This document shows, in pieces, positions 1 to 64,000 of a stretch of DNA of 64,000 nt (within the stretch, counting starts at the first letter, position 1; each line of letters opens with the position of its first letter). The DNA is from Rubrobacter tropicus (GTDB taxonomy: Bacteria; Actinomycetota; Rubrobacteria; Rubrobacterales; Rubrobacteraceae). Location: positions 1,240,001-1,304,000 of the forward strand of contig NZ_CP045119.1 in NCBI RefSeq assembly GCF_011492945.1, in the 5' to 3' direction. A model generated the notes under the pieces. The model was not told where the DNA came from, made no database searches, and saw only the letters and a program-made list of their open reading frames with translations. Position numbers and translations under genes: made by a program.

Positions 1-1
1 T

Positions 2-643
2 CTCGAACACGCCGGCCCCGACGCGGAGATAGTGGAATCCACCACCATCCCGCTCGAAGGGGTCAGGGCCCTCTACGAGCGCGCGGTCGACGAGGACTTG
101 AAGGTCGCGCGGGTCCACTCCGGGGACCCCAGCCTCTACGGGGCCGTACTGGAGCAGATCGAGCTGTGCGAAGAGATGGGCCTCGAATGGGAGATAGTCC
201 CGGGCGTCTCCTCCCTCGGCGCCGCCGCCGCGGCCATCGGGCGGGAGCTGACCGTGCCCGAGGTCTCCCAGTCCGTCATCCTGACGCGCCGGGCGAGCCG
301 CACCCCGATGCCCGACGGCGAGGACATAAGGGGCTTCGCGGCGCACGGGACGACGATGGCGATCTTCCTCTCCGCAGCCAAACCGCGCGCCCTGCAGGAG
401 GACCTGCTCGAAGGCGGCTACGCCCCCGAGACGCCCTGCGCCGTCGTCTACCGGGCGAGTTGGCCCGACGAGGAGGTCATCGAGTGCCGGCTGGAAGAGT
501 TGGCCGACCGAATAAGGGCCGCCGGGTTCACGCGCCAGGCCCTGATCCTGGTAGGCCCCGGCCTCGGCGCGGGCGGCACCCGCTCCCACCTCTACAGCCC
601 CGAGTTCTCCCACATGTTCCGCCGGGCGAGCCAGGAGGCCTAG
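2..643 (+). CDS. cobM: Cobalt-precorrin-4 C11-methyltransferase (CobM/CbiF), 5' end missing
   Basis: This SAM-dependent tetrapyrrole methylase methylates C11 of (cobalt-)precorrin-4 in corrin ring synthesis. The frame is open from base 2, so the N-terminus lies before the window; about 213 residues remain of a family usually near 250. The family signature VHSGDPSLYGA is visible, followed by the EIVPGVSSLGAAAA segment and a C-terminal ILVGPGLG motif. It is the first visible gene of the cobalamin operon, 8 bp before cbiD. The visible ATG at 32 is internal and should not be taken as the start. Confidence 0.93.
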   Translation, partial: LEHAGPDAEIVESTTIPLEGVRALYERAVDEDLKVARVHSGDPSLYGAVLEQIELCEEMGLEWEIVPGVSSLGAAAAAIGRELTVPEVSQSVILTRRASRTPMPDGEDIRGFAAHGTTMAIFLSAAKPRALQEDLLEGGYAPETPCAVVYRASWPDEEVIECRLEELADRIRAAGFTRQALILVGPGLGAGGTRSHLYSPEFSHMFRRASQEA

Positions 644-651
644 AACACCCG

Positions 652-1824
652 ATGCCCCCGCGCAAGCTCAGGGAGCCCTCCATGCCGCCGAGCATGGCGA
701 AGGTCAAGGGCGAAAAGCTCAGGACCGGCTGGACGACCGGCGCCTGCTCCGCCGCGGCGGCCAAAGCCGCCGCCCTCGCCCTCGCCAGCGGCGAACCCCA
801 GGCCCGCGTGGACATAAAGCTCCCCAAAAAAGGCGAGGAGCGGCGCGTCGAGTTCCCCGTCGAGCGGTGCGACCTGGACAATGAAGGGGCCTGGGCCGAG
901 GCCGTCGTCGTCAAGGACGCGGGTGACGACCCGGACGTCACGGACGGTGCCCACCTCACGGCCCGCGTCTCGTGGAGAGCGGAGGCGGGAGTGGAGTTGG
1001 ACCGGGGCGAGGGCGTCGGGCTCGTGACGAAGCCGGGGCTCGGTCTCGCTGTCGGGGGGCCTGCGATAAACGACACGCCGCGGCGCATGATCTCCTACTC
1101 GGTCCGGGAGGCGCTCGACCCCGAGAAGCGCGGCGTCCGCGTAGTCATCAGCGTCCCCGGCGGCGAAGGGATGGCAGAGAAGACGACGAACGCCCGCCTC
1201 GGCATCGTCGGCGGCATCTCCATCCTCGGCACCACCGGCATCGTGCGTCCCTTCTCCACCGCGGCGTGGGCCGCGAGCGTCGTGCAGGCCGTCAACGTCA
1301 TGGGCGCCCAGGGACAGGGCACCTTCGTCCTCTCGACCGGGGGCCTCACGGAGAAGGCCGCCATGCGCCTCTTGCCGGAGCTCGAAGAGGTCTGCTTTAT
1401 AGAGGTTGGGGACTTTACCGGGCAGGCGATCAAGCGCGCCGTCGAGAACGGGCTCGGTACTTGCTTCTTCGTCGGGATGGCGGGCAAGATCTCCAAGCTC
1501 GCCGCGGGCGTGATGATGACCCACTGGACCCGCTCGAAGGTGGACAATACGCTGCTGGCCGAGGTAACGGAGAAGGCAGGGGGAGACCCGGCCCTCCTCT
1601 CGCAGGTCAAAGAGGCGAACACCGCCCGCCACGCCTACGAAATCTGGCGCTCCGCGCACCTGGACGAGGCCCCCCACCTTCTCTGCGAGGAGGCCGCGAA
1701 CAACCTGATGGAGTACGCGGAGCACAAGCTCGAAGTCCACGTCATCCTGGTCGACTTCGACACCCTGGACCCGACCGGCGCGAGCCCCGGCGCCCTCGAA
1801 AAGACCGCCTGGGGCGCCGCGTGA
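652..1824 (+). CDS. cbiD: Cobalt-precorrin-5B C1-methyltransferase CbiD
   Basis: CbiD methylates C1 of cobalt-precorrin-5B in the anaerobic cobalamin branch. The product begins close to the hallmark LRTGWTTGACSAAAAKAA segment, which follows an ATG at 652; in-frame ATGs at 682 and 694 are alternatives nearer the domain. About 390 residues is normal for the family. It also contains TKPGLGLAVGGPAIN and FVGMAGKISKLAAGV, typical of CbiD. The stop overlaps the GTG start of the next gene (GTGA). The presence of CbiD, rather than the aerobic CobF type, supports early cobalt insertion. Confidence 0.95.
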   Translation: MPPRKLREPSMPPSMAKVKGEKLRTGWTTGACSAAAAKAAALALASGEPQARVDIKLPKKGEERRVEFPVERCDLDNEGAWAEAVVVKDAGDDPDVTDGAHLTARVSWRAEAGVELDRGEGVGLVTKPGLGLAVGGPAINDTPRRMISYSVREALDPEKRGVRVVISVPGGEGMAEKTTNARLGIVGGISILGTTGIVRPFSTAAWAASVVQAVNVMGAQGQGTFVLSTGGLTEKAAMRLLPELEEVCFIEVGDFTGQAIKRAVENGLGTCFFVGMAGKISKLAAGVMMTHWTRSKVDNTLLAEVTEKAGGDPALLSQVKEANTARHAYEIWRSAHLDEAPHLLCEEAANNLMEYAEHKLEVHVILVDFDTLDPTGASPGALEKTAWGAA

Positions 1825-3023
1825 GCCGCATAGCCGTGATCGGCCTCGACGGAAGCCCCCGGTCCCCGGAGGCCATCGAACTGCTCGAAGGGGCGGCGCT
1901 CGTGGCCGGAGGGAAGCGCCATCTGGAAGACCTGGCCATAGAACCCGAACGCGCGGTTTCTTTCGAGGGAGACCTCTCCGGTGCGCTCTCCCGGATAGAA
2001 ACGGAGAGTGGTCCGGTAGTCGTGCTCGCCTCGGGAGACCCCGGGTTTTTCGGTATCGTGCGCCTGCTCGCGGAAAAGTTCGGGTCGGGGGCTTTGCGGG
2101 TCATGCCTGCTTCCTCATCGGTCGCCCTCGCTTTCGCCCGGGCCGGGATCTCCTGGGACGACGCGGTCACCGTGAGCGCCCACGGCCGCGAACCCCGCCG
2201 GGCCGTGAACGTCTGCCGCGCCCACCCCAAGGTCGCCGTGCTCACCTCCCCCGACTTCGGGCCGGCCGAGTTGGCGAAAGAGTTGGGCGGTCTCGGCCGC
2301 ACCTTCGTCGTCGCCGAGAGGCTAGGAAGGACGGAAGAGAGCGTTTTTCGGGGCGATGCCGCAGAAGTCGCGGGTATGAAGTGGGAAGACCCAAACGTGG
2401 TGCTCGTGCTCGACGAGGGGAGAACCGCCCGTAAGAAGGGTTGGATCTCCTCGGGCATCGGGAGCCCGGAACGGTGGGCCTTGCCGGAGGACCAGTTCGA
2501 GCACCGGTCTGGCATGATCACGAAGGGCCCTACCCGCGCCTTCGTACTCTCCCGCCTCGGCCCGGGCCCCGGCGACCTCGTCTGGGACGTCGGTTCCGGC
2601 TCCGGCTCCGTCGCCATAGAGTGCGCCCGCCTCGGCGCCGCCGCCATAGCCGTCGAACGCGACCCCGAGAGCTGCGCCCGCCTCCGCCGCAACGCCGAAC
2701 GCCACGGGGTGGACGTGCCAGTGGTCGAGGGCGAGGCCCCGGACGCCTTGCGGGACCTGCCCGAGCCGGATGCCGTGTTTATCGGGGGAACGGGCGGCGC
2801 CTTCGAGGAGATCGTCAAACTTTGCGCCGCGCGGGCGAGGCGGTCGGTCGTGTTGGCCCTCGTTGGTCTGGAGAGGGTCGTGCCGGCTGGCAGGATCCTC
2901 GAAGGCTGCGGGCTTACGGTCGAAAGCACGTTCCTGCAGGCCTCCCCGGTGGAGGGCGTCGGCGCGATGCGCAGGGTCGTGCCCGGGAGCGCCGTCTTCG
3001 TCGTTTGCGGGAGCCGGACGTGA
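1821..3023 (+). CDS. cbiET: Precorrin-6Y/cobalt-precorrin-7 methyltransferase-decarboxylase, CbiE-CbiT fusion
   Basis: One polypeptide joins CbiE (C5 methylation, residues about 1-205) and CbiT (C15 methylation and C12 acetate decarboxylation, about 215-400), as in CobL. The CbiE half shows VVVLASGDPGFFGIVRLLA. The CbiT half starts at SGMITKGPTRAFVLSRL and has the SAM-binding motif VWDVGSGSGSVAIECA. The GTG start at 1821 overlaps the cbiD stop, and the stop overlaps the next GTG, indicating translational coupling. Fusion of the two activities is known in CobL; here it sits in a CbiD/CbiX-type pathway. Confidence 0.94.
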   Translation: MSRIAVIGLDGSPRSPEAIELLEGAALVAGGKRHLEDLAIEPERAVSFEGDLSGALSRIETESGPVVVLASGDPGFFGIVRLLAEKFGSGALRVMPASSSVALAFARAGISWDDAVTVSAHGREPRRAVNVCRAHPKVAVLTSPDFGPAELAKELGGLGRTFVVAERLGRTEESVFRGDAAEVAGMKWEDPNVVLVLDEGRTARKKGWISSGIGSPERWALPEDQFEHRSGMITKGPTRAFVLSRLGPGPGDLVWDVGSGSGSVAIECARLGAAAIAVERDPESCARLRRNAERHGVDVPVVEGEAPDALRDLPEPDAVFIGGTGGAFEEIVKLCAARARRSVVLALVGLERVVPAGRILEGCGLTVESTFLQASPVEGVGAMRRVVPGSAVFVVCGSRT

Positions 3024-4705
3024 TCGGGCTGATAGCCGCCACCGCGAACGGACGCCGCAAAGCGGCCCACCTCGCCGAAGCCTGGAACGAAGCCCGCCTC
3101 TACGAAGGCAAACCGAGAGAGGCGCTACACCGGGCATGGCACGAATGCGACGCTTTAGTGCTTTTCCTGGCCACCGGCGCGGCCGTCCGTCTCATCGCCC
3201 CGCTCGTTCGGGACAAGCGGGAAGATCCCGGCGTCGTGACGGTGGACGACGCCGGGAGGTTCGCCGTCGCCCTCGCCGGGGGACACGACGGCGGCGCGAA
3301 CCGGCTCGCCGAGCGGGTCGCCGACTCCTTGGGGGCCACGCCCGTCATCACCACCGCGAGCGACGGCCTCGGCGTGCCCGCGCTCGACTCCTTCGGCGCA
3401 CATCTTGGCTTTGTGCGCGAAGACGGCCCGGACCTCGCCGCCGTCGGCGCGGCGCTCGTCTCCGGCGAGCCGGTCTATCTTGTCTCGGATCAACGCCGGC
3501 CGCTCGGGCCGCTGCCGGAGAACGTGATCGTTTCGGACGAGCCCGGATCACCGCTCATCTTCGTCTCCGACCGGGTGGTGGACCTTTCGGGGCCGGCGGT
3601 CGTCTACAGGCCGCCTTCGCTCGTTGCGGGGATCGGCTGCAGCCGGGGGGCCGCAGCCGGGGAGATCCTGGCCCTTCTACGCGCCTCTCTCGAGGAAGCC
3701 GGGCTCTCCGAGAAGAGCCTATCCGCCCTCGCGAGCATCGACGTGAAGCGCGACGAGGCGGGGCTTCTGGAGGCCGCGGAGAGGCTTGGCGTGCCGCTGC
3801 GTTTCTATCCGGCCGAGGCGTTGGCCGCGGTGGAGACACCGAACCCCTCTTCCGTCGTGCGGGATGCGGTCGGGACGCCAAGCGTCGCTGAGGCCTCGGT
3901 GGTCGTCTCCGGGGCGGATCTGGTCTCGGAGAAGCGGAAGTCCGGGATGGCAACGGTCGCCGTCGGGCGGCTGCCGGTTCGGGGGAGGCTCGCGCTCGTG
4001 AGCCTGGGGCCCGGTGAGGAGGCCCTGATCCCGCCCCTGGCGCGCGACGCGCTCACCGCCTCGGAGCTCGTCGTCGGCCTCGGCCAGTACGTCGACCGCG
4101 TTCGCCATCTGCTTAGACCCGGCACGCGAATCCTTACGATGCCCCTCGGCGACGAGATCGCCCGCGCCGAGGCGGCCCTGGACGAGGCCCGCGCCGGCGG
4201 CGCCGTGGCCCTCGTCTCGAGCGGCGACGTCGGCGTGTACGCGATGGCCTCGCCCACCCTGGAGCTCGCGGGCGACGACGTGGACGTCGTGGTAGTCCCC
4301 GGCATAACGGCGTCCCAGGCGGCCGCATCCCTGCTCGGCTCCCCGCTCGGCCACGACCACTGCTCCATAAGCCTCTCCGACCTCCTGACGCCGTGGCCCG
4401 TCATAGAGCGTCGCGTGGAGGCGGCGGCCTTCGGAGACTTCGTGGTCTCCCTCTACAACCCCCGCTCGAAAGGCCGCGACTGGCAACTCGGCAAGGTGAA
4501 AGAGATGCTCCTCGACCACCGCCCGCCGGACACCCCCGTCGGCATCGTCAGGGACGCCTACCGCCCGACGCAGGCCGTAACCCTGACGGACCTCGCCTCC
4601 CTGCGCCCCGAAGACGTGGACATGCTGACGGTCGTCGTCGTCGGCAGCTCGCAGACGACTCTGGTCTCAGGCCGCATGGTGACGCCGCGGGGGTACCTGT
4701 CTTGA
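3020..4705 (+). CDS. cbiGH: CbiG-CbiH (CobJ) fusion: cobalt-precorrin-5A hydrolase and precorrin-3 C17-methyltransferase
   Basis: The N-terminal half (about 1-325) is CbiG, which opens the delta-lactone of cobalt-precorrin-5A and releases acetaldehyde: LFLATGAAVRLIAPL, ALAGGHDGGANRLAE and GIGCSRG are visible. The C-terminal half (about 330-561) is CbiH/CobJ, which performs ring contraction and C17 methylation: LALVSLGPG, VALVSSGDVGVYAMASP and VVVPGITASQAAASLLGSP. The protein has 561 residues. The GTG start overlaps the cbiET stop and the stop overlaps the ferredoxin TTG. The two fused activities act close together in the pathway, so the fusion may channel a labile intermediate. Confidence 0.94.
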   Translation: MIGLIAATANGRRKAAHLAEAWNEARLYEGKPREALHRAWHECDALVLFLATGAAVRLIAPLVRDKREDPGVVTVDDAGRFAVALAGGHDGGANRLAERVADSLGATPVITTASDGLGVPALDSFGAHLGFVREDGPDLAAVGAALVSGEPVYLVSDQRRPLGPLPENVIVSDEPGSPLIFVSDRVVDLSGPAVVYRPPSLVAGIGCSRGAAAGEILALLRASLEEAGLSEKSLSALASIDVKRDEAGLLEAAERLGVPLRFYPAEALAAVETPNPSSVVRDAVGTPSVAEASVVVSGADLVSEKRKSGMATVAVGRLPVRGRLALVSLGPGEEALIPPLARDALTASELVVGLGQYVDRVRHLLRPGTRILTMPLGDEIARAEAALDEARAGGAVALVSSGDVGVYAMASPTLELAGDDVDVVVVPGITASQAAASLLGSPLGHDHCSISLSDLLTPWPVIERRVEAAAFGDFVVSLYNPRSKGRDWQLGKVKEMLLDHRPPDTPVGIVRDAYRPTQAVTLTDLASLRPEDVDMLTVVVVGSSQTTLVSGRMVTPRGYLS

Positions 4706-4905
4706 AGTCAGTCTTCGCCGTCACGGACGCCTGCGCCGGTTGCGGGGCGTGCATAAAGACGTGCCCCGAGAAAGCGATACGGCCGGCCCCACGGGGGTAC
4801 GGGTCGCCCCTGATCGTGCTGGAGGACCGCTGCTCGGGCTGCGCCGAGTGCGCAGAGGTCTGCCCGGTCTCCGCCTGCATCGAAGTCCTGTTGGAGGAGC
4901 GTTGA
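4702..4905 (+). CDS. Small 2[4Fe-4S] ferredoxin in the cobalamin operon
   Basis: The 67-residue product has two Cys clusters of the bacterial 2[4Fe-4S] type: CAGCGACIKTCPEKA and CSGCAECAEVCPVSACIE. The TTG start at 4702 overlaps the cbiGH stop (TTGA), and its own stop overlaps the cbiC TTG, so it is embedded in the operon and translated in fixed linkage. A natural inference is electron delivery to a reductive or Fe-S step of corrin synthesis, such as ring contraction or cobalt reduction; nothing in the sequence tells which. Too short to be called by many gene finders at full confidence, but both clusters are complete. Confidence 0.88.
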   Translation: MKSVFAVTDACAGCGACIKTCPEKAIRPAPRGYGSPLIVLEDRCSGCAECAEVCPVSACIEVLLEER

Positions 4906-5486
4906 GGCGCGTACACCCGATCGAAGCCGAGAGCTACCGCATCCTGCGCGAGATGGTCGACCTCTCCCACCTCGGGCCACTGGGCCGGGCCGTCGCCGAG
5001 CGCGTGATCCACGCCTCCGCCGACCCCGAGTACGCCGAGAGCCTCGTCCTCCACGAGCCGGCACTCGAACGCGGCCTCGGCGCTTTACGCCGGGACGCGC
5101 CCGTCGTGACGGACGTCGGGATGGTGGCGGCCGGCATCACGGCGCGCGAGACCCTCTGTCTCGTCTCCGACCCTCGCGCGAGGGAACTCTCGGAGCAGAG
5201 CGGCCTGACACGCTCGGCGGCGGGGTTCCGGCTCGCGGCCGGGAAGGTGGGCGACGGGGCCGTCTGGGTCGTCGGGAACGCGCCGACGGCGCTCTTCTGG
5301 CTACTGGAAGCGGACATCCGTCCGGCGCTCGTGATCGGGCTTCCCGTCGGCTTCGTCGGGGCTGCCGAGTCGAAGGAGCTACTGTTGAAAAGCGAACTGC
5401 CGGGCGTGGCGAACCGGGGGCCGAAGGGTGGCTCCGCGGTCGCGGCGGCGGCGTTGAACGCGCTCATCTACTACGAGGAGGAATGA
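4902..5486 (+). CDS. cbiC: Precorrin-8X / cobalt-precorrin-8 methylmutase CbiC
   Basis: CbiC/CobH moves the C11 methyl group to C12, giving hydrogenobyrinate or cobyrinate. The 194-residue product shows the family features HPIEAESYRILREMVD, RVIHASADPEYA and the C-terminal GVANRGPKGGSAVAAAALNAL. In the family the catalytic His is that of the RVIHASAD segment, present here. The TTG start at 4902 overlaps the ferredoxin stop. The stop lies just upstream of the cbiX ATG, and its last codons form that gene's ribosome binding site (GAGGAGG). Confidence 0.94.
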   Translation: MRRVHPIEAESYRILREMVDLSHLGPLGRAVAERVIHASADPEYAESLVLHEPALERGLGALRRDAPVVTDVGMVAAGITARETLCLVSDPRARELSEQSGLTRSAAGFRLAAGKVGDGAVWVVGNAPTALFWLLEADIRPALVIGLPVGFVGAAESKELLLKSELPGVANRGPKGGSAVAAAALNALIYYEEE

Positions 5487-5487
5487 T

Positions 5488-6429
5488 ATGCGGGAGACGG
5501 TAAGCATCGGCAAGAAGAACGGGAAGATGGGGGAGCGGAACCCCGCGCTCCTTATAGTGGGCCACGGCAGCCGCGACCCGAGGGGGGCCACGGAGTTCCA
5601 CGAGCTCGTGGAACTGGTGAGGGGGCGCAACCCGTCCCTGCCCGTCGAGGGCGGGTTTATCGAGCTTTCCAGACCCCCGATAGGCGAGTGCGTAGACAGC
5701 ATCGCCGCCGGCGGGACCCGGGAGGTCGCCGCCGTCCCCCTGATGCTCCTCGCCGCCGGGCACGCCAAAGACGACATCCCGGCCACGCTCGTGCGCGAGA
5801 AGATGGACCATCCCGAGATGAGCTTTCGGTACGGCCGCGCCCTCGGCGTTCGCCCGGAGCTTCTGGAGCTGATGGAGGAGAGGATCTCCGCCGTCGTCTC
5901 CGAAGACGAGAAATCCGAAACGGCGGTGCTGGTCGTGGGCCGCGGCTCCTCCGATCCCGACGCCAACTCGGACCTCGCGAAGATAACCCGTCTCTTTTAC
6001 GAGGGGCGCGCTTACCCCCTCGTGGAGAGCGCCTTCGTAAGCATGACCCCGCCGACCGTCCACGAGGGCCTCGACCGCTGCCGCAGGCTCGGCGCGCGGC
6101 GCGTCGTCGTCTTCTCGTACTTCCTCTTCACCGGCGTCCTCGAGGAGCGCATCCGGGAACAGACCGAAGCCTTCGCCGCCGGGAACGAGGATGTCGAGGT
6201 TCGCTACGCCGGCTACTTCGGCCCCGACGAACGGGTGGCCGATCTACTCATGGAGCGCTACGACGAGGCCGTTCAGGGAGATATCCGCATGAACTGCGAC
6301 GTCTGCGTCCACCGCGTGGCGCTCCCCGGTTTCGAGGAGAAGGTGGGCGCCCCCGCCACGCCCCACTACCACCCCGATGAGCCGGGCCACGACCACGGGT
6401 ATGACCACCCGCACGGCCATCACCACTAG
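5488..6429 (+). CDS. cbiX: Sirohydrochlorin cobaltochelatase, long CbiX with Fe-S motif and His-rich tail
   Basis: CbiX inserts cobalt into sirohydrochlorin, which defines the cobalt-early pathway. The 313-residue protein is a tandem of two chelatase domains: the first has LLIVGHGSRDPRGATEFHEL, the second LVVGRGSSDPDAN. Long CbiX proteins are known to carry an M-x-C-x-x-C [4Fe-4S] motif and a His-rich tail; both are here, as MNCDVC near residue 270 and a terminus with repeated HDHG/HPHGHHH. The tail probably holds metal. The ATG at 5488 sits behind a strong GAGGAGG. Its place after the methyltransferases is unusual only in order, not in content. Confidence 0.95.
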   Translation: MRETVSIGKKNGKMGERNPALLIVGHGSRDPRGATEFHELVELVRGRNPSLPVEGGFIELSRPPIGECVDSIAAGGTREVAAVPLMLLAAGHAKDDIPATLVREKMDHPEMSFRYGRALGVRPELLELMEERISAVVSEDEKSETAVLVVGRGSSDPDANSDLAKITRLFYEGRAYPLVESAFVSMTPPTVHEGLDRCRRLGARRVVVFSYFLFTGVLEERIREQTEAFAAGNEDVEVRYAGYFGPDERVADLLMERYDEAVQGDIRMNCDVCVHRVALPGFEEKVGAPATPHYHPDEPGHDHGYDHPHGHHH

Positions 6430-6438
6430 GCGGCGAAG

Positions 6439-7500
6439 TTGAGCCTGGAGGACAGGGTAAGGGAACTTGCGGTCGAGGTTCAGCCGTCCGGCGAGGGCGC
6501 CGTCGCGGAGGCCGGGGAGCGGCACCTCGCGCTCGCCAAGCCGCCGGGGAGCCTGGGACGGCTGGAGGGGTTGGGCGCGCGGCTGGCGGGCATGGCGGGG
6601 GAGAGCCCGCCTCCCGTGCCGGGGAGCCCGGCCGTCGTCGTCTGCGCCGGGGACCACGGGGTGCTGGACCGGGGCGTCTCGCCGTGGCCTCGGGAGGTGA
6701 CGGCGGCGATGGTAGGGAACTTCTGCGGCGGCGGGGCCGCCGTCAACGCAATCGCGAGGACCGTTGGGGCGCGGGTCAGCGTGCTCGACGTCGGGGTCGC
6801 GGGGGAGTTGGAGCGGCATCCGTCTTTGCGGGGGGCCAGGGTCAGGCCCGGCACGGACGACCTGAGCCGCGGGCCCGCGATGGGGAGGGAGGAGGCGGCG
6901 AGGGCGGTGCTCGCGGGGGCCGGGGTCGCGGAGGAGCTCGTCGAGAGCGGGGGGGTGGATCTGCTCGTCGTCGGGGACATGGGCATCGCCAACACCACGC
7001 CCGCCTCGGCCCTGATCTCGGCCCTCACGGACCACCCCCCGGAGGAGACGACGGGACGCGGCACGGGCATAGACGACGAGACCCTGAACCTGAAGGTCCG
7101 GGTGGTGCGCGAGGCCCTGGAGCTGCACGGGCCGGACCCGGCGGACCCGCTCGGCGTTCTCGCGGCGGTCGGGGGGCTCGAGCACGCGGCCATCGCTGGT
7201 GTGATCCTGATGGGCGCGGCCTGCGGGGTGCCCGTCATCCTGGACGGCGTCGTCTCGAATTCCGCGGCCCTCGTCGCGGGCGCCCTGGCCCCCGATTCTC
7301 TGGGGTACGTGATCGCCGGCCACCTCTCCGTGGAGCCGGGCGCGAAGATAGCCCTCGACCACCTCGGCCTCGAACCCCTACTCGACCTGGACATGCGCCT
7401 CGGAGAGGGGACCGGCGGCCTGCTCGCCGTCCCGCTAGTCCAGGCCGCGGCCCGCCTGCTCGTGGAGATGGCGACGCTCGAAGACCTCGGCTTCGGTTGA
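6439..7500 (+). CDS. cobT: Nicotinate-nucleotide:dimethylbenzimidazole phosphoribosyltransferase CobT
   Basis: CobT makes alpha-ribazole phosphate for the lower ligand of cobalamin. The 353-residue product has the family's LAKPPGSLGRLEGL, VVCAGDHGVLDRGVSP, GDMGIANTTPASALISAL and the C-terminal LGEGTGGLLAVPLVQAA with its catalytic Glu. It starts with TTG at 6439, 9 bp after cbiX, with only a weak Shine-Dalgarno. The stop is part of TTGA shared with birA. It shows that the operon reaches from ring synthesis into nucleotide-loop assembly, although cobU, cobS and cobC are not in the window. Confidence 0.94.
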   Translation: MSLEDRVRELAVEVQPSGEGAVAEAGERHLALAKPPGSLGRLEGLGARLAGMAGESPPPVPGSPAVVVCAGDHGVLDRGVSPWPREVTAAMVGNFCGGGAAVNAIARTVGARVSVLDVGVAGELERHPSLRGARVRPGTDDLSRGPAMGREEAARAVLAGAGVAEELVESGGVDLLVVGDMGIANTTPASALISALTDHPPEETTGRGTGIDDETLNLKVRVVREALELHGPDPADPLGVLAAVGGLEHAAIAGVILMGAACGVPVILDGVVSNSAALVAGALAPDSLGYVIAGHLSVEPGAKIALDHLGLEPLLDLDMRLGEGTGGLLAVPLVQAAARLLVEMATLEDLGFG

Positions 7501-8312
7501 AAGGGCTGACCCGGGATTCCATCCTCTCCCTCGAAAGCCCCCTCGCGCGCGTCGTCGAGGTACACGGGGCGCTTGGCTCGACCCAGGAGCGCGCCCGCGA
7601 GCTTGCCCGGGACGGGGCGCCCCACGGCGCGCTCGTCGTGGCGGGCGTCCAGACCGGGGGGCGCGGCAGGCTCAGGCGGGCGTGGGGCTCTCCCGAGGGT
7701 GGGCTCTGGATGTCCCTGGTGCTCCGCCCCGACCTCGAAGCCGCCGCCGCGCCTCGGATCACCCAGACGGCCGCCGTCGCGGTGACGAAGGCGCTGCGCG
7801 AGATCGGGGCAAACGTCGGCATCAAGTGGCCCAACGATTTGCTCGTAGAGCCGGGGGGGCGCAAGATCTGCGGCATCCTCGCCGAGTCGAGCATCCGGGG
7901 GGCGCGACCCGGCGAAGCGCCCCGCCTGGACCACGCCGTCCTCGGCGTCGGGCTCAACGCCAACCTCGACCCCGAAGACCTCGGCGTCACGGACCGCGAG
8001 GTCGCCACCCTGCGCTCCGAACTCGGCCGCGACGCGGACCCCATAGACCTCCTCCGGCGCCTGCTTTGGAACCTCGACGCGGAGCTGCGCCGCGTGCACG
8101 ATTTCGCCGCCGTCCTCGACGACTGGCGCGCCCTGAGCCTCACCCTCGGGCAGCGCGTGCGCGTCAGGAGATCCGGCGAAATATTAGAAGGGCTGGCCGC
8201 GGATATCAGCCCGGAAGGGGCCCTAATCCTCGAAACGAGGGACGGTGTGGTCGAGCTCTACGAGGGGGAGGTGGAACGTCTTGTGAGGAGGGGAGATGGG
8301 CACGCTCCATGA
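7497..8312 (+). CDS. birA: Biotin--[acetyl-CoA-carboxylase] ligase BirA (no DNA-binding domain)
   Basis: BirA activates biotin and attaches it to carboxylase carrier domains. The 271-residue protein begins directly with the catalytic domain: HGALGSTQERARELA, QTGGRGRLRRAW (the GRGRxxR biotinyl-AMP loop), and IKWPNDLLVEPGGRKICGIL. A short C-terminal SH3-like domain follows. The N-terminal helix-turn-helix of the E. coli type is absent, so this is a ligase without repressor function. The TTG start at 7497 overlaps the cobT stop, which ties a biotin gene to the cobalamin operon. Confidence 0.93.
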   Translation: MKGLTRDSILSLESPLARVVEVHGALGSTQERARELARDGAPHGALVVAGVQTGGRGRLRRAWGSPEGGLWMSLVLRPDLEAAAAPRITQTAAVAVTKALREIGANVGIKWPNDLLVEPGGRKICGILAESSIRGARPGEAPRLDHAVLGVGLNANLDPEDLGVTDREVATLRSELGRDADPIDLLRRLLWNLDAELRRVHDFAAVLDDWRALSLTLGQRVRVRRSGEILEGLAADISPEGALILETRDGVVELYEGEVERLVRRGDGHAP

Positions 8313-8348
8313 TCGTGCGCCCGGCAAACGTCGCGGTTCCGTTCCAAG

Positions 8349-8987
8349 TCAGGCGGATCTTGCTTCGAAGGCGTGGAGCAGCGCGTGGTCCACGACGAAG
8401 AGGGTTATCCAGACGATAACCGCGGCCCACACGCTGACGTAGGCGACGCCTATGGAGAGCGCGAAGACGAGGGACACCGCGAGGCCGTTGAGGCGGTGGA
8501 AACGTATCTCCCTCGGGCTAACGCCTTCGTGGATCAGGGCCGGGTCCGCCGAGGCGTACCACCAGACCGCGGTCAGCATCAGCCTTGCCAGGGCGAGGCT
8601 TCCCGCGTAGACGACGATGGCGAACGAATCGTCCGAGTAGCGGTCGAAGAGGCCGGTCGAGAACGGGATGAAGGCGATGACCATGAGAAACAGGCCGTTG
8701 AGCCAACTCAGGCGCCTGTTCGCGTGCGTGATGTAGCGCAACGACCCGCGGTGGGCCATCCAGAAGGACAGGATCACCAGGAAGCTCAACGCGTAGCTGA
8801 GCAGATCCGGCGCCAGGCCAACGACGGCCCGGGGCAACTCCCGGGCGGCCTCGGTCTGCGGTACGCTCGGGACCTCCAGATTGAGCACGAGCAGGGTCGC
8901 CGCTATCGAGAACACCCCGTCGCTGAAAGCCTCCGTGCGCGCCGTTTCGACGCTCCTGTCTCTTCCGGGACCCTCCGTACGCCGCAT
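8349..8987 (-). CDS. TMEM175-type (DUF1211) potassium channel protein
   Basis: Bacterial TMEM175 proteins form potassium-selective channels with six transmembrane helices. The signature R-x-x-x-F-S-D is present as ARTEAFSDGVFSIAATLLV near residue 15, followed by several hydrophobic helices (about 55-75, 90-110, 125-145, 170-215). The ATG at 8987 is preceded by GAGGAG at good distance and was chosen over the more distant ATG at 9083. It converges on birA. Length (212 residues) fits a single-repeat bacterial homologue. Confidence 0.85.
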   Translation of the reverse strand: MRRTEGPGRDRSVETARTEAFSDGVFSIAATLLVLNLEVPSVPQTEAARELPRAVVGLAPDLLSYALSFLVILSFWMAHRGSLRYITHANRRLSWLNGLFLMVIAFIPFSTGLFDRYSDDSFAIVVYAGSLALARLMLTAVWWYASADPALIHEGVSPREIRFHRLNGLAVSLVFALSIGVAYVSVWAAVIVWITLFVVDHALLHAFEARSA

Positions 8988-9057
8988 GTTCCGCTCCTCG
9001 TATGGTCCGCGCGTGAAGTATATGCGATTCAAGAGGGAGGCCCGACGCGGCCGGCGC

Positions 9058-9086
9058 CTGCCAGCAGCCGGGAACTTCGGCATAAT
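9058..9086 (+). promoter_or_regulatory. Predicted sigma-70-like promoter
   Basis: CTGCCA at 9058-9063 and CATAAT at 9081-9086 are separated by 17 bp. The -10 context TTCGGCATAAT resembles the TTCGGTATAAT upstream of the gene at 28447. It could drive the broken Tat leader at 9130 and the small genes at 9300 and 9467. Confidence 0.4.
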
Positions 9087-9129
9087 AAGAGAACGCTATC
9101 GCAGGAGCGGGGCCATACGCGGAGAACAG

Positions 9130-9242
9130 ATAGACCGGAGAGAGTTTCTTGCAAGGGTACCGGGGCTGGGGGGCACAACGGCGGCTTCCTGATTGCGGCA
9201 GGTTGCGGGGGCGAAGACGATGATGAAAGTGAAGACGATTAA
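9130..9242 (+). pseudogene. Remnant or frameshifted Tat-type lipoprotein leader peptide
   Basis: One frame reads GEQIDRREFLARVPGLGG, a typical twin-arginine leader (DRREFL), and then stops at 9190. The next frame continues with FLIAAGCGGEDDDESEDD, a hydrophobic stretch ending in a lipobox-like AAGC and an acidic tail, stopping at 9242. A one-base change would join them. At the expected start codon there is ATA (9130), placed behind GGAGA, instead of ATG. Together this looks like a lipoprotein gene that has lost its start and frame, or a sequence with errors. Even when repaired, the mature part would have only about a dozen residues, so the rest of the gene is gone or never existed. Confidence 0.45.
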
Positions 9243-9299
9243 CGGCTAGCTGGCGAGGAGATCTCTCCGGGAGGGGATTTTCCTTAGAAAGGAGCCGCC

Positions 9300-9470
9300 G
9301 TGACAGACCGCCGGGACGAAGAACGCGACAGACGCGAAGGAGAGGCCGCCGAGCGCCGGCGGGAGGAGGACGAGCGCAGGTCGAACGAGCTCAGGGAGGC
9401 GTGGCGGCGTAACCACCCGAGCAGGCCCGAAGAGGGCGGTGAGGGACGGCCCGCCAAAGGAAGGGCGTGA
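9300..9470 (+). CDS. Small highly charged protein, unknown function
   Basis: A GTG at 9300 behind AGGAG opens a 56-residue frame made almost wholly of Arg, Glu and Asp, with a likely helical or coiled region (RRDEERDRREGEAAERRREE). The stop TGA overlaps the GTG of the following small membrane protein at 9467. The good Shine-Dalgarno and the overlap support it being real. I do not recognise a family; charged low-complexity composition makes similarity searches weak. Confidence 0.55.
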   Translation: MTDRRDEERDRREGEAAERRREEDERRSNELREAWRRNHPSRPEEGGEGRPAKGRA

Positions 9471-9649
9471 GCGACGGTACGTGGGGCATCTTCCTCTGCG
9501 CGGCGGCCCTCCTCTGCGCGGTGGCCTTCGCGTGGTACTACGTCAGGGGGGTTCTCGACGGGGACAGGATGCTGGCCAGGATGGCGGCGGTCGGTTTTTT
9601 CGTCCTTAGCGTGGCGGCGATAGCAACCCTTCTGAAGGTTCTTGGGTGA
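9467..9649 (+). CDS. Small two-helix membrane protein, unknown function
   Basis: This 60-residue product has two hydrophobic segments, residues about 6-26 (IFLCAAALLCAVAFAWYYV) and 38-58 (AAVGFFVLSVAAIATLLKVL), joined by a charged loop (LDGDRMLARM). The GTG start overlaps the stop of the charged protein before it, so the pair is translationally coupled; an association of the two products is possible but not shown. The stop at 9647-9649 is immediately followed by a copy of the modular repeat. No family recognised. Confidence 0.6.
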   Translation: MSDGTWGIFLCAAALLCAVAFAWYYVRGVLDGDRMLARMAAVGFFVLSVAAIATLLKVLG

Positions 9650-9733
9650 TAGCTTTTAGCGGTCAGCTTTCAGCCAGAGCAAGAGCTGACCGCTGAGAGC
9701 GGAGGCGAAGCCGAAGCGGGCTGATAGCTGACG
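9650..9733. repeat. Modular hairpin repeat, partial copy E1
   Basis: Starts directly after the stop of the small membrane protein. It contains an 11-bp inverted repeat AGCGGTCAGCT / AGCTGACCGCT (9658-9668 and 9684-9694) and then the family module GAGAGC-GGAGGCGAAGCC-GAAGCGGGCTGA, which is also found in the copies at 25561, 46302 and 61888. Confidence 0.8.
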
Positions 9734-9735
9734 GC

Positions 9736-9768
9736 GCGGGTCGAAGAGGCATCGCCTCTTCGACCCGC
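9736..9768. terminator. Bidirectional terminator hairpin
   Basis: A perfect 15-bp stem (GCGGGTCGAAGAGGC with its complement) and a 3-base loop lie between converging genes (9467 and 9770). No long T run follows, which is usual in such GC-rich genomes. It lies 1 bp from the stop of the minus-strand oxidoreductase. Confidence 0.7.
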
Positions 9769-9769
9769 T

Positions 9770-10651
9770 CTAGAGGTCCGTGACGGCGGGTATGATCTCC
9801 TGTCCGAACGTCTCCAGGGGTTCGATGTCGTGGACGTTCGGCATGTTGAAGATCGCGTGCTGGATGCCGGCCCCGGCCAGGTCGCGGCACGTGCCGATCA
9901 CGTCGTCCGCGCCCATCTGTCCCGGGGCGAGGTGGACCGTGCCGAGCGCGGTGCGTTCGATCTCCCCGTAGTCGCGCCCGGCTTCTTCGCAGTGGCGTTC
10001 CAGGACGCCGAGCTTGTGGCGGATCAGGTCGGGCCCCCCGTAGGCGAAGAGGTTGCAGGCGTCGGCGTAGCGGGCCACCAGCCGCAAGGTCTTCTGCTCT
10101 CCCATGCCGCCTACCATGATCGGTGGATGCGGACGGCTGATGGAAGGCGGGTTGTTCATCGGTTCCTCCAGCCGGTAGTGCTCCCCCTCGAAGGGCTCGC
10201 CGTCCCCGGACCACATCCGGTTGGCAATCTCCAGCGTCTCCTCCAGCCGCTCGAAGCGCTCCGCCGTTGGTGGGAACGGGACGCCCAGGCCCCGGGACTC
10301 GCGTTCGTACCAGCCGGCGCCAATGCCGAGGTAGGCGCGCCCCCCGGAGAGGACGTCGAGCGTGGTAACCGTCTTCAGCAGGATGCCGGGATGACGGTAC
10401 TGCACCCCGGTCACCAGCGTCCCGAGCTTCGCCCGCTCGGTGACGCCGGCCACGTAGCTCAGGGCCGAGTAGCCTTCCAGCATCGGCTCCTCGGCGGCCC
10501 CGACGACCTCGATCTGGAAGAAGTGGTCCATGACCCAGATGCTCGCGAAGCCGGCCTCGTCGGCGGTCCGTGCGATCCGGGCCAACTGCGGGCCGATGGA
10601 TCCGGGCGCCCCCGGCCAGGTGAAGCTCGGTACCTGCAACCCTACGCGCAC
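9770..10651 (-). CDS. LLM-class F420-dependent oxidoreductase
   Basis: The 293-residue protein belongs to the luciferase-like monooxygenase fold used by F420-dependent enzymes. Visible segments are MRVGLQVPSFTWPG at the N-terminus, WVMDHFF, GTLVTGVQYRHPGILLKTVTTLDVLSGGRAYLGIGAGWYERE (the classical LLM signature, in several parts), and PIMVGGMGEQKTLRLVARYAD. The start is GTG at 10651 behind GGAGG. The substrate cannot be told. It stands alone between the terminator hairpin and a long leader region. Confidence 0.85.
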   Translation of the reverse strand: MRVGLQVPSFTWPGAPGSIGPQLARIARTADEAGFASIWVMDHFFQIEVVGAAEEPMLEGYSALSYVAGVTERAKLGTLVTGVQYRHPGILLKTVTTLDVLSGGRAYLGIGAGWYERESRGLGVPFPPTAERFERLEETLEIANRMWSGDGEPFEGEHYRLEEPMNNPPSISRPHPPIMVGGMGEQKTLRLVARYADACNLFAYGGPDLIRHKLGVLERHCEEAGRDYGEIERTALGTVHLAPGQMGADDVIGTCRDLAGAGIQHAIFNMPNVHDIEPLETFGQEIIPAVTDL

Positions 10652-10971
10652 GCCGGTGCCTCCATCTCTTCGAGATCATTCCCCCGTTCCCCGACCATGA
10701 TAACCCGCGGGTAGAAAGCCGGTACTCACGGAATGGCTCTATTACCTTTACAGCGTTTTTGCCCGCACGCTTCCGGCAACGCTCCCCTGAACGACGCGCT
10801 TCGGTGAGGATCGAGCGGTCGGCGAGGACGTGCTCATCCTGCAGACCTGCACTCCGATCCCCGGCTTTGAGAGGCGTCAGCGACCCTTTCGTGGGCCGAA
10901 CGGACCAGGAAAAAATGGTCCCGCTGGGTGATGCCCCGAGCCGTTCCGGGGCGTAAGGTTGTTCGCATCAT

Positions 10972-11016
10972 CCGGCGGCCCGGCCCGAGTTCCCCCCTCC
11001 AACTTCGGGCCGCCGG
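10972..11016. other. Hairpin in the 396-bp gap before the DUF1508 gene
   Basis: CCGGCGGCCCG (10972-10982) and CGGGCCGCCGG (11006-11016) form a perfect 11-bp stem around a pyrimidine-rich loop. A smaller stem GCCCCG/CGGGGC lies at 10933-10952. The rest of 10652-11047 shows no convincing gene; it probably holds the promoters of the two divergent genes. Confidence 0.45.
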
Positions 11017-11047
11017 TGAGGGGCAACGTAAAGAAAGGAGAAGGCCC

Positions 11048-11257
11048 GTGACGGGTAAAGGGAGGAAGTTCGTACTCTACCGGGACTTCAAGACCGGCTA
11101 CAGGTGGAGGTTGCGCTCTCCCACGGGCGAGACGCTTGCGGCCTCCGCCTCGGGGCACCGGGAGAAATCCGCCTGCGAGGCCGAGTTGCGGATCTTTGCG
11201 GCCGACCATCCGGGCGCCGGGATTCTCGACGCGACAGCCAGGGGGACCGTCGGGTAG
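11048..11257 (+). CDS. DUF1508 (YegP-like) small protein
   Basis: This 69-residue product matches the DUF1508 fold: KFVLYRDFKTGYRWRLRSPTGETLAASASGHREKSACEA is the usual pattern of a beta-strand with F-x-x-Y-x-D, then W/F-R-L, then A-S-G-Y/H and K-x-A-C (quoted here in short parts: KFVLYRD, YRWRLRSPTGETLA, SACEAEL). The family is of unknown function, linked in some species to stress. The GTG start at 11048 sits behind AAAGGAGAAGG. Family members often have two repeats; here there is one. Confidence 0.75.
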   Translation: MTGKGRKFVLYRDFKTGYRWRLRSPTGETLAASASGHREKSACEAELRIFAADHPGAGILDATARGTVG

Positions 11258-11292
11258 CGGGCTCGGACGAAACTAGACCGAGGAGGAGCGCG

Positions 11293-11556
11293 GTGGAAAT
11301 TCCGGAGAGGCCGATGGGCTGGCGATGCGGACACTTTTACCCGGCCTTGGTGGAGGCCACCGGAGGCGGTAACAGGCGTGCCCGGTGCCTGGGTTGCGGG
11401 AAGGCCGGTCCGACACGGGCGGGAGCGGCGGAAGCGATGCGGGCCTTGAGGGATGAGGGGAAGCTCCGGAACAAGATCGGTGCACAACATTCTCCGCTCG
11501 CCGCGCCACCCATCCGACACCGCGAGCCGGGTATTCGGAAGTATGGCTCCCCCTAA
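11293..11556 (+). CDS. Small Cys/His protein, possible zinc ribbon
   Basis: The 87-residue frame starts with GTG at 11293 behind a very strong AGGAGGAG. Residues 12-35 hold C-x-H and C-x-x-C (WRCGHFYPA ... RARCLGCGKAG), a possible zinc site, followed by a charged helix (GAAEAMRALRDEGK) and an unstructured tail. I do not recognise a family. It may be cotranscribed with the DUF1508 gene 35 bp upstream. After it, 11557-11748 shows nothing I can name. Confidence 0.5.
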   Translation: MEIPERPMGWRCGHFYPALVEATGGGNRRARCLGCGKAGPTRAGAAEAMRALRDEGKLRNKIGAQHSPLAAPPIRHREPGIRKYGSP

Positions 11557-11748
11557 CGGAACCGTGGGCGGCTTGGCCCTCTGAGTGGCCCCACCGGGCG
11601 GCACTTGATAGAGAAGATCATGGCCACGCCGGATATCCGACCTGAACCAACCATTGCCCTGCACCTATTGGCGGTCTGATCCGTGGAGACACAACCGCGT
11701 CGGTAGACGCCGAAGAAAAGGCATGGCGTTCGCAGGAACAGCGGGGGG

Positions 11749-11821
11749 TGCGCCTGGAAGGATTCGAACCTCCGACACATGGTTTAGGAAACCAATGCTC
11801 TATCCCCTGAGCTACAGGCGC
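11749..11821 (-). tRNA. tRNA-Arg (anticodon CCT)
   Basis: Read on the minus strand, the acceptor 5' strand GCGCCTG pairs with CAGGCGC; the D-arm has GCTC...GAGC, the anticodon loop is TTCCTAA with CCT at positions 34-36, and the T-arm is GGAGGTTCGAATCCTTCC. The discriminator base is A and CCA is not encoded. The T27/T43 pair at the top of the anticodon stem is mismatched. TAAACT at 11833-11838 (minus) is a plausible -10 element. Confidence 0.95.
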
Positions 11822-11995
11822 AAGGCTTCGCTAGTTTATCGTGGAGGGGACCGGGTTGCCACCGACCCCGCGGTTACATTTTTTGTGCAGGTTCAGTTGA
11901 ATAGGGTGGGGGGACGACGTATCATGCTGCCGTCCGCACCGGAATAGGGTTGACTGGGCGGGCGGGTTGCATGCATCTGGGGACCGGCCGGCAGG

Positions 11996-12033
11996 TGCTA
12001 CGCGGTCGGTGGGACGCGCAACCCTGCGTAGCA
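11996..12033. other. Inverted repeat in the leader of the betaine-binding gene
   Basis: TGCTACGC (11996-12003) and GCGTAGCA (12026-12033) form a perfect 8-bp stem with a 22-base loop within the 367-bp gap 11822-12188. Downstream are AAAAAGGAG and another GC-rich stretch. It could be a structured leader or an operator for the osmolyte-type gene at 12189. No known riboswitch consensus was matched. Confidence 0.35.
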
Positions 12034-12188
12034 GGCTGACAGAGGAGAGGCCGCGTAAAAAGGAGAACGGGGGAAGGCCCCGATCGTCCGGTTCGATCTT
12101 TGCCCGGTTGCTTTCGGGGGGCGATTTCGACACAGGGACGCAGGACCTCGCGGGTTTGGGCGACCGTATTACCGGGCGGGCTCGGGGC

Positions 12189-13106
12189 GTGAGGTGCGGG
12201 CGAGGGCTTGGGGCCCTGTTCGTAGGCGTGGTGTTCGGGACGTTGGCCGTCTTACCGGCAGGCTGCGGCTTCGGGGGGCAGGGGCAGATCACGCTCGGTT
12301 ACCTGCTCTGGGACGAGAACGTGGCGAACTCTTACCTGATCCGGGTCCTACTCGAGGACGAGTTCGGCTACGAGAACGTGGAGCTCCAGCGGTCCGAGAA
12401 GGTGCCCGACGTCTTCGACGCCGTGGCCGAGGGAGAGACGGACGTCTTTATGGACGCCTGGATGCCCAACCACCGGCAGTTCGTGGACGAGGCCGGGGAC
12501 AAGGTCGAGGTCTACCGGGAGCCCTGGTACGAGGGGAAGACCGTCTTCGGGGTCGCCGTCCCGAACTACATGGAGGGGATAGAGACCATAGGGGATCTCA
12601 AGTCCTCCGAACCGGGCATGATCACCGGCATAGAGCCGGGCGCAACGCTTATGGAGAAGATCGGCCAGAACGCCGTCCCGCAGTACGACCTCGACTACAG
12701 CCTCGTGGAGGCGAGCACCCCCGCGATGCTCCTCGAACTCCAGAAGGCTTACTCCATGCGCGAACCTTTCGTGTTCGTCGCCTGGTCCCCGCACTGGATG
12801 AACCTCGAGTACGACTTCCGCTACCTGAAGGACCCCAAGAACGCCCTCGGCACCGCGGACGACCCCCAGACCCTCCACACCGTGGCCCGCAAGGGTTTCG
12901 CCGAGGACGACCCCGTGGCCCACGCCCTCATCAGCGAGATGAGGTTGGATTCCACCCAGGTGGGTTCCCTGGAGGTGGCGATCAACCAGGCCGTGGACGA
13001 GGAGAGGGAGATCGACGCCGGCGTGCGCGACTGGCTCGAGGAGTCTGAGAACCGATCCGCGGTGCAGCCCTGGATCGACGCGGCCCGCCAGGCAGAGAGA
13101 GGATAG
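12189..13106 (+). CDS. Glycine betaine/choline-type substrate-binding lipoprotein (OpuAC family)
   Basis: The mature protein matches OpuAC/ProX-type periplasmic binding domains: ITLGYLLWDENVANSYLIRVL, FDAVAEGETDVFMDAWMPNH, GMITGIEPGATLMEKI and FVFVAWSPHWM. A signal peptide with lipobox LPAGC lies about 26 residues after GTG 12189, which I chose as start; an upstream ATG at 11967 would add an implausible 74-residue extension. No ABC ATPase or permease gene adjoins; instead a nucleotidyltransferase, phosphoesterase and APC permease follow. It may serve a distant transporter, or work with the permease as a sensor. Confidence 0.82.
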   Translation: MRCGRGLGALFVGVVFGTLAVLPAGCGFGGQGQITLGYLLWDENVANSYLIRVLLEDEFGYENVELQRSEKVPDVFDAVAEGETDVFMDAWMPNHRQFVDEAGDKVEVYREPWYEGKTVFGVAVPNYMEGIETIGDLKSSEPGMITGIEPGATLMEKIGQNAVPQYDLDYSLVEASTPAMLLELQKAYSMREPFVFVAWSPHWMNLEYDFRYLKDPKNALGTADDPQTLHTVARKGFAEDDPVAHALISEMRLDSTQVGSLEVAINQAVDEEREIDAGVRDWLEESENRSAVQPWIDAARQAERG

Positions 13107-13113
13107 GAGAAGG

Positions 13114-13881
13114 ATGCAAGACACGAACAGACGCCTGCCCGACGTGGTCGAGGAGGCAAGGCGCGTGTCCTCGACCGCGGACGAGCGGGGCGTTGCCCTG
13201 CGCCTCCTCGGCGGCGTGGCCGTCAACGTCCGCGCGCGGGACGGCCTCGAACCCGCCTTCAGGCGAGAGTACGCGGACATGGACTTCATAACCCCGAAAG
13301 GGCGCTCCGCCGAGGCACAGAAGTTCTTCGAGTCCGAGGGATACACGCCCCAGACGCGCTTCAACACGCTCTACGGCAGCGAGCGGTTGCTGTTCTTCGA
13401 CGAGAACCACGACAGGCAGGTGGATATCCTGGTCGGTACCTTCAGGATGTGCCACGAGATCCCCATCGGCAGGCGCCTGGACCTCGAACCCATGACGATC
13501 CCGCTCGCCGAGCTGCTCCTTACGAAGCTCCAGATAATAGAGCTCAACGAGAAAGATGTCCGGGACGCCCTGGCGATCCTGCACAACCACCCGGTAGAGG
13601 AGTCGGACGGCGACGCCGTGAACGCCGCCCGCGTGGCCGAGCTTTGCGCCTCCGACTGGGGCCTGTGGCGCACCTTCACGGCCAACCTGGAAGACCTGAG
13701 AAGCCACCTCGACCGCTACGACCTCGACGACGAGGGCAAGGAGCGCATCGACCGGGGCGTCGAGAAGCTGCGGGGGCGCGTAGAAGAGGAGCCCAAACCG
13801 TTCGCGTGGAGAGTGCGGGCGAAGATCGGGGACAGAAAACGTTGGTACGACCTGCCGGAAGAAGTAGAGGGGGGACCATGA
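13114..13881 (+). CDS. Nucleotidyltransferase-fold protein
   Basis: The 255-residue protein has the polymerase-beta-type nucleotidyltransferase pattern: LRLLGGVAVNVRA (GG motif), then ADMDFI (D-x-D metal ligands) and RQVDILVG (third Asp), followed by the helical segment LAELLLTKLQIIELNEKDVRDALAIL that resembles AbiEii-like families. The start ATG has AGGAGAAGG in front. The stop overlaps the ATG of the next gene (ATGA). The catalytic triad appears complete. Substrate unknown; an antitoxin partner, as in AbiE systems, is absent. Confidence 0.7.
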   Translation: MQDTNRRLPDVVEEARRVSSTADERGVALRLLGGVAVNVRARDGLEPAFRREYADMDFITPKGRSAEAQKFFESEGYTPQTRFNTLYGSERLLFFDENHDRQVDILVGTFRMCHEIPIGRRLDLEPMTIPLAELLLTKLQIIELNEKDVRDALAILHNHPVEESDGDAVNAARVAELCASDWGLWRTFTANLEDLRSHLDRYDLDDEGKERIDRGVEKLRGRVEEEPKPFAWRVRAKIGDRKRWYDLPEEVEGGP

Positions 13882-14852
13882 TCTCAAGGCTGTTTTCGAG
13901 GGGACCGGACACCAGGATCTTCTTCGCCACGGACATCCACGGCTCGGAGACTTGCTGGAAGAAGTTTCTGAACTCGGGCAAACACTACGAGGCTAAGGTC
14001 ATAGTCCTCGGCGGCGACATGACGGGAAAAGCGCTCGTCCCGATAGTCGAGGCGGGGAAGGGCAACTGGCACGCCACGCTGCTTGAGAACCGCCGGGACT
14101 TCACGACCGAGGACGAGGTGAAGGAGTTCGAGGATTCCGTGAGGCGGCGCGGCTACTACCCGTTCCGCACGACGCCGGACGAGATGGCCGAGCTCGAATC
14201 CGACGAGAAGCTGCGCGACAAGTACTTCCACGAGGAGATGCTCGGCACCGTCGAGCGCTGGATGCGGATGGCCGAGGAGAAGCTCGCGGGCACCGGCATA
14301 GAGTGCTACGTCAGCCCCGGCAACGACGACCAGTTCGAGGTCGACGAGATAATCGCGAACGCCAGGGGCGTCCACCTCGCCGAGGGCCGGGTCGTCGAGT
14401 TCGGGAACTTCCAGATGGTCTCGACCGGCTGGGCCAACCGGACCCCGTGGGACACCTACAGGGAGGAGGACGAGCCTGACCTGAAAAAGAGGCTCGACGA
14501 GATGACCTCGCAGGTGACGGCGCCGCCCGAGCAGACCGTCTACAACTTCCACTGCCCGCCGCACCAGTCGGGCCTCGACGACGCGCCGGAGATCACGGCC
14601 GACATGCGCCCCAAGGACGCGGGTCGCTCGACCATGCCCGTCGGCTCGACCGCGGTCAGGGAGGCGATAGAGGAGGGGCAGCCGGCGCTCGCTTTGCACG
14701 GGCACATCCACGAGGCGCGGGGGAATACCAGGATCGGAAGAACTTTGTGCATCAACCCGGGGAGCTCCTACGAGCAGGGGCAGCTTCTCGGGGCCGTCGT
14801 CGACCTGGACGGCGGCAAGAAGGTCAAGCGGTTCGTACTCACCAGCGGATAG
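13878..14852 (+). CDS. Calcineurin-like metallophosphoesterase
   Basis: Metal-ligand motifs of the family are present in order: FFATDIHGSE (D-x-H), VIVLGGDMTG (GD), SPGNDDQ (GND, in place of GNH), FHCPPHQ and LHGHIHEARG (GHxH). The 324-residue product is long for a simple phosphodiesterase. Replacement of the usual GNH by GND is a notable change of an active-site His. The gene is coupled by ATGA to the nucleotidyltransferase, suggesting a make-and-break pair acting on the same nucleotide or modified group; this is inference. Confidence 0.82.
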   Translation: MISRLFSRGPDTRIFFATDIHGSETCWKKFLNSGKHYEAKVIVLGGDMTGKALVPIVEAGKGNWHATLLENRRDFTTEDEVKEFEDSVRRRGYYPFRTTPDEMAELESDEKLRDKYFHEEMLGTVERWMRMAEEKLAGTGIECYVSPGNDDQFEVDEIIANARGVHLAEGRVVEFGNFQMVSTGWANRTPWDTYREEDEPDLKKRLDEMTSQVTAPPEQTVYNFHCPPHQSGLDDAPEITADMRPKDAGRSTMPVGSTAVREAIEEGQPALALHGHIHEARGNTRIGRTLCINPGSSYEQGQLLGAVVDLDGGKKVKRFVLTSG

Positions 14853-14864
14853 AGGAGTAGATAA

Positions 14865-16475
14865 ATGGCCAGCAACGCGACGGCGGGTTCCAGTACGGGG
14901 GACCTGTTCCAGAGAAAGGCGACGGGGCTCTTGCGCGGGTGGTCCGTGTGGGACGCGTTCATCTACGCGACGTTCTCGATCAACCTGATCACGCTGGGGC
15001 TCTTCATCCTCTCCTACGCGCCCTTCGTCCCCGAGGGGGCGCTGATTCCGGCCATAATACTTGCCGGGCTGTACCTGATCTTCCAGGCCGTCACCTACGC
15101 CGCCCTTATCGCCGTGATGCCGAGGGCCGGCGGCGACTACGTCTGGATGAGCCGGATACTGGGGGGCGGGATAGGCTTCGTGCTGGCGGTCACGGGGTGG
15201 TGGTTTATCCTGTGGCACTGGGTGCCGATCTACGCGGACATCCTGGTAAAAGAGGTCTTCGTGCCCCTCGCCGCGATTTTGGGTTTCGACGGGCTCGTTG
15301 CCTTCTTCGGCGAGTCGGCCGGCGTCTTTACCGCCTCGGTGATCGTGGCCTTCATGGCCTCGGCCCTGATCTCGCTCGGGATGCGCTCCTACGCCCGCGT
15401 GCAGAAGTTCTGCTTCTACGGCGGCCTGGTCGGCCTCGCCATCATGCTGGTAATCCTTCTCGTCAGCTCGCGTGCCGACTTCGTCTCGGCCTTTAACGCC
15501 GAGGCCAGCAGCATGCTCGGCGCCGGCTCCAACGCCTACCAGCAGACGGTCCAGGCCGGTCAGCAGGCGGGAGGCCTCCCGACGGACTCGGCGGTCTTCC
15601 CGACGCTGCTCCTGATCCCCTTCCTCGCCTTCTTCAACCTTTTCTCGAACTGGGGCGCGACGCTCTACGGTGAGGTCCGCGGCGCATCCGACTTCCGCAA
15701 GAACATCTACGCCATGGCCGGGGCGCTGGTGGTCACCTCCGTGACCGCCGTCCTGATGCTCCTCCTGTTCGCCAAAACCTTCGGCTGGGACTTCTACTAC
15801 GGCGCCAACGCCGCCTTCTGGGCCGGCGAGGGCCCGATCTCCGCGTGGCCCTACCCGGCCCTTCTCGTCTCCTTCCTTCTCGGCAACCCGGTGCTCCAGG
15901 TCATCCTGATAGCCCTGATGTCCCTGTGGTTCTTCGGCTGGGTCGGGACGGTCTTCATGTCCTCGACGCGCGTCGTCTTCGCGACGGCCTTCGACCGGGT
16001 GCTCCCGGAGGCGGTCGCCAAAACGACCCGCAGCGGCGTGCCCTGGGTGGCGCTCCTGCTCATGCTCATACCTTCGATCCCGATCAGCTACTTCTACGCC
16101 TACGGGGAGAACTTCGCCACCTGGACGTTGAACGCCACCCTCGTCATCGCCCTTACGTTCTTCGGCTCGACGGTGGCGGCGGCCATACTCCCGTGGCGCA
16201 AGCCCGAGATCTACAACGCCTCGCCCATAGCCCGCTACAACGTCCTCGGCATACCCCTGATCACGGTGGCCGCCACCGCCTTTGGCCTCTTCCTGGCCTT
16301 CTGCCTCTACCAATGGGTTACGAACGACGTCTACGGCATCAACAACCCGTCCTCGTTCCTCTACCTGAGCACCATGTACGTCCTCGCCCTCGTGATCTAC
16401 GTCGTCTCCCGCTTCGTCCGCCGCGCCCAGGGTATGGACCTGAAGATGGTCTACGACGAGATACCGGAGGATTAG
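14865..16475 (+). CDS. APC-superfamily amino acid/polyamine permease
   Basis: This 536-residue protein has about twelve to fourteen hydrophobic segments and the APC-type motifs AVMPRAGGDYVWMSRILGG in helix 3 and RVVFATAFDRVLPEAVAK before a later loop. An extracellular loop near residues 200-245 is rich in Ala, Gln and Gly. It follows the metallophosphoesterase by 12 bp with GAGGAG nearby and closes the operon that starts at 12189. The stop runs directly into short AGCTCTC repeats and a strong hairpin. Confidence 0.88.
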   Translation: MASNATAGSSTGDLFQRKATGLLRGWSVWDAFIYATFSINLITLGLFILSYAPFVPEGALIPAIILAGLYLIFQAVTYAALIAVMPRAGGDYVWMSRILGGGIGFVLAVTGWWFILWHWVPIYADILVKEVFVPLAAILGFDGLVAFFGESAGVFTASVIVAFMASALISLGMRSYARVQKFCFYGGLVGLAIMLVILLVSSRADFVSAFNAEASSMLGAGSNAYQQTVQAGQQAGGLPTDSAVFPTLLLIPFLAFFNLFSNWGATLYGEVRGASDFRKNIYAMAGALVVTSVTAVLMLLLFAKTFGWDFYYGANAAFWAGEGPISAWPYPALLVSFLLGNPVLQVILIALMSLWFFGWVGTVFMSSTRVVFATAFDRVLPEAVAKTTRSGVPWVALLLMLIPSIPISYFYAYGENFATWTLNATLVIALTFFGSTVAAAILPWRKPEIYNASPIARYNVLGIPLITVAATAFGLFLAFCLYQWVTNDVYGINNPSSFLYLSTMYVLALVIYVVSRFVRRAQGMDLKMVYDEIPED

Positions 16476-16506
16476 CTCTCAGCTGTCAGCTCTCAGCTCT
16501 CAGCTA
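16474..16506. repeat. Tandem AGCTCTC repeats after the permease stop (E3)
   Basis: Four 7-base units AGCTCTC, AGCTGTC, AGCTCTC, AGCTCTC follow in line, starting inside the TAG stop codon of the permease. They resemble the CTGTCAGC/CTGACAGC linkers of the large modular repeats. Confidence 0.75.
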
Positions 16507-16508
16507 CC

Positions 16509-16535
16509 GGGCCCGGCGCTTGAGGCGCCGGGCCC
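16509..16535. terminator. Terminator hairpin after the permease operon
   Basis: GGGCCCGGCGC and GCGCCGGGCCC form a perfect 11-bp stem around TTGAG, 33 bp after the permease stop. No T run follows. Confidence 0.65.
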
Positions 16536-16617
16536 CAAATTTCGCCGCTAAGTGCCCGTCGGGTTTCTCCCGGCGGCGCGACAACCATGCGACGCGCACT
16601 TCCCGAGCAGGTTCGAT

Positions 16618-16652
16618 CTGGAAGCGACGCGCCGTCTGCGCGTCGCTTCCAG
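16618..16652. other. Perfect 15-bp hairpin in the 340-bp gap before the sulfatase-like gene
   Basis: CTGGAAGCGACGCGC and GCGCGTCGCTTCCAG pair fully around the loop CGTCT. The surrounding stretch 16536-16878 has short frames in several phases but no convincing gene. Near its 3' end the sequence becomes AT-rich (TTGTGG at about 16789, then TAGCAA), a probable promoter for the downstream gene. Confidence 0.55.
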
Positions 16653-16878
16653 GGTCGCCCGACGCTTTCCGGATTCGCCATCCCTGCCGGGTCGGCTGCA
16701 CGGATGCGCCGGGGGATTTATGGCGAGGGACGCGGCGCCGGAACGCTGCCAAATAGTGCAGGCGTAGTCCCTTCGGCTCATTTTCTTGTGGATTTCATAA
16801 GTTTGTCTAGCAATTGAGTGAAGTATGTTGTAGGGTGTCGCCCCGTTGGACTAGGAGACGAGAAAGTTGGAGGAAGAG

Positions 16879-18314
16879 ATGGATCGACCGAACGTCGTGG
16901 TGATCGTGGCGGACACGTTCCGGCGGGACCACATCGGGGCCTACGGGAACCCGTACATCAAGACCCCTTACCTGGACACTTTTGCCCGCCAGTCGGCGGT
17001 CTTCGACCACCACGTGGTGTCGTCTTTCCCGACCATGCCGGCGCGGGCCGACATCCTTACCGGGACTTTTTCGTACACCCACATGGGCTGGGAGCCCTTG
17101 CCCGGGCGCCTGACGACCCTGCCCGAGGTCATGTCGAGGGCCGGCTACGCGACGATGGGGGTCGTCGACACGCCCTTCTACATAAGGAACGGCTTCGGCT
17201 ACGACAGGGGCTTCGACGACTTCATCTGGGTCAGGGGCCAGGGCGACGACACCAGGCCCAGGAGCGCTCCGACGCCCGCTCGACGTGGACCAGGGAAGAG
17301 GACAGGCTCGTGGCCCGCACCATGACCGAGGCCGAGAGGTGGCTGGAGCGCCACCGCGACGACGGGCCCTTCTTTCTGTACGTCGACACCTGGGACCCGC
17401 ACGAGCCCTGGGACGCCCCCGACTACTACACCGAGCAGTATAGGAAGGGTTACGACGGGCGGCAGGTCTACCCGGCCTACGGCGACTGGCGGGAGGCCGG
17501 CCTCACCGAGGACGACGTGGGGCTGGCGCACGCGACGTACTGCGGGGAGGTGACGATGGTGGACTTCTGGATCGGGAGGTTCCTGGGCAAGCTCGACGCC
17601 CTGAACCTCACGGACGACACCATAGTCGTCTTCACCTCAGACCACGGCTTCTACTTCGGCGAGCACGGCTACTTCGGCAAGGCAGAGTGGGTCCACGAGC
17701 CCGAAGCGGTTGTTTCGGAGAACTCCAACCTTCCGGCGTGGCTCTCGGAGTCGTGGCTCTTGACCGTGCAGTGGTCGCCCCTGTACAACGAGATCAGCCG
17801 CATCCCACTCATAGCCCGCGGCCCGGGCCTCACCCCGGGCCGCCGCCAGGCGATGACGACGGCCCCGGACATAGCGCCGACCATTCTGGACCTGACGGGC
17901 CTCGGCAGCCCCATGACCATGAAAGGCGAGTCCTTCGGCGGCGTGCTCACCGGGCAGAAAGACGAGCACAGGCCTTTCGTCGTGAGCTCGTGGCCGCTTT
18001 ACATGGCGGAGGGTGAGATCACGACCGCCGTGGACTCCACGCCCCGCAAGGTCGCGAGCTACATGCCCTTCACCGTAACCACGCGCGACCGCTCCGCCAT
18101 CCTCGGAGGCCCCAACGACCAGCCCGAGCTCTACGACCTCCGTACGGACCCCAAGGAGACCAACAACGTCTGGCGCAGCCGCCCCGGCGAGGGTGAATCG
18201 CTCTGCGAAGACGCCATTGGCTTTCTAGAAGGCCAGGGGACCCCCGAGGAGCACCTGACCCCCCGCCGCGAGGCGCTCGACGGCTGGCGCAACCCGGTCG
18301 AGATGACCGGCTGA
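16879..18314 (+). pseudogene. Sulfatase/alkaline-phosphatase-superfamily hydrolase, one frameshift
   Basis: The N-terminal frame (from ATG 16879 behind GGAGGAAGAG) reads MDRPNVVVIVADTFRRDHIG, a metal-binding start typical of sulfatases, and runs to about 17256. From about 17259 the protein continues in another frame with ERSDARSTWTREEDRLVART, and includes the metal site VVFTSDHGFYFGEHGYFGK. Adding one C to the CCC at 17257-17259 restores a single frame of about 478 residues. The nucleophile position reads T-M-P-A-R instead of C/S-x-P-S/A-R, so no formylglycine could form; a Thr nucleophile, as in phosphodiesterases of the superfamily, is more likely. A true pseudogene or a sequencing error are both possible. 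Confidence 0.75.
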
Positions 18315-18340
18315 GCGGCCAGAACCGGAGACGCTTCCGC

Positions 18341-18368
18341 CGCGGCCCCCGCAGACGCGGGGGCCGCG
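18341..18368. terminator. Terminator hairpin after the sulfatase-like gene
   Basis: CGCGGCCCCCGC and GCGGGGGCCGCG form a perfect 12-bp stem with loop AGAC, 26 bp after the stop. Confidence 0.65.
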
Positions 18369-18442
18369 CTTCGTCGTGAGAAGGTGGTTGGCCGGTGGGG
18401 GTTGCGGATACAATACCTTCGAACAGCGACCTCGGAGGACCC

Positions 18443-19033
18443 TTGAACTTACTCACCATCGCGCAGATCGCCGCGCCCGTGTTGCAGACCATCTTTATAG
18501 TGGTGATCGGGTTCGGGTACTATTTCTCGATCCGGGCGACCCAGGAGATGGTCCACGAGATGCGTACCGAGCACACGGCGGGCGGCGGGAGGCCCCTGAT
18601 CACGGTCTCTGAGGACTACGCCAACCTGCCGAACATGAACATCATCGTCCAGAACGTCGGCCAGGGCCCCGCGAAGGACATAACCTTCGATTTCTCCCAC
18701 CCCGTGCAGAGCTCCGACGGCCAGGTCTTGAGCGACCTGCCCTTCTTCGAGGAGGGCCTGACCTCGCTCGCCCCGGGCGCCAAGATCGCCTGCTACTGGG
18801 ACACCCTGGACAACCTCCTGCCGGCCATCAAGAAAGGCGAGATCGCCTCGGACATCACGGTCACGGTGCGCTACAAGGACCTCAACCTCAAGCCCCTGGA
18901 GCACGAGTGGGATATCAACCCCAGGCTCTACGAAGGCATCCGAAACGTCGACTACAACGGCATGACCGACCTCGTCGACACCCTCGAGAGGAAGATAGAC
19001 GACGGCGCGATCAGGGGCGCCAGGGAGAGATGA
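18443..19033 (+). CDS. Membrane-anchored protein of unknown function
   Basis: A TTG at 18443 behind GGAGGA gives 196 residues: one N-terminal transmembrane helix (about 8-28, APVLQTIFIVVIGFGYYFSI), a short polar linker, and a soluble domain rich in beta-strands (PLITVSEDYANLPNMNIIVQ, PAKDITFDFSH, SDITVTVRYKDLN) that looks like an immunoglobulin-like fold, ending in a helical tail. A promoter-like TACAAT lies at about 18410. I do not recognise the family by name. Confidence 0.7.
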   Translation: MNLLTIAQIAAPVLQTIFIVVIGFGYYFSIRATQEMVHEMRTEHTAGGGRPLITVSEDYANLPNMNIIVQNVGQGPAKDITFDFSHPVQSSDGQVLSDLPFFEEGLTSLAPGAKIACYWDTLDNLLPAIKKGEIASDITVTVRYKDLNLKPLEHEWDINPRLYEGIRNVDYNGMTDLVDTLERKIDDGAIRGARER

Positions 19034-19115
19034 GGGACGTAGGGCATATCGTTCGGCTTTCGGCAAGAGCAAAAGGCTGGTGGGAAGCGGCGGCCCAACG
19101 TCTCTGGAAACCGCT

Positions 19116-21506
19116 CTAGTCGCCGCGGTCGTCCAGGGCGTACTCGACGGCTTCTTCGGTGGTCATCGCCCTTCCCTCGGACCACGCTTTCTCCCACGCC
19201 CGTTCGTCGAGGCTCGCACGCGCGGCCGCGAGGCGTTCTTCGTAGAAGGTGCGGTCGGCGGCGTGGGGGTAGGCTATTACCTCTATCGTCTCCAGGAGCG
19301 TGCGGGCTGCGCCCCAGAGCCTCGCCGCCTGCTCCAGCCCGTTTTCCGAGGCGGATAGCTCCGCCAGACCTTCGAGGTAGTAGGCGATGTTGGTCCTGTC
19401 GCCGACTTCCGCGGAGAGCGTGAGGCCCTCCGCGAAGAGCGCCGCCGCCCGTTCCAGGTCCCCATCGTCCCTGGCCGTCACCGCCAGCGTTGGGAGTGCG
19501 ACGGCGATCGCCTCCCTGGCGCCTATCTCCCGCGCCAGCGAGAGCGCCCGCCCGGCCAGGCGGCGGGCCCTGGCGCGGTCACCCATCCCGAGCGCCACCG
19601 TCGCCGAGAAACCGAACATGGCGCTGGCGGACCACCTGTCTCCCATCCCTTCGAGCCTGCGCTCCCCGGATTCCTCCATCATGGAGAGCGCCTCGTTGGG
19701 TTGGCCCTGGCCGAGGGCTATGAGGCCGGCCGTGCCCATCGCGAAGTAGAGCCCGTCTTCGTCGCCCAGCCGCCGGAACAGCTCCATGCTCTCGTCGTTC
19801 GTCCGCCGGGAGGCTTCGAAGTCGCCGAGGGCCTGGCCCAGCGTGGCGGCGAGGGTCAGGAGCGTCGCCCGGACGGGGGCGGGGGCGTCAGGGTCGCTCG
19901 CGAGCGCCTCCTCCATCCAGCGGCGTCCCTCGCTCAGGTGCCCGCTCAGCCACCAGTACGTCCACGACGCCCAACTCATGAGCGAGACCTCCCGGGCCCA
20001 CCCGTGCTCGACGGCCCACGAAAGGGCGGCGCGCAAGTTGCCGATCTCGGCCTCGAACCGCGGGAGCCAGATCGCCTGATCCCGGTTCTTCAGGCTTGGT
20101 CCACCTTCTTCCGCCAGCGCCAGGTAGTAGCCGGCGTGCCGCCGGCGCGTCTCCTCAGACCCCCCGCCGTTTTCGAGCTTTTCGAGGGCGTATTGCCGGA
20201 CCGGCTCCAGCATCCCGTAACGTACCCCGTCGGCCCCGTCGTCGGGCCGCGCGAGGACCAGGGACTGCTCCACCAGGTTCCCTAAAAGCACGAGCACGTC
20301 CCCCGCGTACTCGTCCGCGCCGACCACCTCCGCCGCCTCCAGCGTGAAGCCGCCGGCGAAGACGGAGAGCCGGGCGAAAAGCTCCTTCTCCGGCCCGTGC
20401 AGGAGGTCGTAACTCCAGTCGAGGGTCGCCCGCATCGTGCGCTGGCGTTCCGGAAGGTCGCGCGCCCCGCCGGCCTCGAGCGCCCGGTCGAGCCTGGAGA
20501 GCAGCGCCGCGGGGCCGAGGAACCTCGCCCGCGCAGCCGCCAGCTCCAGGGCGAGTGGCAGCCCGTCGAGGCGCCAGCAGATCGCCGCTACCGACGCCGC
20601 GTTGTGCCGGGTGAGCTCGAAGGCCGGAGAGGCCGTCCTCGCGCGCTCGACGAAGAGCCTCGCCGCCGGCGACCCGCCGACGTCTTCGAGGTCCGGCACG
20701 TGGCTCGGGTCGGGCACCCCCAGCGGGGAGACCGGGTATTCCTGCTCGCCCCTCACCCGCAAGGGCGCCCGGCTGGTGGCGAGCACCGTAAGGTCCGGGC
20801 AGGCTTCGATCAGCCCCGCAACCTCTGGCGCGGCCTCCAGCACGTGCTCGAAATTATCGAGCACGAGGAGCATCCGCTTCTCCCTGAGGTGGGCTTTCAG
20901 GGCCTCTCGCGAGGGCAGTCCTTCCACGTCCCGCAGGGTGAGGGCTTTCGCCATGGTCGGCAGGACGAGCGAGGCGTCCTTTAGCGGAGCGAGGCCGACG
21001 AATACCACCCCGTCCTGAAACGAACCCACCGCTTCCCTGGCGACTTCCAGCGCGAGACGGGTCTTGCCGACGCCGCCTGTCCCCGTGAGCGTGAGGAGCC
21101 TCGCGGCACCCTGGCCCATCAGCCGCGACATCTCCTCCACCTCCCGGCCTCTTCCAACCAGCGAGGTCGGCGGCACCATGAGAGCGGGGGATGGGGCCTC
21201 GTCCGGGATGGAGCCCGTGGTCCCCCTTCCGGGGACCGAGGCCAGGAAAGCCGCTCGTGCGGCATCCGGGAGACCCAGGGCGTCCGCCAGGCACCTGACG
21301 GTGTGCGGGTAGGGACGTCGCCTCTCGCCGCGCTCCAGGGCGCTTACGGCCTTGGCGGTCAGCCCGGCCCTCGAGGCAAGCTCCTCCTGCGTAAACCCCG
21401 CGGCCTCGCGCAGGCCCTTGAGCTTCGCGCCGAACGACACCCTGGGCCCACCGTCCTCGCCCCCAACGGCCCGGCCCGGCCCGTCTTCGACCCGCTGCCT
21501 CTCCAT
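19116..21506 (-). CDS. XRE-HTH / STAND ATPase / TPR transcriptional regulator
   Basis: Domains in order over 796 residues: an XRE helix-turn-helix at about 22-85 (LREAAGFTQEELASRAGLTAKAVSALE), an NB-ARC type ATPase with Walker A (LTLTGTGGVGKTRLALEV) near 138-155 and Walker B (KRMLLVLDNFEHVLE) near 212-226, a winged segment, and helical TPR-like repeats from about 480 to the end. Such STAND proteins bind a ligand or partner through the repeats and then switch on DNA binding. The gene converges on the membrane protein at 18443 with an 82-bp gap; it is a single-gene unit. Confidence 0.9.
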   Translation of the reverse strand: MERQRVEDGPGRAVGGEDGGPRVSFGAKLKGLREAAGFTQEELASRAGLTAKAVSALERGERRRPYPHTVRCLADALGLPDAARAAFLASVPGRGTTGSIPDEAPSPALMVPPTSLVGRGREVEEMSRLMGQGAARLLTLTGTGGVGKTRLALEVAREAVGSFQDGVVFVGLAPLKDASLVLPTMAKALTLRDVEGLPSREALKAHLREKRMLLVLDNFEHVLEAAPEVAGLIEACPDLTVLATSRAPLRVRGEQEYPVSPLGVPDPSHVPDLEDVGGSPAARLFVERARTASPAFELTRHNAASVAAICWRLDGLPLALELAAARARFLGPAALLSRLDRALEAGGARDLPERQRTMRATLDWSYDLLHGPEKELFARLSVFAGGFTLEAAEVVGADEYAGDVLVLLGNLVEQSLVLARPDDGADGVRYGMLEPVRQYALEKLENGGGSEETRRRHAGYYLALAEEGGPSLKNRDQAIWLPRFEAEIGNLRAALSWAVEHGWAREVSLMSWASWTYWWLSGHLSEGRRWMEEALASDPDAPAPVRATLLTLAATLGQALGDFEASRRTNDESMELFRRLGDEDGLYFAMGTAGLIALGQGQPNEALSMMEESGERRLEGMGDRWSASAMFGFSATVALGMGDRARARRLAGRALSLAREIGAREAIAVALPTLAVTARDDGDLERAAALFAEGLTLSAEVGDRTNIAYYLEGLAELSASENGLEQAARLWGAARTLLETIEVIAYPHAADRTFYEERLAAARASLDERAWEKAWSEGRAMTTEEAVEYALDDRGD

Positions 21507-21701
21507 CTCCCAAGCCTACCAGCGCCGGTAACCCCGAGACATCCCCCAGGTGGGCTATTTTGGACGGAATCGATGCCCGGCGGCCCCTCCCACACTAAGA
21601 ATGGGGGAGAGGTGTGGGGGCGCTGTGGGTGGCCCGCCCGGACGCCTGGCGGCAGACTTCGGAGGCAGAGAGATCCGATCCCGAAGAGAGAGGGTAAAGT
21701 C

Positions 21702-22349
21702 GTGGAGAGGCAATTCACCAACGGGCGGGCGTGGCTGGACTGGATGGAGATCGGGGCGCTCGACCTCTCCGAGATCGGGGCGGTCCTCGACGTCACGGCG
21801 CGCGGGATGCGCGACAACCCCCTCCACGTCGCCGCCTTCGGGGATGACCCCGAGGGAAGACGGCGCAGCTTCCGCGCCCTCATGGCCGCCGTCTTCTCCG
21901 TCAGGGACTTCTCGCACACGCTCGTCGCCAGGCGCGAGGACGGCGTCATCGTCGGCGTCTGCGGCATGATGCCCCCCGGCGGCTGCCGGCCCGGGATCGG
22001 CCAGCAGCTTCGCCTCCTGCCCGCGCTGATCCCCCTGGGCCCGCGGACCATCTGGCGGATGGCGCGCTGGATGGGCGCCTGGCGGAAGCACGATCCCGAA
22101 GAGCGCCACTGGCACCTCGGTCCGCTCGCGGTGGACGCGCACCTGCAGGGCGAGGGCGTCGGGAGCCGCATGATGGGCGTCTTCTGCGCCCAGATGGACG
22201 CCGCCCGCGAAGACGCCTACCTGGAGACAGACAAGGAAGTGAACGTCCGCTTCTACAGGCGCTTCGGCTTCGAGGTGGTCGCGGAGCAAAAGGTCCTTGG
22301 CGTACCCAACTGGTTCATGCTCAGGCACGCCGAGAGGAGGGACGGATAG
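21702..22349 (+). CDS. GNAT-family N-acetyltransferase
   Basis: The 215-residue product shows GNAT features: VGVCGMMPPGG as an internal strand, WHLGPLAVDAHLQGEGVGSRMM with the acetyl-CoA Q/R-x-x-G-x-G/A motif, and YLETDKEVNVRFYRRFGFEVV near the end. The GTG start at 21702 was chosen as the nearest start to the domain; the open frame extends upstream without other support. Substrate unknown. It is divergent from the STAND regulator, with 195 bp between, so the regulator could control it. Confidence 0.82.
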   Translation: MERQFTNGRAWLDWMEIGALDLSEIGAVLDVTARGMRDNPLHVAAFGDDPEGRRRSFRALMAAVFSVRDFSHTLVARREDGVIVGVCGMMPPGGCRPGIGQQLRLLPALIPLGPRTIWRMARWMGAWRKHDPEERHWHLGPLAVDAHLQGEGVGSRMMGVFCAQMDAAREDAYLETDKEVNVRFYRRFGFEVVAEQKVLGVPNWFMLRHAERRDG

Positions 22350-22402
22350 GCAAACACCCAGCAGCTACGGAAGCCAACCATCGAAGAGAAGGAGACGACG
22401 GC

Positions 22403-22609
22403 ATGATCGGCAAACAGTTCGGCAAGGAAGAGGTGAACGCGGCCCTGGTGCTCGCCCTGGCGGGCGCGGTCGCGGCGCTGGCGGCCGGGGGAGGCAGGCG
22501 CCCCTCGATAGGGCGGCTCGTCTCAGGGGTCCTGTCCAACCCGGTTCCGGGACGGCGGGCGACGGGCGCGGGCGGGGCCGCCCCAACCCCGCACCAGCAG
22601 GCCGCATAA
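22403..22609 (+). CDS. Small protein with one hydrophobic segment
   Basis: The 68-residue frame starts at ATG 22403 behind AGAAGGAG. It has one Ala-rich hydrophobic segment (ALVLALAGAVAALAAGGG, about 13-30) and a Pro/Gly-rich tail. No family recognised. Placed between the GNAT and SnoaL-like genes in the same direction, probably in one transcript. Confidence 0.5.
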   Translation: MIGKQFGKEEVNAALVLALAGAVAALAAGGGRRPSIGRLVSGVLSNPVPGRRATGAGGAAPTPHQQAA

Positions 22610-22644
22610 GGCGCGACCCAGCCAGGGGCGCGGGTTCAGGGAGG

Positions 22645-23076
22645 ATGATGATCGTGGCGAAGATCGCGAAGAGCGGGGGAGTACCGTCCGCGGAGGCAAC
22701 AAAAGACGCCGTCGTGGTGCGCGCCATGTACCGGGCGCTCGAAGAGGGGCAGGTTTCGGACCTCGCACTCTACGCGGACCCCGAGATCTCATGGGTACAC
22801 CCGATGGTCGCCCGCCTGCCCTTCGACGGCACCGGGCGCGGCCTGAAGACCGTCTTACGGAGCGCCTTCCTGCGCGACGCGAGTGGTGCCGGCCCGCGCG
22901 TCTCCGCCGAGACCTTCGTCGAGTTCGGTGACGGCGTGCTCGTCGCCGGCCGCTTTATAGAGGACCGGGGGGCGGGAAACGCGCCGGGCGAGAAACCTTT
23001 CCTGCACGAATGCGCGGTGCGCGGCGGGAGGGTCGTCCTGGTGAGGGGGTATCCGGCCGAGATCGGAGGGAGGTAG
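22645..23076 (+). CDS. SnoaL/NTF2-like protein
   Basis: The 143-residue product has the SnoaL-like pattern: VVRAMYRALEEGQVSDLALYADPEISWVHP at the start, a central GTGRGLKTVL segment, then strands ETFVEFGDGVLVAGRF and FLHECAVRGGRVVLVRGY. Members are small alpha+beta barrels, some enzymes and some binding proteins. ATG at 22645 or 22648 follows GGGAGG. Its role here cannot be told from context. Confidence 0.68.
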   Translation: MMIVAKIAKSGGVPSAEATKDAVVVRAMYRALEEGQVSDLALYADPEISWVHPMVARLPFDGTGRGLKTVLRSAFLRDASGAGPRVSAETFVEFGDGVLVAGRFIEDRGAGNAPGEKPFLHECAVRGGRVVLVRGYPAEIGGR

Positions 23077-23149
23077 CCGGGGGGCGACATAGAAAGGCGA
23101 CGCCCGAGCAGGCCGTGGGCAGACACAACGAGACCATAGGAGAAGATAG

Positions 23150-23635
23150 ATGAGCACAAAGACGAAAGTAGCGGTAATCACCGCCGTTATCGCGGTCGTG
23201 GCGTTCTTCTTGAGCCCGATCCTCTTTCCGCCGGCCGACGTCGGCGTGGCGCCCACCTCGACGCAACTCCCCTTCTTGATGTTCCTGGGCGTCTCAGACG
23301 CCGTGCTGCTCGGCCTCGGCGTCTCGTTTTTGGTCTTCGGCTACCCCGTCCTAAGAAAGGTCTCCCCCGACTCTAAGGCCAGGGCGTGGGCGATGTACCT
23401 GTCGATCGGCTACCTGATGGTCTCGTGGTGGCCGCACCTCGGGATGCACGCTTCGAACGGCATGGACATCGGGGGGCTGCTAGTCATCGACTTCCTCTTC
23501 CACCTGCCGCTCGAGATCGCCGGCGTGGTGCTCGCCTACTGCGCGTACTCGCTGTTTGCGAGCTGGCGGAGCGGGAAGCTGGCCGGGGCGGCCCACGCCG
23601 GGGATGAGGCGCTGGCGGGCGAAGCGACCCGGTAG
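23150..23635 (+). CDS. Four-helix integral membrane protein, unknown function
   Basis: The 161-residue product has about four transmembrane segments: residues 8-26, 44-64, 78-98 and 108-134 (FLFHLPLEIAGVVLAYCAYSL). A conserved-looking WWPHLGMHASNG segment with His residues follows helix 3 and might bind a ligand. A Shine-Dalgarno AGGAGAAG precedes ATG 23150. No named family recognised. A 19-bp terminator stem follows 11 bp after the stop. Confidence 0.68.
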   Translation: MSTKTKVAVITAVIAVVAFFLSPILFPPADVGVAPTSTQLPFLMFLGVSDAVLLGLGVSFLVFGYPVLRKVSPDSKARAWAMYLSIGYLMVSWWPHLGMHASNGMDIGGLLVIDFLFHLPLEIAGVVLAYCAYSLFASWRSGKLAGAAHAGDEALAGEATR

Positions 23636-23646
23636 TACGGGGCAAC

Positions 23647-23689
23647 GCGCGGGGTGAGGCTTGCCTCTGAGGCAAGCCTCACCCCGCGC
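23647..23689. terminator. Strong terminator hairpin
   Basis: A perfect 19-bp stem (left arm 23647-23665 beginning GCGCGGGGTGAGG, right arm 23671-23689) has the loop TCTGA. A small TTCGT/ACGAA stem follows at about 23692. Confidence 0.75.
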
Positions 23690-23799
23690 TCTTCGTGAAA
23701 AACGAAGGGAGGGATCGCCGAACCAGACGACGCTAGAGCGGTTCGCGGAAGTGCCAAGCCCATCGCGAAAAGGCTTTCGGGTCCTCAGGTTCTGACAGC

Positions 23800-23831
23800 G
23801 GCTAGCGCAAGGATCGACCCTTCCGCTAGCC
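23800..23831. other. Inverted repeat in the 305-bp gap 23636-23940
   Basis: GGCTAGCG (23800-23807) and CGCTAGCC (23824-23831) pair, with possible extension by AAGG/CCTT inside. The rest of the gap shows no gene that I can support. Confidence 0.4.
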
Positions 23832-23940
23832 TGGCTACGGGTATCGGGTTTCGGGCATCAGCAAGGACTTTTCGGGCGTACCGTGGTCGTCACCCGGGAT
23901 CGCGGGGTGGGGTGGATCGATCCTTGTGAACTTCGCTCTG

Positions 23941-24100
23941 TCAGGGGTGGAGGATCGGGGCTTGCATGGGGTTTCGTGGCGCGCCCCTGGAGACCTCGGT
24001 GCCTCGCGGCCGGCGAGGGCCGGTCCTTACGCAAACCGCTGTAGAGGTGGCGCGGAAGGGGGTTGGCCTGCCGACCGGGGTGGAGCAGGTTCCTCTCGCC
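23941..24100. repeat. Conserved intergenic element, copy A (downstream of glyS)
   Basis: This stretch matches 42181-42500 in separated blocks: GGGGTGGAGGxTCGGGGC at its left, CGTGGCGCxCCCCTG, the block CGGTCxxTxCGCAAACC followed by TGTAG, and GAGCAGGTTxCT near the right end. In both places the right end abuts the stop codon of a minus-strand gene. Conservation between two unrelated loci without a shared reading frame suggests a structured RNA or a mobile non-coding element. Strand of action unknown. Confidence 0.6.
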
Positions 24101-24104
24101 CGGG

Positions 24105-25487
24105 CTACCCGGAGATGAGGTCCTTCAACCGGTCCCGGACGGCCTTGATCGGGATGCGCTCCTGCTTTAGCGTGTCGCGGTCCCGGATGGTTACCTGCTT
24201 GTCCTCGATGGTGTCGAAGTCGACGGTAACGCAGAAGGGGGTGCCCGCCTCGTCCTGGCGGCGGTAGCGGCGTCCGATGGAGCCCGAGTCGTCGTAGAAC
24301 AGGCGGTAGTCGCCCTTGAGGTCGTCGTAGAGCTCGCGGGCTATGGTCGAGACGGGCTGCTTCTTGGAGAGCGGGAAGACGGCGGCCTTGGTCGGGGCGA
24401 TGCGGGGGTGGAGCTTCAGGACCGTGCGCTCCTCGCCGTTTACCTCCTCCTCCGTGTAGGCGTCCATGAGGAAGGCGAGCATGATGCGGTCCGGGCCGAC
24501 GGCCGGCTCTATGACGTAGGGGTAGTAGCGGTTGTTCGTGGTCTGGTCTATGTACTCCAGGTTCTCGCCGGAGTGCTCGGCGTGCTGTTTGAGGTCGTAG
24601 TCCGTGCGGTTGGCCACACCTTCCAGCTCCGACCATCCGGCGAACGGGTAGTTGTACTCGATGTCGACGGTGCGCTTGGAGTAGTGGGAGAGCTTCTCCT
24701 TCGGGTGCTCGTAGCGGCGGAGGTTCTCCTCCCTGATGCCGAGGTTCAGGTACCAGTTCCAGCGCTCCTCGATCCAGTACTCGTGCCACTCCTCGTCCGT
24801 GCCGGGCTCGACGAAGAACTCCATCTCCATCTGCTCGAACTCGCGGGTGCGGAAGATAAAGTTGCCTGGCGTGATCTCGTTCCGAAAAGACTTGCCCTGC
24901 TGCGCGATCCCGAACGGTACCTTTACCCGGCTCGTCTGGGTGACGTTCTTGAAGTTGACGAAGATCCCCTGCGCCGTCTCGGGCCTGAGATAAGCCAGGT
25001 TCTCATCGCTCTTGACCGGCCCCATGTAAGTCTCGAACATGAGGTTGAAGGGCCGCACCGGCGCGAAGTCCCGTCCGCCGTCGACGGGATCCTTGACCCT
25101 GTCGTCTTCCTGGATGATCTTGGTGAGCTCCTCCGGGCTCAGCCCTTCGGCGTCGATGCCGGTCGCGTCCTCTATTAGGTGGTCCGCCCTGTAGCGGCGC
25201 TTGCTGGTGCGGCTCTCGACGAGCATGTCGTTGAAGGTCGCCGTGTGCCCCGAGGCCTCCCACACCTTCGGGTGCATGATGATCGCCGCGTCCAGCCCAA
25301 CCACGTCGTCCCGCATGTGGACCGTGCTTCGCCACCACTCTTCCTTGATGTTCCGCTTCATCTCGACACCGAGCGGCCCGTAGTCGTAGGAAGACCTCAG
25401 ACCGCCGTAGATCTCCGAGCTCTGATACACAAAGCCCCTGCGCTTGCAGAAGGCGACCATCTTCTCCATCGTCACGGCCTGCGACAT
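24105..25487 (-). CDS. glyS: Glycyl-tRNA synthetase (alpha-dimer type)
   Basis: A class II synthetase of 460 residues that charges tRNA-Gly. It opens with [23 protein letters not shown], contains [14 protein letters not shown] and [20 protein letters not shown], motif 2 near [23 protein letters not shown] (quoted in parts: [17 protein letters not shown]), and the C-terminal anticodon-binding domain with [18 protein letters not shown]. This is the single-chain dimeric GlyRS, not the alpha2beta2 form. ATG 25487 follows GGAGGAT. The gene has an ordinary length for the type. Confidence 0.96.
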
Positions 25488-25560
25488 GTCTTATCCTCCG
25501 GATCTTTCTGTGGCATACACGCCACAAATTTGAGCAAGTATATCTCCTCCCTTCGGTCGT

Positions 25561-25778
25561 CGCGCACGCTTCGGCCCGCTTCGCGGGCCTCGCTTTCAGC
25601 TTGTCGGCTTTCTACCGCCCAAGGCGCGACCGGGCAGCGCAACACGTGGCGGTTCGAGTACCGAGAGGCGTAACGCATACAGACGACTGGCTGACAGGCT
25701 GAAAGCCCCCGAAGACGGCGTGCTGACGAGGCGCGAAGCGCCGGGCCGACAAGCGGAGGCGTAAGCCGGAGCGTGCTA
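25561..25778. repeat. Modular hairpin repeat, full copy E2
   Basis: This copy is about 218 bp, with a left arm, a core and a right arm. Self-complementary modules are GGCCCGCTTCGCGGGCC (25573-25589), GGCGCGAAGCGCC (25730-25742) and GGCGTAAGCC. They are separated by linkers GCTGACAGGCTGAAAGC, GTGCTGACGA and GACAAGCGGA. It is in inverted orientation relative to the copies at 31099 and 46302. Its last bases include CTA, the stop codon of the minus-strand cadA gene. Confidence 0.88.
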
Positions 25779-27947
25779 CTTCCTGAAGAGCCGGAGGCCG
25801 TTCAGCGTGACGGCTACGGAGGTGCCCATGTCGGCGAGGACCGCCGCCCACAGGGCCACGAGGCCGAAGGGGGCCAGCAGTACGAAGACGCCCTTGATGA
25901 GCAGCGAGACTAGGACGTTCTGCTTGATGATGCTTTCGGCGGCCCGCGAGATCTTCACGGCCTCCGCCAGCCTGGACAGGTCGTCTTGCATGAGGGCCAC
26001 GTCGGCGGTCTCCAGCGCCACGTCCGTCCCGGCGGCGCCCATCGCGAACCCGACCGAGGAGGCGGCGAGCGCCGGCGCGTCGTTCACCCCGTCGCCCACC
26101 ATCCCCGCCGAGCCGTGCTTCTGGACGAGGCTCCGCACCGCCTCGACCTTCTGCTCCGGGAGAAGCCGCGCCCTGTAGCCGACGCCGAGGGCTTCCGCCG
26201 CCCTGCGCGCCGGGGCCTCCGCGTCGCCGCTGAGCATGACGATCTCCCCGATTCCGGCCCCCCTCAACGCGTCCACGGTCGACCGGGCATCCGGCCGCAC
26301 GGCGTCCGCCAGCCCGAAGACGGCGATCGGCCCGGACCCGTCACCGAGCACGACGGGCGTCTCGCCCGCCCGCTCCACCTCTCCGAGCGCGGCCTCGGCC
26401 GCGGCCAGCGAGATGCCCCGCTCGCCGAAGAGCCTCGGGCTTCCGACCAGGTAAAGTTTGCCTCCGACCTTGCCTTCCGCGCCTTTGCCCTGGAAAGACT
26501 CGAAGTCCGCGACCGGAAGACCGGCCGCGTCCCTCGCCTGCGCCGCCGAGAGGATCGCGTACGCCAGGGGGTGCTCCGAGCGTCGTTCCAGCGCCGCGGC
26601 CAACGCCAGCGCCCCGTCTCTGTCCCACCCGTTCAGCGCCACCACCCGCGACAGGACCGGACGACCTTCCGTCAGGGTCCCGGTCTTGTCGAAGGCGAGC
26701 GCCTTGAGTCGTCCCGCCGCCTCCAGCGCCGCCCCGCCTTTTATGAGGATGCCGCGCCGTGATGCGGCGCCTATCCCGGAGACGACCGTGACCGGTGTCG
26801 AGATGACGAGCGCGCACGGGCAGGCGATGATGAGCAGCGCGAGCGCCCGGTAGAACCAGTCCCCGAAACCGCCGCCCAACAGCGGCGGCACCAGGGCGAG
26901 AACGACGGCGGCGGCCACCACGATCGGCGTGTAGACGCGCGAGAAGCGGTCCACGAACTGCTCCGCCGGGGCCTTCTTCGCCTGCGCCTCCTCCACGAGG
27001 CGGGCTATCTTCTGCAGCGTGGAGTCCCCGGCCCGCTTCGTCGCCCTGACGACCAGCCCGCCCGAACCGTTCAGCGCCCCGGAGTAGACGGCGTCCCCCG
27101 GCGACTTCCCGACGGGGACGCTCTCGCCCGTCACGGGCGACTCGTCCATGGTGGAGGCCCCCTCGGCCACCACGCCGTCAACCGCGAGGCGCTCCCCGGG
27201 GCGCAGGATCACGACCTCCCCGATCCCAACCTCCCCGGTCGGCACGACGACCTCCCCATCACCCCGCCTGACGAGCACCTCGTCCGGGGCGAGCCGCACG
27301 AGCGAGCGCACCGCCCCGCGCGTCCTGTCCACGGCGTAGGCCTGCAAGGCGTTGCCCGCCGAAAATAGAACGACCACCGAGGCGGCCTCGGCCCACTCGC
27401 CGATACCAGCGGCCCCTATGGTGGCCGCGCTCATCAGAACGTTCATGTCCAGTTGCCTGGCCCGCAGCCCTGAGAGCGCCGCCCGGAAGATCTGAACCCC
27501 CCCGACCACTATCGCGGTTGCGTAGATCCCGGTCACCACAACCCCCGAGGTCCCGGCGATCGAGAGCGCGAGCCCGGCCAGGAACAGCAGCGCCGACGCT
27601 CCCGTGAGCGCCGCCCGCGGCGTTCGCCAGAAAGGCACGGTCTCCGCATCTTCGTTCCTGACGACGTGGTAGCCCGCGCTTTCGACCGCCTTTTCGATCT
27701 CCCCGACAGGGAGATCCGGATCGTGCTCGGCGTCCAGCCTGCCGGCCGCGAAATTGACCGCCGCCCGATGCACCCCTGGCAACTTCACCACCGTCTTCTC
27801 CACGGTGGCCGCGCAACTGGCGCAGTCCATCCCCCCGACCCGCACCACCGTGCGCCCGAGCCCGCCGTCGGGATCGGCCACCGTCGGCCAGGCTTCGACC
27901 GCCGGCTCCTGCCCGATAACGGGGAGCATTTTTCTGGGGCGGCTCAC
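25776..27947 (-). CDS. cadA: Heavy-metal P1B-type ATPase (Zn/Cd/Pb exporter type)
   Basis: The 723-residue pump exports metal ions using ATP. In order: an N-terminal metal-binding domain with GMDCASC (about residue 38), transmembrane helices from about 110, the phosphatase loop DESPVTGESVPVGK, the CPC ion site in IIACPCALVISTPV, the phosphorylated Asp in DKTGTLTEG, the SEHPLAYAIL motif and VGDGVNDAPAL. The CPC plus the context of a CadC-like repressor point to Zn/Cd/Pb rather than copper. The ATG overlaps the repressor stop by 4 bp. Its stop codon is formed by the first bases of a repeat copy. Confidence 0.93.
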   Translation of the reverse strand: MSRPRKMLPVIGQEPAVEAWPTVADPDGGLGRTVVRVGGMDCASCAATVEKTVVKLPGVHRAAVNFAAGRLDAEHDPDLPVGEIEKAVESAGYHVVRNEDAETVPFWRTPRAALTGASALLFLAGLALSIAGTSGVVVTGIYATAIVVGGVQIFRAALSGLRARQLDMNVLMSAATIGAAGIGEWAEAASVVVLFSAGNALQAYAVDRTRGAVRSLVRLAPDEVLVRRGDGEVVVPTGEVGIGEVVILRPGERLAVDGVVAEGASTMDESPVTGESVPVGKSPGDAVYSGALNGSGGLVVRATKRAGDSTLQKIARLVEEAQAKKAPAEQFVDRFSRVYTPIVVAAAVVLALVPPLLGGGFGDWFYRALALLIIACPCALVISTPVTVVSGIGAASRRGILIKGGAALEAAGRLKALAFDKTGTLTEGRPVLSRVVALNGWDRDGALALAAALERRSEHPLAYAILSAAQARDAAGLPVADFESFQGKGAEGKVGGKLYLVGSPRLFGERGISLAAAEAALGEVERAGETPVVLGDGSGPIAVFGLADAVRPDARSTVDALRGAGIGEIVMLSGDAEAPARRAAEALGVGYRARLLPEQKVEAVRSLVQKHGSAGMVGDGVNDAPALAASSVGFAMGAAGTDVALETADVALMQDDLSRLAEAVKISRAAESIIKQNVLVSLLIKGVFVLLAPFGLVALWAAVLADMGTSVAVTLNGLRLFRK

Positions 27948-28303
27948 GCCTCTACCAGCCTCCCCGCGCCGAGAACCGCGGAGAGCAGGGCCCTCCCGCC
28001 CTCCGTGAGCCCGTACATGACGAGCTTGCCGTCGCGCCTGGAGCGGACGAGGCCGGAGGAGCGGAGGGTGCGAAGATGGTGGGAGACGAGACCCTGGGAG
28101 CGGCCCGAGATCCAGGCCAGGTCACAGACGCATAACTCCCCGCCTTCCCCGAGCGCCGCCGCCAACATCAACCGCGTCGGGTCAGATAAAGCCTTCGCCC
28201 GTCCCGCCGCGCCGTCGGCCTCGTCGTCGTGGAGCATCCTCTCCCGGATCGCCTCCGCCCGCGGAGCATCGAGACAGAGTAGATCGCAGCGGTCATCGCT
28301 CAT
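27944..28303 (-). CDS. cadC: ArsR/SmtB-family metal-sensing repressor (CadC/CmtR type)
   Basis: The 119-residue winged-helix protein has the CadC metal motif ELCVCDLA (about residues 56-63) in the alpha3-region and N-terminal Cys residues in CDLLCLDAP that complete the CadC metal site, followed by the recognition helix SQGLVSHHLRTLRSSGLV and the wing SRRDGKLVMYGL. It should leave its operator when Cd, Pb or Zn bind. It is the first gene of the cadC-cadA pair, overlapping by ATGA. Confidence 0.9.
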   Translation of the reverse strand: MSDDRCDLLCLDAPRAEAIRERMLHDDEADGAAGRAKALSDPTRLMLAAALGEGGELCVCDLAWISGRSQGLVSHHLRTLRSSGLVRSRRDGKLVMYGLTEGGRALLSAVLGAGRLVEA

Positions 28304-28345
28304 ACTAACGTCCTAATAGTCGTTTATATGTATTTGAAGGATAGC
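28304..28345 (-). promoter_or_regulatory. AT-rich promoter/operator of cadC-cadA
   Basis: Read on the minus strand, TTCAAATACATATAAACG and ACTATTAGG lie within 40 bp before the cadC ATG, in strong contrast with the GC-rich surroundings. AATA and TATT about 12 bp apart form a partial inverted repeat of the ArsR-operator kind. Exact -35/-10 boxes cannot be fixed. Confidence 0.45.
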
Positions 28346-28413
28346 AGGTTGCGAGCGTGGGGAACAGGGCGGGGGCACCGGGCGGTGCGCGTCTTCGGGA
28401 GGGTCTTCTGGCA

Positions 28414-28446
28414 TTGAAGTGGGCCCGCCTTCGGTATAATGCCCGC
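28414..28446 (+). promoter_or_regulatory. Promoter placing the transcript start at the GTG codon (leaderless)
   Basis: TTGAAG (28414-28419) and a perfect TATAAT (28435-28440) are 15 bp apart. The GTG start of the next gene lies only 6 bp after the -10 box, where transcription would begin, and no Shine-Dalgarno fits between. Confidence 0.6.
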
Positions 28447-29016
28447 GTGGAAACCGCGTTGACTTTAGGGCTGGGTATAGGAATCGCTTCCATCGCGGGG
28501 GTGCGGGCTTTTCTGCCGCTCGTTTTGGTCTACTACCTATCGCTACCGGAAGGTCCGTTCCTGTTCGGAACCTTTCCGGTTTGGGCTGTGATCTCGGCGC
28601 TAGCGATACTGGTGGTTCTGGAGTCCGTCCTCGACAAAGTGGGGGCCGCAGAACGTGTCTTCAACTACGTCATGGTCCCCATCAGGGTCGCCGCCGGAGC
28701 CCTGGTGTTCGGGATTATGTCGGGCGTGGCCACGATCTCCGAAGCAGTACCCTGGCTCATCGCCGGCGCGGTAATCGCGGGCGTCGTGGCCGTGCTCAAG
28801 GTCCTGCTCAGGCCCTCGGCAAGGGATGCTTCATCCGGCGTTTCTACCGCTTTTCTGAGCTTTATTGAGGACGTAATCGGGTTGGTGGGTGGGGTATTGG
28901 CGCTCTTCGTGCCTTATCTGCCGGCATTGCTCGTGGCGTTTCTGTTATTCTTTTTCTCTCGCATCAGGAAGCGGCGGGGAAGGAAGTTCGGGGGCCTCCG
29001 CATCCTCGGCGACTAG
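28447..29016 (+). CDS. DUF4126-family membrane protein
   Basis: The 189-residue protein starts with GTG (VETALTLGLGIGIASIAGVRAFLPL), the characteristic N-terminal segment of DUF4126, and has about six hydrophobic segments. A basic tail (FSRIRKRRGRKFGG) ends on the cytoplasmic side. Function unknown. Probably translated from a leaderless mRNA (see the promoter just upstream). An upstream start at 28357 would place the promoter inside the gene, so I reject it. Confidence 0.8.
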   Translation: METALTLGLGIGIASIAGVRAFLPLVLVYYLSLPEGPFLFGTFPVWAVISALAILVVLESVLDKVGAAERVFNYVMVPIRVAAGALVFGIMSGVATISEAVPWLIAGAVIAGVVAVLKVLLRPSARDASSGVSTAFLSFIEDVIGLVGGVLALFVPYLPALLVAFLLFFFSRIRKRRGRKFGGLRILGD

Positions 29017-29044
29017 GGTTCGTCGGCTCTCTCAGGAGGGTGCC

Positions 29045-30028
29045 ATGGAGGAACGTGAGATCACCATCGTCAAGGGCGGGCGACAGACCCCGTTCTCCAG
29101 GGGCATCCTGGCCCAGACGCTCGCCCAGGCGGGCGCGGGGCCGGAGATGGCCCACCAGATAGCGAGCGAAGTCCGCGCCGAGCTCGCGGCCGAGCAGCGC
29201 TTCACCGTCGAGGAGGAGGAGGTGCTGGCCCGCGTCAGGGACAAGCTCGTCAAGAAGGACGCCATCGCGGTCGGGCGGCTCGACAAGTGGCGGATATTGC
29301 GCGAGTCGAGCGAGCCCGTGGTCGTCTTGATCGGCGGCGCCACGGGGGTCGGGACGAGCACGCTGGCGGCGGACATCGCGCGGCGGCTGAACATCCAGAG
29401 CGTGGTCGGGACCGACTCCATCAGGGAGGTGTTGCGGCACGCCATAAGCCCCGACCTGTTGCCGATCCTGCACAAGAGCTCGTACGAGATCAAGCGCCAG
29501 GACGTGCGGGTGCCGGTCGGCGAGGAGGAGGCCGTGCTCTTCGGCTTTCGGGAGCAGGCGGCGAGGGTCTGCGTCGGGGTCGAGGCGATCGTGGATCGGG
29601 GGCTCAAGGAGGGGACTAACCTCGTCATCGAGGGGGTCCACCTGGTGCCCGAGATCATACCCGAGCGGTACCGGGACCACCCGAACGTCTGCACGATCGT
29701 GGTTCACCTCTCCGACGAGAACGTCCACCGCTCCAGGTTCTACATAAGGGCGATGGGCACGGCGATGCGCCGGCCGGCAGAGGAGTACATAGCTCACTTC
29801 CAGCAGATACGCCAGATCCACGACTACATAGTCGAGAGCGCCGACCGGGCCGGCGTGAACGCGGTCGAGAACCTCTCCATAGAGAACACCTCCGACGAGG
29901 TGGTCGAGATCGTGGCCAACCGCGTCTCCGGCATCGCCGAGAGGGCCGAAAGGCGGACCTCCCCGCTCCTGATGGGCGTGGACACCCCGCGCCACGGCAT
30001 CCCGATCTCCCAGACCAAAAGCGGTTAG
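29045..30028 (+). CDS. 2-phosphoglycerate kinase with N-terminal ATP-cone
   Basis: The N-terminal 90 residues form an ATP-cone-like domain (EITIVKGGRQTPFSRGILAQ). Then comes a P-loop kinase with VVLIGGATGVGTSTLAADIARRL (Walker A, GATGVGTS) and VVGTDSIREVLRHA, the layout of archaeal 2-phosphoglycerate kinases that make 2,3-bisphosphoglycerate. ATG 29045 follows AGGAGGG. In methanogens the product leads to cyclic 2,3-diphosphoglycerate, a thermolyte; a compatible-solute or glycerate-phosphate role here is an inference. A more general zeta-toxin/uridine-kinase-like P-loop enzyme is the alternative. Confidence 0.82.
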   Translation: MEEREITIVKGGRQTPFSRGILAQTLAQAGAGPEMAHQIASEVRAELAAEQRFTVEEEEVLARVRDKLVKKDAIAVGRLDKWRILRESSEPVVVLIGGATGVGTSTLAADIARRLNIQSVVGTDSIREVLRHAISPDLLPILHKSSYEIKRQDVRVPVGEEEAVLFGFREQAARVCVGVEAIVDRGLKEGTNLVIEGVHLVPEIIPERYRDHPNVCTIVVHLSDENVHRSRFYIRAMGTAMRRPAEEYIAHFQQIRQIHDYIVESADRAGVNAVENLSIENTSDEVVEIVANRVSGIAERAERRTSPLLMGVDTPRHGIPISQTKSG

Positions 30029-30058
30029 AATACGCGAAAGGCCCACGAGGAGGCAGAG

Positions 30059-30487
30059 GTGCTGGATAAAGGACGGCTGAGAACGTTCCTGCTCGGCGGG
30101 GCCGCGGGACTCCTTGCGGGCGTGCTCCTCGCCCCGCGAAGCGGCAAGGAACTGCGGGGTTCTTTGGCGGACCGCGCCGGTGAAGCCAGGGAGCGCGGAC
30201 GCGAATCGTACTTCGAGGCCCAGGAGGGAATGCGCGAACGCGTGGCCGCCACCCGCGAGGCCCGCCGCCCCCAACCCGGCCCGGAAGCGACCCCCGCAGA
30301 CGCGCCCGACGCGGCCCCGGTCGCGCCCCGCCCCCGCCTGCGGGACGTATCGAGCGGCGTCGCAGGGACGCAAGAAGGGGACCTGGCCGGTGAGGCCGAG
30401 AGGTCCGAGGAGCTACGAAGGAAAGTGCGGGAGACGCGCGAGCGGCTGCGGGGCAAGCGCGACCTCGGGCGGGGTCCCGAAGAATGA
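30059..30487 (+). CDS. YtxH-type general stress membrane protein
   Basis: The 142-residue product begins with GTG behind GAGGAGG and has the YtxH signature: a short hydrophobic segment with LLGGAAGLLAGVLLAPRSGKELR, then a charged, probably extended or coiled region with Pro/Ala-rich linker. YtxH proteins are associated with stress in Bacillus. The stop overlaps the next ATG (ATGA). Confidence 0.75.
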   Translation: MLDKGRLRTFLLGGAAGLLAGVLLAPRSGKELRGSLADRAGEARERGRESYFEAQEGMRERVAATREARRPQPGPEATPADAPDAAPVAPRPRLRDVSSGVAGTQEGDLAGEAERSEELRRKVRETRERLRGKRDLGRGPEE

Positions 30488-31098
30488 AAGCCGCCCCCTT
30501 CGTGCCGACGATCGTGGCGATCTCGCCGGAGATGGTGGAAGAAGCCCCGGGCCTCGAAGCCGCGATCTCCTTCTGGACGGAGGGCCGCCCCGCTGACGAG
30601 TGGCTTCGCGAACTGGAGGGTTGCTGGGGCGGCGCTGGCTTCGTCCTGCGAAGGGCGGACGAGGTTCAGGGCTTCGTGCTCTGCGGCCCGCGGGAGAGCC
30701 TGCCGCGGGCGGGACGTTACCCCGTCGGCCCCCTCGACGACGACGCCGTATTGCTCGCCTTCGTGGGGGGCGACCCGCGCACCCGCCGCCGGTTGCTGGT
30801 ACGGATGCTCAGGGACCTCCGCCTCCGGGGCGTCGGCTCTGTCGAGGCGATCGCCAGCGACCGGGAGACCCCCCACCACGCCCACACCGCCTTCCTCCTG
30901 GAGAGCGGCTGGCGCCCCATCCGCCACGCGCCCTACCGACTCGGCCACTACACCCTGGTCCGCACCGAACTCGCCAGCGCCGTCGAGGTGGGCGAGCTGG
31001 CCCGCTCCCTGGTCGGCAAAGTCCGCCTGCCGAGCCTGAAAGGAAAAGTGCCGTCCCCGGGCGTCCTGGCCCAGGCGGACGGCGAACGCCGGGAATAA
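30484..31098 (+). CDS. GNAT-like acetyltransferase protein
   Basis: The 204-residue protein has a GNAT-like core: GFVLCGPRESL as a strand, LLAFVGGDPRTRRRLLVRMLRDLRLRGV resembling motif A with altered glycines, and SVEAIASDRETPHHAHTAFLLESGWRPI near the end. The acetyl-CoA loop is less standard than in other GNATs here, so activity is uncertain. It is coupled by ATGA to the YtxH gene. Its stop is followed at once by a full copy of the modular repeat. Confidence 0.6.
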   Translation: MKAAPFVPTIVAISPEMVEEAPGLEAAISFWTEGRPADEWLRELEGCWGGAGFVLRRADEVQGFVLCGPRESLPRAGRYPVGPLDDDAVLLAFVGGDPRTRRRLLVRMLRDLRLRGVGSVEAIASDRETPHHAHTAFLLESGWRPIRHAPYRLGHYTLVRTELASAVEVGELARSLVGKVRLPSLKGKVPSPGVLAQADGERRE

Positions 31099-31346
31099 GC
31101 GCGCTCCGGCTTCGCCTGCGCTTTCGGCCCGGCGCTTCGCGCCTCGTCAGCCCGCTTGGGGCCTTGCGGCCCTCGCTTTCAGCTGTCAGCCGGTCGTCCG
31201 TACACGCTGCGCCTCCGGGGACTCGGACCTCTTGGCCATGCGCTGCCCGGTCGGGCTATGGGCGGCAAGAGAGCTGACAGGCTGAGAGCGAGGCCTGCTC
31301 GTAGCAGGCCGGAGCGTGCTGACAAGCTCGCGAAGCGAGCGGGCTA
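31099..31346. repeat. Modular hairpin repeat, full copy E4
   Basis: It fills the whole gap between two converging genes, from one stop codon to the other (CTA at 31344-31346 is the minus-strand stop). Modules: GGCGCTTCGCGCC (31131-31143), GGCCTGCTCGTAGCAGGCC (31292-31310), CTCGCGAAGCGAG (31327-31339), plus GGCGAAGCC and GGGCCGCAAGGCCC read on the minus strand at the left. The core (about 31190-31272) contains GCGCTGCCCGGTCGGGC, as in the other full copies. Confidence 0.88.
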
Positions 31347-33056
31347 CAACGGGACTATTGCTGTTCTGACGGCCGAGCGGCCCTCGGGGGTGGTGGCCCG
31401 CACCTCAAGTATTTTTTGTGGTTCGGTTGGGGCTGCGCCGTTGGTGCTTTCGGACTGGGAGAGGTTCAGGACGAAATCGACGTTGCGGGTCTGTCCGGCC
31501 TGCAGCCCGCGTACCGTGTGCCGGTAGTAGCGGGTCTCCGGGACGGCGGTGTTGCCGGAGGAGACTTCGAGCGTGAGGTTGACGCTTGAGAAGCCCCGGT
31601 CACCCGCGTTTTGCACGGCGACGCGCAGCCTCTGGCCCGGCCCGGCTTCGAGGGAGGCGAGCCGGCCTTCGTCGAGTTCGAGGTCGAGGGCTTGCCCTGA
31701 CTTGCCCGGACCCTGCTCGGGGGAGAGGTCCTTTTCGGAGGAGCCGGTAGCCAGGTTCGCGAGCAGCAGGAAGGCGCCCGCGGTCACGAAAAAGGCGAGC
31801 GCCGCGCCGGAGGCCCAGAGCGCGGTCTCCCTCACCGCGCCGCCCCTGGGGGCCGGGTTCAGGACCGGGATCTCGTAGAGGTTGTAGAAGTCGTCCAGCA
31901 GGTCGTCGGCGGGGGCGGCGCGTACCTCGGGTTCCCCCGTGGAGGCGCCGCGGGCCACGATCGCGACGCTCGCGCCGGCGGGCGACCAGGCGAGGTCGTC
32001 CGGGCCGGTCTTTATCTCCATGTCCTCGTTGGTCGTCACGGCCGCGAAGTCCCCGCTGGCGAGGTCCAGGACGTAGAGGTTCACGGGCGACTTGGGGTTG
32101 AGACGCCCGACGACGGCGAGGCTCCCGCCGTCGGGGGAGACGCTGGCGCTGCCGGCCACGAAGTCCGCGCCGACCCCCGGCGCCGGCTCCGGAGCACCGG
32201 GCTCGGGATCCGTTCTGTACAGGTCGTAGGCCGGGGGACCGCCCCCTTCGGCGGGCTGGTCGGATCCCGCCACGAAGTAGATGCCGCGGTCCGTCCACTG
32301 GGGCGACCCCAAAATGCCCCGGCCGTCGAGGCTCGATACCTCACGGTCTTCTCCTTCGCGAAGGTCGAAGACGTGTAGCTCGTTCGAAAGGCCGCTCCCC
32401 GCCGGCCGCACGGCGAGCGCGACCCTCTCCCCATCCGGCGAAGGGAAGAGGCCCGTGATCCTGCCCTCCACGCTGCCCGCGTAGATTCGATCCACCCGGC
32501 CGTCTCGAAGCAGGGCGATCCCGCTCTCCCCCGGCCCGACTTTTTGCGCGAGCAGGACCTGCTCCCGCTTCGGGCCGGCGCCCACGGCCAGAATGCCCGA
32601 CGCGATCTTCTCGACCCCGAGCGACCCTTCGCCGGACGCCCGGTAAAGGGTTTTCGGCCTCCCGTCCGACATACCCACGACCTCGTCCGTGCCGCCGAGG
32701 ACCGTCATGGCCTCGTCGCCCGCCCACTCGGCCTCGTCCGCGACGAAATCCCTGGTCGTCCAGCGCGTCACCTCGTCCCCGCCCACGACTTTGTCGACGA
32801 CGTAACCGTCCATCAGAAACGCAACCCGCTCCCCACCCGGCGCCCAACTCGGCGAGCCCTTGTACCCCGGGCCGGAGCTCAGGGGCCTGGCCTCGGGCCC
32901 AAGCCCCGGGTTCGCCCGCCCCTCCGCCGCGGGAAGCGGAGAGATGGACAGGTCTCCTTCATGCGCGCACCCGGCCATTCCGAGTACGGAAAAGGCGAGC
33001 AAAGCGGCGCACAGATGTTTTGGGACACGTGTACGACGTTTACGTTTAGAGGGCAT
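31344..33056 (-). CDS. LpqB-like lipoprotein with beta-propeller, helix and C-terminal beta-domain
   Basis: The 570-residue protein begins with a basic signal peptide and lipobox LGMAGC (Cys 30). Residues about 60-395 hold TolB/WD-like propeller repeats (GSPSWAPGGERVAFLMDG, FPSPDGERVALAV, ASVSPDGGSLAVVG, DLAWSPAGASVAIVA). A transmembrane helix follows at about 405-430 (ASGAALAFFVTAGAFLLLA), then a domain with CARDB-like strands (LRVAVQNAGDRGFSSVNLTL). It is the last gene of an RR-HK-lipoprotein operon and its ATG lies within the kinase gene. This resembles MtrA-MtrB-LpqB of actinobacteria, where LpqB modulates the kinase, but the GerMN domain is missing and the terminal part is extra. Confidence 0.78.
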   Translation of the reverse strand: MPSKRKRRTRVPKHLCAALLAFSVLGMAGCAHEGDLSISPLPAAEGRANPGLGPEARPLSSGPGYKGSPSWAPGGERVAFLMDGYVVDKVVGGDEVTRWTTRDFVADEAEWAGDEAMTVLGGTDEVVGMSDGRPKTLYRASGEGSLGVEKIASGILAVGAGPKREQVLLAQKVGPGESGIALLRDGRVDRIYAGSVEGRITGLFPSPDGERVALAVRPAGSGLSNELHVFDLREGEDREVSSLDGRGILGSPQWTDRGIYFVAGSDQPAEGGGPPAYDLYRTDPEPGAPEPAPGVGADFVAGSASVSPDGGSLAVVGRLNPKSPVNLYVLDLASGDFAAVTTNEDMEIKTGPDDLAWSPAGASVAIVARGASTGEPEVRAAPADDLLDDFYNLYEIPVLNPAPRGGAVRETALWASGAALAFFVTAGAFLLLANLATGSSEKDLSPEQGPGKSGQALDLELDEGRLASLEAGPGQRLRVAVQNAGDRGFSSVNLTLEVSSGNTAVPETRYYRHTVRGLQAGQTRNVDFVLNLSQSESTNGAAPTEPQKILEVRATTPEGRSAVRTAIVPL

Positions 33057-35001
33057 AGCTGGAAGAGCGGGAGAGGGGGGCTTTGGGGAGGTGGATCAGG
33101 AAGGTGGACCCCCGGCCGACCTCGCTCTCGACGAAGATATCGCCGCCGTGCATCTCGACTATCTGCTTGCTTATGGCGAGGCCGAGGCCGCTTCCGCCCG
33201 TGGCGCGCGAGCGGTCCTTGTTCACCCTGTAGAAGCGTTCGAAGAGTTGGTCGATGTCCTCCTCCGGGATGCCGACGCCCGTGTCCTTGATACGGACGGT
33301 CAACCAGGGGTTGTCTTCCTCCACCGAGACGTCCACGCGGTCGCCCGGGTCCGAGTACTTTATGGCGTTGTCCAGGAGGTTTAAGAAGACCTGGTAGAGC
33401 TTCTGGACGTCGCAGACGCAACGGTGTTCGACCTCGTCGTCGAAGTAGATCTCTATCCCGAAGCGTTGGGCCTTCGTCTCGACGGAGCGCATGGCGGTTC
33501 GGATCACGTCCCCGAGGTTGGCCGGGCCGACTTCGAGTTGGTACTGCCAGGAGTCCATCTGGGCCAGCGTCAGGAGCTCTTCTACCATGGTCCTGATGCG
33601 GGAGAGCTCGCCCTCCGCGAGCTCCAGGGCCCTGAGCTCCAGCGGGTCCAGCCTCTCGCGGGCGCGCTCCAGCAACCCGACGGCGCTCTGGATGGTCGTC
33701 AGCGGCGTCCTCAGCTCGTGGGAGAAGTCCGAGACGAAGGCCGTCTTCGCCTTCTCCAGAGAGCGGTGCTCCGTTATGTCCCTCACCGCGAGGATGATGC
33801 CGGCGTCTTTGCCCGAACCGTTGCTCTCGCTCCGGTCCATCCTGGCCGCGTAGGCCCAGAACATCTTCTCTCCCTGCTCGACCTCCCTGACGGCGACCCC
33901 GTTTGCCTCCGCCTCCCTGACGCACCGGACGATGCCGTCGGGCGTGCCGAGGTCGTCGAGGGCGCGGCCCCGGTCCGAGTGCCTGACGCCGAGCATCCTG
34001 GCGGCGGCCGGGTTGACCATCGTTACGCGTCCTGAGCCGTCCGTGGCGACCACGGCCTCGGGGGAGGCTTCGAGGACCGCCTCCAGGCGGCTCTTTTGCT
34101 CCTGGATCTCCCCGACGTAGTGCTCTATCTCTTCTGCCATGTAGTTGAAGGCCCTCGCGAGCTCACCCAGCTCGTCGCGGCCCTTGACGGGCACGGCCGC
34201 CGCGTAGTCGCCCGAGGCCACCCGTATCGCCGCGTCTCGGGTCTCCGCCAGGGGCCGGGTCAACTGGCGGGCGAGGACGAGGCTCGCGGCGGCGGCGAGG
34301 AGCACGCTCGTCAGGATCGCGCCCACGATGCCGAAGCGCAGGTAGGAGAGGGTCTCCCCGATCTCGTCCTTCGGAACGTCGTAGACGAGCGCGCCCTTGG
34401 AGGTACCGTCCCTGTCCACGAGCGGCACGACGGCTACGTAGCCGGACCTACTCTCGCTCCACACCAGCAGGCCGTCCTGTTGGGAAGACCTGGCTATCTT
34501 CTGCAGGGAGTCGCCCTCCAACCGGAGCCCGTCGAGCGCCCGGCCCGGGTTCTCGGGGTCCCCGAGCCCGTCCCTGGCGGCCAGGGGCTCCCCGTTCGGG
34601 CCGACGTAGAGGACCTCGAGGCCCGTCGGGTCGCCGACCGTCGCGACCAGTTCCTCGGCGTAGTCCTCGGCGGGGGGGAGGGTCTGGTCTTCCGGGTCGC
34701 GTTGGCCTTCGAGAAACTCGAGCGCGCCGGCGTTCGCCGTCCGGGAACGCTGCTTGAGGAGCTCGTTCTCCGCGCCCATGAGCTGGCCCTGCGCGAAGGT
34801 GTAGAGCACGAGGCCGATGATAAGGCTCGTCACCGAGGAGATGCCGACCAGGGCCACGAAGATGCGGACCCGGAAGCTAGCCGGGGGCAGCAGGCCCCTT
34901 CTCTTGCCCTTCTTCGCTATGGCGCCGCTCCTATCCGGGCCGGGCGGCCCGGTAACCCACGCTCGGCACGGTCTGTATGATCTGCGGCCTCGACGGGTCA
35001 C
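33046..35001 (-). CDS. Sensor histidine kinase, MtrB-like
   Basis: Domains in order: transmembrane helix 1 ([20 protein letters not shown]), a sensor region of about 140 residues, transmembrane helix 2 ([20 protein letters not shown]), HAMP, a PAS domain ([20 protein letters not shown]), HisKA with the phospho-acceptor in [15 protein letters not shown], and the HATPase domain ([28 protein letters not shown]). It overlaps the response regulator upstream. The only normal start, ATG 35001, lies 71 bp inside that gene; an ATA at about 34920 has an ideal AGGAG 7 bp before it. The end overlaps the lipoprotein gene by 11 bp. Confidence 0.9.
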
Positions 35002-35620
35002 CCTCGACCTTGGCCCTGAGCCTGCTTATGTGCACGTCTATGTAGCGGCTGGCGAGGTAGTGCGAGCCCGTCGAGACGGCCTCGGAGATCTGGGCCCGCG
35101 TGAAGGCCTGCCCCGGCCGCCGCATCAACAGCGCGAGTATCTTGAACTCCGTCGGCGTCAGCTCCAGCGGCCTCCCGTCCCGGCTTACCGTGTACGCGCC
35201 GGGGTCCAACTCCAGGTTCCCGAGCCGCAAGGTCCCCTCCCGGCCCCTGCCCCCGCGCCCGAACCGCCTGAGGATCGCCTTGATCCTCGCCAACAGCTCC
35301 TTCGTGTCGAAGGGCTTGGTTATGTAATCGTCGGCGCCAAGCTCCAGCCCGACCACCTTGTCCACCGACTGGCTCTTGGCCGTAAGCAGCACCACCGGGA
35401 CGTCGCTCGTCTCCCGCATCTTCTTCAATACCTCGAACCCGCTCATCCTCGGCAGCATGATGTCCAGGACGACGAGGTCCAGGTCTTCGCCCTCCAGCGC
35501 CCTCAGCGCCTCCGTGCCGTCCATCGCCGTAACGACCCGGTAACCCTCCGACGCCAGCACTATCGACGTTACCTCCAGGAGCGCCGCGTCGTCGTCGACC
35601 AGCAGTATAGTCTCGTCCAA
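34931..35620 (-). CDS. OmpR-family response regulator, MtrA-like
   Basis: The receiver domain has the acidic pocket [11 protein letters not shown], the phospho-acceptor in [13 protein letters not shown], and LLTAKS with the conserved Lys. The C-terminal winged helix ([27 protein letters not shown]) is of the OmpR/PhoB type. 229 residues is the normal length; the start is TTG at 35620. Sequence flavour and gene order (regulator, kinase, propeller lipoprotein) match MtrA of actinobacteria. It is divergent from dnaK across 165 bp. Confidence 0.92.
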
Positions 35621-35713
35621 GCTTCCAGAAACCTCCAGATCATGCCCCTCGCCCGCCCGCGAGGGGCCACGCTATCCTACCCCATATGGCCTACTCATCC
35701 CATAAGCGCAAGA

Positions 35714-35743
35714 CTTGAAGCCAAGACACTCACATTTTATACT
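35714..35743 (+). promoter_or_regulatory. dnaK promoter overlapped by an HspR (HAIR-type) operator
   Basis: TTGAAG (35715-35720) and TATACT (35738-35743) are spaced by 17 bp. The -35 box lies in CTTGAAG-N7-ACTCACA (35714-35734), which fits the HAIR half-sites CTTGA and ACTCA at the known 7-bp spacing. A further ACTCAAA lies at 35751. The hspR gene at the end of the same operon supports autoregulation. A GGAGGT at 35774-35779 leads to GTG 35786. Confidence 0.7.
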
Positions 35744-35785
35744 CACGAGGACTCAAATAACTCGGCATTCGTTGGAGGTAATCGC

Positions 35786-37696
35786 GTGGGCAAGAGCATT
35801 GGCATAGACCTTGGGACTACGAACAGTTGCGTGGCGGTGTTGGAGGGTGGTGACCCGACGGTGATCACCAACGCCGAGGGGGAGCGGACGACGCCGTCCG
35901 TGGTCGCTTTCGACAAGAGGAGCGGGGACCGGCTGGTGGGTCAGCTTGCCAGGAGGCAGGCCGTAACGAACCCGGACCGGACCGTTTACTCGATCAAGCG
36001 CTTCATGGGCCGGCGGTTCAGCGACATCAAGACCGAGGCCGGCCGCGTCGGTTACGAGGTCGAGTCCGGAAACGGCGGGGACATCCAGGTCAAGGTGGGC
36101 GAGAAGAGCTACTCTGCGCCCGAGATCTCCGCGATGATCCTCCAGAAGCTCAAGAAGGACGCGGAAGACTACCTGGGCGAAGAGGTGACCGACGCGGTCA
36201 TCACGGTGCCGGCGTACTTCGAAGACGCCCAGCGCCAGGCGACCAAGGACGCGGGGCGCATCGCGGGCCTCAACGTCAAGCGGATCATCAACGAGCCGAC
36301 CGCCGCGGCCCTCGCCTACGGCATGGACAAGGAAGAGGACCAGACGATCCTCGTGTTCGACCTTGGCGGCGGTACCTTCGACGTCTCCATCCTCGAGCTC
36401 GGCGAGGGCGTCTTCGAGGTCAAGGCCACGAGCGGCAACAACCACCTCGGCGGCGACGACTTCGACGCCAAGGTCGTCGAGTGGATGGTCGCAGAGTTCA
36501 AGAAGGCGGAGGGCATCGACCTCTCCAAGGACAAGATGGCCGCCCAGCGCCTCGTCGAAGCCGCAGAGAAGGCAAAGAGGGAGCTCTCCTCGACGACGAG
36601 CACCTCGATCAACCTCCCCTTCATCACGGCCGACCAGAACGGCCCGAAGCACATGGACCTGACGCTCAGCCGCGCCCAGTTCAACAACCTGACCGCCGAC
36701 CTGGTCGAGGGAACGGCCGGTCCCGTCCGCCAGGCGATGAGCGACGCGGGGCTGCAGCAGGGTCAGGTCGACCAGGTGATTCTCGTCGGTGGATCTACCC
36801 GCATCCCGGCGGTTCAGGAGAAGGTCAAGGAGATCACGGGCAAGGAGCCCCACAGGGGCATCAACCCGGACGAGGTCGTCGCCATCGGCGCCGCCATCCA
36901 GGCCGGCGTGCTCGCTGGCGAGGTCAAGGACGTCCTGCTCCTCGACGTTACGCCCCTCTCCCTCGGTATCGAGACCAAGGGCGGCGTGTTCACGAAGCTT
37001 ATCGAGCGCAACACCACTATACCCACACGCAAGGCCGAGACTTTCACGACGGCCGACGACAACCAGGGTTCGGTCGAGATCAAGGTGTATCAGGGCGAGC
37101 GCGAGATAGCGGCCTACAACAAGCTAATAGGGAACTTCCAGCTCGTCGGTATCCCGCCGGCGCCGAGGGGTGTACCCCAGATCGAGGTGGCCTTCGACAT
37201 CGACGCGAACGGCATAGTCAACGTCGGGGCCAAGGACCTCGGGACGGGCAAGGAGCAGAGGATCACGATCACCGCCTCGAGCGGCCTCTCTGACTCGGAG
37301 ATCCAGCAGATGATGCAGGACGCCGAGTCGCACGCCGAGGAGGACCGTCGCCGCAAGGAGGAGGCGGACGTCCGGAACAACGCGGACAACCTCGTCTACT
37401 CGGTGGAGCGTTCGATGAAGGACGTCGACGGCAAGGTCGACCCGAACACGAAGCTGGAGATCGAGCAGGCCATCAAGGAGGCCAAGGAGGCGCTCGCCGG
37501 CGGGGACATCGAGGAGATCAAGTCCAAGCAGGAGGCCCTCGTCACCGCCTCCCACAAGCTCTCCGAGGCCCTCTACAGCCAGGCGCAGGAGCAGCAGTCC
37601 GCCACTAGCTCCGAGGCGACCGACACCGACGACCTGGTGGAGGACGCCGAGGTCGTCGAGGACGAGGACGAGCAGCAGGACGGGGAGCGCCGCTAA
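35786..37696 (+). CDS. dnaK: Chaperone protein DnaK (Hsp70)
   Basis: DnaK binds exposed hydrophobic peptide segments in an ATP-controlled cycle. The 636-residue protein has [18 protein letters not shown] (phosphate 1), [13 protein letters not shown], the [11 protein letters not shown] motif (adenosine), a substrate-binding domain ([16 protein letters not shown]) and an acidic tail rich in Glu/Asp. The GTG start at 35786 lies 7 bp after GGAGGT. The frame is open far upstream but nothing supports an earlier start. First gene of dnaK-grpE-dnaJ-hspR. Confidence 0.98.
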
Positions 37697-37697
37697 G

Positions 37698-38333
37698 TTG
37701 GCCGCCGAAGAAGAGAAGCGCGACCCGAACCTCCCCGGGGACGCGGCGCCGAAAGGGGAGCCCATAGAGGAGGCGCAGGGCTCCCCGGGCGACCCGGACA
37801 TCGTCGACGAAACCGGGACGGTGGAAGAAGGGATGGACGCGCCCGAGGCCAACGTTCCGGAAGACGGCGGGCAGGAAGAAGTGCCCGTCGTGCCGCTCTC
37901 CGAGTTCGATGCCGTAAGTGCTGAGCGGGACCAGTACCTGGACGCCCTGAGGCGCCTGAAGGCCGAGTTCGACAACTCCCGCAAGCGGCAGGAGCGGGAG
38001 CGGGCCAGGATCCTCGAAGCCGCCTCCGAAAAGCTGGTGCAGGAGCTACTGCCGGTCCTGGATAACCTGGACCGCGCCCTCGAATCCGAAGGCGACATCC
38101 GCGCCGGCGTGCGGGCCACCCGCGATCAGCTCGCCGAGGTGCTCGCCAACGAAGGACTCCTGCCCGTCGCCTCCGACGGCCAGCCCTTCGACCCGAACGT
38201 GCACGAGGCCGTCATGGGCCAACCCTCCGAGGAACACGAAGAAGGCACAGTACTCCAGACCTTCCAGAGGGGGTACCTGCTGAACGGCAGGGCCATACGC
38301 CCCGCGAAGGTTGTGGTTGCGAAACAGGTTTAG
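37698..38333 (+). CDS. grpE: Nucleotide exchange factor GrpE
   Basis: GrpE releases ADP from DnaK. The 211-residue product has an acidic disordered N-terminus (residues 1-75), a long helix ([20 protein letters not shown]) and the beta-wing domain [24 protein letters not shown]... ending in [11 protein letters not shown] (quoted in short parts). TTG at 37698 follows the dnaK stop by one base. Length and position are as in other actinobacteria. Confidence 0.96.
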
Positions 38334-38336
38334 GCT

Positions 38337-39470
38337 GTGGACACGAAGGATCTGTACAAAGTCCTGGAGGTATCTAAAGGAGCTTCGCAGGATGAGATCC
38401 GGCGCTCCTACCGCCGCCTCGCCCGCAAGTACCACCCCGACGCCAACCCCGGCGACGACAAGGCCGAAGAACGCTTCAAGGGCATCCAGCAGGCCTACGA
38501 GGTCCTCTCCAACCCGGAGAAACGCCGGGAATACGACGAGGGCCCGAAACAGTTCTTCGGGGCCGGAACCGCCGGGCGGGGCGCCGGCGGGTCCACAGGC
38601 GGTTCCACCGGCGCGGACTTTCAGAACTTCTCCGACCTCTCGGACCTTTTCGGCGGCTTCGGCAACCTCGGCGACGTCTTCGGCCAGGCGACCTCGGCCC
38701 GCCGCCAGACCTCGCCCAAGGGCGAAGACGCCACTGTAACCGTTAAGCTGAAGTTCAAGGATGCTCTCGAAGGGGTTACGACGCGGGTCGGGGTGCCGGT
38801 CGAGGAGGCTTGCGGGGATTGTGGGGGAGCGGGCTGCACCGGGAACCTCGCCGCGGACCTGCCCGCAGTGCGGGGGCGGGGGACGCAGAGCCGGGACCAG
38901 GGTTGTTCGCGCTCTCGACCTCTTGCACGCGTTGCGGGGGAACGGCAGCATCGTGGAGACGCCCTGCCCCAGGTGTCGGGGGTTGGAAAGACGCGGGGTG
39001 TCAAGCAGGTGAAGGTCAGGATACCGGCCGGGGCCAGGGACGGGATGAAGGTCAGGATACCGGGGAGGGCGGCGCCGGGAGGAACGGCGGGCCCGCTGGG
39101 GACCTGTTCGTGGTCACAAGGGTCGAGGAGCACCCGGTATTCAAGAGGAAGGGGGACGACTTCGTCGTCTCGGTTCCGGTCAGTTTCGTTGAGGCGGCGC
39201 TCGGGCGGAGATAGAGGCTCCCCGGCCCGGGGCGGGACGGTGAGGCTCAGGATCCCGCCTGGAACACAGAACGGCAAGCAGTTCAAGGTCAGGGGGGCGG
39301 GGGCTCCCAGGACCAGAAAGAGCGGGCCGGAGCGGGGGGATCTCATCGTGCGGGTGGGCGTCGTCGTGCCGAAGAAGCTCAAGCGGCGGGAGCGTGAGAT
39401 CCTGGAGGCGCTGGCCGAGGAGCGGGACGAGAACGTGCGGGCCGAGTTGTTCAGGAGGGTGGGATCTTGA
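38337..39470 (+). pseudogene. dnaJ: Co-chaperone DnaJ, with about seven indels in the zinc-finger/CTD region
   Basis: The J-domain is intact ([23 protein letters not shown] in [11 protein letters not shown]), followed by a G/F-rich segment (about 75-120). From about 38826 the coding potential jumps between frames: CGDCGG (frame a), then [12 protein letters not shown] (b), [13 protein letters not shown] (c), [12 protein letters not shown] (b), [18 protein letters not shown] (a), [18 protein letters not shown] (c), AEIEAPRPG (b), [18 protein letters not shown] (a). Each segment is perfectly DnaJ-like, and most of the jumps fall at or beside G runs, at roughly 38826, 38876, 38938, 38981, 39070, 39205 and 39225. 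Preserved protein sequence on both sides argues for sequencing or assembly error rather than decay. Confidence 0.85.
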
Positions 39471-39874
39471 GCCTCCGCAAACGTCCCCTGTACATGATCG
39501 GCATAGCCTCCGAGTTGATCGGGGTCCACCCCCAGACGTTGAGGATGTACGAGCAGAAGGGCCTGCTCAGGCCCCGCAAGAGCATCAAGAACACGCGCCT
39601 GTACTCCCAGGAGGACGTCGAGCTCGGGCGTCACATACAGCGTCTCACCCAGGAGATGGGCATGAACCTCGCCGGGGTCAGGACGGTGCTAGACCTCGAA
39701 GGCCAGGTCGCCGGGCTCGCGGCCGAAAACCGGCTGCTGCGGGAGGAGCTAGAGCGGCGGGAGTCGGAGCACGAGCGGGTCGTCGCCGAGATCCACCAGA
39801 GTTACAAGAGGGAGATAGTTCTCATGCCCCGCGGCGAGCTCGCGCGCGCCCGCCAGAACAGAGAGGGACGCTGA
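39467..39874 (+). CDS. hspR: MerR-family heat-shock repressor HspR
   Basis: HspR represses dnaK-type operons by binding HAIR sites, helped by DnaK. The 135-residue protein has the MerR-type N-terminus [21 protein letters not shown] and the wing [21 protein letters not shown], then a coiled-coil tail ([17 protein letters not shown]). The TTG start overlaps the dnaJ stop (TTGA). Its stop overlaps the next ATG by one base. Confidence 0.95.
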
Positions 39875-40370
39875 TGTCCGAGCCCATGCACTGCTACCGG
39901 CACCCAAGAGAGAGACGCGCGTCTCGTGCGCCACCTGTGGGCGACCCATCTGCACCGAGTGCATGCGACAGACGGAGGTCGGCATCAAATGCCCCGAGGA
40001 TGCGAAGCTCCCCCGGGGCGCCAGGGCAGGCGTCATGAAGCCGAACCAGATCCTCCGTAGCGTCCTCGCCGGTGTGGTTGTCGCCGCGGTCGGCCTCGTG
40101 TTCGTGGCGGTGGTCTACCGGCTGCCTTTCTCCTGGCTACTCTCCATCGCCGCCGGGTACGGAGCGGGCACCCTCATAAACCGCGCCGGAGGCCGCAACG
40201 GCGGCCCGGTTGCCATGATCATCTCGGTCGTCGCGGTGGCGGCACCCTTCCTCATCGTGAGGGTGGTACCGTCGATCCTCGCAGGGGTCCCCGCCGGAAA
40301 CCTGATATTCGCGATCATCCCGATGATACTGGCCGCCGTCACCGCAGCCGTGGTAAACCGCCAGGTCTGA
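39874..40370 (+). pseudogene. Zinc-finger membrane protein (rhomboid-type N-terminal finger), one frameshift
   Basis: The first frame reads [11 protein letters not shown] and is lost near 39902. The next frame continues with RVSCATCGRPICTECMRQ and VGIKCPEDAKLPRG, then about three transmembrane helices (residues about 55-160). One added C in the CCC at 39902-39904 restores a single reading frame with a B-box-like C-H-C-C-C-C zinc site. That site is found at the start of actinobacterial rhomboid-like proteins, but here the rhomboid catalytic domain is replaced by a short membrane part. Error or true mutation is undecided. Confidence 0.65.
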
Positions 40371-40406
40371 GAAAATCTCTCTATCCGCCGCCTGTCGGAG
40401 GAGGAC

Positions 40407-40880
40407 GTGGACACCGTCTCCCTGGCCGCGCGCGAACTGGGCGGTCACAAGCCCCGATCACAATACGAGCGATACCTGTCCGAGCAGGGTCAAGGCGTAC
40501 GCGGCGTCCTCGTTGCTTACCTGGATGGCGTATTCGCTGGTTACGTGACCCTGAACAGGCGTTCGGACTACACTCCTTTCCGCGATGGCGGGATACCGGA
40601 GATCCAGGACCTCAACGTCCTGCCCCGTTTGCGCAGGCGCGGTGTCGCAACTCGCCTGATGGAGAGGGTCGAGCGGGTGGCGTTTGGCGAGTCGAACGTC
40701 ATAGGTATAGGGGTCGGCCTGACCCCCGACTACGGCCCGGCTCAACGTCTGTACGTCCTGCACGGCTTCGTCCCCGACGGCGAGGGACTCATGCTCAATG
40801 GCCGTCCCGTCCTGCGCGGGGAGGAGGTCCTGCTAGACGACGCCGTTCTCTATATGACCAAAGTGTCGCGCCCCGTTTGA
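40407..40880 (+). CDS. GNAT-family N-acetyltransferase
   Basis: The 157-residue product has VLVAYLDGVFAGYVTLNRR, EIQDLNVLPRLRRRGVATRLMERVE (acetyl-CoA motif R-R-x-G-x-A) and YGPAQRLYVLHGFVPDGEGL. GTG 40407 follows GGAGGAGGA, but upstream codons in the same frame (IRRLSEEDV) look like the usual first beta-strand of GNATs and are cut off by the preceding gene's TGA. The true start may be a non-standard codon between 40371 and 40407, or the N-terminus is shortened. Confidence 0.75.
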   Translation: MDTVSLAARELGGHKPRSQYERYLSEQGQGVRGVLVAYLDGVFAGYVTLNRRSDYTPFRDGGIPEIQDLNVLPRLRRRGVATRLMERVERVAFGESNVIGIGVGLTPDYGPAQRLYVLHGFVPDGEGLMLNGRPVLRGEEVLLDDAVLYMTKVSRPV

Positions 40881-41234
40881 GGCAGCGAACCTCCAAGCAT
40901 CGAAGAACGTCCCGGGAAACCTTCTGGAACACTGTGTTGGGGCGAGATCCGGCACCACCGCAACCTTCTTAGCGACCCATGACCCAGGCTTCCCACCCGT
41001 CAGCTTATAAAGTCGTCCCAAACGAAGGCACTTGCCCCAAAACGACGCCCTCTACTCCTGGTCTATGGCTCTCTGGCGGCGTGGTTGAACCTTGCCGTCT
41101 CGCCCGTCTGCCTGTGGATAACCGCGCGAGCCGCCATTCTAAAGCACAAAAGCCCGGAGTCCACGCCCCAGTCCGGAAGGCCGAAGGACCTTGGAAGACT
41201 TGCACTTAACCTTAAGATAAAATTAGACCTCAGG

Positions 41235-41299
41235 TTGAAGTAGAGCATCAAAAAATACTTTCAGAAAGGCTGGCGTAGCCCAAAGGGGCGTGCTAGGGT
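41235..41299 (+). promoter_or_regulatory. Promoter region of the DivIVA-like gene
   Basis: Within the 426-bp gap 40881-41306 the sequence becomes AT-rich from about 41205. TTGAAG (41235) and TACTTT (41256) are 15 bp apart, and a second -10-like TAGGGT (41294-41299) ends 7 bp before the ATG, which would give a leaderless transcript. The first 320 bp of the gap show no supported gene. Confidence 0.4.
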
Positions 41300-41306
41300 T
41301 GCCTGC

Positions 41307-41846
41307 ATGAGAGAAGACATGCAGTACATCAGTGGGGTTTTGGACGAACTAGAGGCGATCGTTCAAGACGCATCCGGCGTACCGATGCGTAAGGGACGGG
41401 CCGTCGTGGACAGGTCGGATCTGCTCGTTATGCTCGACGAGCTGAGGGCTTCTTTGCCCCGCGAGTTGGCCGAGGCCGAGGCTCTCCGTCGGGAGTGCGG
41501 GGTCATGGTCGCCTCGGCCGAGGAGGAGGGCCGACGCATAGTAGAGGAGGCCCACCACCGGGCCAACGCCATGGTTCCCGAGACCGAGCTCTGCCGCAGG
41601 GCGGAGCGCCGGGCGGGTGAGATCACGGACGGCGCCGAGCGTTACGCGGAAGAGGTCTCCAGCGGCTCCGAGGTGTACAGGGACAGGGTCATGGGGCAGC
41701 TAGAAGACTGGTTCCAGGATTCGCTCGTCTCGGTGGAGGAGTCCAGGCAGGAGCTAAGCGGCGTCCCCGTTCATCGTCCCGCGCCCCCGCCGGAACCCGT
41801 CGAAGAGGACAACGACGGCCGCGGTTGGCGGGCGAGCTCGGCCTAG
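41307..41846 (+). CDS. DivIVA-like coiled-coil protein
   Basis: The 179-residue protein has the pattern of a conserved actinobacterial/firmicute family near DivIVA: an N-terminal YISGVLDELEAIVQDASGVP, then a segment VVDRSDLLVMLDELRASLPREL, followed by a coiled coil of Ala/Glu/Arg (AEEEGRRIVEEAHHRANAMV) and a Pro-rich acidic tail. Such proteins sit at the membrane or septum. No Shine-Dalgarno precedes the ATG. Function here unknown. Confidence 0.7.
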   Translation: MREDMQYISGVLDELEAIVQDASGVPMRKGRAVVDRSDLLVMLDELRASLPRELAEAEALRRECGVMVASAEEEGRRIVEEAHHRANAMVPETELCRRAERRAGEITDGAERYAEEVSSGSEVYRDRVMGQLEDWFQDSLVSVEESRQELSGVPVHRPAPPPEPVEEDNDGRGWRASSA

Positions 41847-42042
41847 CGGGAGTCCTTCGGCGGCTTCATACCGTTTCACGCGTGGGGGCCGAAACCCGCG
41901 CAACCCGGCACCTTCTCTCGTGTCGGCGGGGCAATACTCTCCCCAGTGGGTAGATGTTAAGCCCCGCCCACCTCTTTGCGCGTGAACAACGCCCAAGGCG
42001 GGCTCCCACGTCAGTCCTTACTCGGGGCGGTCTCCGTTCTGG

Positions 42043-42180
42043 ATGTCGTCCTCGGCGGCGGCACTGCTCGGCGTCCTCGTCTTTATAGCCCTCGTGACCG
42101 AGATCGTTGCGTTGGGACTACAGCGGTTTGCGGGATCATCGAGCCCGTTGGGGGTAGGTTTACGGGTTCTTAGGCTTTGA
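42043..42180 (+). CDS. Possible 45-residue single-helix membrane peptide
   Basis: In the 655-bp gap 41847-42501 an ATG frame encodes MSSSAAALLGVLVFIALVTE and continues IVALGLQRFAGSSSPLG, one clear transmembrane helix with a basic end. There is no convincing Shine-Dalgarno, and the end runs into the intergenic element B. It may equally be chance; I list it because the hydrophobic segment is uninterrupted. Confidence 0.3.
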   Translation: MSSSAAALLGVLVFIALVTEIVALGLQRFAGSSSPLGVGLRVLRL

Positions 42181-42500
42181 GGTTCCGAGGGGTGGAGGGT
42201 CGGGGCCTGCCCGCGGCCTCGTGGCGCACCCCTGAAAACCTGAGTGCCTCAAAACCTCAAGGCCTCACCAACGATGAGGGTCGGTCTCTCCGCAAACCTT
42301 TGTAGGGATGGTTTGGACTCCTACAGCGGCGTTACAGGAGGCCGTTCGCGCTCCCCGGCGTAGCCTGTAGCGTCCCGGTGTTGGCGTCGGCCGTAGCCGT
42401 GGTTGGGACAGACGCGATAACCGCCTTTTTCGCCTCTTTTTCGGAACCGGCACCGAAGGTGCGCGTCGTTCCATTCGGGGTCGAGCAGGTTTCTTTCGCG
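42181..42500. repeat. Conserved intergenic element, copy B
   Basis: It shares with 23941-24100 the blocks GGGGTGGAGGGTCGGGGC, CGTGGCGCACCCCTG, TCGGTCTCTCCGCAAACC and GAGCAGGTTTCTTTCGCG, in the same order, but carries about 145 extra bases between the last two. It also has short direct repeats CCTGAAAACCTGA and CCTCAAAACCTCAAGGCCTC. As with copy A, its right end abuts the stop codon of a minus-strand gene (42502). Confidence 0.6.
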
Positions 42501-42501
42501 C

Positions 42502-43239
42502 TTAAGGGGAGTTTATGTCGCCGAGGGCTTCCAGGCGGGCGTTCAATTCGTCCAACGAGGCGTTGAGGGCGGCCGCTCTGCGGGAGTCGTCCGTCTCTAT
42601 GGAGATCCTGACGACCTTCGCGCGGAGGTCGGTCAGCTCTTCGTGGGTGGCGGAGATCTCCGCGTCCGCCTCGTCTACCCGCGCCTGGAGCCGCTGAAGG
42701 TCTTCGGCCCTCGGCCCGGTCCCGGATGAGGGTTTCCGGCGCAGGTCGCGGACGTTCCCCGCCGCCTTCTCCCTCTGGAGGGCGACGTCCACCAGCCGGT
42801 CCGCCGCGGCGTGTAGCCTGGGAATCGTGTCTTCGAGAACGGCCCGGGTAACGTCGTCGGACGTCTCTATGGCGGCCACCACCTTGCGGTACTCGGCTAG
42901 CGCGTCGTCCACCTGCTGCCGGGTCTCGCCCCTGGCAAGCCACCTGGCGCGGCGCTCCGGCGGAATTTCCTGCTCCTGACGTATCATCGCCGGCGCTTCG
43001 AGGCCGAGGGTTCGCTGTTGGAGGATCGGGTCCCGGGCACCCAGGAAGACGAGGGTACCGTAGGTGGCGAGGGTCAGAAGCGGCACCCACCAGGCGAGGG
43101 TCGCGACGAAGAAGACCGCGCCGACCACCAGGACCAGGACGTTCAGCGGGCGAAGCGCCGCGGCCCGCGCGACCTTGCGCCGGTCCTGAGGCGTGAGGGA
43201 CGGGGGGCCAGAAGGTCCCGCGCTTGGGAGATCAGGCAC
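42502..43239 (-). CDS. Membrane-anchored coiled-coil protein, unknown function
   Basis: The GTG at 43239 gives 245 residues: a Pro-rich start, two close transmembrane helices (about 35-75: NVLVLVVGAVFFVATLAWWV and a following segment), and a long charged helical region with coiled-coil character (LQRLQARVDEADAEISATHE). It overlaps the SAM hydrolase gene by 8 bp (GTGCCTGA), which decides for this start over a longer one at 43278. No family recognised. Confidence 0.65.
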   Translation of the reverse strand: MPDLPSAGPSGPPSLTPQDRRKVARAAALRPLNVLVLVVGAVFFVATLAWWVPLLTLATYGTLVFLGARDPILQQRTLGLEAPAMIRQEQEIPPERRARWLARGETRQQVDDALAEYRKVVAAIETSDDVTRAVLEDTIPRLHAAADRLVDVALQREKAAGNVRDLRRKPSSGTGPRAEDLQRLQARVDEADAEISATHEELTDLRAKVVRISIETDDSRRAAALNASLDELNARLEALGDINSP

Positions 43240-44050
43240 CGGCCGGACCTTTGGGGGGCAGCAACCGTACCCGGTCACCCACCCGGAGGGCGAGCGCCTG
43301 GGACGCGTTGCCCTTGTTGATCGAGAGGCTCAGACGCCAGTGGGAGTCGGGTACGAGCACCAATTCCCCGGCTTTGGACGAACCGAAGGTCTCGACGTAG
43401 CGGACGGACATCGGCCCGTCTCCGGTATCTACTCGCAGGAGGTCGCCGTACCGGAGGCCCGACTGCTCCTGCATGAGGGAGAGCCTGGCGTTGCCGAAGC
43501 GGTCGATGGAGATGATGCCGGCCTCCATCGTTTTGCCGAGTTCCTGGTGCGCCTCGACGAGATCGAGGCGCATGAGGGAGGAGGGGTCCACGTTCTCCCC
43601 AAGCTCCCGGAGATGCGTTCCCGAGGCGAGGTGGGCGGCGGCCGGGGCGAAGACGTCGCGGCCGTGGAAGGTATTAGAGACGGGGTGGACGTGGTAGTCG
43701 GGGTTGGTGAGGGCCACCGCCTCCCGGATGTCCCCGAGGGATTCGGCGGCGGGGAGGAGCAGGCCGTTGTCCGGTCCGACCAGCAGCGCGTCCTGCGAGG
43801 TCTCGATGGCGAGGGCGCGGCGGCTGGTGCCGACCCCGGGGTCTACCACGGCGAGGTAGACCGTTTCAGCGGGCATGTAGCGGGTGGCGTGCTGCAGGAT
43901 CTCGGCCCCCGCCGCGACCTCGAAGCCCGGCACCTCGTGCGTAAGGTCGACCACCATCAGCCCCGGCGCGACGCCGAGCATCACGCCCTTGCAGGTGCCG
44001 ACGAAGTCGTCGGCGAGCCCAAAGTCGGTCAGAAAGCAGACTGGCCTCAT
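43232..44050 (-). CDS. SAM hydrolase (adenosine-forming), DUF62 family
   Basis: DUF62 enzymes cut S-adenosylmethionine with a water-derived hydroxide to adenosine and methionine. Signatures are the N-terminal FLTDFGLADDFVGTCKGVML, VDLTHEVPGFEV, YLAVVDPGVGTSRRALAIE and VGPDNGLLLPA, followed by the C-terminal beta-domain with FGNARL. The 272-residue length is normal. The ATG at 44050 lies 6 bp after a -10 box, without a Shine-Dalgarno. Confidence 0.9.
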   Translation of the reverse strand: MRPVCFLTDFGLADDFVGTCKGVMLGVAPGLMVVDLTHEVPGFEVAAGAEILQHATRYMPAETVYLAVVDPGVGTSRRALAIETSQDALLVGPDNGLLLPAAESLGDIREAVALTNPDYHVHPVSNTFHGRDVFAPAAAHLASGTHLRELGENVDPSSLMRLDLVEAHQELGKTMEAGIISIDRFGNARLSLMQEQSGLRYGDLLRVDTGDGPMSVRYVETFGSSKAGELVLVPDSHWRLSLSINKGNASQALALRVGDRVRLLPPKGPAGA

Positions 44051-44085
44051 GGCCCCAGTATAAAGCGCGGCCCGTTTCGGGTCAG
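44051..44085 (-). promoter_or_regulatory. Leaderless-type promoter of the SAM hydrolase gene
   Basis: On the minus strand, CTGACC (44080-44085) and TATACT (44057-44062) are 17 bp apart. Only 6 bp separate the -10 box from the ATG, so the transcript should begin at or next to the start codon. Confidence 0.6.
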
Positions 44086-44110
44086 ATCCGGCCTTCCCCG
44101 GCCGTGCCCA

Positions 44111-44299
44111 CTATCTGCGCGACGCCAAGAAGGTCCCCGCAGCGACGCTTCGCCCCTCGTGGCGTCCGCGGACGAGTATGGCGGGTATGCCGGCGGCCTC
44201 CGCCCCCCGGACGTCGGCGTCGGCGTCGTCTCCTACCATCCAGACCCTTTTCGGGTTGACCATATTCTGATCGGGCGTGAAGTCCGGGTCCAACGCGAA
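44111..44299 (-). pseudogene. C-terminal fragment of a HAD-family hydrolase
   Basis: The minus strand encodes KRVWMVGDDADADVRGAEAA and GIPAILVRGRHEG, motif IV and tail of a HAD-type (phosphoglycolate phosphatase-like) enzyme. Nothing of motifs I-III is present: upstream the frame loses similarity where the divergent GNAT gene begins (44346). No start codon fits. This is a truncated remnant, probably cut when the GNAT gene or neighbouring DNA arrived. Confidence 0.65.
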
Positions 44300-44345
44300 A
44301 GGACCGTTTCCCGTTGTATGCTGGGAGAAACGGAGAGGGGGAGGC

Positions 44346-44924
44346 GTGCGGCCACCGATACTCAAGGATTTTCCGGACGAGTTCGAGACGGAGCGGCTCC
44401 TGATCCGATCCCCCCTGCCAGGCGACGGCCCGGAACTCCACGCGGCCGTGAGGGAGTCTTTGGACGAGCTTTTGCCGTGGATGCCGTGGCCGAAGGAGCA
44501 CGGGACCGTGGACGATTCGGAGGCCAGCGCGCGCCGGGCGCGGGTCCGCTTTCTGGAGAGAACCGAGCTCAGGATGCACCTCTTCCTGAAGGGCACGGGG
44601 GACCTGGTGGGGAGCAGCGGGTTGCAGGGGATCGACTGGTCGGTGCCGAAGTTCGAGATCGGCTACTGGTCCCGTACGCCTTTGGCCGGACGGGGCTACG
44701 CGACCGAGGCCGTGCGCGGCATCGCCGCCTTCGCCTTCGACACCCTCGACGCTAAACGTGTGGAGATCCTGTGCGACCCCCTGAACCGCCCCAGCGCGAG
44801 GGTCGCCGAACGCGCGGGCTTCCGCCTGGAAGGGGAACTGCGCAACGAGTCGGTCGGCACCGACGGCTCTATCCGCAACACCCTCGTCTTCTCGCTGACC
44901 CCCAATGACCGCCACGGAGGCTGA
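44346..44924 (+). CDS. RimJ/RimL-type N-acetyltransferase
   Basis: The 192-residue protein matches ribosomal-protein-type acetyltransferases: TERLLIRSPLPGDGPELHAA, FEIGYWSRTPLAGRGYATEA (acetyl-CoA motif G-R-G-Y-A-T-E-A), LNRPSARVAERAGFRLEGEL. GTG 44346 follows GGGGGAGG. Target unknown. It lies divergent to, and next to, the truncated HAD gene. Confidence 0.85.
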   Translation: MRPPILKDFPDEFETERLLIRSPLPGDGPELHAAVRESLDELLPWMPWPKEHGTVDDSEASARRARVRFLERTELRMHLFLKGTGDLVGSSGLQGIDWSVPKFEIGYWSRTPLAGRGYATEAVRGIAAFAFDTLDAKRVEILCDPLNRPSARVAERAGFRLEGELRNESVGTDGSIRNTLVFSLTPNDRHGG

Positions 44925-44965
44925 CGAACGCGTGCTCCCAACTCGCCGGTCCGCGCCGTTGTTTT

Positions 44966-45006
44966 GCTCCTGCTGAAAGCCGACCGCTAACGGCTGAAAG
45001 CTCTAC
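44966..45006. repeat. Fragment of the modular repeat family (E7)
   Basis: CTGCTGAAAGC, CGACCGCTAACGG and GGCTGAAAGCTC resemble the linkers of the larger copies; ACCGCTAACGGCT includes a short inverted repeat. Confidence 0.5.
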
Positions 45007-45048
45007 ATAGAGGTGGAACCTCCCTGCGAACCGTTCTAGGCTAACCGC

Positions 45049-45927
45049 GTGGACGAGAAGAAAAGATGGACGAACGAAGCCGTTTTAAGGGAGTCGGGCC
45101 GCTGGGTGCACGTCCCTGCCGGCTGCGCCCTGGTGGAGGACGCGGAGCGTTTGATGGTCCACCCGCCGGAGTTCCGGGGGACCAGCCGCGTGTGGCGCTC
45201 GTGGCCGGCGCGGCACGCCGCGGAGGATTTGATCCTGAAGACCGTACAAGAAGTCTGTGCATCTGGCGGGGAGCGGCTCGTGTGGCACACGGGCGACGCC
45301 GTCTCCCCACCCTTCATGGACGGCCTACTCTCACGTCACGGCTTCGAGAAGACCGAAGACCTCGAGGTCCTCGCCTTCGAGTTGGGCGACGGCCCCCGGC
45401 CGATGCTCCCCCGGCTCGACGTCCCCGCCGAAATCCGCGCAACCCCGGCCCGCAACGGGGCGGAACTCGAGGAAGCCCACGCCATCGCCTCCCGAGTCTT
45501 TCCCAACTCCCCTCCGCTCTCCGAACCCGAGGTACGCGCGTACCTCCGTGGCATCGAGCGCGTGACGCGCCAACCAGACGCCGGCGGTGGCGCGTGCGAG
45601 TTCAGGTTCCTGGCCCTGTTACGAGACCCGGCGCGCGAAGAGGAAGCCATCGCGACCGCCGGGGCGCAGGTCGTCGGCGAGACGGTACGGCTCTGGGGAG
45701 CAGGAACGCTCGCGGAGTACCGAAGGCGCGGCGCCTACGGCGCCCTGGTCGTAGAAAGGTGCCGCCTCGCCCACGCCCTCGGCGCCACCCTCGCCCTTAC
45801 AAAGGCGAACGAAGCGACCTCAGCCCCCCTCCTCCGCAACGCCGGGTTCCGAACCATAGCCTCCGAACGCCGCCACGCCCTGCAAACCTCGCACCAAGCC
45901 CCCATCCCGCAGCCTCCCGCACAATAG
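45049..45927 (+). CDS. GNAT-domain protein
   Basis: This 292-residue protein has an N-terminal half without recognised domain (residues 1-125) and a C-terminal GNAT core: EEAHAIASRVFPN, ETVRLWGAGTLAEYRRRGAYGALVVERCRLAHALG (motif R-R-R-G-A-Y-G-A; quoted only as motif), and LLRNAGFRTIASER. The GTG start lies 6 bp after TAGGCT, another possible leaderless start. Substrate unknown. Divergence from usual GNAT length suggests a two-domain form. Confidence 0.72.
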   Translation: MDEKKRWTNEAVLRESGRWVHVPAGCALVEDAERLMVHPPEFRGTSRVWRSWPARHAAEDLILKTVQEVCASGGERLVWHTGDAVSPPFMDGLLSRHGFEKTEDLEVLAFELGDGPRPMLPRLDVPAEIRATPARNGAELEEAHAIASRVFPNSPPLSEPEVRAYLRGIERVTRQPDAGGGACEFRFLALLRDPAREEEAIATAGAQVVGETVRLWGAGTLAEYRRRGAYGALVVERCRLAHALGATLALTKANEATSAPLLRNAGFRTIASERRHALQTSHQAPIPQPPAQ

Positions 45928-45971
45928 CGGGCCACGGCACTTTCAACCAGCATAGACCTCGACCAAAAGTT

Positions 45972-46000
45972 TAGACATTGTAGTGGTGAATCTGTAGTTT
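45972..46000 (+). promoter_or_regulatory. Promoter of the free-standing transcript at 46007-46301
   Basis: TAGACA (45972-45977) and TAGTTT (45995-46000) are 17 bp apart in a marked AT-rich stretch (about 45955-46030). Confidence 0.4.
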
Positions 46001-46101
46001 TAGTGCAGTCTCAAGATGTTGTGTCGAAGTTTGGAGGGCTAGGAACATATCGTGCGTTCCCGGCGGTAAGGCGAGAATGTCAGCTTAGGTAAAAGGATTC
46101 G

Positions 46102-46269
46102 ATGGCGTTGCGTGGCATCCGAGGGGGTGCTAATAATCTGGTGGGCGGACTTCGCGATCCAGGGGCTCGGTTTAACGCTTGGGTCGAGGCGAGGTTCGTC
46201 AAGGACTCTACCGGCAGGGAGGGGAGGTGGAGTCCGGTCTGCGATTCTTCGGGAGGAGGAATCGTCTAA
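46102..46269 (+). CDS. Possible 55-residue protein ending at the terminator
   Basis: ATG 46102 follows AAAAGGATTC (weak Shine-Dalgarno) and encodes MALRGIRGGANNLVGGLRDP, then a basic, Gly-rich chain with one Cys, stopping exactly at the foot of the terminator. The precise fit of stop and terminator is the only support; no family recognised. Confidence 0.3.
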   Translation: MALRGIRGGANNLVGGLRDPGARFNAWVEARFVKDSTGREGRWSPVCDSSGGGIV

Positions 46270-46301
46270 AGCGTCCCTGCGATCCGCAGGGACGCTTTTT
46301 T
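46268..46301 (+). terminator. Intrinsic (Rho-independent) terminator
   Basis: GCGTCCCTGC and GCAGGGACGC pair around GATCC, extended by AAA/TTT, and are followed by six T. It is the only classic U-tailed terminator I saw in the window. Confidence 0.88.
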
Positions 46302-46554
46302 AGCACGCTCCGCCCTACGGGCTCCGCTTGTCAGCCCGGCGCTTCGCGCCTCGTCAGCACGCCCCCTTCGGGGGCTTTCAGCCTGTCAGCCAGTCGTCTG
46401 TTTGCGCTACGCCTCCCAACCCACGAATCGCCACGCCACGCGCTGCCCGGTCGGGCTTCGCGCGACAAGAAGCTGACAGGCTGAAAGCGAGGGCCGCGAA
46501 GCGGGCCGAAGCGTGCTGACAAGCGGAGGCGAAGCCGGAGCGGGCTGACAGCTA
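46302..46554. repeat. Modular hairpin repeat, full copy E5
   Basis: It stretches from the terminator to the stop codon of the minus-strand glycosyltransferase (CTA 46552-46554). Modules: GCCCTACGGGC (46312-46322), GGCGCTTCGCGCC (46338-46350), GCCCCCTTCGGGGGC (46361-46375), GGCCGCGAAGCGGGCC (46492-46507, with a bulge) and GGCGAAGCC (46528-46536). Linkers read GTGCTGACAAGC or its complement. Left and right arms are mutually inverted around a core at about 46390-46470. Confidence 0.9.
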
Positions 46555-48108
46555 CTCGAAGAGTGGCGAGGCGGTGCTGGTGTACGCGGTGAGCCAGTGG
46601 AGGTCTTCTTCGGTGAAGGGCTCAGTGGAGCGGCGGGTGGCGTAGACGACGCCGACGGTTGTGTTGTTTTGGAGGACGGGAACGGCGAGGGAGTTGGTCC
46701 AGCGGGCGTTGGTGCGGGCCTGGGGGAGGCGGCGCGGGCCGGTTACCGTGAGGGTGGGCTGGGATGTGTCCGTGACGAGGCGGATCACGCCGCGGTCGGC
46801 GGCTGTGAGGGCGTGGGAGTCTCCGTCGAGGGGGGAGTGGTCCTGCATCGAAACGAGGACCACCCGGTCTGCCTTGAGCTCGCGGCGCATCTCTTCTATC
46901 ACTTGCTTGGGGGGCGCGTTGGGGTCGAGGTTGCGGGGCAACGACGGTTTGAAGACCAGGCGGGAGGAGAGGACGAAGTTGACGGCCGTCGCGGCCAGGA
47001 TGCCGAGGAAGTTGAAGACCACGTAAAAAGGAAACTCGGCCGAGACGTATTTGAGCAGCGGGTAGAAGACGGCGAAGTTCGCGCCGATGCCCATGACGGC
47101 GACGGGGTAGGCCAGGGCGCCGCGCAGCAGGAAGTGGATGCGGCTGGAGTGGCGGACGTCGCGCCAGGTAAAGGCGTTGTTCAGGAGGAAGTTGCTCAAG
47201 ATCGAGAGCCCGACCGCGAACATCCAGGCGATCACCTTGTGCGCGTCGAAGACCTCCGCGAGCGTGATGAGCACCGCGCTGTTGACGACCACGCCCGAAG
47301 CCCCGACGAGCGCGAACTTCCAGAAGCGTCCCGCGGACGGCACGTACCAGAAGAGGCTCAGGATGTGCGTCAGATACTCGACGCCCTGGCGCAGGCTCGC
47401 CTTCGAGACCCCGGCGTTGCGGGCCTGGAAGCCGAAAGGCACCTCCGCGACCCGGAGCTCGGGGGCGCACACGAGTATCTCCAGCAGGACCTTGAAACCC
47501 GTCGGCCTGAACTGGATGCCCGAGATGGCCTCGTTGCGCACCAGGAAGAACCCGGTCATCGGGTCGCTGGTCTTGCGGGCCTCCTTGAAGACCAGTTGGG
47601 CGAGGTACTTGCTCCCCACCGAGACGGCGCGGCGCGTGCGGCCCGAGAGGCCCTCGTAGCTGCCGCCGCGGGCGTACCGGCTTGCGACCACGACGTCGGC
47701 CTCGCCCGAGCGGGCGACCTCGAGCATCTCCCTCACCTTATCCGGCGGGTGCTGCATGTCCGCGTCCATCACGCAGGTGAACTCGCTGTTGCCGGAGAAA
47801 AGGTCCATCCCGGTCGTCACCGCCGTGGAGAGGCCGCCCTCCCTCTCCGCGCCCTCGCGGTGTACGAGGACCACCCGCCCGTCTTGCTCCGCGAGATCCC
47901 GGATCACACCGGGCGTACCGTCCGTGGAGTCGTCGACGAAGACCACCCGGTACTCGATACCCGTGAGACTTTCGCGCAGCCCGTCCACGAGCCCCGTTAC
48001 GTTCTCGGCCTCGTTGCGCGTCGGCACGACGAGCGTTAGGAGCACCCTCCCGGTGCGCTCCCCCAGTACCCCGCCCGCGCGGTCCGCCGCCCGACCTTCT
48101 GTCTCCAT
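46552..48108 (-). CDS. Glycosyltransferase (GT2, DPM1-like) fused to GtrA and a GAF-like domain
   Basis: Residues about 20-245 form a GT2 domain: LTLVVPTRNEAENVTGLVDG, VFVDDSTDGT, the D-x-D in FTCVMDADMQHPPDKV, and DPMTGFFLVRNEAI. About 265-385 are a GtrA-like membrane domain of four helices (FALVGASGVVVNSAVLITLA). The last 125 residues (ELKADRVVLVSMQDHSPLDG to the end) resemble a GAF domain with SLAVPVLQNNTTVGVVYA. GT2-GtrA fusions that flip or transfer polyprenyl-linked sugars are known; the added GAF-like sensor is unusual. Confidence 0.82.
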   Translation of the reverse strand: METEGRAADRAGGVLGERTGRVLLTLVVPTRNEAENVTGLVDGLRESLTGIEYRVVFVDDSTDGTPGVIRDLAEQDGRVVLVHREGAEREGGLSTAVTTGMDLFSGNSEFTCVMDADMQHPPDKVREMLEVARSGEADVVVASRYARGGSYEGLSGRTRRAVSVGSKYLAQLVFKEARKTSDPMTGFFLVRNEAISGIQFRPTGFKVLLEILVCAPELRVAEVPFGFQARNAGVSKASLRQGVEYLTHILSLFWYVPSAGRFWKFALVGASGVVVNSAVLITLAEVFDAHKVIAWMFAVGLSILSNFLLNNAFTWRDVRHSSRIHFLLRGALAYPVAVMGIGANFAVFYPLLKYVSAEFPFYVVFNFLGILAATAVNFVLSSRLVFKPSLPRNLDPNAPPKQVIEEMRRELKADRVVLVSMQDHSPLDGDSHALTAADRGVIRLVTDTSQPTLTVTGPRRLPQARTNARWTNSLAVPVLQNNTTVGVVYATRRSTEPFTEEDLHWLTAYTSTASPLFE

Positions 48109-48197
48109 AGCCGCTCTAGGCTAGCATATCGGGTTGGGCCCCCCAAACAGGGGAACGGCCCACCGCAGAGGATATGAACTTTACGGAGGTGCGTGTC

Positions 48198-48479
48198 ATG
48201 CAAGATGAACGGGAACGGGCCCACGTACGGGTAACGGGCCGGGTGCAGGGCGTGTTCTTCAGGGACACCGCCCGCCGGCAGGCGGAGCGGCTGGGCCTCT
48301 CGGGCTGGGTGAGCAACTCACCGGACGGCGCCGTCGAGGCCGTATTCGAAGGCCCCTCGGAACGAGTCAGGGAGATGATCAGGTGGTGCGAGCAGGGCCC
48401 GCCGGACGCCGCGGTCGAGAACGTGGAGGCGGACTTCGAGACGCCCCGGGACGACCTGACGGGCTTCGAGGTCCGTTGA
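48198..48479 (+). CDS. acyP: Acylphosphatase
   Basis: Acylphosphatase hydrolyses carboxyl-phosphate bonds. The 93-residue product has the signature VTGRVQGVFFRDTARRQAE with the catalytic Arg, and GLSGWVSNSPDGAVEAVFEG with the catalytic Asn. ATG 48198 has ACGGAGGTG at good distance; an ATG at 48174 in frame lacks one. The stop overlaps the rnhC TTG. Confidence 0.94.
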   Translation: MQDERERAHVRVTGRVQGVFFRDTARRQAERLGLSGWVSNSPDGAVEAVFEGPSERVREMIRWCEQGPPDAAVENVEADFETPRDDLTGFEVR

Positions 48480-49405
48480 GCCCCGCAAACGACATCCCGA
48501 CCGGCCTGCGCCGCCTGCTCGACAGGGAAGGGGCCCGGGTCACCGGCAGCCGACCCATAGATCACGGCACCCAATTCGACCTCGTCCGAAACGGCGAGAC
48601 CGCGAAGCTCAACGTCTACCGTACGGGAAAAGTATCTACCGGAGGTAAAGCCTCAAGGTTGAAAGAGCTACTCGAAGGCTGGCGAACGGGCGGGGGCAGG
48701 GCCGGCGTAGAACGCCGCGGGTCCAACGCGGGTTCGAGACCGGCCCTGTCCGGCACGCCTCGGCTCGGGATCGACGAGGCCGGCAAAGGCGACTACTTCG
48801 GTCCCCTCGTCGTGGCCGGGGTGCGCGTGATGGGCGCAGAAGCCGCGGAAAAGCTGCGTGAGCTAGGGGTTCGCGACTCCAAGACCGTCGGTGTGCTCGG
48901 GGTGAGGACGATGGCCGGGCACGTACTCGAAGCCGTCGGCGCGGAGAACGCGAGCGTCGTCGTGCTCGGGCCGAAAGAGTACGAAGCCAGGCGGAGCGCG
49001 GCCGGCAACGTCAACGAGCTGCTCGGCGAGGTCGACGCCGGGATCATACGTGAACTTGCGAACGAGGTAGAGCTCGTGGTCGTCGACCAGTACGCGAAGT
49101 CCGCCCGCTCGCGTCTGGAGCCCGTGGTCCCGGAAGGCGTGAAACTGGAGGTGCGACCGAGGGCCGAGGACGACGCGGCGGTGGCGGCAGCCTCCGTGGT
49201 GGCGCGGGCGAGGCAGCTGGAGGAGGTAGACCGCCTCTCCGGTGAGGTAGGGTTCAAGCTGCCACTCGGGGCCACGCACGTGCTCGACGCCGCCAGGCGG
49301 GTGGTCGAGGAGTTGGGGGAGGAGGGGTTGGCCGAGGTGGCCAAGACCCACTTCGCCACGACCGAGAAGGTGCTTGGAAAGAAAAGGGACGGAGGAAACG
49401 AGTGA
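48476..49405 (+). CDS. rnhC: Ribonuclease HIII
   Basis: RNase HIII cleaves RNA in RNA-DNA hybrids. The N-terminal 85 residues form a TBP-like substrate-binding domain (LDREGARVTGSRPIDHGTQF), and the catalytic domain begins with RLGIDEAGKGDYFGPLVVAG, with the G-x-G-D pattern typical of type HIII. Further acidic residues are visible in RDSKT and VVDQY. TTG 48476 overlaps the acyP stop and the stop overlaps the next GTG. RNase HIII is better known from Firmicutes, so its presence here is a mild point of interest. Confidence 0.92.
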   Translation: MSPANDIPTGLRRLLDREGARVTGSRPIDHGTQFDLVRNGETAKLNVYRTGKVSTGGKASRLKELLEGWRTGGGRAGVERRGSNAGSRPALSGTPRLGIDEAGKGDYFGPLVVAGVRVMGAEAAEKLRELGVRDSKTVGVLGVRTMAGHVLEAVGAENASVVVLGPKEYEARRSAAGNVNELLGEVDAGIIRELANEVELVVVDQYAKSARSRLEPVVPEGVKLEVRPRAEDDAAVAAASVVARARQLEEVDRLSGEVGFKLPLGATHVLDAARRVVEELGEEGLAEVAKTHFATTEKVLGKKRDGGNE

Positions 49406-50418
49406 TAGATCTTCGCAGCGACACGGTCACGCGGCCGACGGAGGGGATGCGCCGGGCCATGACGGAGGCGCCTCTAGGCGACGACGTCTTCGGGGAGGAC
49501 CCGACCGTCAACCGGCTCGAGGAGTACGTGGCCGACTTGCTCGGCAAAGAGGCCGCGATATACGCGCCTTCGGGGACCATGACCAACCAGATCGGGGTCC
49601 ACGTCAACACCAACCGGGCCGAGGAGGTCCTGATCCACGAAGGCGCCCACGTTTTCGTCTACGAGGGCGGCGCCCCGGCCCTCCTCTCCTCCGTCCAACT
49701 CCGCACCCTCCCCGGCGAGGGCGGCGTCCTCGACCCGGAGACCGTCAGGGCCGCGATCCGGCCGGAGAACGTCCACTTCCCGCGCACCCGCCTCCTCTGC
49801 CTGGAGAACACCCACAACACCGCCGGCGGCACGGTCTACCCGCTCGAAGACTTTGCCGAGGTCGCCGCCGTGGCGCGCGAGAGCGGCCTCAAGGTCCACC
49901 TCGACGGCGCCCGGCTCTTCAACGCCCAGGCCGCGACCGGCACCCCGGCCCGCGAGTGGTGCGACCACGTGGACACCGTCTCCGTCTGCTCCTCCAAGGG
50001 CCTCGGCGCCCCCGTCGGCTCCCTGCTCGCCGGAACCGAAGAGGTCATCCACGAGGCCCGCCGAGCCCGCAAGGCGTTCGGCGGCGGGATGCGCCAGGCC
50101 GGCGTCATCGCCGCGGCATCCCTCTACGCCTTCGAGCACAACCAAGAGCGGCTCGCCGAAGACCACGAACGGGCCCGAGACCTCGCAAACAGGTTGAGGG
50201 AAGTCGGCTACGAGGTGGACCCACCCCAGACCAACCTCGTCCTCGTCGGGGTGGACGACCCCGAACGGTTCCTGCAGGCTCTCGCCCGCGAAGGCGTCCT
50301 CGCCACCCCCGGCAAGCCCGGCTACGTCCGCCTCTGCACCCACCTCGACGTGGGCGACGAAGACATAGAAGCGGCCGTCGAGGCCGCGGCCAGGGTAACC
50401 GCTTCCCTGGAACGGTGA
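49402..50418 (+). CDS. ltaE: Low-specificity L-threonine aldolase
   Basis: A PLP enzyme that cleaves threonine to glycine and acetaldehyde. The 338-residue protein shows MIDLRSDTVTRPTEGMRRAM, FGEDPTVNRLEE, LCLENTHNTAGGTVYP, HLDGARLFNA and VSVCSSKGLGAPVGS, with the PLP Lys in SSKGL. The GTG start overlaps the rnhC stop and the stop overlaps the next gene. Confidence 0.95.
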   Translation: MIDLRSDTVTRPTEGMRRAMTEAPLGDDVFGEDPTVNRLEEYVADLLGKEAAIYAPSGTMTNQIGVHVNTNRAEEVLIHEGAHVFVYEGGAPALLSSVQLRTLPGEGGVLDPETVRAAIRPENVHFPRTRLLCLENTHNTAGGTVYPLEDFAEVAAVARESGLKVHLDGARLFNAQAATGTPAREWCDHVDTVSVCSSKGLGAPVGSLLAGTEEVIHEARRARKAFGGGMRQAGVIAAASLYAFEHNQERLAEDHERARDLANRLREVGYEVDPPQTNLVLVGVDDPERFLQALAREGVLATPGKPGYVRLCTHLDVGDEDIEAAVEAAARVTASLER

Positions 50419-50888
50419 ACCATATCGAAGTGACGCCGGTCTCCGCGACGGAGGTTCGAGAACCCCTCCGGCTCCTGGAAGGATGGTTGAGGGAGGGTGC
50501 GCCTGTATCTGACGATTTTGTCGAGCAGATCCAGCACCACGTCGAAGCCGGAGACCTCGAAGTGCTGGCCGCGCGCCTGGGCGGGGAGACGGCCGGCGTC
50601 CTCGTACTCGCCTTCCGGCCCAACGTCTCCCTCGGCGGCCGATTCGCCAGCATCGAAGACCTCTACGTCCGCCCGGAGGCCCGTCGCAGGGGCGTGGGAA
50701 CCGCCCTCCTGAAAGCTGCGGACGAACGTTGCAGAAGACGTGGCGCGCATTACCTTGAAGCTCAGATACAAGAAAGCGAAGCGAGCGCCTTCTACGCCGC
50801 TTTCGGGTACGAGCCGGAGCCCGACTTGCAGGTCTTTTCCAGGTCTCTAGTCATCCGTGACAGGTCGAACGAAAACCCTGAAACCTGA
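50415..50888 (+). CDS. GNAT-family N-acetyltransferase
   Basis: The 157-residue product has the GNAT motif SIEDLYVRPEARRRGVGTAL followed by QIQESEASAFYAAFGYEPEP. GTG 50415 overlaps the ltaE stop (GTGA), so it is the last gene of the acyP-rnhC-ltaE unit. Its stop lies within short CCTGAAA-type repeats. Substrate unknown. Confidence 0.85.
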   Translation: MNHIEVTPVSATEVREPLRLLEGWLREGAPVSDDFVEQIQHHVEAGDLEVLAARLGGETAGVLVLAFRPNVSLGGRFASIEDLYVRPEARRRGVGTALLKAADERCRRRGAHYLEAQIQESEASAFYAAFGYEPEPDLQVFSRSLVIRDRSNENPET

Positions 50889-50910
50889 AACCCGTAGCCT
50901 GAAGCCTCTA
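50877..50910. repeat. Short tandem repeats between converging genes
   Basis: CCTGAAA, CCTGAAA, CCCGTAG, CCTGAAG and CCTCTA stand in line, and include the stop codons of both converging GNAT genes. A similar block occurs at 55482-55507. Confidence 0.7.
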
Positions 50911-51390
50911 CCCAAACTCCAACAGCTCGTAGACCGAGACCTCGCGGAACCCCAGGTCCTCGTAGAACTTGCGGCCCCTGGCGTTTGCCGCGGCCACCTG
51001 CAGGGAGACGCCGTTGGCGCCTTTCTGCCTGGCCCATCCCTCCACGCTGGCGATGAGGGCGCGGCCGATGCCCCCGTTGCGGTGGCCGGGATCTACGAAG
51101 ACGTCGTCCACGGAGGCCCAGGTCTTTGGCATGAAGGTCGGGGAGCCCTCGCGCAGCTCGCCCGAGACGAAGCCGACGGTTTGGTCTTCCACGGTCGCGA
51201 CGAAGACGAAAGCGTAGGAGTTGCGGGCGAGGTCCGCGAGAAAGCGGCGCATGGCCTTCTCGGCGTCGGGGGCGGTGGCGTAGACGGGGTCGTGGGCCGT
51301 GTGCTCCTCGGCGCTTTGCATCCACAGCCGCGCGGCCTCGGCGGCGTCCTCCTTGCGGCCCGGACGGATGGTGAAACCTTCTGTTTCCAT
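50908..51390 (-). CDS. GNAT-family N-acetyltransferase
   Basis: The 160-residue protein begins METEGFTIRPGRKEDAAEAA and contains FVATVEDQTVGFVSGEL, ASVDDVFVDPGHRNGGIGRALI (acetyl-CoA motif R-N-G-G-I-G) and FYEDLGFREVSVYELLEF, a standard GNAT. It converges on the GNAT at 50415 with a 19-bp gap and is divergent from the gene at 51435. Substrate unknown. Confidence 0.88.
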   Translation of the reverse strand: METEGFTIRPGRKEDAAEAARLWMQSAEEHTAHDPVYATAPDAEKAMRRFLADLARNSYAFVFVATVEDQTVGFVSGELREGSPTFMPKTWASVDDVFVDPGHRNGGIGRALIASVEGWARQKGANGVSLQVAAANARGRKFYEDLGFREVSVYELLEFG

Positions 51391-51434
51391 CGCACAATCC
51401 TAACCCAAACGGTGCGGCGCGCGGCGGGTGGGGT

Positions 51435-52208
51435 ATGATGCCGCGACAGGCCGAAGGGGAAAGCGCGAAAAGGGCAACGACGAAGAGCGGCAGCCGGTAC
51501 TGGGAGGTGGACGCCGCCCGTGGTGTGGCCATCCTGATGATGGTCGTCTACCATTTCACCTACGACCTCTACGCCTTCGGCGGGTACGACGTGGACGCCG
51601 TCTCCGGCTTCTGGGCGCGCTTCGCCGACTCTACGGCGAGCCTCTTCCTGCTGCTCGTCGGCGTCTCGCTCGCGATCACCGCGGCGAGGGGAGACGGCGG
51701 CTTTCGACCGTACCTGCTGAGGGGGCTCAGGATCTTGGTCTACGGGATGTTGCTCACCGCGGTCTTTCTGGTCTTCGGAATGGGGATCGTCGCGTTCGGG
51801 ATACTGCACCTGATCGGGGTCTCCATAATCCTCGCCTACCCTTTTCTCAAGCTGAAGCTGACGAACCTGGTACTCGGCGTCGCCGTCTTCGCCGTCGGCC
51901 TGTACGTGCAGGCCGGGGACCCAACGGGGAGCCCGTGGTTGCTGCCCTTGGGGGTCGTGCCAGAAGGTTGGGCCATGCCGGATTACAGACCCCTATTGCC
52001 CTGGTTCGGGGTGGTCCTGATCGGGCTGTTCATCGGCAACGTGGTCTACGGCAAAGGACGGCCCGCCCGTTTCCCGGCCCGATCCCCAGTCGTCGCGAGA
52101 CCCCTGCTTCCGTTGGGCAGGAACTCCCTCGCGATCTACCTCGTCCACCAGCCCTTGCTGGTCGCCCTGCTCACCGCGCTAGGCGTGGTGGACCTGAACC
52201 TTTTCTGA
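51435..52208 (+). CDS. DUF1624-type heparan-alpha-glucosaminide acetyltransferase-like membrane protein
   Basis: The N-terminal WEVDAARGVAILMMVVYHFTYDL is the hallmark of DUF1624 (acyltransferase-3 related), with the conserved R-G and Y-H. About seven further transmembrane segments follow, and it ends with LGRNSLAIYLVHQPLLVALL, the last helix of this superfamily. The 257-residue length is normal. The start is uncertain: the ATG pair at 51435/51438 overlaps TATGAT, which could itself be a -10 element, in which case a later start would be used. Confidence 0.82.
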   Translation: MMPRQAEGESAKRATTKSGSRYWEVDAARGVAILMMVVYHFTYDLYAFGGYDVDAVSGFWARFADSTASLFLLLVGVSLAITAARGDGGFRPYLLRGLRILVYGMLLTAVFLVFGMGIVAFGILHLIGVSIILAYPFLKLKLTNLVLGVAVFAVGLYVQAGDPTGSPWLLPLGVVPEGWAMPDYRPLLPWFGVVLIGLFIGNVVYGKGRPARFPARSPVVARPLLPLGRNSLAIYLVHQPLLVALLTALGVVDLNLF

Positions 52209-52365
52209 CGGCCCCGGGTTTCTTTTTCGGCGCGCGGAGGGTACAGTTAACGGCGCTGCGCTCACGAAAGAGAGGAGAGTCGAGCAGAGAGACTTATTCA
52301 GGGAAGCAACGGCCGGTAGGCACGACGGAGTGGTCGGGGCTTGCGGGACGGAGAGAACAAAAACA

Positions 52366-52510
52366 AGCGCCAGGGCTCCCGTATCTAGTAACGCGGCGGG
52401 AGTCGACGAGGGAGACGTTTATCGAGATTTTCGGCGGGTGCGTCTCGGCTTCGGGCGGTCGATAGGGCGGCGACAAAACCCGGCGGCGACGCCGGGAACA
52501 AAACGCCGTT
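52366..52510 (+). ncRNA. glmS ribozyme (GlcN6P-activated self-cleaving riboswitch)
   Basis: The conserved core is present: AGCGCCAGGGCTC at the 5' end with cleavage expected between A52366 and G52367; GTCGACGAGGGAGACGTTTA (core and P2.1/P2.2 region), followed by TCGAGATTTTCGGCGGGTGC; then a P4-like stem CCCGGCG/CGCCGGG (52479-52496) closed by AACAAA. This agrees with the known B. subtilis ribozyme in sequence and order. It lies 83 bp before glmS and would lower GlmS synthesis when glucosamine-6-phosphate is plentiful. Confidence 0.95.
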
Positions 52511-52518
52511 CGGCCCGG

Positions 52519-52539
52519 GCAGGACACTTTTCGTCCTGC
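52519..52539 (+). other. Hairpin between the ribozyme and glmS
   Basis: GCAGGAC (52519-52525) pairs with GTCCTGC (52533-52539) around ACTTTTC, followed by TCCTTTCTCTT. It could be a weak attenuator or an mRNA-stability structure exposed after ribozyme cleavage. Confidence 0.4.
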
Positions 52540-52592
52540 TCCTTTCTCTTCGCCTCAACAGGTTTCGTTCGTTAAAAGTGGGAGGTATGCCC

Positions 52593-54434
52593 GTGTGCGG
52601 CATAGTGGGTTACGTTGGCAGGGAGCGGTGCGTGGAGGTGCTCATGCAAGGTCTCTCGCATCTCGAGTATCGGGGTTACGACTCGGCCGGGCTCGCGCTT
52701 CAGGGCGAGGGTGGGATAGAGCCGATCCGGGAGGTCGGCAGGCTGGAGAACCTGGGCAGGGCCGTCGCAGCCCGGAATGGGCACCTCTCCAGGATGCGGG
52801 CCGGCATCGGGCACACCCGCTGGGCCACGCACGGCCGCCCGAGCGAGCAGAACGCCCACCCCCAGATGGGGGGGCGCGGCACCGTCGCCGTGGTCCACAA
52901 CGGCATCATCGAGAACTTCGCCGAGCTGAAGGCCGAGCTTCTGGAGAAAGGCGTGCGCTTCGAGTCCGAGACGGACACCGAGGTGATGGCGCACCTGCTC
53001 GCGGAGAGGGTCGAGGCGAACCCTAAGGAGACGCTTCGCGCGTCGCTCTCGGCGGTGCTGGGCCGGTTGGAGGGTTCTTTCGCGGTCGCGGCCGTAAGCG
53101 TCGCGGAGCCGGGGGTCATCGTGGCGGCCAGGCACCAGAGCCCGCTCGTCGTCGGGCTCGGGGAGGGCGAGAACTTTTTGGCGAGCGCCGTGCAGGCGCT
53201 TCTTGGCGAGACGCGGCGGTTCCTCGTGGTCGAGAACGGGGAGGTCGTCGAGATCACGGGCGATTCGGTCGGGATCTTTACGCGGGACGGCGGGCCGGTG
53301 GAGCGCGAATCCTTCGAGGTCGACTGGGACGCGGAGGCCGTCGAGCTCGGCGTCTACGAGGACTTCATGATGAAGGAGATCCACGAGCAGCCCGAAGCCC
53401 TGCGCGCCACGCTTGCGGGCCGCCTGGACGCAGAGGGCCGCGTGGACCTCTCCGAGACGGGCCTGGATCTCCGGCACGTAAACCGGGTGGTCGTCGTCGC
53501 CTGCGGCACGGCGCTTCACGCGGGCCTGCTCGGAAAGGGCCTCATCGAGCGCCTGGCCCGGCTGCCCGTCGAGGTCGCCGTCGCCAGCGAGTACCGCTAC
53601 GCCGACCCGGTCGGGGACGAGAACACCCTCGTCGTGGCCATAAGCCAGAGCGGGGAGACGACCGACACCCTGGCGGCGGTCGAGGCGGCGCGTTACTTCG
53701 GCGGGAAGGTGCTGGCCGTCACCAACACGCGGGGCTCGCTCATCACGCGCGAGGCAGACGCCGTGCTGCTGACGGAGGCGGGGCCGGAGATCTGCGTCGC
53801 CTCGACCAAGGCCTTCGCCGCCCAGGTCGCCGCGCTTGATCTGCTCGCCCTGGAGTTGGCCCGCGTCAGGGGGACCGTCTCGGACGACGAGTTGCTCTCC
53901 TTGGGCAGGGACCTCAGGCGGGCGCCGGAGAAGGTGGCGGCCGCCCTCGCGTTGCTCGAAGGAAAGACGGAGGCGGCCGTCGAGCTCTTCGAGGACGCGC
54001 GGTGCTCGCTGTTCCTCGGGCGCGGGCCCGCGTTCCCGGTCGCGCTCGAAGGCGCCTTGAAGCTGAAGGAGATCTCCTACATCCCCTCCGAAGGCTACGC
54101 AGCGGGCGAGATGAAGCACGGCCCCATAGCCCTCGTCGACGAGCAATGCCCGGTCGTCGCGATCCTGGGCGAGGGCGTGCTGCGCGAGAAGACCCTCTCC
54201 AACGTCGAGGAGACCGCCGCCCGCGGCGCGAACGTCGTCGCCATCGCCCGCGAAGACGACGCGGCCGCGGACCGGGTGGGCCGGGTGGTGCTCTGTGTCC
54301 CCGACGCGCCGGAGATACTGCGGCCCCTCGTCTGGTCCGTGCCGCTGCAACTGCTCGCCCACGACATCGCGACCGACCGCGGCCTCGACGTGGACAAGCC
54401 GCGCAACCTGGCCAAGAGCGTCACCGTGGAGTAG
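52593..54434 (+). CDS. glmS: Glutamine--fructose-6-phosphate aminotransferase GlmS
   Basis: GlmS makes glucosamine-6-phosphate, first step of amino-sugar and peptidoglycan precursor synthesis. The N-terminal amidotransferase needs a Cys directly after the start Met (CGIVGYVG). Here GTG at 52593 followed by TGC gives that arrangement and lies 6 bp after GGAGGT, whereas the ATG at 52587 touches the Shine-Dalgarno and would leave the Cys internal; I choose GTG. The two SIS domains follow (VACGTALHAGLLGKGL, ISQSGETTDTLAAVE, STKAFAAQVAAL). 613 residues, normal. Ends in KPRNLAKSVTVE, the usual terminus. Confidence 0.97.
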   Translation: MCGIVGYVGRERCVEVLMQGLSHLEYRGYDSAGLALQGEGGIEPIREVGRLENLGRAVAARNGHLSRMRAGIGHTRWATHGRPSEQNAHPQMGGRGTVAVVHNGIIENFAELKAELLEKGVRFESETDTEVMAHLLAERVEANPKETLRASLSAVLGRLEGSFAVAAVSVAEPGVIVAARHQSPLVVGLGEGENFLASAVQALLGETRRFLVVENGEVVEITGDSVGIFTRDGGPVERESFEVDWDAEAVELGVYEDFMMKEIHEQPEALRATLAGRLDAEGRVDLSETGLDLRHVNRVVVVACGTALHAGLLGKGLIERLARLPVEVAVASEYRYADPVGDENTLVVAISQSGETTDTLAAVEAARYFGGKVLAVTNTRGSLITREADAVLLTEAGPEICVASTKAFAAQVAALDLLALELARVRGTVSDDELLSLGRDLRRAPEKVAAALALLEGKTEAAVELFEDARCSLFLGRGPAFPVALEGALKLKEISYIPSEGYAAGEMKHGPIALVDEQCPVVAILGEGVLREKTLSNVEETAARGANVVAIAREDDAAADRVGRVVLCVPDAPEILRPLVWSVPLQLLAHDIATDRGLDVDKPRNLAKSVTVE

Positions 54435-54511
54435 TCACCGCACCAGCGGAGAACGGCTAAACTGGCCCGCCCGGCTGGCGGTGGCCGGTGACGGATTGCG
54501 AGGGAGGACGG

Positions 54512-55270
54512 GTGGAGCTCACCGGTAAGGTGGCGTTGGTGACAGGGTCTTCGCGTGGGATCGGGCGCGAGATCTCGCGCGGGCTCGCGGCGAAGGGCAC
54601 GCGGGTCGCCGTCCACTACCGCGCCGACCGCGAGGCCGCGCGGGAGACGCTCGATTCCCTGGACGGGGGCCCTCACGCGGCCTTCGGGGCCGACCTGGCA
54701 GACGCGGGGGCGGCGCGGGGCCTCGTCGAGGGCGTCGAGCGCGAGATGGGCGGGATCGACGTGCTCGTCAACAACGCGGGCATCTTCGAGGCCCACCCCA
54801 TCCCGGAGGTGGACTACGAAGGTTGGCAGGACGCCTGGGCCCGGACCATCGCAACTAACCTCATCGGCCCGGCGAACCTGTCCTACCTTGCGGCTCGGAC
54901 CATGATGAGACGCGGCGGCGGGCGCGTGGTGAACGTCTCGTCGCGCGGGGCGTTTCGCGGGGAGCCCGAGACCCCGGCCTACGGGGCTAGCAAGGCCGGC
55001 CTGAACGCCATGAGCCAGTCCATGGCTCAGGCGCTGGCGCCCCATGGCGTCTTCTTCTACGTCGTCGCCCCCGGTTTCGTCGAGACCGACATGGCTAACG
55101 CCCTGCTGCGCGGCCCCGCGGGCGAGGGGATCCGGTCCCAAAGCCCTTTAGGGCGCGTCGCCACCCCCGGGGAGGTCGCGAAGACGGTCGTGTTTCTGGC
55201 CTCCGAAGCCCCGGATTTCATGACCGGCGCCATCGTGGACGTCAACGGGGCATCCTACCTGAGGTCTTGA
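54512..55270 (+). CDS. Short-chain dehydrogenase/reductase (FabG-like)
   Basis: The 252-residue protein has the nucleotide-binding T-G-x-x-x-G-I-G in [14 protein letters not shown], the NNAG segment in [12 protein letters not shown], and the catalytic Ser/Tyr/Lys ([22 protein letters not shown]). It ends with the SDR C-terminus [17 protein letters not shown] 54512 follows AGGGAGGA; GTG at 54488 is less well placed. NADP-type reductase of unknown substrate. Confidence 0.9.
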
Positions 55271-55481
55271 GAACGCCCGGCGCGGGTGGCCGGGTCTGGA
55301 TAGACTATTCTCAGCGCGCTTGCGCTCTTCTCGGGGACCACACGGGCTCGTGGCTGAAGACCCGACCGACGTTCGCGGGCTAGCTGGGATGGCTAACCGG
55401 GGCGTCATGATCTCCCCCGGCCTCCGCCTGGCCCTCCAGGACCGCCGGTAGTCTCCCCCACAGAAGCCCCGACCACAAACA

Positions 55482-55507
55482 CCTGAAACCTGAAGCCCGA
55501 AACCTCT
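55482..55507. repeat. Short CCTGAAA-type tandem repeats
   Basis: CCTGAAA, CCTGAAG, CCCGAAA, CCTCTA lie just before the stop of the minus-strand lipid kinase in a convergent gap (55271-55510). The rest of this gap shows no gene. Confidence 0.65.
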
Positions 55508-55510
55508 AAT

Positions 55511-56389
55511 TCAGCAAACCACTCTAAGCGCGGCCGGATCGACGCGGAAGGACATCGGCAGTTCCCCCCAGAGCTCGCCGTCGATCTGGACCGGCACGTG
55601 GGCGCCGGCCGATCTCGCGCTGACTTCCCCGGCGGTGAAGGACTCCATCTTGTTGTTGAGGGGTCGGCGGAAGATGATGCCCCAGAAGACGTCGGGCCGG
55701 AGGAGGGAGCCCACGCGTTCGACGAGCACGGTCTCGAGCCTGCCGCTGGTGAGGAGGCCCGGGCCCGTCACCTTGTAGTCGCCGCCGTAGTAGTGGCCGT
55801 TTGCGATTATGGCGAACCGCGCCACGTGGGATCGGTCCCCGGCCGTGATCTCCACGGGCGGGAACCTGTTCATGAAGAGCACCCTGAAGGCCGCCACCTG
55901 GAAGGCAAGGCCCCGCAGGTAGCGCTTCTGGCGCGGGGAGACCTCGCCGACGACCTTCGCGTCGAAGCCGATGCCGGCCATGCAGGCGAAGCGCCGCTCC
56001 GCCCCGTCCGCGTCGGTGGCCACGCCCAGATCTACCCGCGTCTCCCCGCCGTCCAAAATGCGCCGGCAGGCCCCCTCGACGTCGAGCGGCAGCCCCAACT
56101 CCCTGGCCAGCACGTTCGCCGTGCCCAGCGGCAGGATGCCCAGGGTGGCCTGCGGCGAGAGGCCGTTCACCACCTCGTTGACCGTGCCGTCGCCGCCCGC
56201 GGCCACCACCAGGCGGTCGCCGGCGGCCGCCGCGAGCTCCGTGGCGTGGTCCGGGCGTTCTGTGTTCAGCACCTCCACGGTGAGGCCCTCGGCGCGCAAA
56301 ACGTCCGCGTGGCGCTCCAGGAAATCCTGGTCGCCCGCGCGCCCGGAGTTCGGGTTGCCGATGATCACGGTGTCGGGGTTGCTTTTCAT
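55511..56389 (-). CDS. Diacylglycerol kinase-family lipid kinase (YegS/BmrU type)
   Basis: The 292-residue protein has VIIGNPNSGRAGD near the N-terminus, the nucleotide-binding VVAAGGDGTVNEVVNGL, LGILPLGTANVLARELGLP, and RRFACMAGIGFDAKVV, all standard for DagK-like lipid kinases. It may phosphorylate diacylglycerol or another lipid alcohol. ATG 56389 is divergent to acpS across 53 bp. Confidence 0.9.
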   Translation of the reverse strand: MKSNPDTVIIGNPNSGRAGDQDFLERHADVLRAEGLTVEVLNTERPDHATELAAAAGDRLVVAAGGDGTVNEVVNGLSPQATLGILPLGTANVLARELGLPLDVEGACRRILDGGETRVDLGVATDADGAERRFACMAGIGFDAKVVGEVSPRQKRYLRGLAFQVAAFRVLFMNRFPPVEITAGDRSHVARFAIIANGHYYGGDYKVTGPGLLTSGRLETVLVERVGSLLRPDVFWGIIFRRPLNNKMESFTAGEVSARSAGAHVPVQIDGELWGELPMSFRVDPAALRVVC

Positions 56390-56442
56390 CCCGACTACTA
56401 TAGTCCTTTTACCTTGGGACGATCTGCCGTACCATAGGGCCT

Positions 56443-56831
56443 ATGGATGGATTCGTGGTGCCAGGAGTAGGGGTCGACGTTGTGGACGTCGAGCGGATGC
56501 GGTTCGCCCTCGAACGCACGCCCCGGATACGCCAGAGGCTTTTCACGCCCGCCGAGATCGAGTACTGCGAGAAGTTTCGCTTCTTCGACCGCCACTACGC
56601 TGGGCGCTGGGCCGCCAAGGAGGCCGTAACCAAAGCTTTGGGCTGCGGCCTGATCCAGTGGAACGGCGTCGAGGTGGTCCGCAAGCCCCGCCAGGCCCCG
56701 ACCGTCCGCATAACAGGGCGCAAGATCCAACGCTTCGCCGACATGGTCGGTATCCGCGAAGAGGACCTCCACCTCTCCATAACCCACTCCGAGCTCTCCG
56801 CCGTCGCCGTCTGCGTCGTGCGCAAGGAGCA

Positions 56832-56835
<4 letters not shown>
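56443..56835 (+). CDS. acpS: Holo-[acyl-carrier-protein] synthase AcpS
   Basis: AcpS transfers 4'-phosphopantetheine to acyl carrier protein. Motifs: VGVDVVDVERMRFALE with the metal-binding Asp, RLFTPAEIEYCEKF and FDRHYAGRWAAKEAVTKALG with the K-E pair. The 130-residue length is normal. TACCAT (56430-56435) lies 7 bp before the ATG and there is no clear Shine-Dalgarno, so a leaderless start is possible. The stop overlaps the next GTG. Confidence 0.94.
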
Positions 56836-58333
<1,498 letters not shown>

Positions 58334-58337
<4 letters not shown>

Positions 58338-59143
58338 CCTTCCGGCTGCTCTTCGTCGGGGACGTGGTCGGGCCGTCCGGGTGCGCGGCGGCCCTTGACC
58401 TCATCCCCAGGCTGCGCGAGGATCTCGCGCTCGACGCCGTCGTCGCCAACGCCGAGAACTCGGCCTCGACCGGGCGTGGAATCTCCGCCGAGAGCGGCGC
58501 CGCCCTGCTCGAAGTCGCGAATTTTCTGACTCTTGGCAACCACGCCTTCGACGCGAAGGGGCACGAAGCGTTCCTGGAGAACGAAGAGAGGGTGATACGG
58601 CCGGCCAACTTCGACGGCCATTACCCCGGGCGCGGCTGGGACGCGTTCGAGGCCGGAGGAGTAAGGGTCGGCGTCGTCAACGTGCTCGGGAAGGTCTTTA
58701 TAGACAGGACGAAGATGTCCGCCTTCGAGGCGGCGGACAGGGCTTTGGAGGACCTGGAGGACCGGGCCGAAGTGATCCTCGTAGATTCGCACGCGGAGGC
58801 GACCGGGGAGAAGCAGGCGCTCGGGTATCACCTGGCGGGCAGGGCGCAGGCGGTCCTCGGGACGCACACCCACGTCGCGACGGCCGATGCGCAGGTCCTG
58901 CCAGGCGGCACCGCCTACGCCTCAGACGTGGGCATGACCGGCTGCTCGGAGAGCGTCATCGGGTTCGACAGGATCGACTTTCTGGGCCTGTTCGTGCCGA
59001 ACGGCCGGGAGAGAGGACGGGGCATCCACGTCGAGACCCGCGGGCCCGTGGTCCTCAACGCCGCGCTCGTCGAGTTCGACCCTGGGGCGCGTAGAGCTGT
59101 CTGCATCGAGCCCGTGCGGCGGGAGTGGGGTCCGGCCGTCTAG
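58334..59143 (+). CDS. YmdB-family metallophosphoesterase (TIGR00282)
   Basis: YmdB-type enzymes hydrolyse 2',3'-cyclic nucleotides and affect RNA and biofilm regulation. Metal-ligand motifs are LLFVGDVVGPSG, VVANAENSASTGRGI, LTLGNHAFD, ILVDSHAEAT and LGTHTHVATADAQVLPGGTA (GTHTHV is typical). The 269-residue length is normal. TTG 58334 overlaps the nnr stop (TTGA). The usual position next to rny/recA is not kept here. Confidence 0.9.
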
Positions 59144-59187
59144 AATAGTGGGCGCAGGCTCGGTTCAGCAGAAGACAGGGGAATGGG

Positions 59188-59670
59188 ATGGATCAGCAGG
59201 ACATACGCCAGCTAAAGGTATCGGACATCGCGCACGAGGAGTGGCCCACGCTCGGGCCGGAGGAGACGGTGGAGGGGGCCATCAAGGTCTTCGCCGAGTC
59301 GGGCATCTCGGGCGTGCCGGTCGTCGAGGGGGACAGGCTCGTCGGCATCGTCACCGAGGGGGATCTCATCTTCCGTGACGCCGACATCAAGTCCCCCGGT
59401 TTCCTGGACATCCTGGGCGGCATGATCCCGCTCGGCAACTGGGACGAGTACCGGCGCGAGGCCATGAAGAGCGCCGGCGTGACGGTCGACCAGGTCATGA
59501 CCAGGAACGTCAAGACGATCTCCCCGAACGCCACCCTCGCCGAGGCGGCGACCATCATGGCCGAGAACAGGGTCAAGATCCTGCCCGTCGCCGAGGAGGA
59601 CGGCGTCCTCCGCGGCGTCGTCACCCGCATGGACATCCTCACCCTCCACGTCCTGAACCCCCGCCGCTAG
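59188..59670 (+). CDS. Tandem CBS-domain protein
   Basis: The 160-residue protein consists of two CBS motifs: the first with ETVEGAIKVFAESGISGVPV and LVGIVTEGDLI, the second with VMTRNVKTISPNATLAEAAT and VKILPVAEEDGVLRGVVTR. Such pairs bind adenosyl nucleotides. ATG 59188 lies behind AGGGGAA. A TAGAAT at the end of ymdB could be its promoter. Partner unknown. Confidence 0.9.
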   Translation: MDQQDIRQLKVSDIAHEEWPTLGPEETVEGAIKVFAESGISGVPVVEGDRLVGIVTEGDLIFRDADIKSPGFLDILGGMIPLGNWDEYRREAMKSAGVTVDQVMTRNVKTISPNATLAEAATIMAENRVKILPVAEEDGVLRGVVTRMDILTLHVLNPRR

Positions 59671-59680
59671 CGAAAGCCCT

Positions 59681-60790
59681 TTGGAGGCCGTCCCCCCAGC
59701 AACCCGGAGCCGAACCCGGGCGGAGATAGACCTCGGCGCCGTCCGCCACAACGTCCGCGCCCTGAAAAGCCGCGCGAACGACGCCAGGCTCATGGCCGTC
59801 GTCAAAGCGGACGCCTACGGACACGGCGCCGCTCCCGTCGCCCGCGCCGCCGTAGAGGCCGGCGCCGACTCCCTGGCCGTCGTCACCGCCGAAGAGGGCG
59901 CGGAGCTGCGCCGGGCAGGCTTGAAGGCCCCGATCCTGGTCTTCACGGACCTCCTGCCGGATAAGCTCCTCCTCGCCCGCCAACACCGCCTCGCCGTGAC
60001 GGCCCACTCCGTCGAGAGCGCGAAACGCGTCTCCTCCGTGCCCGACCTGAGAGCCCACCTCAAGGTAAACACGGGCATGAACCGCTGGGGCGTCGAGCCC
60101 GCGGAGGTGGGGGAGGCCCGCGGCATCCTCGGCGGCCAACTCGCCGGCATCTACACGCACTTCGCCTCCGCCGACTCCGACGCGGAGACGACCAGGCTGC
60201 AGACGGAACGCTTCGGCGCCGTCCTCGCCGACCAACCTTTAGGCGGCCTGCTCGTCCACGCGGCGAACTCCGCGGCGCTGCTTTGGCACCCGGCATCTCA
60301 CTACGGCTGCGTCAGGCCAGGCATCGCCGTCTACGGGCTGCACCCGGCGGGCGACAAAGGAGACCCTGCCGAAGAGGACCTGCGCCCGGCCATGTCCTTG
60401 AAGAGCTACGTCGCCGGCGTGCGGCGGCTCTCGCCGGGGGAAGGCGTGTCCTACGGGCTGACTTTTCGGGCCGGGGAGGCGACGTTTGCCGCGATCGTGC
60501 CGGTCGGGTACGCGGAGGGGTATCGGCGGTCGCTCTCGGGTGCCGCTTACGCCCTGATCCGGGGCGCGCGGAGGCCGCTTCTCGGGCGGGTTACCATGGA
60601 CGCCTGCATCTTCGGGGTGGATGGTGGGGTGGAGGTTGGGGACGAGGTCGCGCTCGTCGGGGAGCAGGGCGCAGAAAAAGTGTCGGCCGAGGAGCTCGGG
60701 CGGCTCGGTGGCACGATAAACTACGAGATCACGACCGGGATCAACCCCCGGCGCGTCGAGAGGAGCTACACGGATGTTCGAGGGTCTTAA
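59681..60790 (+). CDS. alr: Alanine racemase
   Basis: A PLP enzyme that makes D-alanine for peptidoglycan. Motifs: RAEIDLGAVRHNVRALKS, the PLP Lys in MAVVKADAYGHG, HLKVNTGMNRWG, the catalytic Tyr in GVSYGLTF, and VTMDACIFGVDGG. The 369-residue product starts with TTG at 59681. Its last bases overlap the next ATG by 17 bp. Next to glmS and tsaE-tsaB it fits a region of core wall and translation functions. Confidence 0.94.
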   Translation: MEAVPPATRSRTRAEIDLGAVRHNVRALKSRANDARLMAVVKADAYGHGAAPVARAAVEAGADSLAVVTAEEGAELRRAGLKAPILVFTDLLPDKLLLARQHRLAVTAHSVESAKRVSSVPDLRAHLKVNTGMNRWGVEPAEVGEARGILGGQLAGIYTHFASADSDAETTRLQTERFGAVLADQPLGGLLVHAANSAALLWHPASHYGCVRPGIAVYGLHPAGDKGDPAEEDLRPAMSLKSYVAGVRRLSPGEGVSYGLTFRAGEATFAAIVPVGYAEGYRRSLSGAAYALIRGARRPLLGRVTMDACIFGVDGGVEVGDEVALVGEQGAEKVSAEELGRLGGTINYEITTGINPRRVERSYTDVRGS

Positions 60791-61118
60791 CTGGAAGGCC
60801 GCCGCCCGCCGGTCGGCCATAGTAATCGGTATCTACATCGCCCTGTTCTACTTCTTGAGCGTCGCCTTCCCGAAGACCTTCGGCCTGGGCGACAGCGGTC
60901 AGGTGACGAGCCTCCTCATAAACGCCGTCATCTTCTTCTTCGTCTTCACGTTCGTCTACGCCTTCGTCGAGCGCAACAAGCAGCGCCGCATGGAACAACT
61001 CAAAAAGAAGCAGTCGGACAAGCCCGGCCGCCCGGAAGGTGAGTCGGAAGCCCCGAGCGCGCTGAGGGGCCGGCCGAACCCCAACACGAGCCGCCGCAAG
61101 ACGCGCCGCAAGCGCTAG
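60774..61118 (+). CDS. Two-helix membrane protein with basic tail
   Basis: The 114-residue product has transmembrane segments at about 12-32 (SAIVIGIYIALFYFLSVAF) and 46-66 (LLINAVIFFFVFTFVYAFVE), then a strongly basic, disordered C-terminus (SRRKTRRKR) suited to binding nucleic acid or ribosomes. The ATG at 60774 is 17 bp inside alr. No named family recognised. Confidence 0.7.
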   Translation: MFEGLNWKAAARRSAIVIGIYIALFYFLSVAFPKTFGLGDSGQVTSLLINAVIFFFVFTFVYAFVERNKQRRMEQLKKKQSDKPGRPEGESEAPSALRGRPNPNTSRRKTRRKR

Positions 61119-61122
61119 GGCT

Positions 61123-61887
61123 TTGCGCACGCGAGAGGCCCTCTTCGACGCGCTCGAACCGCCGGTGGACCCGGACGAGCTCCTGGACCGGGTCCCCGAG
61201 CTCTCCCTGGCCCGCGGCCTGGAGGGTAGCCCTTACCACCACCTCGACACGCTCGACCACGTCCTCGAGGTGATCCGGCGCGTGGAGCAGGAACTCGAAG
61301 AGAACCGCCTCGGCGCCCTCGTCCCCGAAGACGGCCTGGACGGACTTCGCCTCGCCGCCCTCCTGCACGACGTCGCCAAGCCCGTGACCCGGGGCGAGCT
61401 CGAAGGCCGCGTCCTCTTCGTCGCCCACGACTCTCTGGGCGCGGCCCTCGTACGGCGGATCTGCCGGCGCCTGGACCTCCCCGCCCGCGAGACCGATCTC
61501 GCGGCGACCCTTACGGCCTTGCACCTCAAGATCGGCTTCATGCAAAACGGCCGGACCGACACGCCCCCCGACCGCCTCGCCCGCGCCGCAGGCATCTTCG
61601 GCGAAGAACTCGCCGTCCTGAGCCTCGCCGACCGCCTCGCGGCCCAGGGCCCGCGCCTCAAACCCGAACACATAGACCGCCACGTAACCCTCTGCGCCGA
61701 CTTTCTCGAAGCCAGCCGCGACCTCGGCCCGTACCCCGAACCGGACTACCAGGCCCTCGCGACGAACATCCCCACGGGCGCCGACGCCGGCTACGCCGCG
61801 AGCCAGGCCCGTCTCTTCGCGGCCCGCGGCCTCGACCCGGCGTCCGCGATCAGGGCCGCACTCTCGCACGTCGCGTCGCTGTTGTGA
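61123..61887 (+). CDS. HD-domain phosphohydrolase
   Basis: The metal-binding residues of an HD domain are visible: HHLDTLDHVLEVIRRVEQ (first His), LAALLHDVAKPVTRGEL (the H-D pair), then VAHDSLGAALVRRICRRLDL and LADRLAAQG with the last Asp. The pattern resembles the HD region of CCA-adding enzymes, but no nucleotidyltransferase domain precedes it. 254 residues, TTG start 61123. The substrate is probably a nucleotide or cyclic nucleotide; not decidable. The stop is followed at once by repeat E6. Confidence 0.82.
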   Translation: MRTREALFDALEPPVDPDELLDRVPELSLARGLEGSPYHHLDTLDHVLEVIRRVEQELEENRLGALVPEDGLDGLRLAALLHDVAKPVTRGELEGRVLFVAHDSLGAALVRRICRRLDLPARETDLAATLTALHLKIGFMQNGRTDTPPDRLARAAGIFGEELAVLSLADRLAAQGPRLKPEHIDRHVTLCADFLEASRDLGPYPEPDYQALATNIPTGADAGYAASQARLFAARGLDPASAIRAALSHVASLL

Positions 61888-62042
61888 AAAGCTGGTCAGC
61901 ACTTCAGCCAGTCAGCACTCCAGCTAATGCTTTTGGCTGACAGGCTGAGAGCGAGGCCTGCTCGTAGCAGGCCGATGCGTGCTGAAAGCGGAGGCGCAAG
62001 CCGGAGCGTGCTGACAAGCTGGTAAAGCCAGCGTGCTGTAAA
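61888..62042. repeat. Modular hairpin repeat, copy E6
   Basis: Begins right after the TGA of the HD gene. Modules: GGCCTGCTCGTAGCAGGCC (61955-61973), GGCGCAAGCC (61993-62002) and GCTGGTAAAGCCAGC (62018-62032), with linkers GCTGACAGGCTGAGAGC, GCGTGCTGAAAGC and GCGTGCTGACAAGC. The left part has two short copies of CAGTCAGCACT-like sequence. The core of the full copies is missing. Confidence 0.85.
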
Positions 62043-62092
62043 ATCCCGTTACTAGAATGAGGGTTTCGTTTGGGATCGAGGGAGGTAATTTC

Positions 62093-62293
62093 TTGCGTTT
62101 CAAGAGGGCGAAGAGGGACCGTTGGTTGCTCGGCGTGTGTGGCGGGCTGGCCCGGTCTCAGGGGTGGAACCCGAACGTGGTGCGGCTGGTGACGGCCGTG
62201 CTCGCGATCGCGATCCCGGGTTTCAGCCTCATCCCGGTGCTCATCATCTACATCATCCTCGGCGCCGTTTTGCCGGAGAGCGACGAGTTCTAG
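62093..62293 (+). CDS. PspC-domain small membrane protein
   Basis: The 66-residue product reads MRFKRAKRDRWLLGVCGGLA followed by SQGWNPNVVRLVTAVLAIAI, the typical PspC start (G-V-C-G-G-L-A) and single transmembrane helix of the phage-shock protein C family. TTG 62093 is preferred because GGAGGT lies 8 bp before it; the upstream ATG at 62057 has no Shine-Dalgarno. In other bacteria PspC responds to membrane stress. Confidence 0.88.
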   Translation: MRFKRAKRDRWLLGVCGGLARSQGWNPNVVRLVTAVLAIAIPGFSLIPVLIIYIILGAVLPESDEF

Positions 62294-62296
62294 GGC

Positions 62297-62923
62297 TTGG
62301 AGTTCGCCGAGGCCCAGAAGGAGGCTTTGGGCTGCACGAAGTGCGGCCTTTGCCAGTCGAGGACGCAGGTCGTTTTCGGGGAGGGGCCGCTGAACGCGGG
62401 CCTCTTCGTCGTCGGCGAGGCGCCCGGCTTCAACGAGGACGCGCAGGGGAAGCCTTTCGTCGGCGCCTCGGGGATGCTTCTGGACCGGCTGCTCGACTCG
62501 GTCGGCGTCGGCCGCGACAGGGCCTACCTGACCACGCTCGTCAAGTGCCGGCCGCCGGGGGCTTTCCCCAGGCCTCCGAAGCCGTCCGAGGTGAGCTCCT
62601 GCCGGCCCTACCTCCTCTCCCAGCTCGCCGCCGTCGACCCGCTCGTGGTGGTGGCGATGGGGGATTTGGCGAGCCGGGTTCTCACCGGGAGAAAGGAGTC
62701 CGCCGCCCGCATCCGGGGCCGGGCAATACCGCTCGACGGCCGCTACGTCTTCCCGACCCTCTCGCTCGCGCGGGCGCTCTACACACCGGCCGACCGGGCG
62801 CTCCTGCTGTCGGACTTCTCCCGCCTGCCGGAGCTCCTCGCGGCCGAGCGCCCCTCCACCTACGAAACCCTCAACGTCACCCGCTCCGAGGAACCCGAAC
62901 CCCTACAGCCGGGGCTCTGGTAG
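62297..62923 (+). CDS. Uracil-DNA glycosylase, family 4 (Fe-S type)
   Basis: It removes uracil from DNA. The 208-residue protein has the Fe-S Cys pair CTKCGLC at residues about 13-19, the family-4 active-site segment VVGEAPGFNEDAQGKPFVG, LTTLVKCRPPG with the third Cys, and SSCRPYL with the fourth. The TTG at 62297 lies 3 bp after pspC. The terminal motif usually reads HPS/HPAYLL; here the region is FPTLSLARALY, so the usual His is missing, which could weaken activity. Confidence 0.88.
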   Translation: MEFAEAQKEALGCTKCGLCQSRTQVVFGEGPLNAGLFVVGEAPGFNEDAQGKPFVGASGMLLDRLLDSVGVGRDRAYLTTLVKCRPPGAFPRPPKPSEVSSCRPYLLSQLAAVDPLVVVAMGDLASRVLTGRKESAARIRGRAIPLDGRYVFPTLSLARALYTPADRALLLSDFSRLPELLAAERPSTYETLNVTRSEEPEPLQPGLW

Positions 62924-62940
62924 GAACGAAAGATCCCGCC

Positions 62941-63384
62941 CTGAAGTTCGCCGGCCTCGACGAGGCCGCGCTCGCGGACCTCGCAGCCCGCGTAGCCGCC
63001 GTGCTCGCCCCCGGCGACGTCGTGGTCCTCTCCGGGGAGGTGGGGGCGGGCAAGACCACCTTCGTCAGGGCCGCCGCCCGCACTTTAGGCGTCGGGGAGC
63101 GGGTAACGAGCCCGACCTACCAGTTCGCCCGCGGTTACGAGGCAGAAGTTCGCGGACGCCCGCTCACCGTCAACCACCTGGACCTCTACAGGCTAGAAGG
63201 CATCGAGGCGCCGGACGTCCTGGAGATAGACGACTACCTCGGGGAGGACGCCGTCACGTTCATAGAGTGGGCAGAGCCCGCGCTCGGCGTGCTGAAGCGG
63301 CCGACCGTCGTCGAGCTCGACCACGAGACCCCTGGGACCCGCCGCGTAACCGTTACGGGTCCGGTCGCGGGGCGCCTGTGCTGA
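62941..63384 (+). CDS. tsaE: tRNA threonylcarbamoyladenosine biosynthesis protein TsaE
   Basis: TsaE is the ATPase of the t6A37 tRNA modification complex. Motifs: LSGEVGAGKTTFVRAAARTLG (Walker A GEVGAGKTT), VTSPTYQFARGYE, VNHLDLYRL and VTFIEWAEPAL. No ATG, GTG or TTG exists in frame between the UDG stop and codon GTG 63000, which lies too close to Walker A. I therefore place the start at CTG 62941 (alternative CTG 62917). The stop overlaps the tsaB GTG by 7 bp. Confidence 0.88.
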   Translation: MKFAGLDEAALADLAARVAAVLAPGDVVVLSGEVGAGKTTFVRAAARTLGVGERVTSPTYQFARGYEAEVRGRPLTVNHLDLYRLEGIEAPDVLEIDDYLGEDAVTFIEWAEPALGVLKRPTVVELDHETPGTRRVTVTGPVAGRLC

Positions 63385-64000
63385 TCCTGGCGCTCGACGC
63401 CTCGACCCCCGTTACGACGGTCGCCCTCGCCAGGGCAGAAGCCGGGGCTGACGCCGAGACGGACGACCGGGAGGTTCTGGTCGAGATCTCCGTCTCGGCC
63501 GGCGGGCCCTCGGGCGGCGCCTCAGAAGCCCTGCTAACGGCCGTCCACGCCGCGCTCGGTTTCGCCGGCGAGGACCTCTCCTCGGTCGGGCGCGTGCTCT
63601 GCGGGGTCGGCCCGGGCACCTTCACCGGCATCCGCATAGCGGCCGCCACCGCCCGCGCCCTCTCTTTCGGCACGGGCGCGGCCCTCGCCGGGAACTCGAC
63701 CCTGGACGCCCTCGCGGCGCCCGCGCTCTCGTGCAGCGGTGACGTCCTGGCGGTCATAGATGCGAAGAGGGGCGAGATCTTCGTCAGGCGGTTCTCGGCG
63801 GACGGTCCGACTACCGGCATCGGTTGCGTGAGGCCCGAAGAGCTTTCCGTAGAAGGGTCTCCGCTCATCGTTGGGGATGGGGCTGTCCGTTACAGGGGGG
63901 CACTCGAAGGGCTCGGTTCCATTCCCCCGGATGGGTCGCCGCTGCACAGGGTCTCGGCGATCGGGCACGTGATCTCGGCCGACCTCACCCCGGTCGCAGC
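63378..64000 (+). CDS. tsaB: TsaB, t6A tRNA modification protein (3' end beyond the window)
   Basis: TsaB (YeaZ) is the dimerising partner of TsaD in t6A synthesis. From GTG 63378 the frame is open to the window end: MLILALDASTPVTTVALARA, then GPGTFTGIRIAAATARALSF (the highly conserved GPGSFTGLRIG-type motif) and LAVIDAKRGEIFVRRF. The family length is about 200-230 residues; 207 are visible. It is coupled to tsaE, as in many bacteria. Confidence 0.92.
   Translation, partial: MLILALDASTPVTTVALARAEAGADAETDDREVLVEISVSAGGPSGGASEALLTAVHAALGFAGEDLSSVGRVLCGVGPGTFTGIRIAAATARALSFGTGAALAGNSTLDALAAPALSCSGDVLAVIDAKRGEIFVRRFSADGPTTGIGCVRPEELSVEGSPLIVGDGAVRYRGALEGLGSIPPDGSPLHRVSAIGHVISADLTPVA

Follow-up and report, generated by a model that had tools for sequence, protein, structure and literature searches.

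A polymerase-beta-type nucleotidyltransferase (NT), a calcineurin-like metallophosphoesterase (PDE) and a permease of the APC superfamily form a conserved core. From the comparisons below we tentatively propose, at only slightly less than an even chance, that NT and PDE act together as a reversible nucleotidyl switch dedicated to this subfamily of APC transporters; in Rubrobacter the switch probably controls choline-type uptake. No description of the module, its families or its mechanism was found in the searched literature.

Organization of the Rubrobacter operon

Four genes lie head to tail on the plus strand of the window, which is the whole 64,000-nucleotide stretch of Rubrobacter tropicus DNA that was analyzed: an OpuAC lipoprotein gene (12189, with a GTG start, to 13106), the NT gene (13114-13881), the PDE gene (13878-14852) and the APC permease gene (14865-16475). 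The tight packing reported in the first-pass annotation was confirmed by measurement, with gaps of 7, -4 and 12 bp; the OpuAC stop lies 7 bp upstream of NT, the start ATG of PDE at 13878 overlaps the NT stop as ATGA, and APC begins 12 bp past PDE. Its family calls also held: OpuAC (PF04069) and APC (PF13520) score above threshold, and NT and PDE, which have only sub-threshold Pfam matches, are supported by their folds. The operon probably ends after APC, because a strong hairpin with a 12-bp stem is located there (about 16509-16535, plus strand; -40.3 kcal/mol over an 85-nt stretch, z -4.2); no long T run follows the hairpin. Further downstream, and outside the core, lies a gene of the sulfatase/alkaline-phosphatase superfamily (16879-18314, plus strand) that is split by a frameshift in the window. 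A sulfatase-type gene adjoins the module in many Rubrobacter (cluster c10, 17 loci), with PF00884 present in locus L055.

The window OpuAC has the PF04069 domain (E 1.7e-52), the Trp prism and the lipoprotein signal of its family. Its closest PDB relative is B. subtilis OpuAC (2b4l), and Trp residues that are invariant across 19 homologues align with the three prism residues of that structure, which we take to be W72, W178 and W225. The sequence LPAGC near the N-terminus provides a lipobox with Pro at -3. Genes for an ABC ATPase and permease of the OpuA type are absent from the window operon, as had been remarked in the first-pass annotation; however, an intact OpuA ATPase-permease-OpuAC set is encoded elsewhere in the same genome (C1:1,502,800-1,506,000), and the orphan OpuAC probably supplies that ABC transporter with a second binding protein. 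In relatives (loci L056, L057 and L063) the OpuAC adjoining the module still flanks the OpuA permease and ATPase genes. A TAG that seemed to interrupt the second OpuAC of the genome is only apparent, as the frame ends there and the protein is complete. We did not retain OpuAC as a core member, since it is confined to the Rubrobacter lineage and occurs at only about half of the loci there; it is an accessory, lineage-specific addition to NT, PDE and APC, and stands outside the conserved unit.

Distribution of the three-gene core

The neighborhood is not peculiar to one strain, as the trio is found in hundreds of bacteria, among them Actinomycetota and Chloroflexota, and in one haloarchaeon. Among 400 Chloroflexota genomes, 82 have PDE, 87 have NT and 81 have both (Fisher 2e-76); the corresponding numbers for 396 Actinomycetota genomes are 47, 45 and 44, and the copy numbers of NT and PDE correlate (rho 0.68). 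At all 76 loci with full context an APC is encoded no more than 4.5 kb from PDE, and at 66 of them NT is too. A further 40 loci were picked because they held paralogues or exceptions; of the 33 PDE genes there, 32 have an APC in the locus. The complete trio is present in approximately half of 39 genomes of the class, as well as across phyla, and class genomes that lack NT/PDE have no module-type APC either, with just one exception among the 22 that carry this APC. Gene order is shuffled between lineages, yet the genes remain together, which argues that the trio is under selection; the arrangement is beyond chance. Up to five paralogous modules occur in a single 2.3-Mb genome (G423). A haloarchaeal plasmid bears the trio, and in the archaeon Halobellus limi genes for IclR, Fe-ADH, ALDH, PDE, NT and APC are clustered. 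An intact NT also occurs in one genome (G748) in which PDE was not found and no APC lies nearby.

Features of the nucleotidyltransferase and phosphoesterase

NT has the G[GS], DxD, third Asp and core fold of the polymerase-beta-type superfamily. Across 98 homologues, D55, D57 and D104 are 100% conserved and G33 98%; K138, K147, D148 and D151 likewise fall within 98-100%, and about 20 polar positions are near-invariant. The catalytic residues are thus all present on a confident AlphaFold model (pLDDT 93.5), and the possibility of an incomplete active site, raised in the first-pass annotation, can be set aside. The MenAT1 complex (8an5) is the top fold match in the PDB, and LnuA (4fo1) and ANT(2'')-Ia are also among the nearest. 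The MenT family is usually described as tRNA-modifying, and LnuA and ANT(2'') modify small molecules, so that the modeled fold does not point to a protein substrate. Sequence searches of the PDB returned no relative of NT or APC; the profile match of NT to ANT(2'')-Ia reaches only E 0.08, and that to PF14907 (NTP_transf_5) 20.3 bits, below the cut-off of 31.2; 51 of the 57 members match PF14907 weakly. Two NTs that are fused to another domain and have neither PDE nor APC have lost the DxD. An apparent NT fusion of 1437 aa (locus L306) was rejected as an artifact: the open frame was antisense and masked an APC as well.

PDE shows the DxH, GD, GN, H and GHxH motifs of the calcineurin-like superfamily on the corresponding fold (AlphaFold model, pLDDT 92). 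Residues D19, H21, D47, N149, D150, D151, H225, H274 and H276 are 95-100% conserved in 122 homologues, in which about 50 positions are near-invariant. The GND sequence, noted in the first-pass annotation as an anomaly in place of GNH, is invariant in all 122 as part of GNDD; we therefore dropped the idea of a degenerate active site and regard GNDD, on these alignments, as the normal motif III and signature of the family. The nearest folds are aq_1956 (2yvt, E 7e-13), TT1561 (1uf3) and MPPED2, of which only aq_1956 was also found by sequence. All curated models score below their cut-offs (PF12850, 25.6 vs 27 bits; PF14582, 23 vs 28.2; YfcE, 25.8 vs 117), and of 55 members 54 give weak matches to YfcE-type models.

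The permease clade and its C-terminal tail

The window APC matches PF13520 at E 2e-11 (approximately 43.7-43.8 bits, above the gathering threshold of 27), far under the 97-192 bits of the nine other APCs in the genome. APCs partnered with NT/PDE form a single clade (SH-aLRT 98) and end in the motif G-[IV]-D-[LV]-x2-V-x2-E-[IL]-P-x-[ED]-COOH, which in the window reads GMDLKMVYDEIPED-COOH (16431-16472, plus strand). This tail is present in 140 of 143 partnered APCs and in none of 24 unpartnered APCs from the same genomes; the Halobellus and Thermomicrobium members have it too. The partnered APCs were collected via NT/PDE, so that the clade and tail are traits they share, not proof that every tail-bearing APC is partnered; indeed, an incomplete metagenome-assembled genome (G018) has a tail-bearing APC without NT/PDE. 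Residues private to partnered APCs also occur in loops predicted to be cytoplasmic, such as S453 (90% vs 4%). The tail contains no invariant Tyr, Ser, Thr, His or Lys, and position -7 is Y, F, H or Q; a tail tyrosine as the modified residue was dropped for lack of conservation. As there is no invariant hydroxyl in the tail, a covalent modification target within it appears unlikely, and docking at the tail is the likelier role.

A proposed nucleotidyl switch

In the mechanism we propose, the APC permease would import amines or related nutrients; in Rubrobacter and Halobellus the substrate is most likely choline or a compound resembling it. NT would move a nucleotidyl group from an NTP onto the transporter, either at a residue of the cytoplasmic face or on a component bound there, and PDE would take it off again. 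The conserved cytoplasmic C-terminal tail may be where NT, PDE or both dock, and a private NT/PDE pair for each transporter paralogue would match uptake to nutritional state. Four points are inferred: the target (the permease), the nucleotide, the direction of regulation and the tail's role; a sensor instructing NT or PDE was not identified. Control of uptake by a transferase/phosphoesterase couple, through reversible nucleotidylation or a nucleotide signal, was already suggested in the first-pass annotation, and comparative support for it is strong, but the partner is APC and not OpuAC. More broadly, tail-tagged APCs with private NT/PDE pairs, which would reversibly nucleotidylate the transporter or a component bound to its tail, may represent a bacterial and archaeal class of transporter regulation that is new and serves chemically unrelated nutrients, a proposal that we regard as possible, with the balance leaning against it.

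Alternatively, NT might make, and PDE degrade, a diffusible small nucleotide such as a nucleotidylated metabolite, which would gate the permease, perhaps via the tail; a precedent is the control of APC-fold transporters by c-di-AMP. The active sites of both enzymes are constant across modules, and PDE is by far the most conserved part of the module (mean column identity 86%, vs 77-80% for other parts), as would be expected if its substrate were small and fixed. However, the paralogous modules of G423 would cross-talk through a shared messenger, and NT is a single-domain enzyme of the LnuA/ANT type, neither a cyclase nor a CD-NTase, and we consider this alternative unlikely.

The genes that neighbor the module vary, and include choline-betaine-DMG, agmatinase/acetylpolyamine, GmaS-like, hydantoinase-like, MttB, urease and sugar-kinase clusters. 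The process served is amine or nutrient catabolism and not specifically the uptake of osmolytes, which the first-pass annotation had proposed alongside amino acids. The Rubrobacter and Halobellus modules are housed within choline-to-betaine clusters, and a choline-kinase-family gene (PF01633) adjoins APC and NT in part of the Chloroflexota and in G018. Such settings, like the nucleotidylation of small molecules by LnuA/ANT-type relatives of NT, would suit a metabolic role in which NT and PDE process the import, for instance through choline uptake, choline kinase and a CDP-choline-like activation comparable to LicB-LicA-LicC. This role also appears improbable: the kinase is missing at most loci (present in 19 of 141 annotated), neither LicD nor a CDP-alcohol transferase was recognized among the recurrent neighbors, and the same NT/PDE occur with transporters of agmatine, methylamine-type, hydantoin and sugar-kinase clusters, whose likely substrates need no common hydroxyl. 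Because the neighbors vary while the NT and PDE residues stay constant, the substrate of NT and PDE is likely to be constant as well, and their constant partner is APC.

A function outside transport (RNA repair, toxin-antitoxin-like or defense), with the two genes carried along by operon organization, is strongly disfavored and highly improbable, since the match of NT to MenAT1, an NTase toxin system, and a weak PADLOC match confined to PDE (PDC-S10, 1e-8, over 58 residues of the generic GHxH part, with no specific defense model matched) are outweighed by the linkage of NT and PDE to a single permease clade in two phyla plus an archaeon despite shuffled gene order, by metabolic neighborhoods, and by the lack of phage copies of NT and of any antitoxin-like partner; a defense, toxin-antitoxin or phage origin was dropped on these grounds.

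If the nucleotidyl switch is correct, nucleotidyl control acting directly on nutrient transporters would constitute a widespread layer of regulation in Chloroflexota, Actinomycetota, Thermomicrobium and one haloarchaeon, and the tail would be a sequence tag for spotting controlled transporters. Current annotation masks the module under 'hypothetical protein', 'metallophosphoesterase' and 'APC family permease'. NT and PDE would then be two uncharacterized enzyme families with a common, testable substrate, and even a metabolic role would make them a new enzyme pair for choline or amine utilization. Cultured Rubrobacter taiwanensis, Conexibacter sp. S30A1, Thermomicrobium roseum and Halobellus limi carry the module and could serve as test organisms.

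Comparison with known systems

Individual components resemble known proteins. The window OpuAC retains the Trp prism of the OpuA glycine betaine ABC transporter, but its operon lacks the ATPase and permease and it stands outside the conserved trio. LnuA and ANT(2'')-Ia share with NT the closest folds and a GG/GS-DxD-D active site; NT, in contrast, is larger (255 aa), ends in a conserved helical domain (W182-G183, K228, W232, R235, RWY244-245) and resides beside PDE and APC in a chromosomal catabolic context. PDE has the fold and metal ligands of YfcE, Metallophos_2 and Metallophos_3 proteins (aq_1956, TT1561), and some YfcE-type enzymes likewise have a motif III without His at the usual place. 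It differs in being 324 aa long, with an extensive helical insert spanning approximately residues 78-136, and in its invariant GNDD, sub-cut-off scores and private genomic context. As in LicABC, a choline-type permease, a nucleotidyltransferase and a choline-kinase-family gene meet at some module loci, but NT does not belong to the LicC-type Rossmann pyrophosphorylases, LicD was not seen, and the module also occurs in non-choline clusters.

Close functional parallels are GlnD/PII (GlnK)-AmtB and GlnE/glutamine synthetase, in which reversible nucleotidyl transfer by polymerase-beta-type chemistry sets uptake or assimilation, as we propose for NT/PDE. Uridylylation of PII by GlnD gates the transporter AmtB, which GlnK controls (PMC6490700). 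Domain searches found neither the HD and ACT domains nor the second, adenylyl-removing domain of the GlnE/GlnD architecture in NT or PDE, and the module has no PII. Instead, the transporter is an APC, and a small NT and a separate calcineurin-like PDE would form a private pair for each transporter paralogue.

Operon organization

The operon in the window consists of four forward-strand genes, encoding a betaine-type substrate-binding lipoprotein (OpuAC, 12189-13106), a nucleotidyltransferase (NT, 13114-13881), a metallophosphoesterase (PDE, 13878-14852) and an APC-superfamily permease (APC, 14865-16475). The tight packing described in the first-pass annotation was borne out, including the ATGA overlap of NT and PDE. 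In profile searches OpuAC and APC passed the curated Pfam cut-offs; NT and PDE gave weak Pfam matches (PF14907 and Metallophos_2/_3, respectively) and neither reached a curated NCBIfam cut-off. A tRNA-Arg gene lies upstream on the opposite strand, and the likely end of the transcript is marked by a hairpin with a 12-bp stem 3′ of APC (85-nt stretch, -40.3 kcal/mol, z -4.2). Further downstream, a sulfatase/alkaline-phosphatase-superfamily gene (16879-18314, forward strand) occupies two frames in the window, with the shift near 17255 at a C run. In relatives this gene is a single frame with Thr at the nucleophile position (SFPTMPARADILTG in 14/14 relatives whose called frame covers the site), suggesting a putative phosphodiesterase-like enzyme rather than a sulfatase. 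A glycyl-tRNA synthetase gene (24105-25487, reverse strand) lies near the module, a neighbour also conserved at many loci in Rubrobacter (18).

NT, PDE and APC form a recurrent module

Of the four genes, NT, PDE and APC have a conserved neighbourhood and recur together in Actinomycetota, Chloroflexota and one archaeon; many of these relatives are MAGs, with gene calls made in the present analysis. Among 39 genomes of the window's class, NT was found in 20, PDE in 21 and a module-type APC in 22, nearly always adjacent. PDE and NT occurred in 47 and 45 of 396 actinomycetotal genomes (both in 44; Fisher p 1e-53) and in 82 and 87 of 400 from Chloroflexota (both in 81; p 2e-76), p-values that overstate independence because genomes within a phylum are related. 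Copy numbers of NT and PDE are correlated (rho 0.68). The stronger argument for coupling is the agreement of two phyla together with shuffled gene orders, which include PDE-APC-NT (44 modules), NT-PDE-APC (43) and APC-PDE-NT (7). A contig scan located 309 PDE-encoding places in GTDB contigs. Where the locus was flanked by 3.5 kb or more on either side (76 loci), APC lay within 4.5 kb of PDE in all 76 and NT in 66. In 40 additional loci, chosen for paralogues and exceptions, 32 of 33 PDE genes had APC in the locus. Across 72,556 plasmids, full-length PDE and APC were found together only in Thermomicrobium roseum (APC-PDE) and the archaeon Halobellus limi (IclR, Fe-ADH, ALDH, PDE, NT, APC, with NT annotated as 'hypothetical protein'). 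The latter, on the 398-kb plasmid NZ_CP031312.1, is an archaeal version of the choline-type module.

Some NT genes occur without PDE. In G609 and G677 the protein has lost the DxD and carries an additional domain at its N-terminus, judged roadblock-like by eye; these homologues (L293:6474-7646 and L294:6310-7482), distant from PDE and APC, are possibly repurposed, non-catalytic binders. The gene is broken in G680, lies on short contigs in G455 and G725, and is an exception in G748, where it is intact and single.

OpuAC is separable from the module

The orphan OpuAC of the window keeps the betaine Trp prism, and an intact OpuA-type operon lies elsewhere in the same genome. Next to it is another ABC operon, of osmoprotectant type, which encodes an ATPase, two permeases and a binding protein; the two operons together span C1 1,502,835-1,510,138 (L263:5836-13139). 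In relatives, OpuA genes are kept beside the module. One genome, G022, encodes an OpuAC 82% identical to that of the window at the same synteny, with cobalamin genes upstream; it is followed by an NT remnant of the first 38 codons only (both within L061:8266-9386), and the complete module resides on another contig (L044). This locus represents a relocated or decayed module, and suggests that OpuAC can stay in place when a module moves.

Conserved features of the enzymes and the permease

No catalytic residue of NT is missing: conservation across 98 homologues is 98-100% at G33, D55, D57 and D104 (K138, Q140, K147, D148, D151, W182-G183 and R235 are also conserved), and the AlphaFold model (pLDDT 93.5) resembles LnuA, ANT(2'')-Ia and the MenAT1 complex. 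PDE residues D19, H21, D47, N149, D150, D151, H225, H274 and H276 are 95-100% conserved in 122 homologues, and its model (pLDDT 92) resembles aq_1956, TT1561 and MPPED2.

The window APC scores 43.8 bits against PF13520; scores of the genome's remaining nine APCs are 97-192. In a tree of 45 partnered APCs (those encoded with NT/PDE, last 22 residues omitted) and 24 unpartnered ones, all partnered proteins fell on one side of one branch (SH-aLRT 98, quick method). The C-terminal tail G-[IV]-D-[LV]-x2-V-[YFHQ]-x-E-[IL]-P-x-[ED] was present in 140/143 partnered APCs, which were gathered through NT/PDE, versus 0/24 unpartnered APCs; it also occurs in the archaeal and Thermomicrobium proteins. Positions specific to partnered APCs include R87, D91, Q180, G269, P443 and S453.

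A candidate nucleotidyl switch on the transporter

The choline-to-betaine genes that adjoin the trio in Rubrobacter encode a type III (Fe) alcohol dehydrogenase, an aldehyde dehydrogenase, enzymes of the sarcosine-oxidase/DMGDH type, an IclR regulator and OpuA ABC components. Elsewhere its neighbours, many named from sequence without a database match, include agmatinase, acetylpolyamine amidohydrolase, GmaS-like synthetase, MttB, urease, hydantoinase/oxoprolinase-like and kynurenine-formamidase-like genes, and sugar kinases with DeoR regulators. In many Anaerolineales (L180-L229) the nuo (complex I) operon follows directly downstream of the module, and genes for tryptophanase and tryptophan 2,3-dioxygenase are nearby. 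Since NT, PDE and the permease type stay constant as the adjoining pathways change, presumably along with the nutrients, the constant target of NT/PDE would most simply be the permease itself or a component attached to it.

We therefore favour, at slightly under even odds, a model in which NT and PDE would switch the transporter reversibly by nucleotidyl transfer, the APC tail being a putative docking site. The constant trio amid varying pathways argues for it, as does the one private NT/PDE pair per paralogue; the 2.3-Mb genome of G423 encodes five NT and five PDE. Substrate processing, for example a CDP-choline-like activation, is an unlikely rival, kept in play because LnuA and ANT are small-molecule enzymes and because a choline/ethanolamine-kinase family gene (PF01633) adjoins APC in some Chloroflexota and one Rubrobacter MAG (L217:10694-11593; L264:1046-1972); this rival is disfavoured by that same constancy of the trio. 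A nucleotide signal is comparably improbable, as private pairs argue against a shared diffusible messenger. For a switch acting on the transporter, GlnD-PII-AmtB offers a functional precedent (PMC6490700); none of the module's parts belongs to that family.
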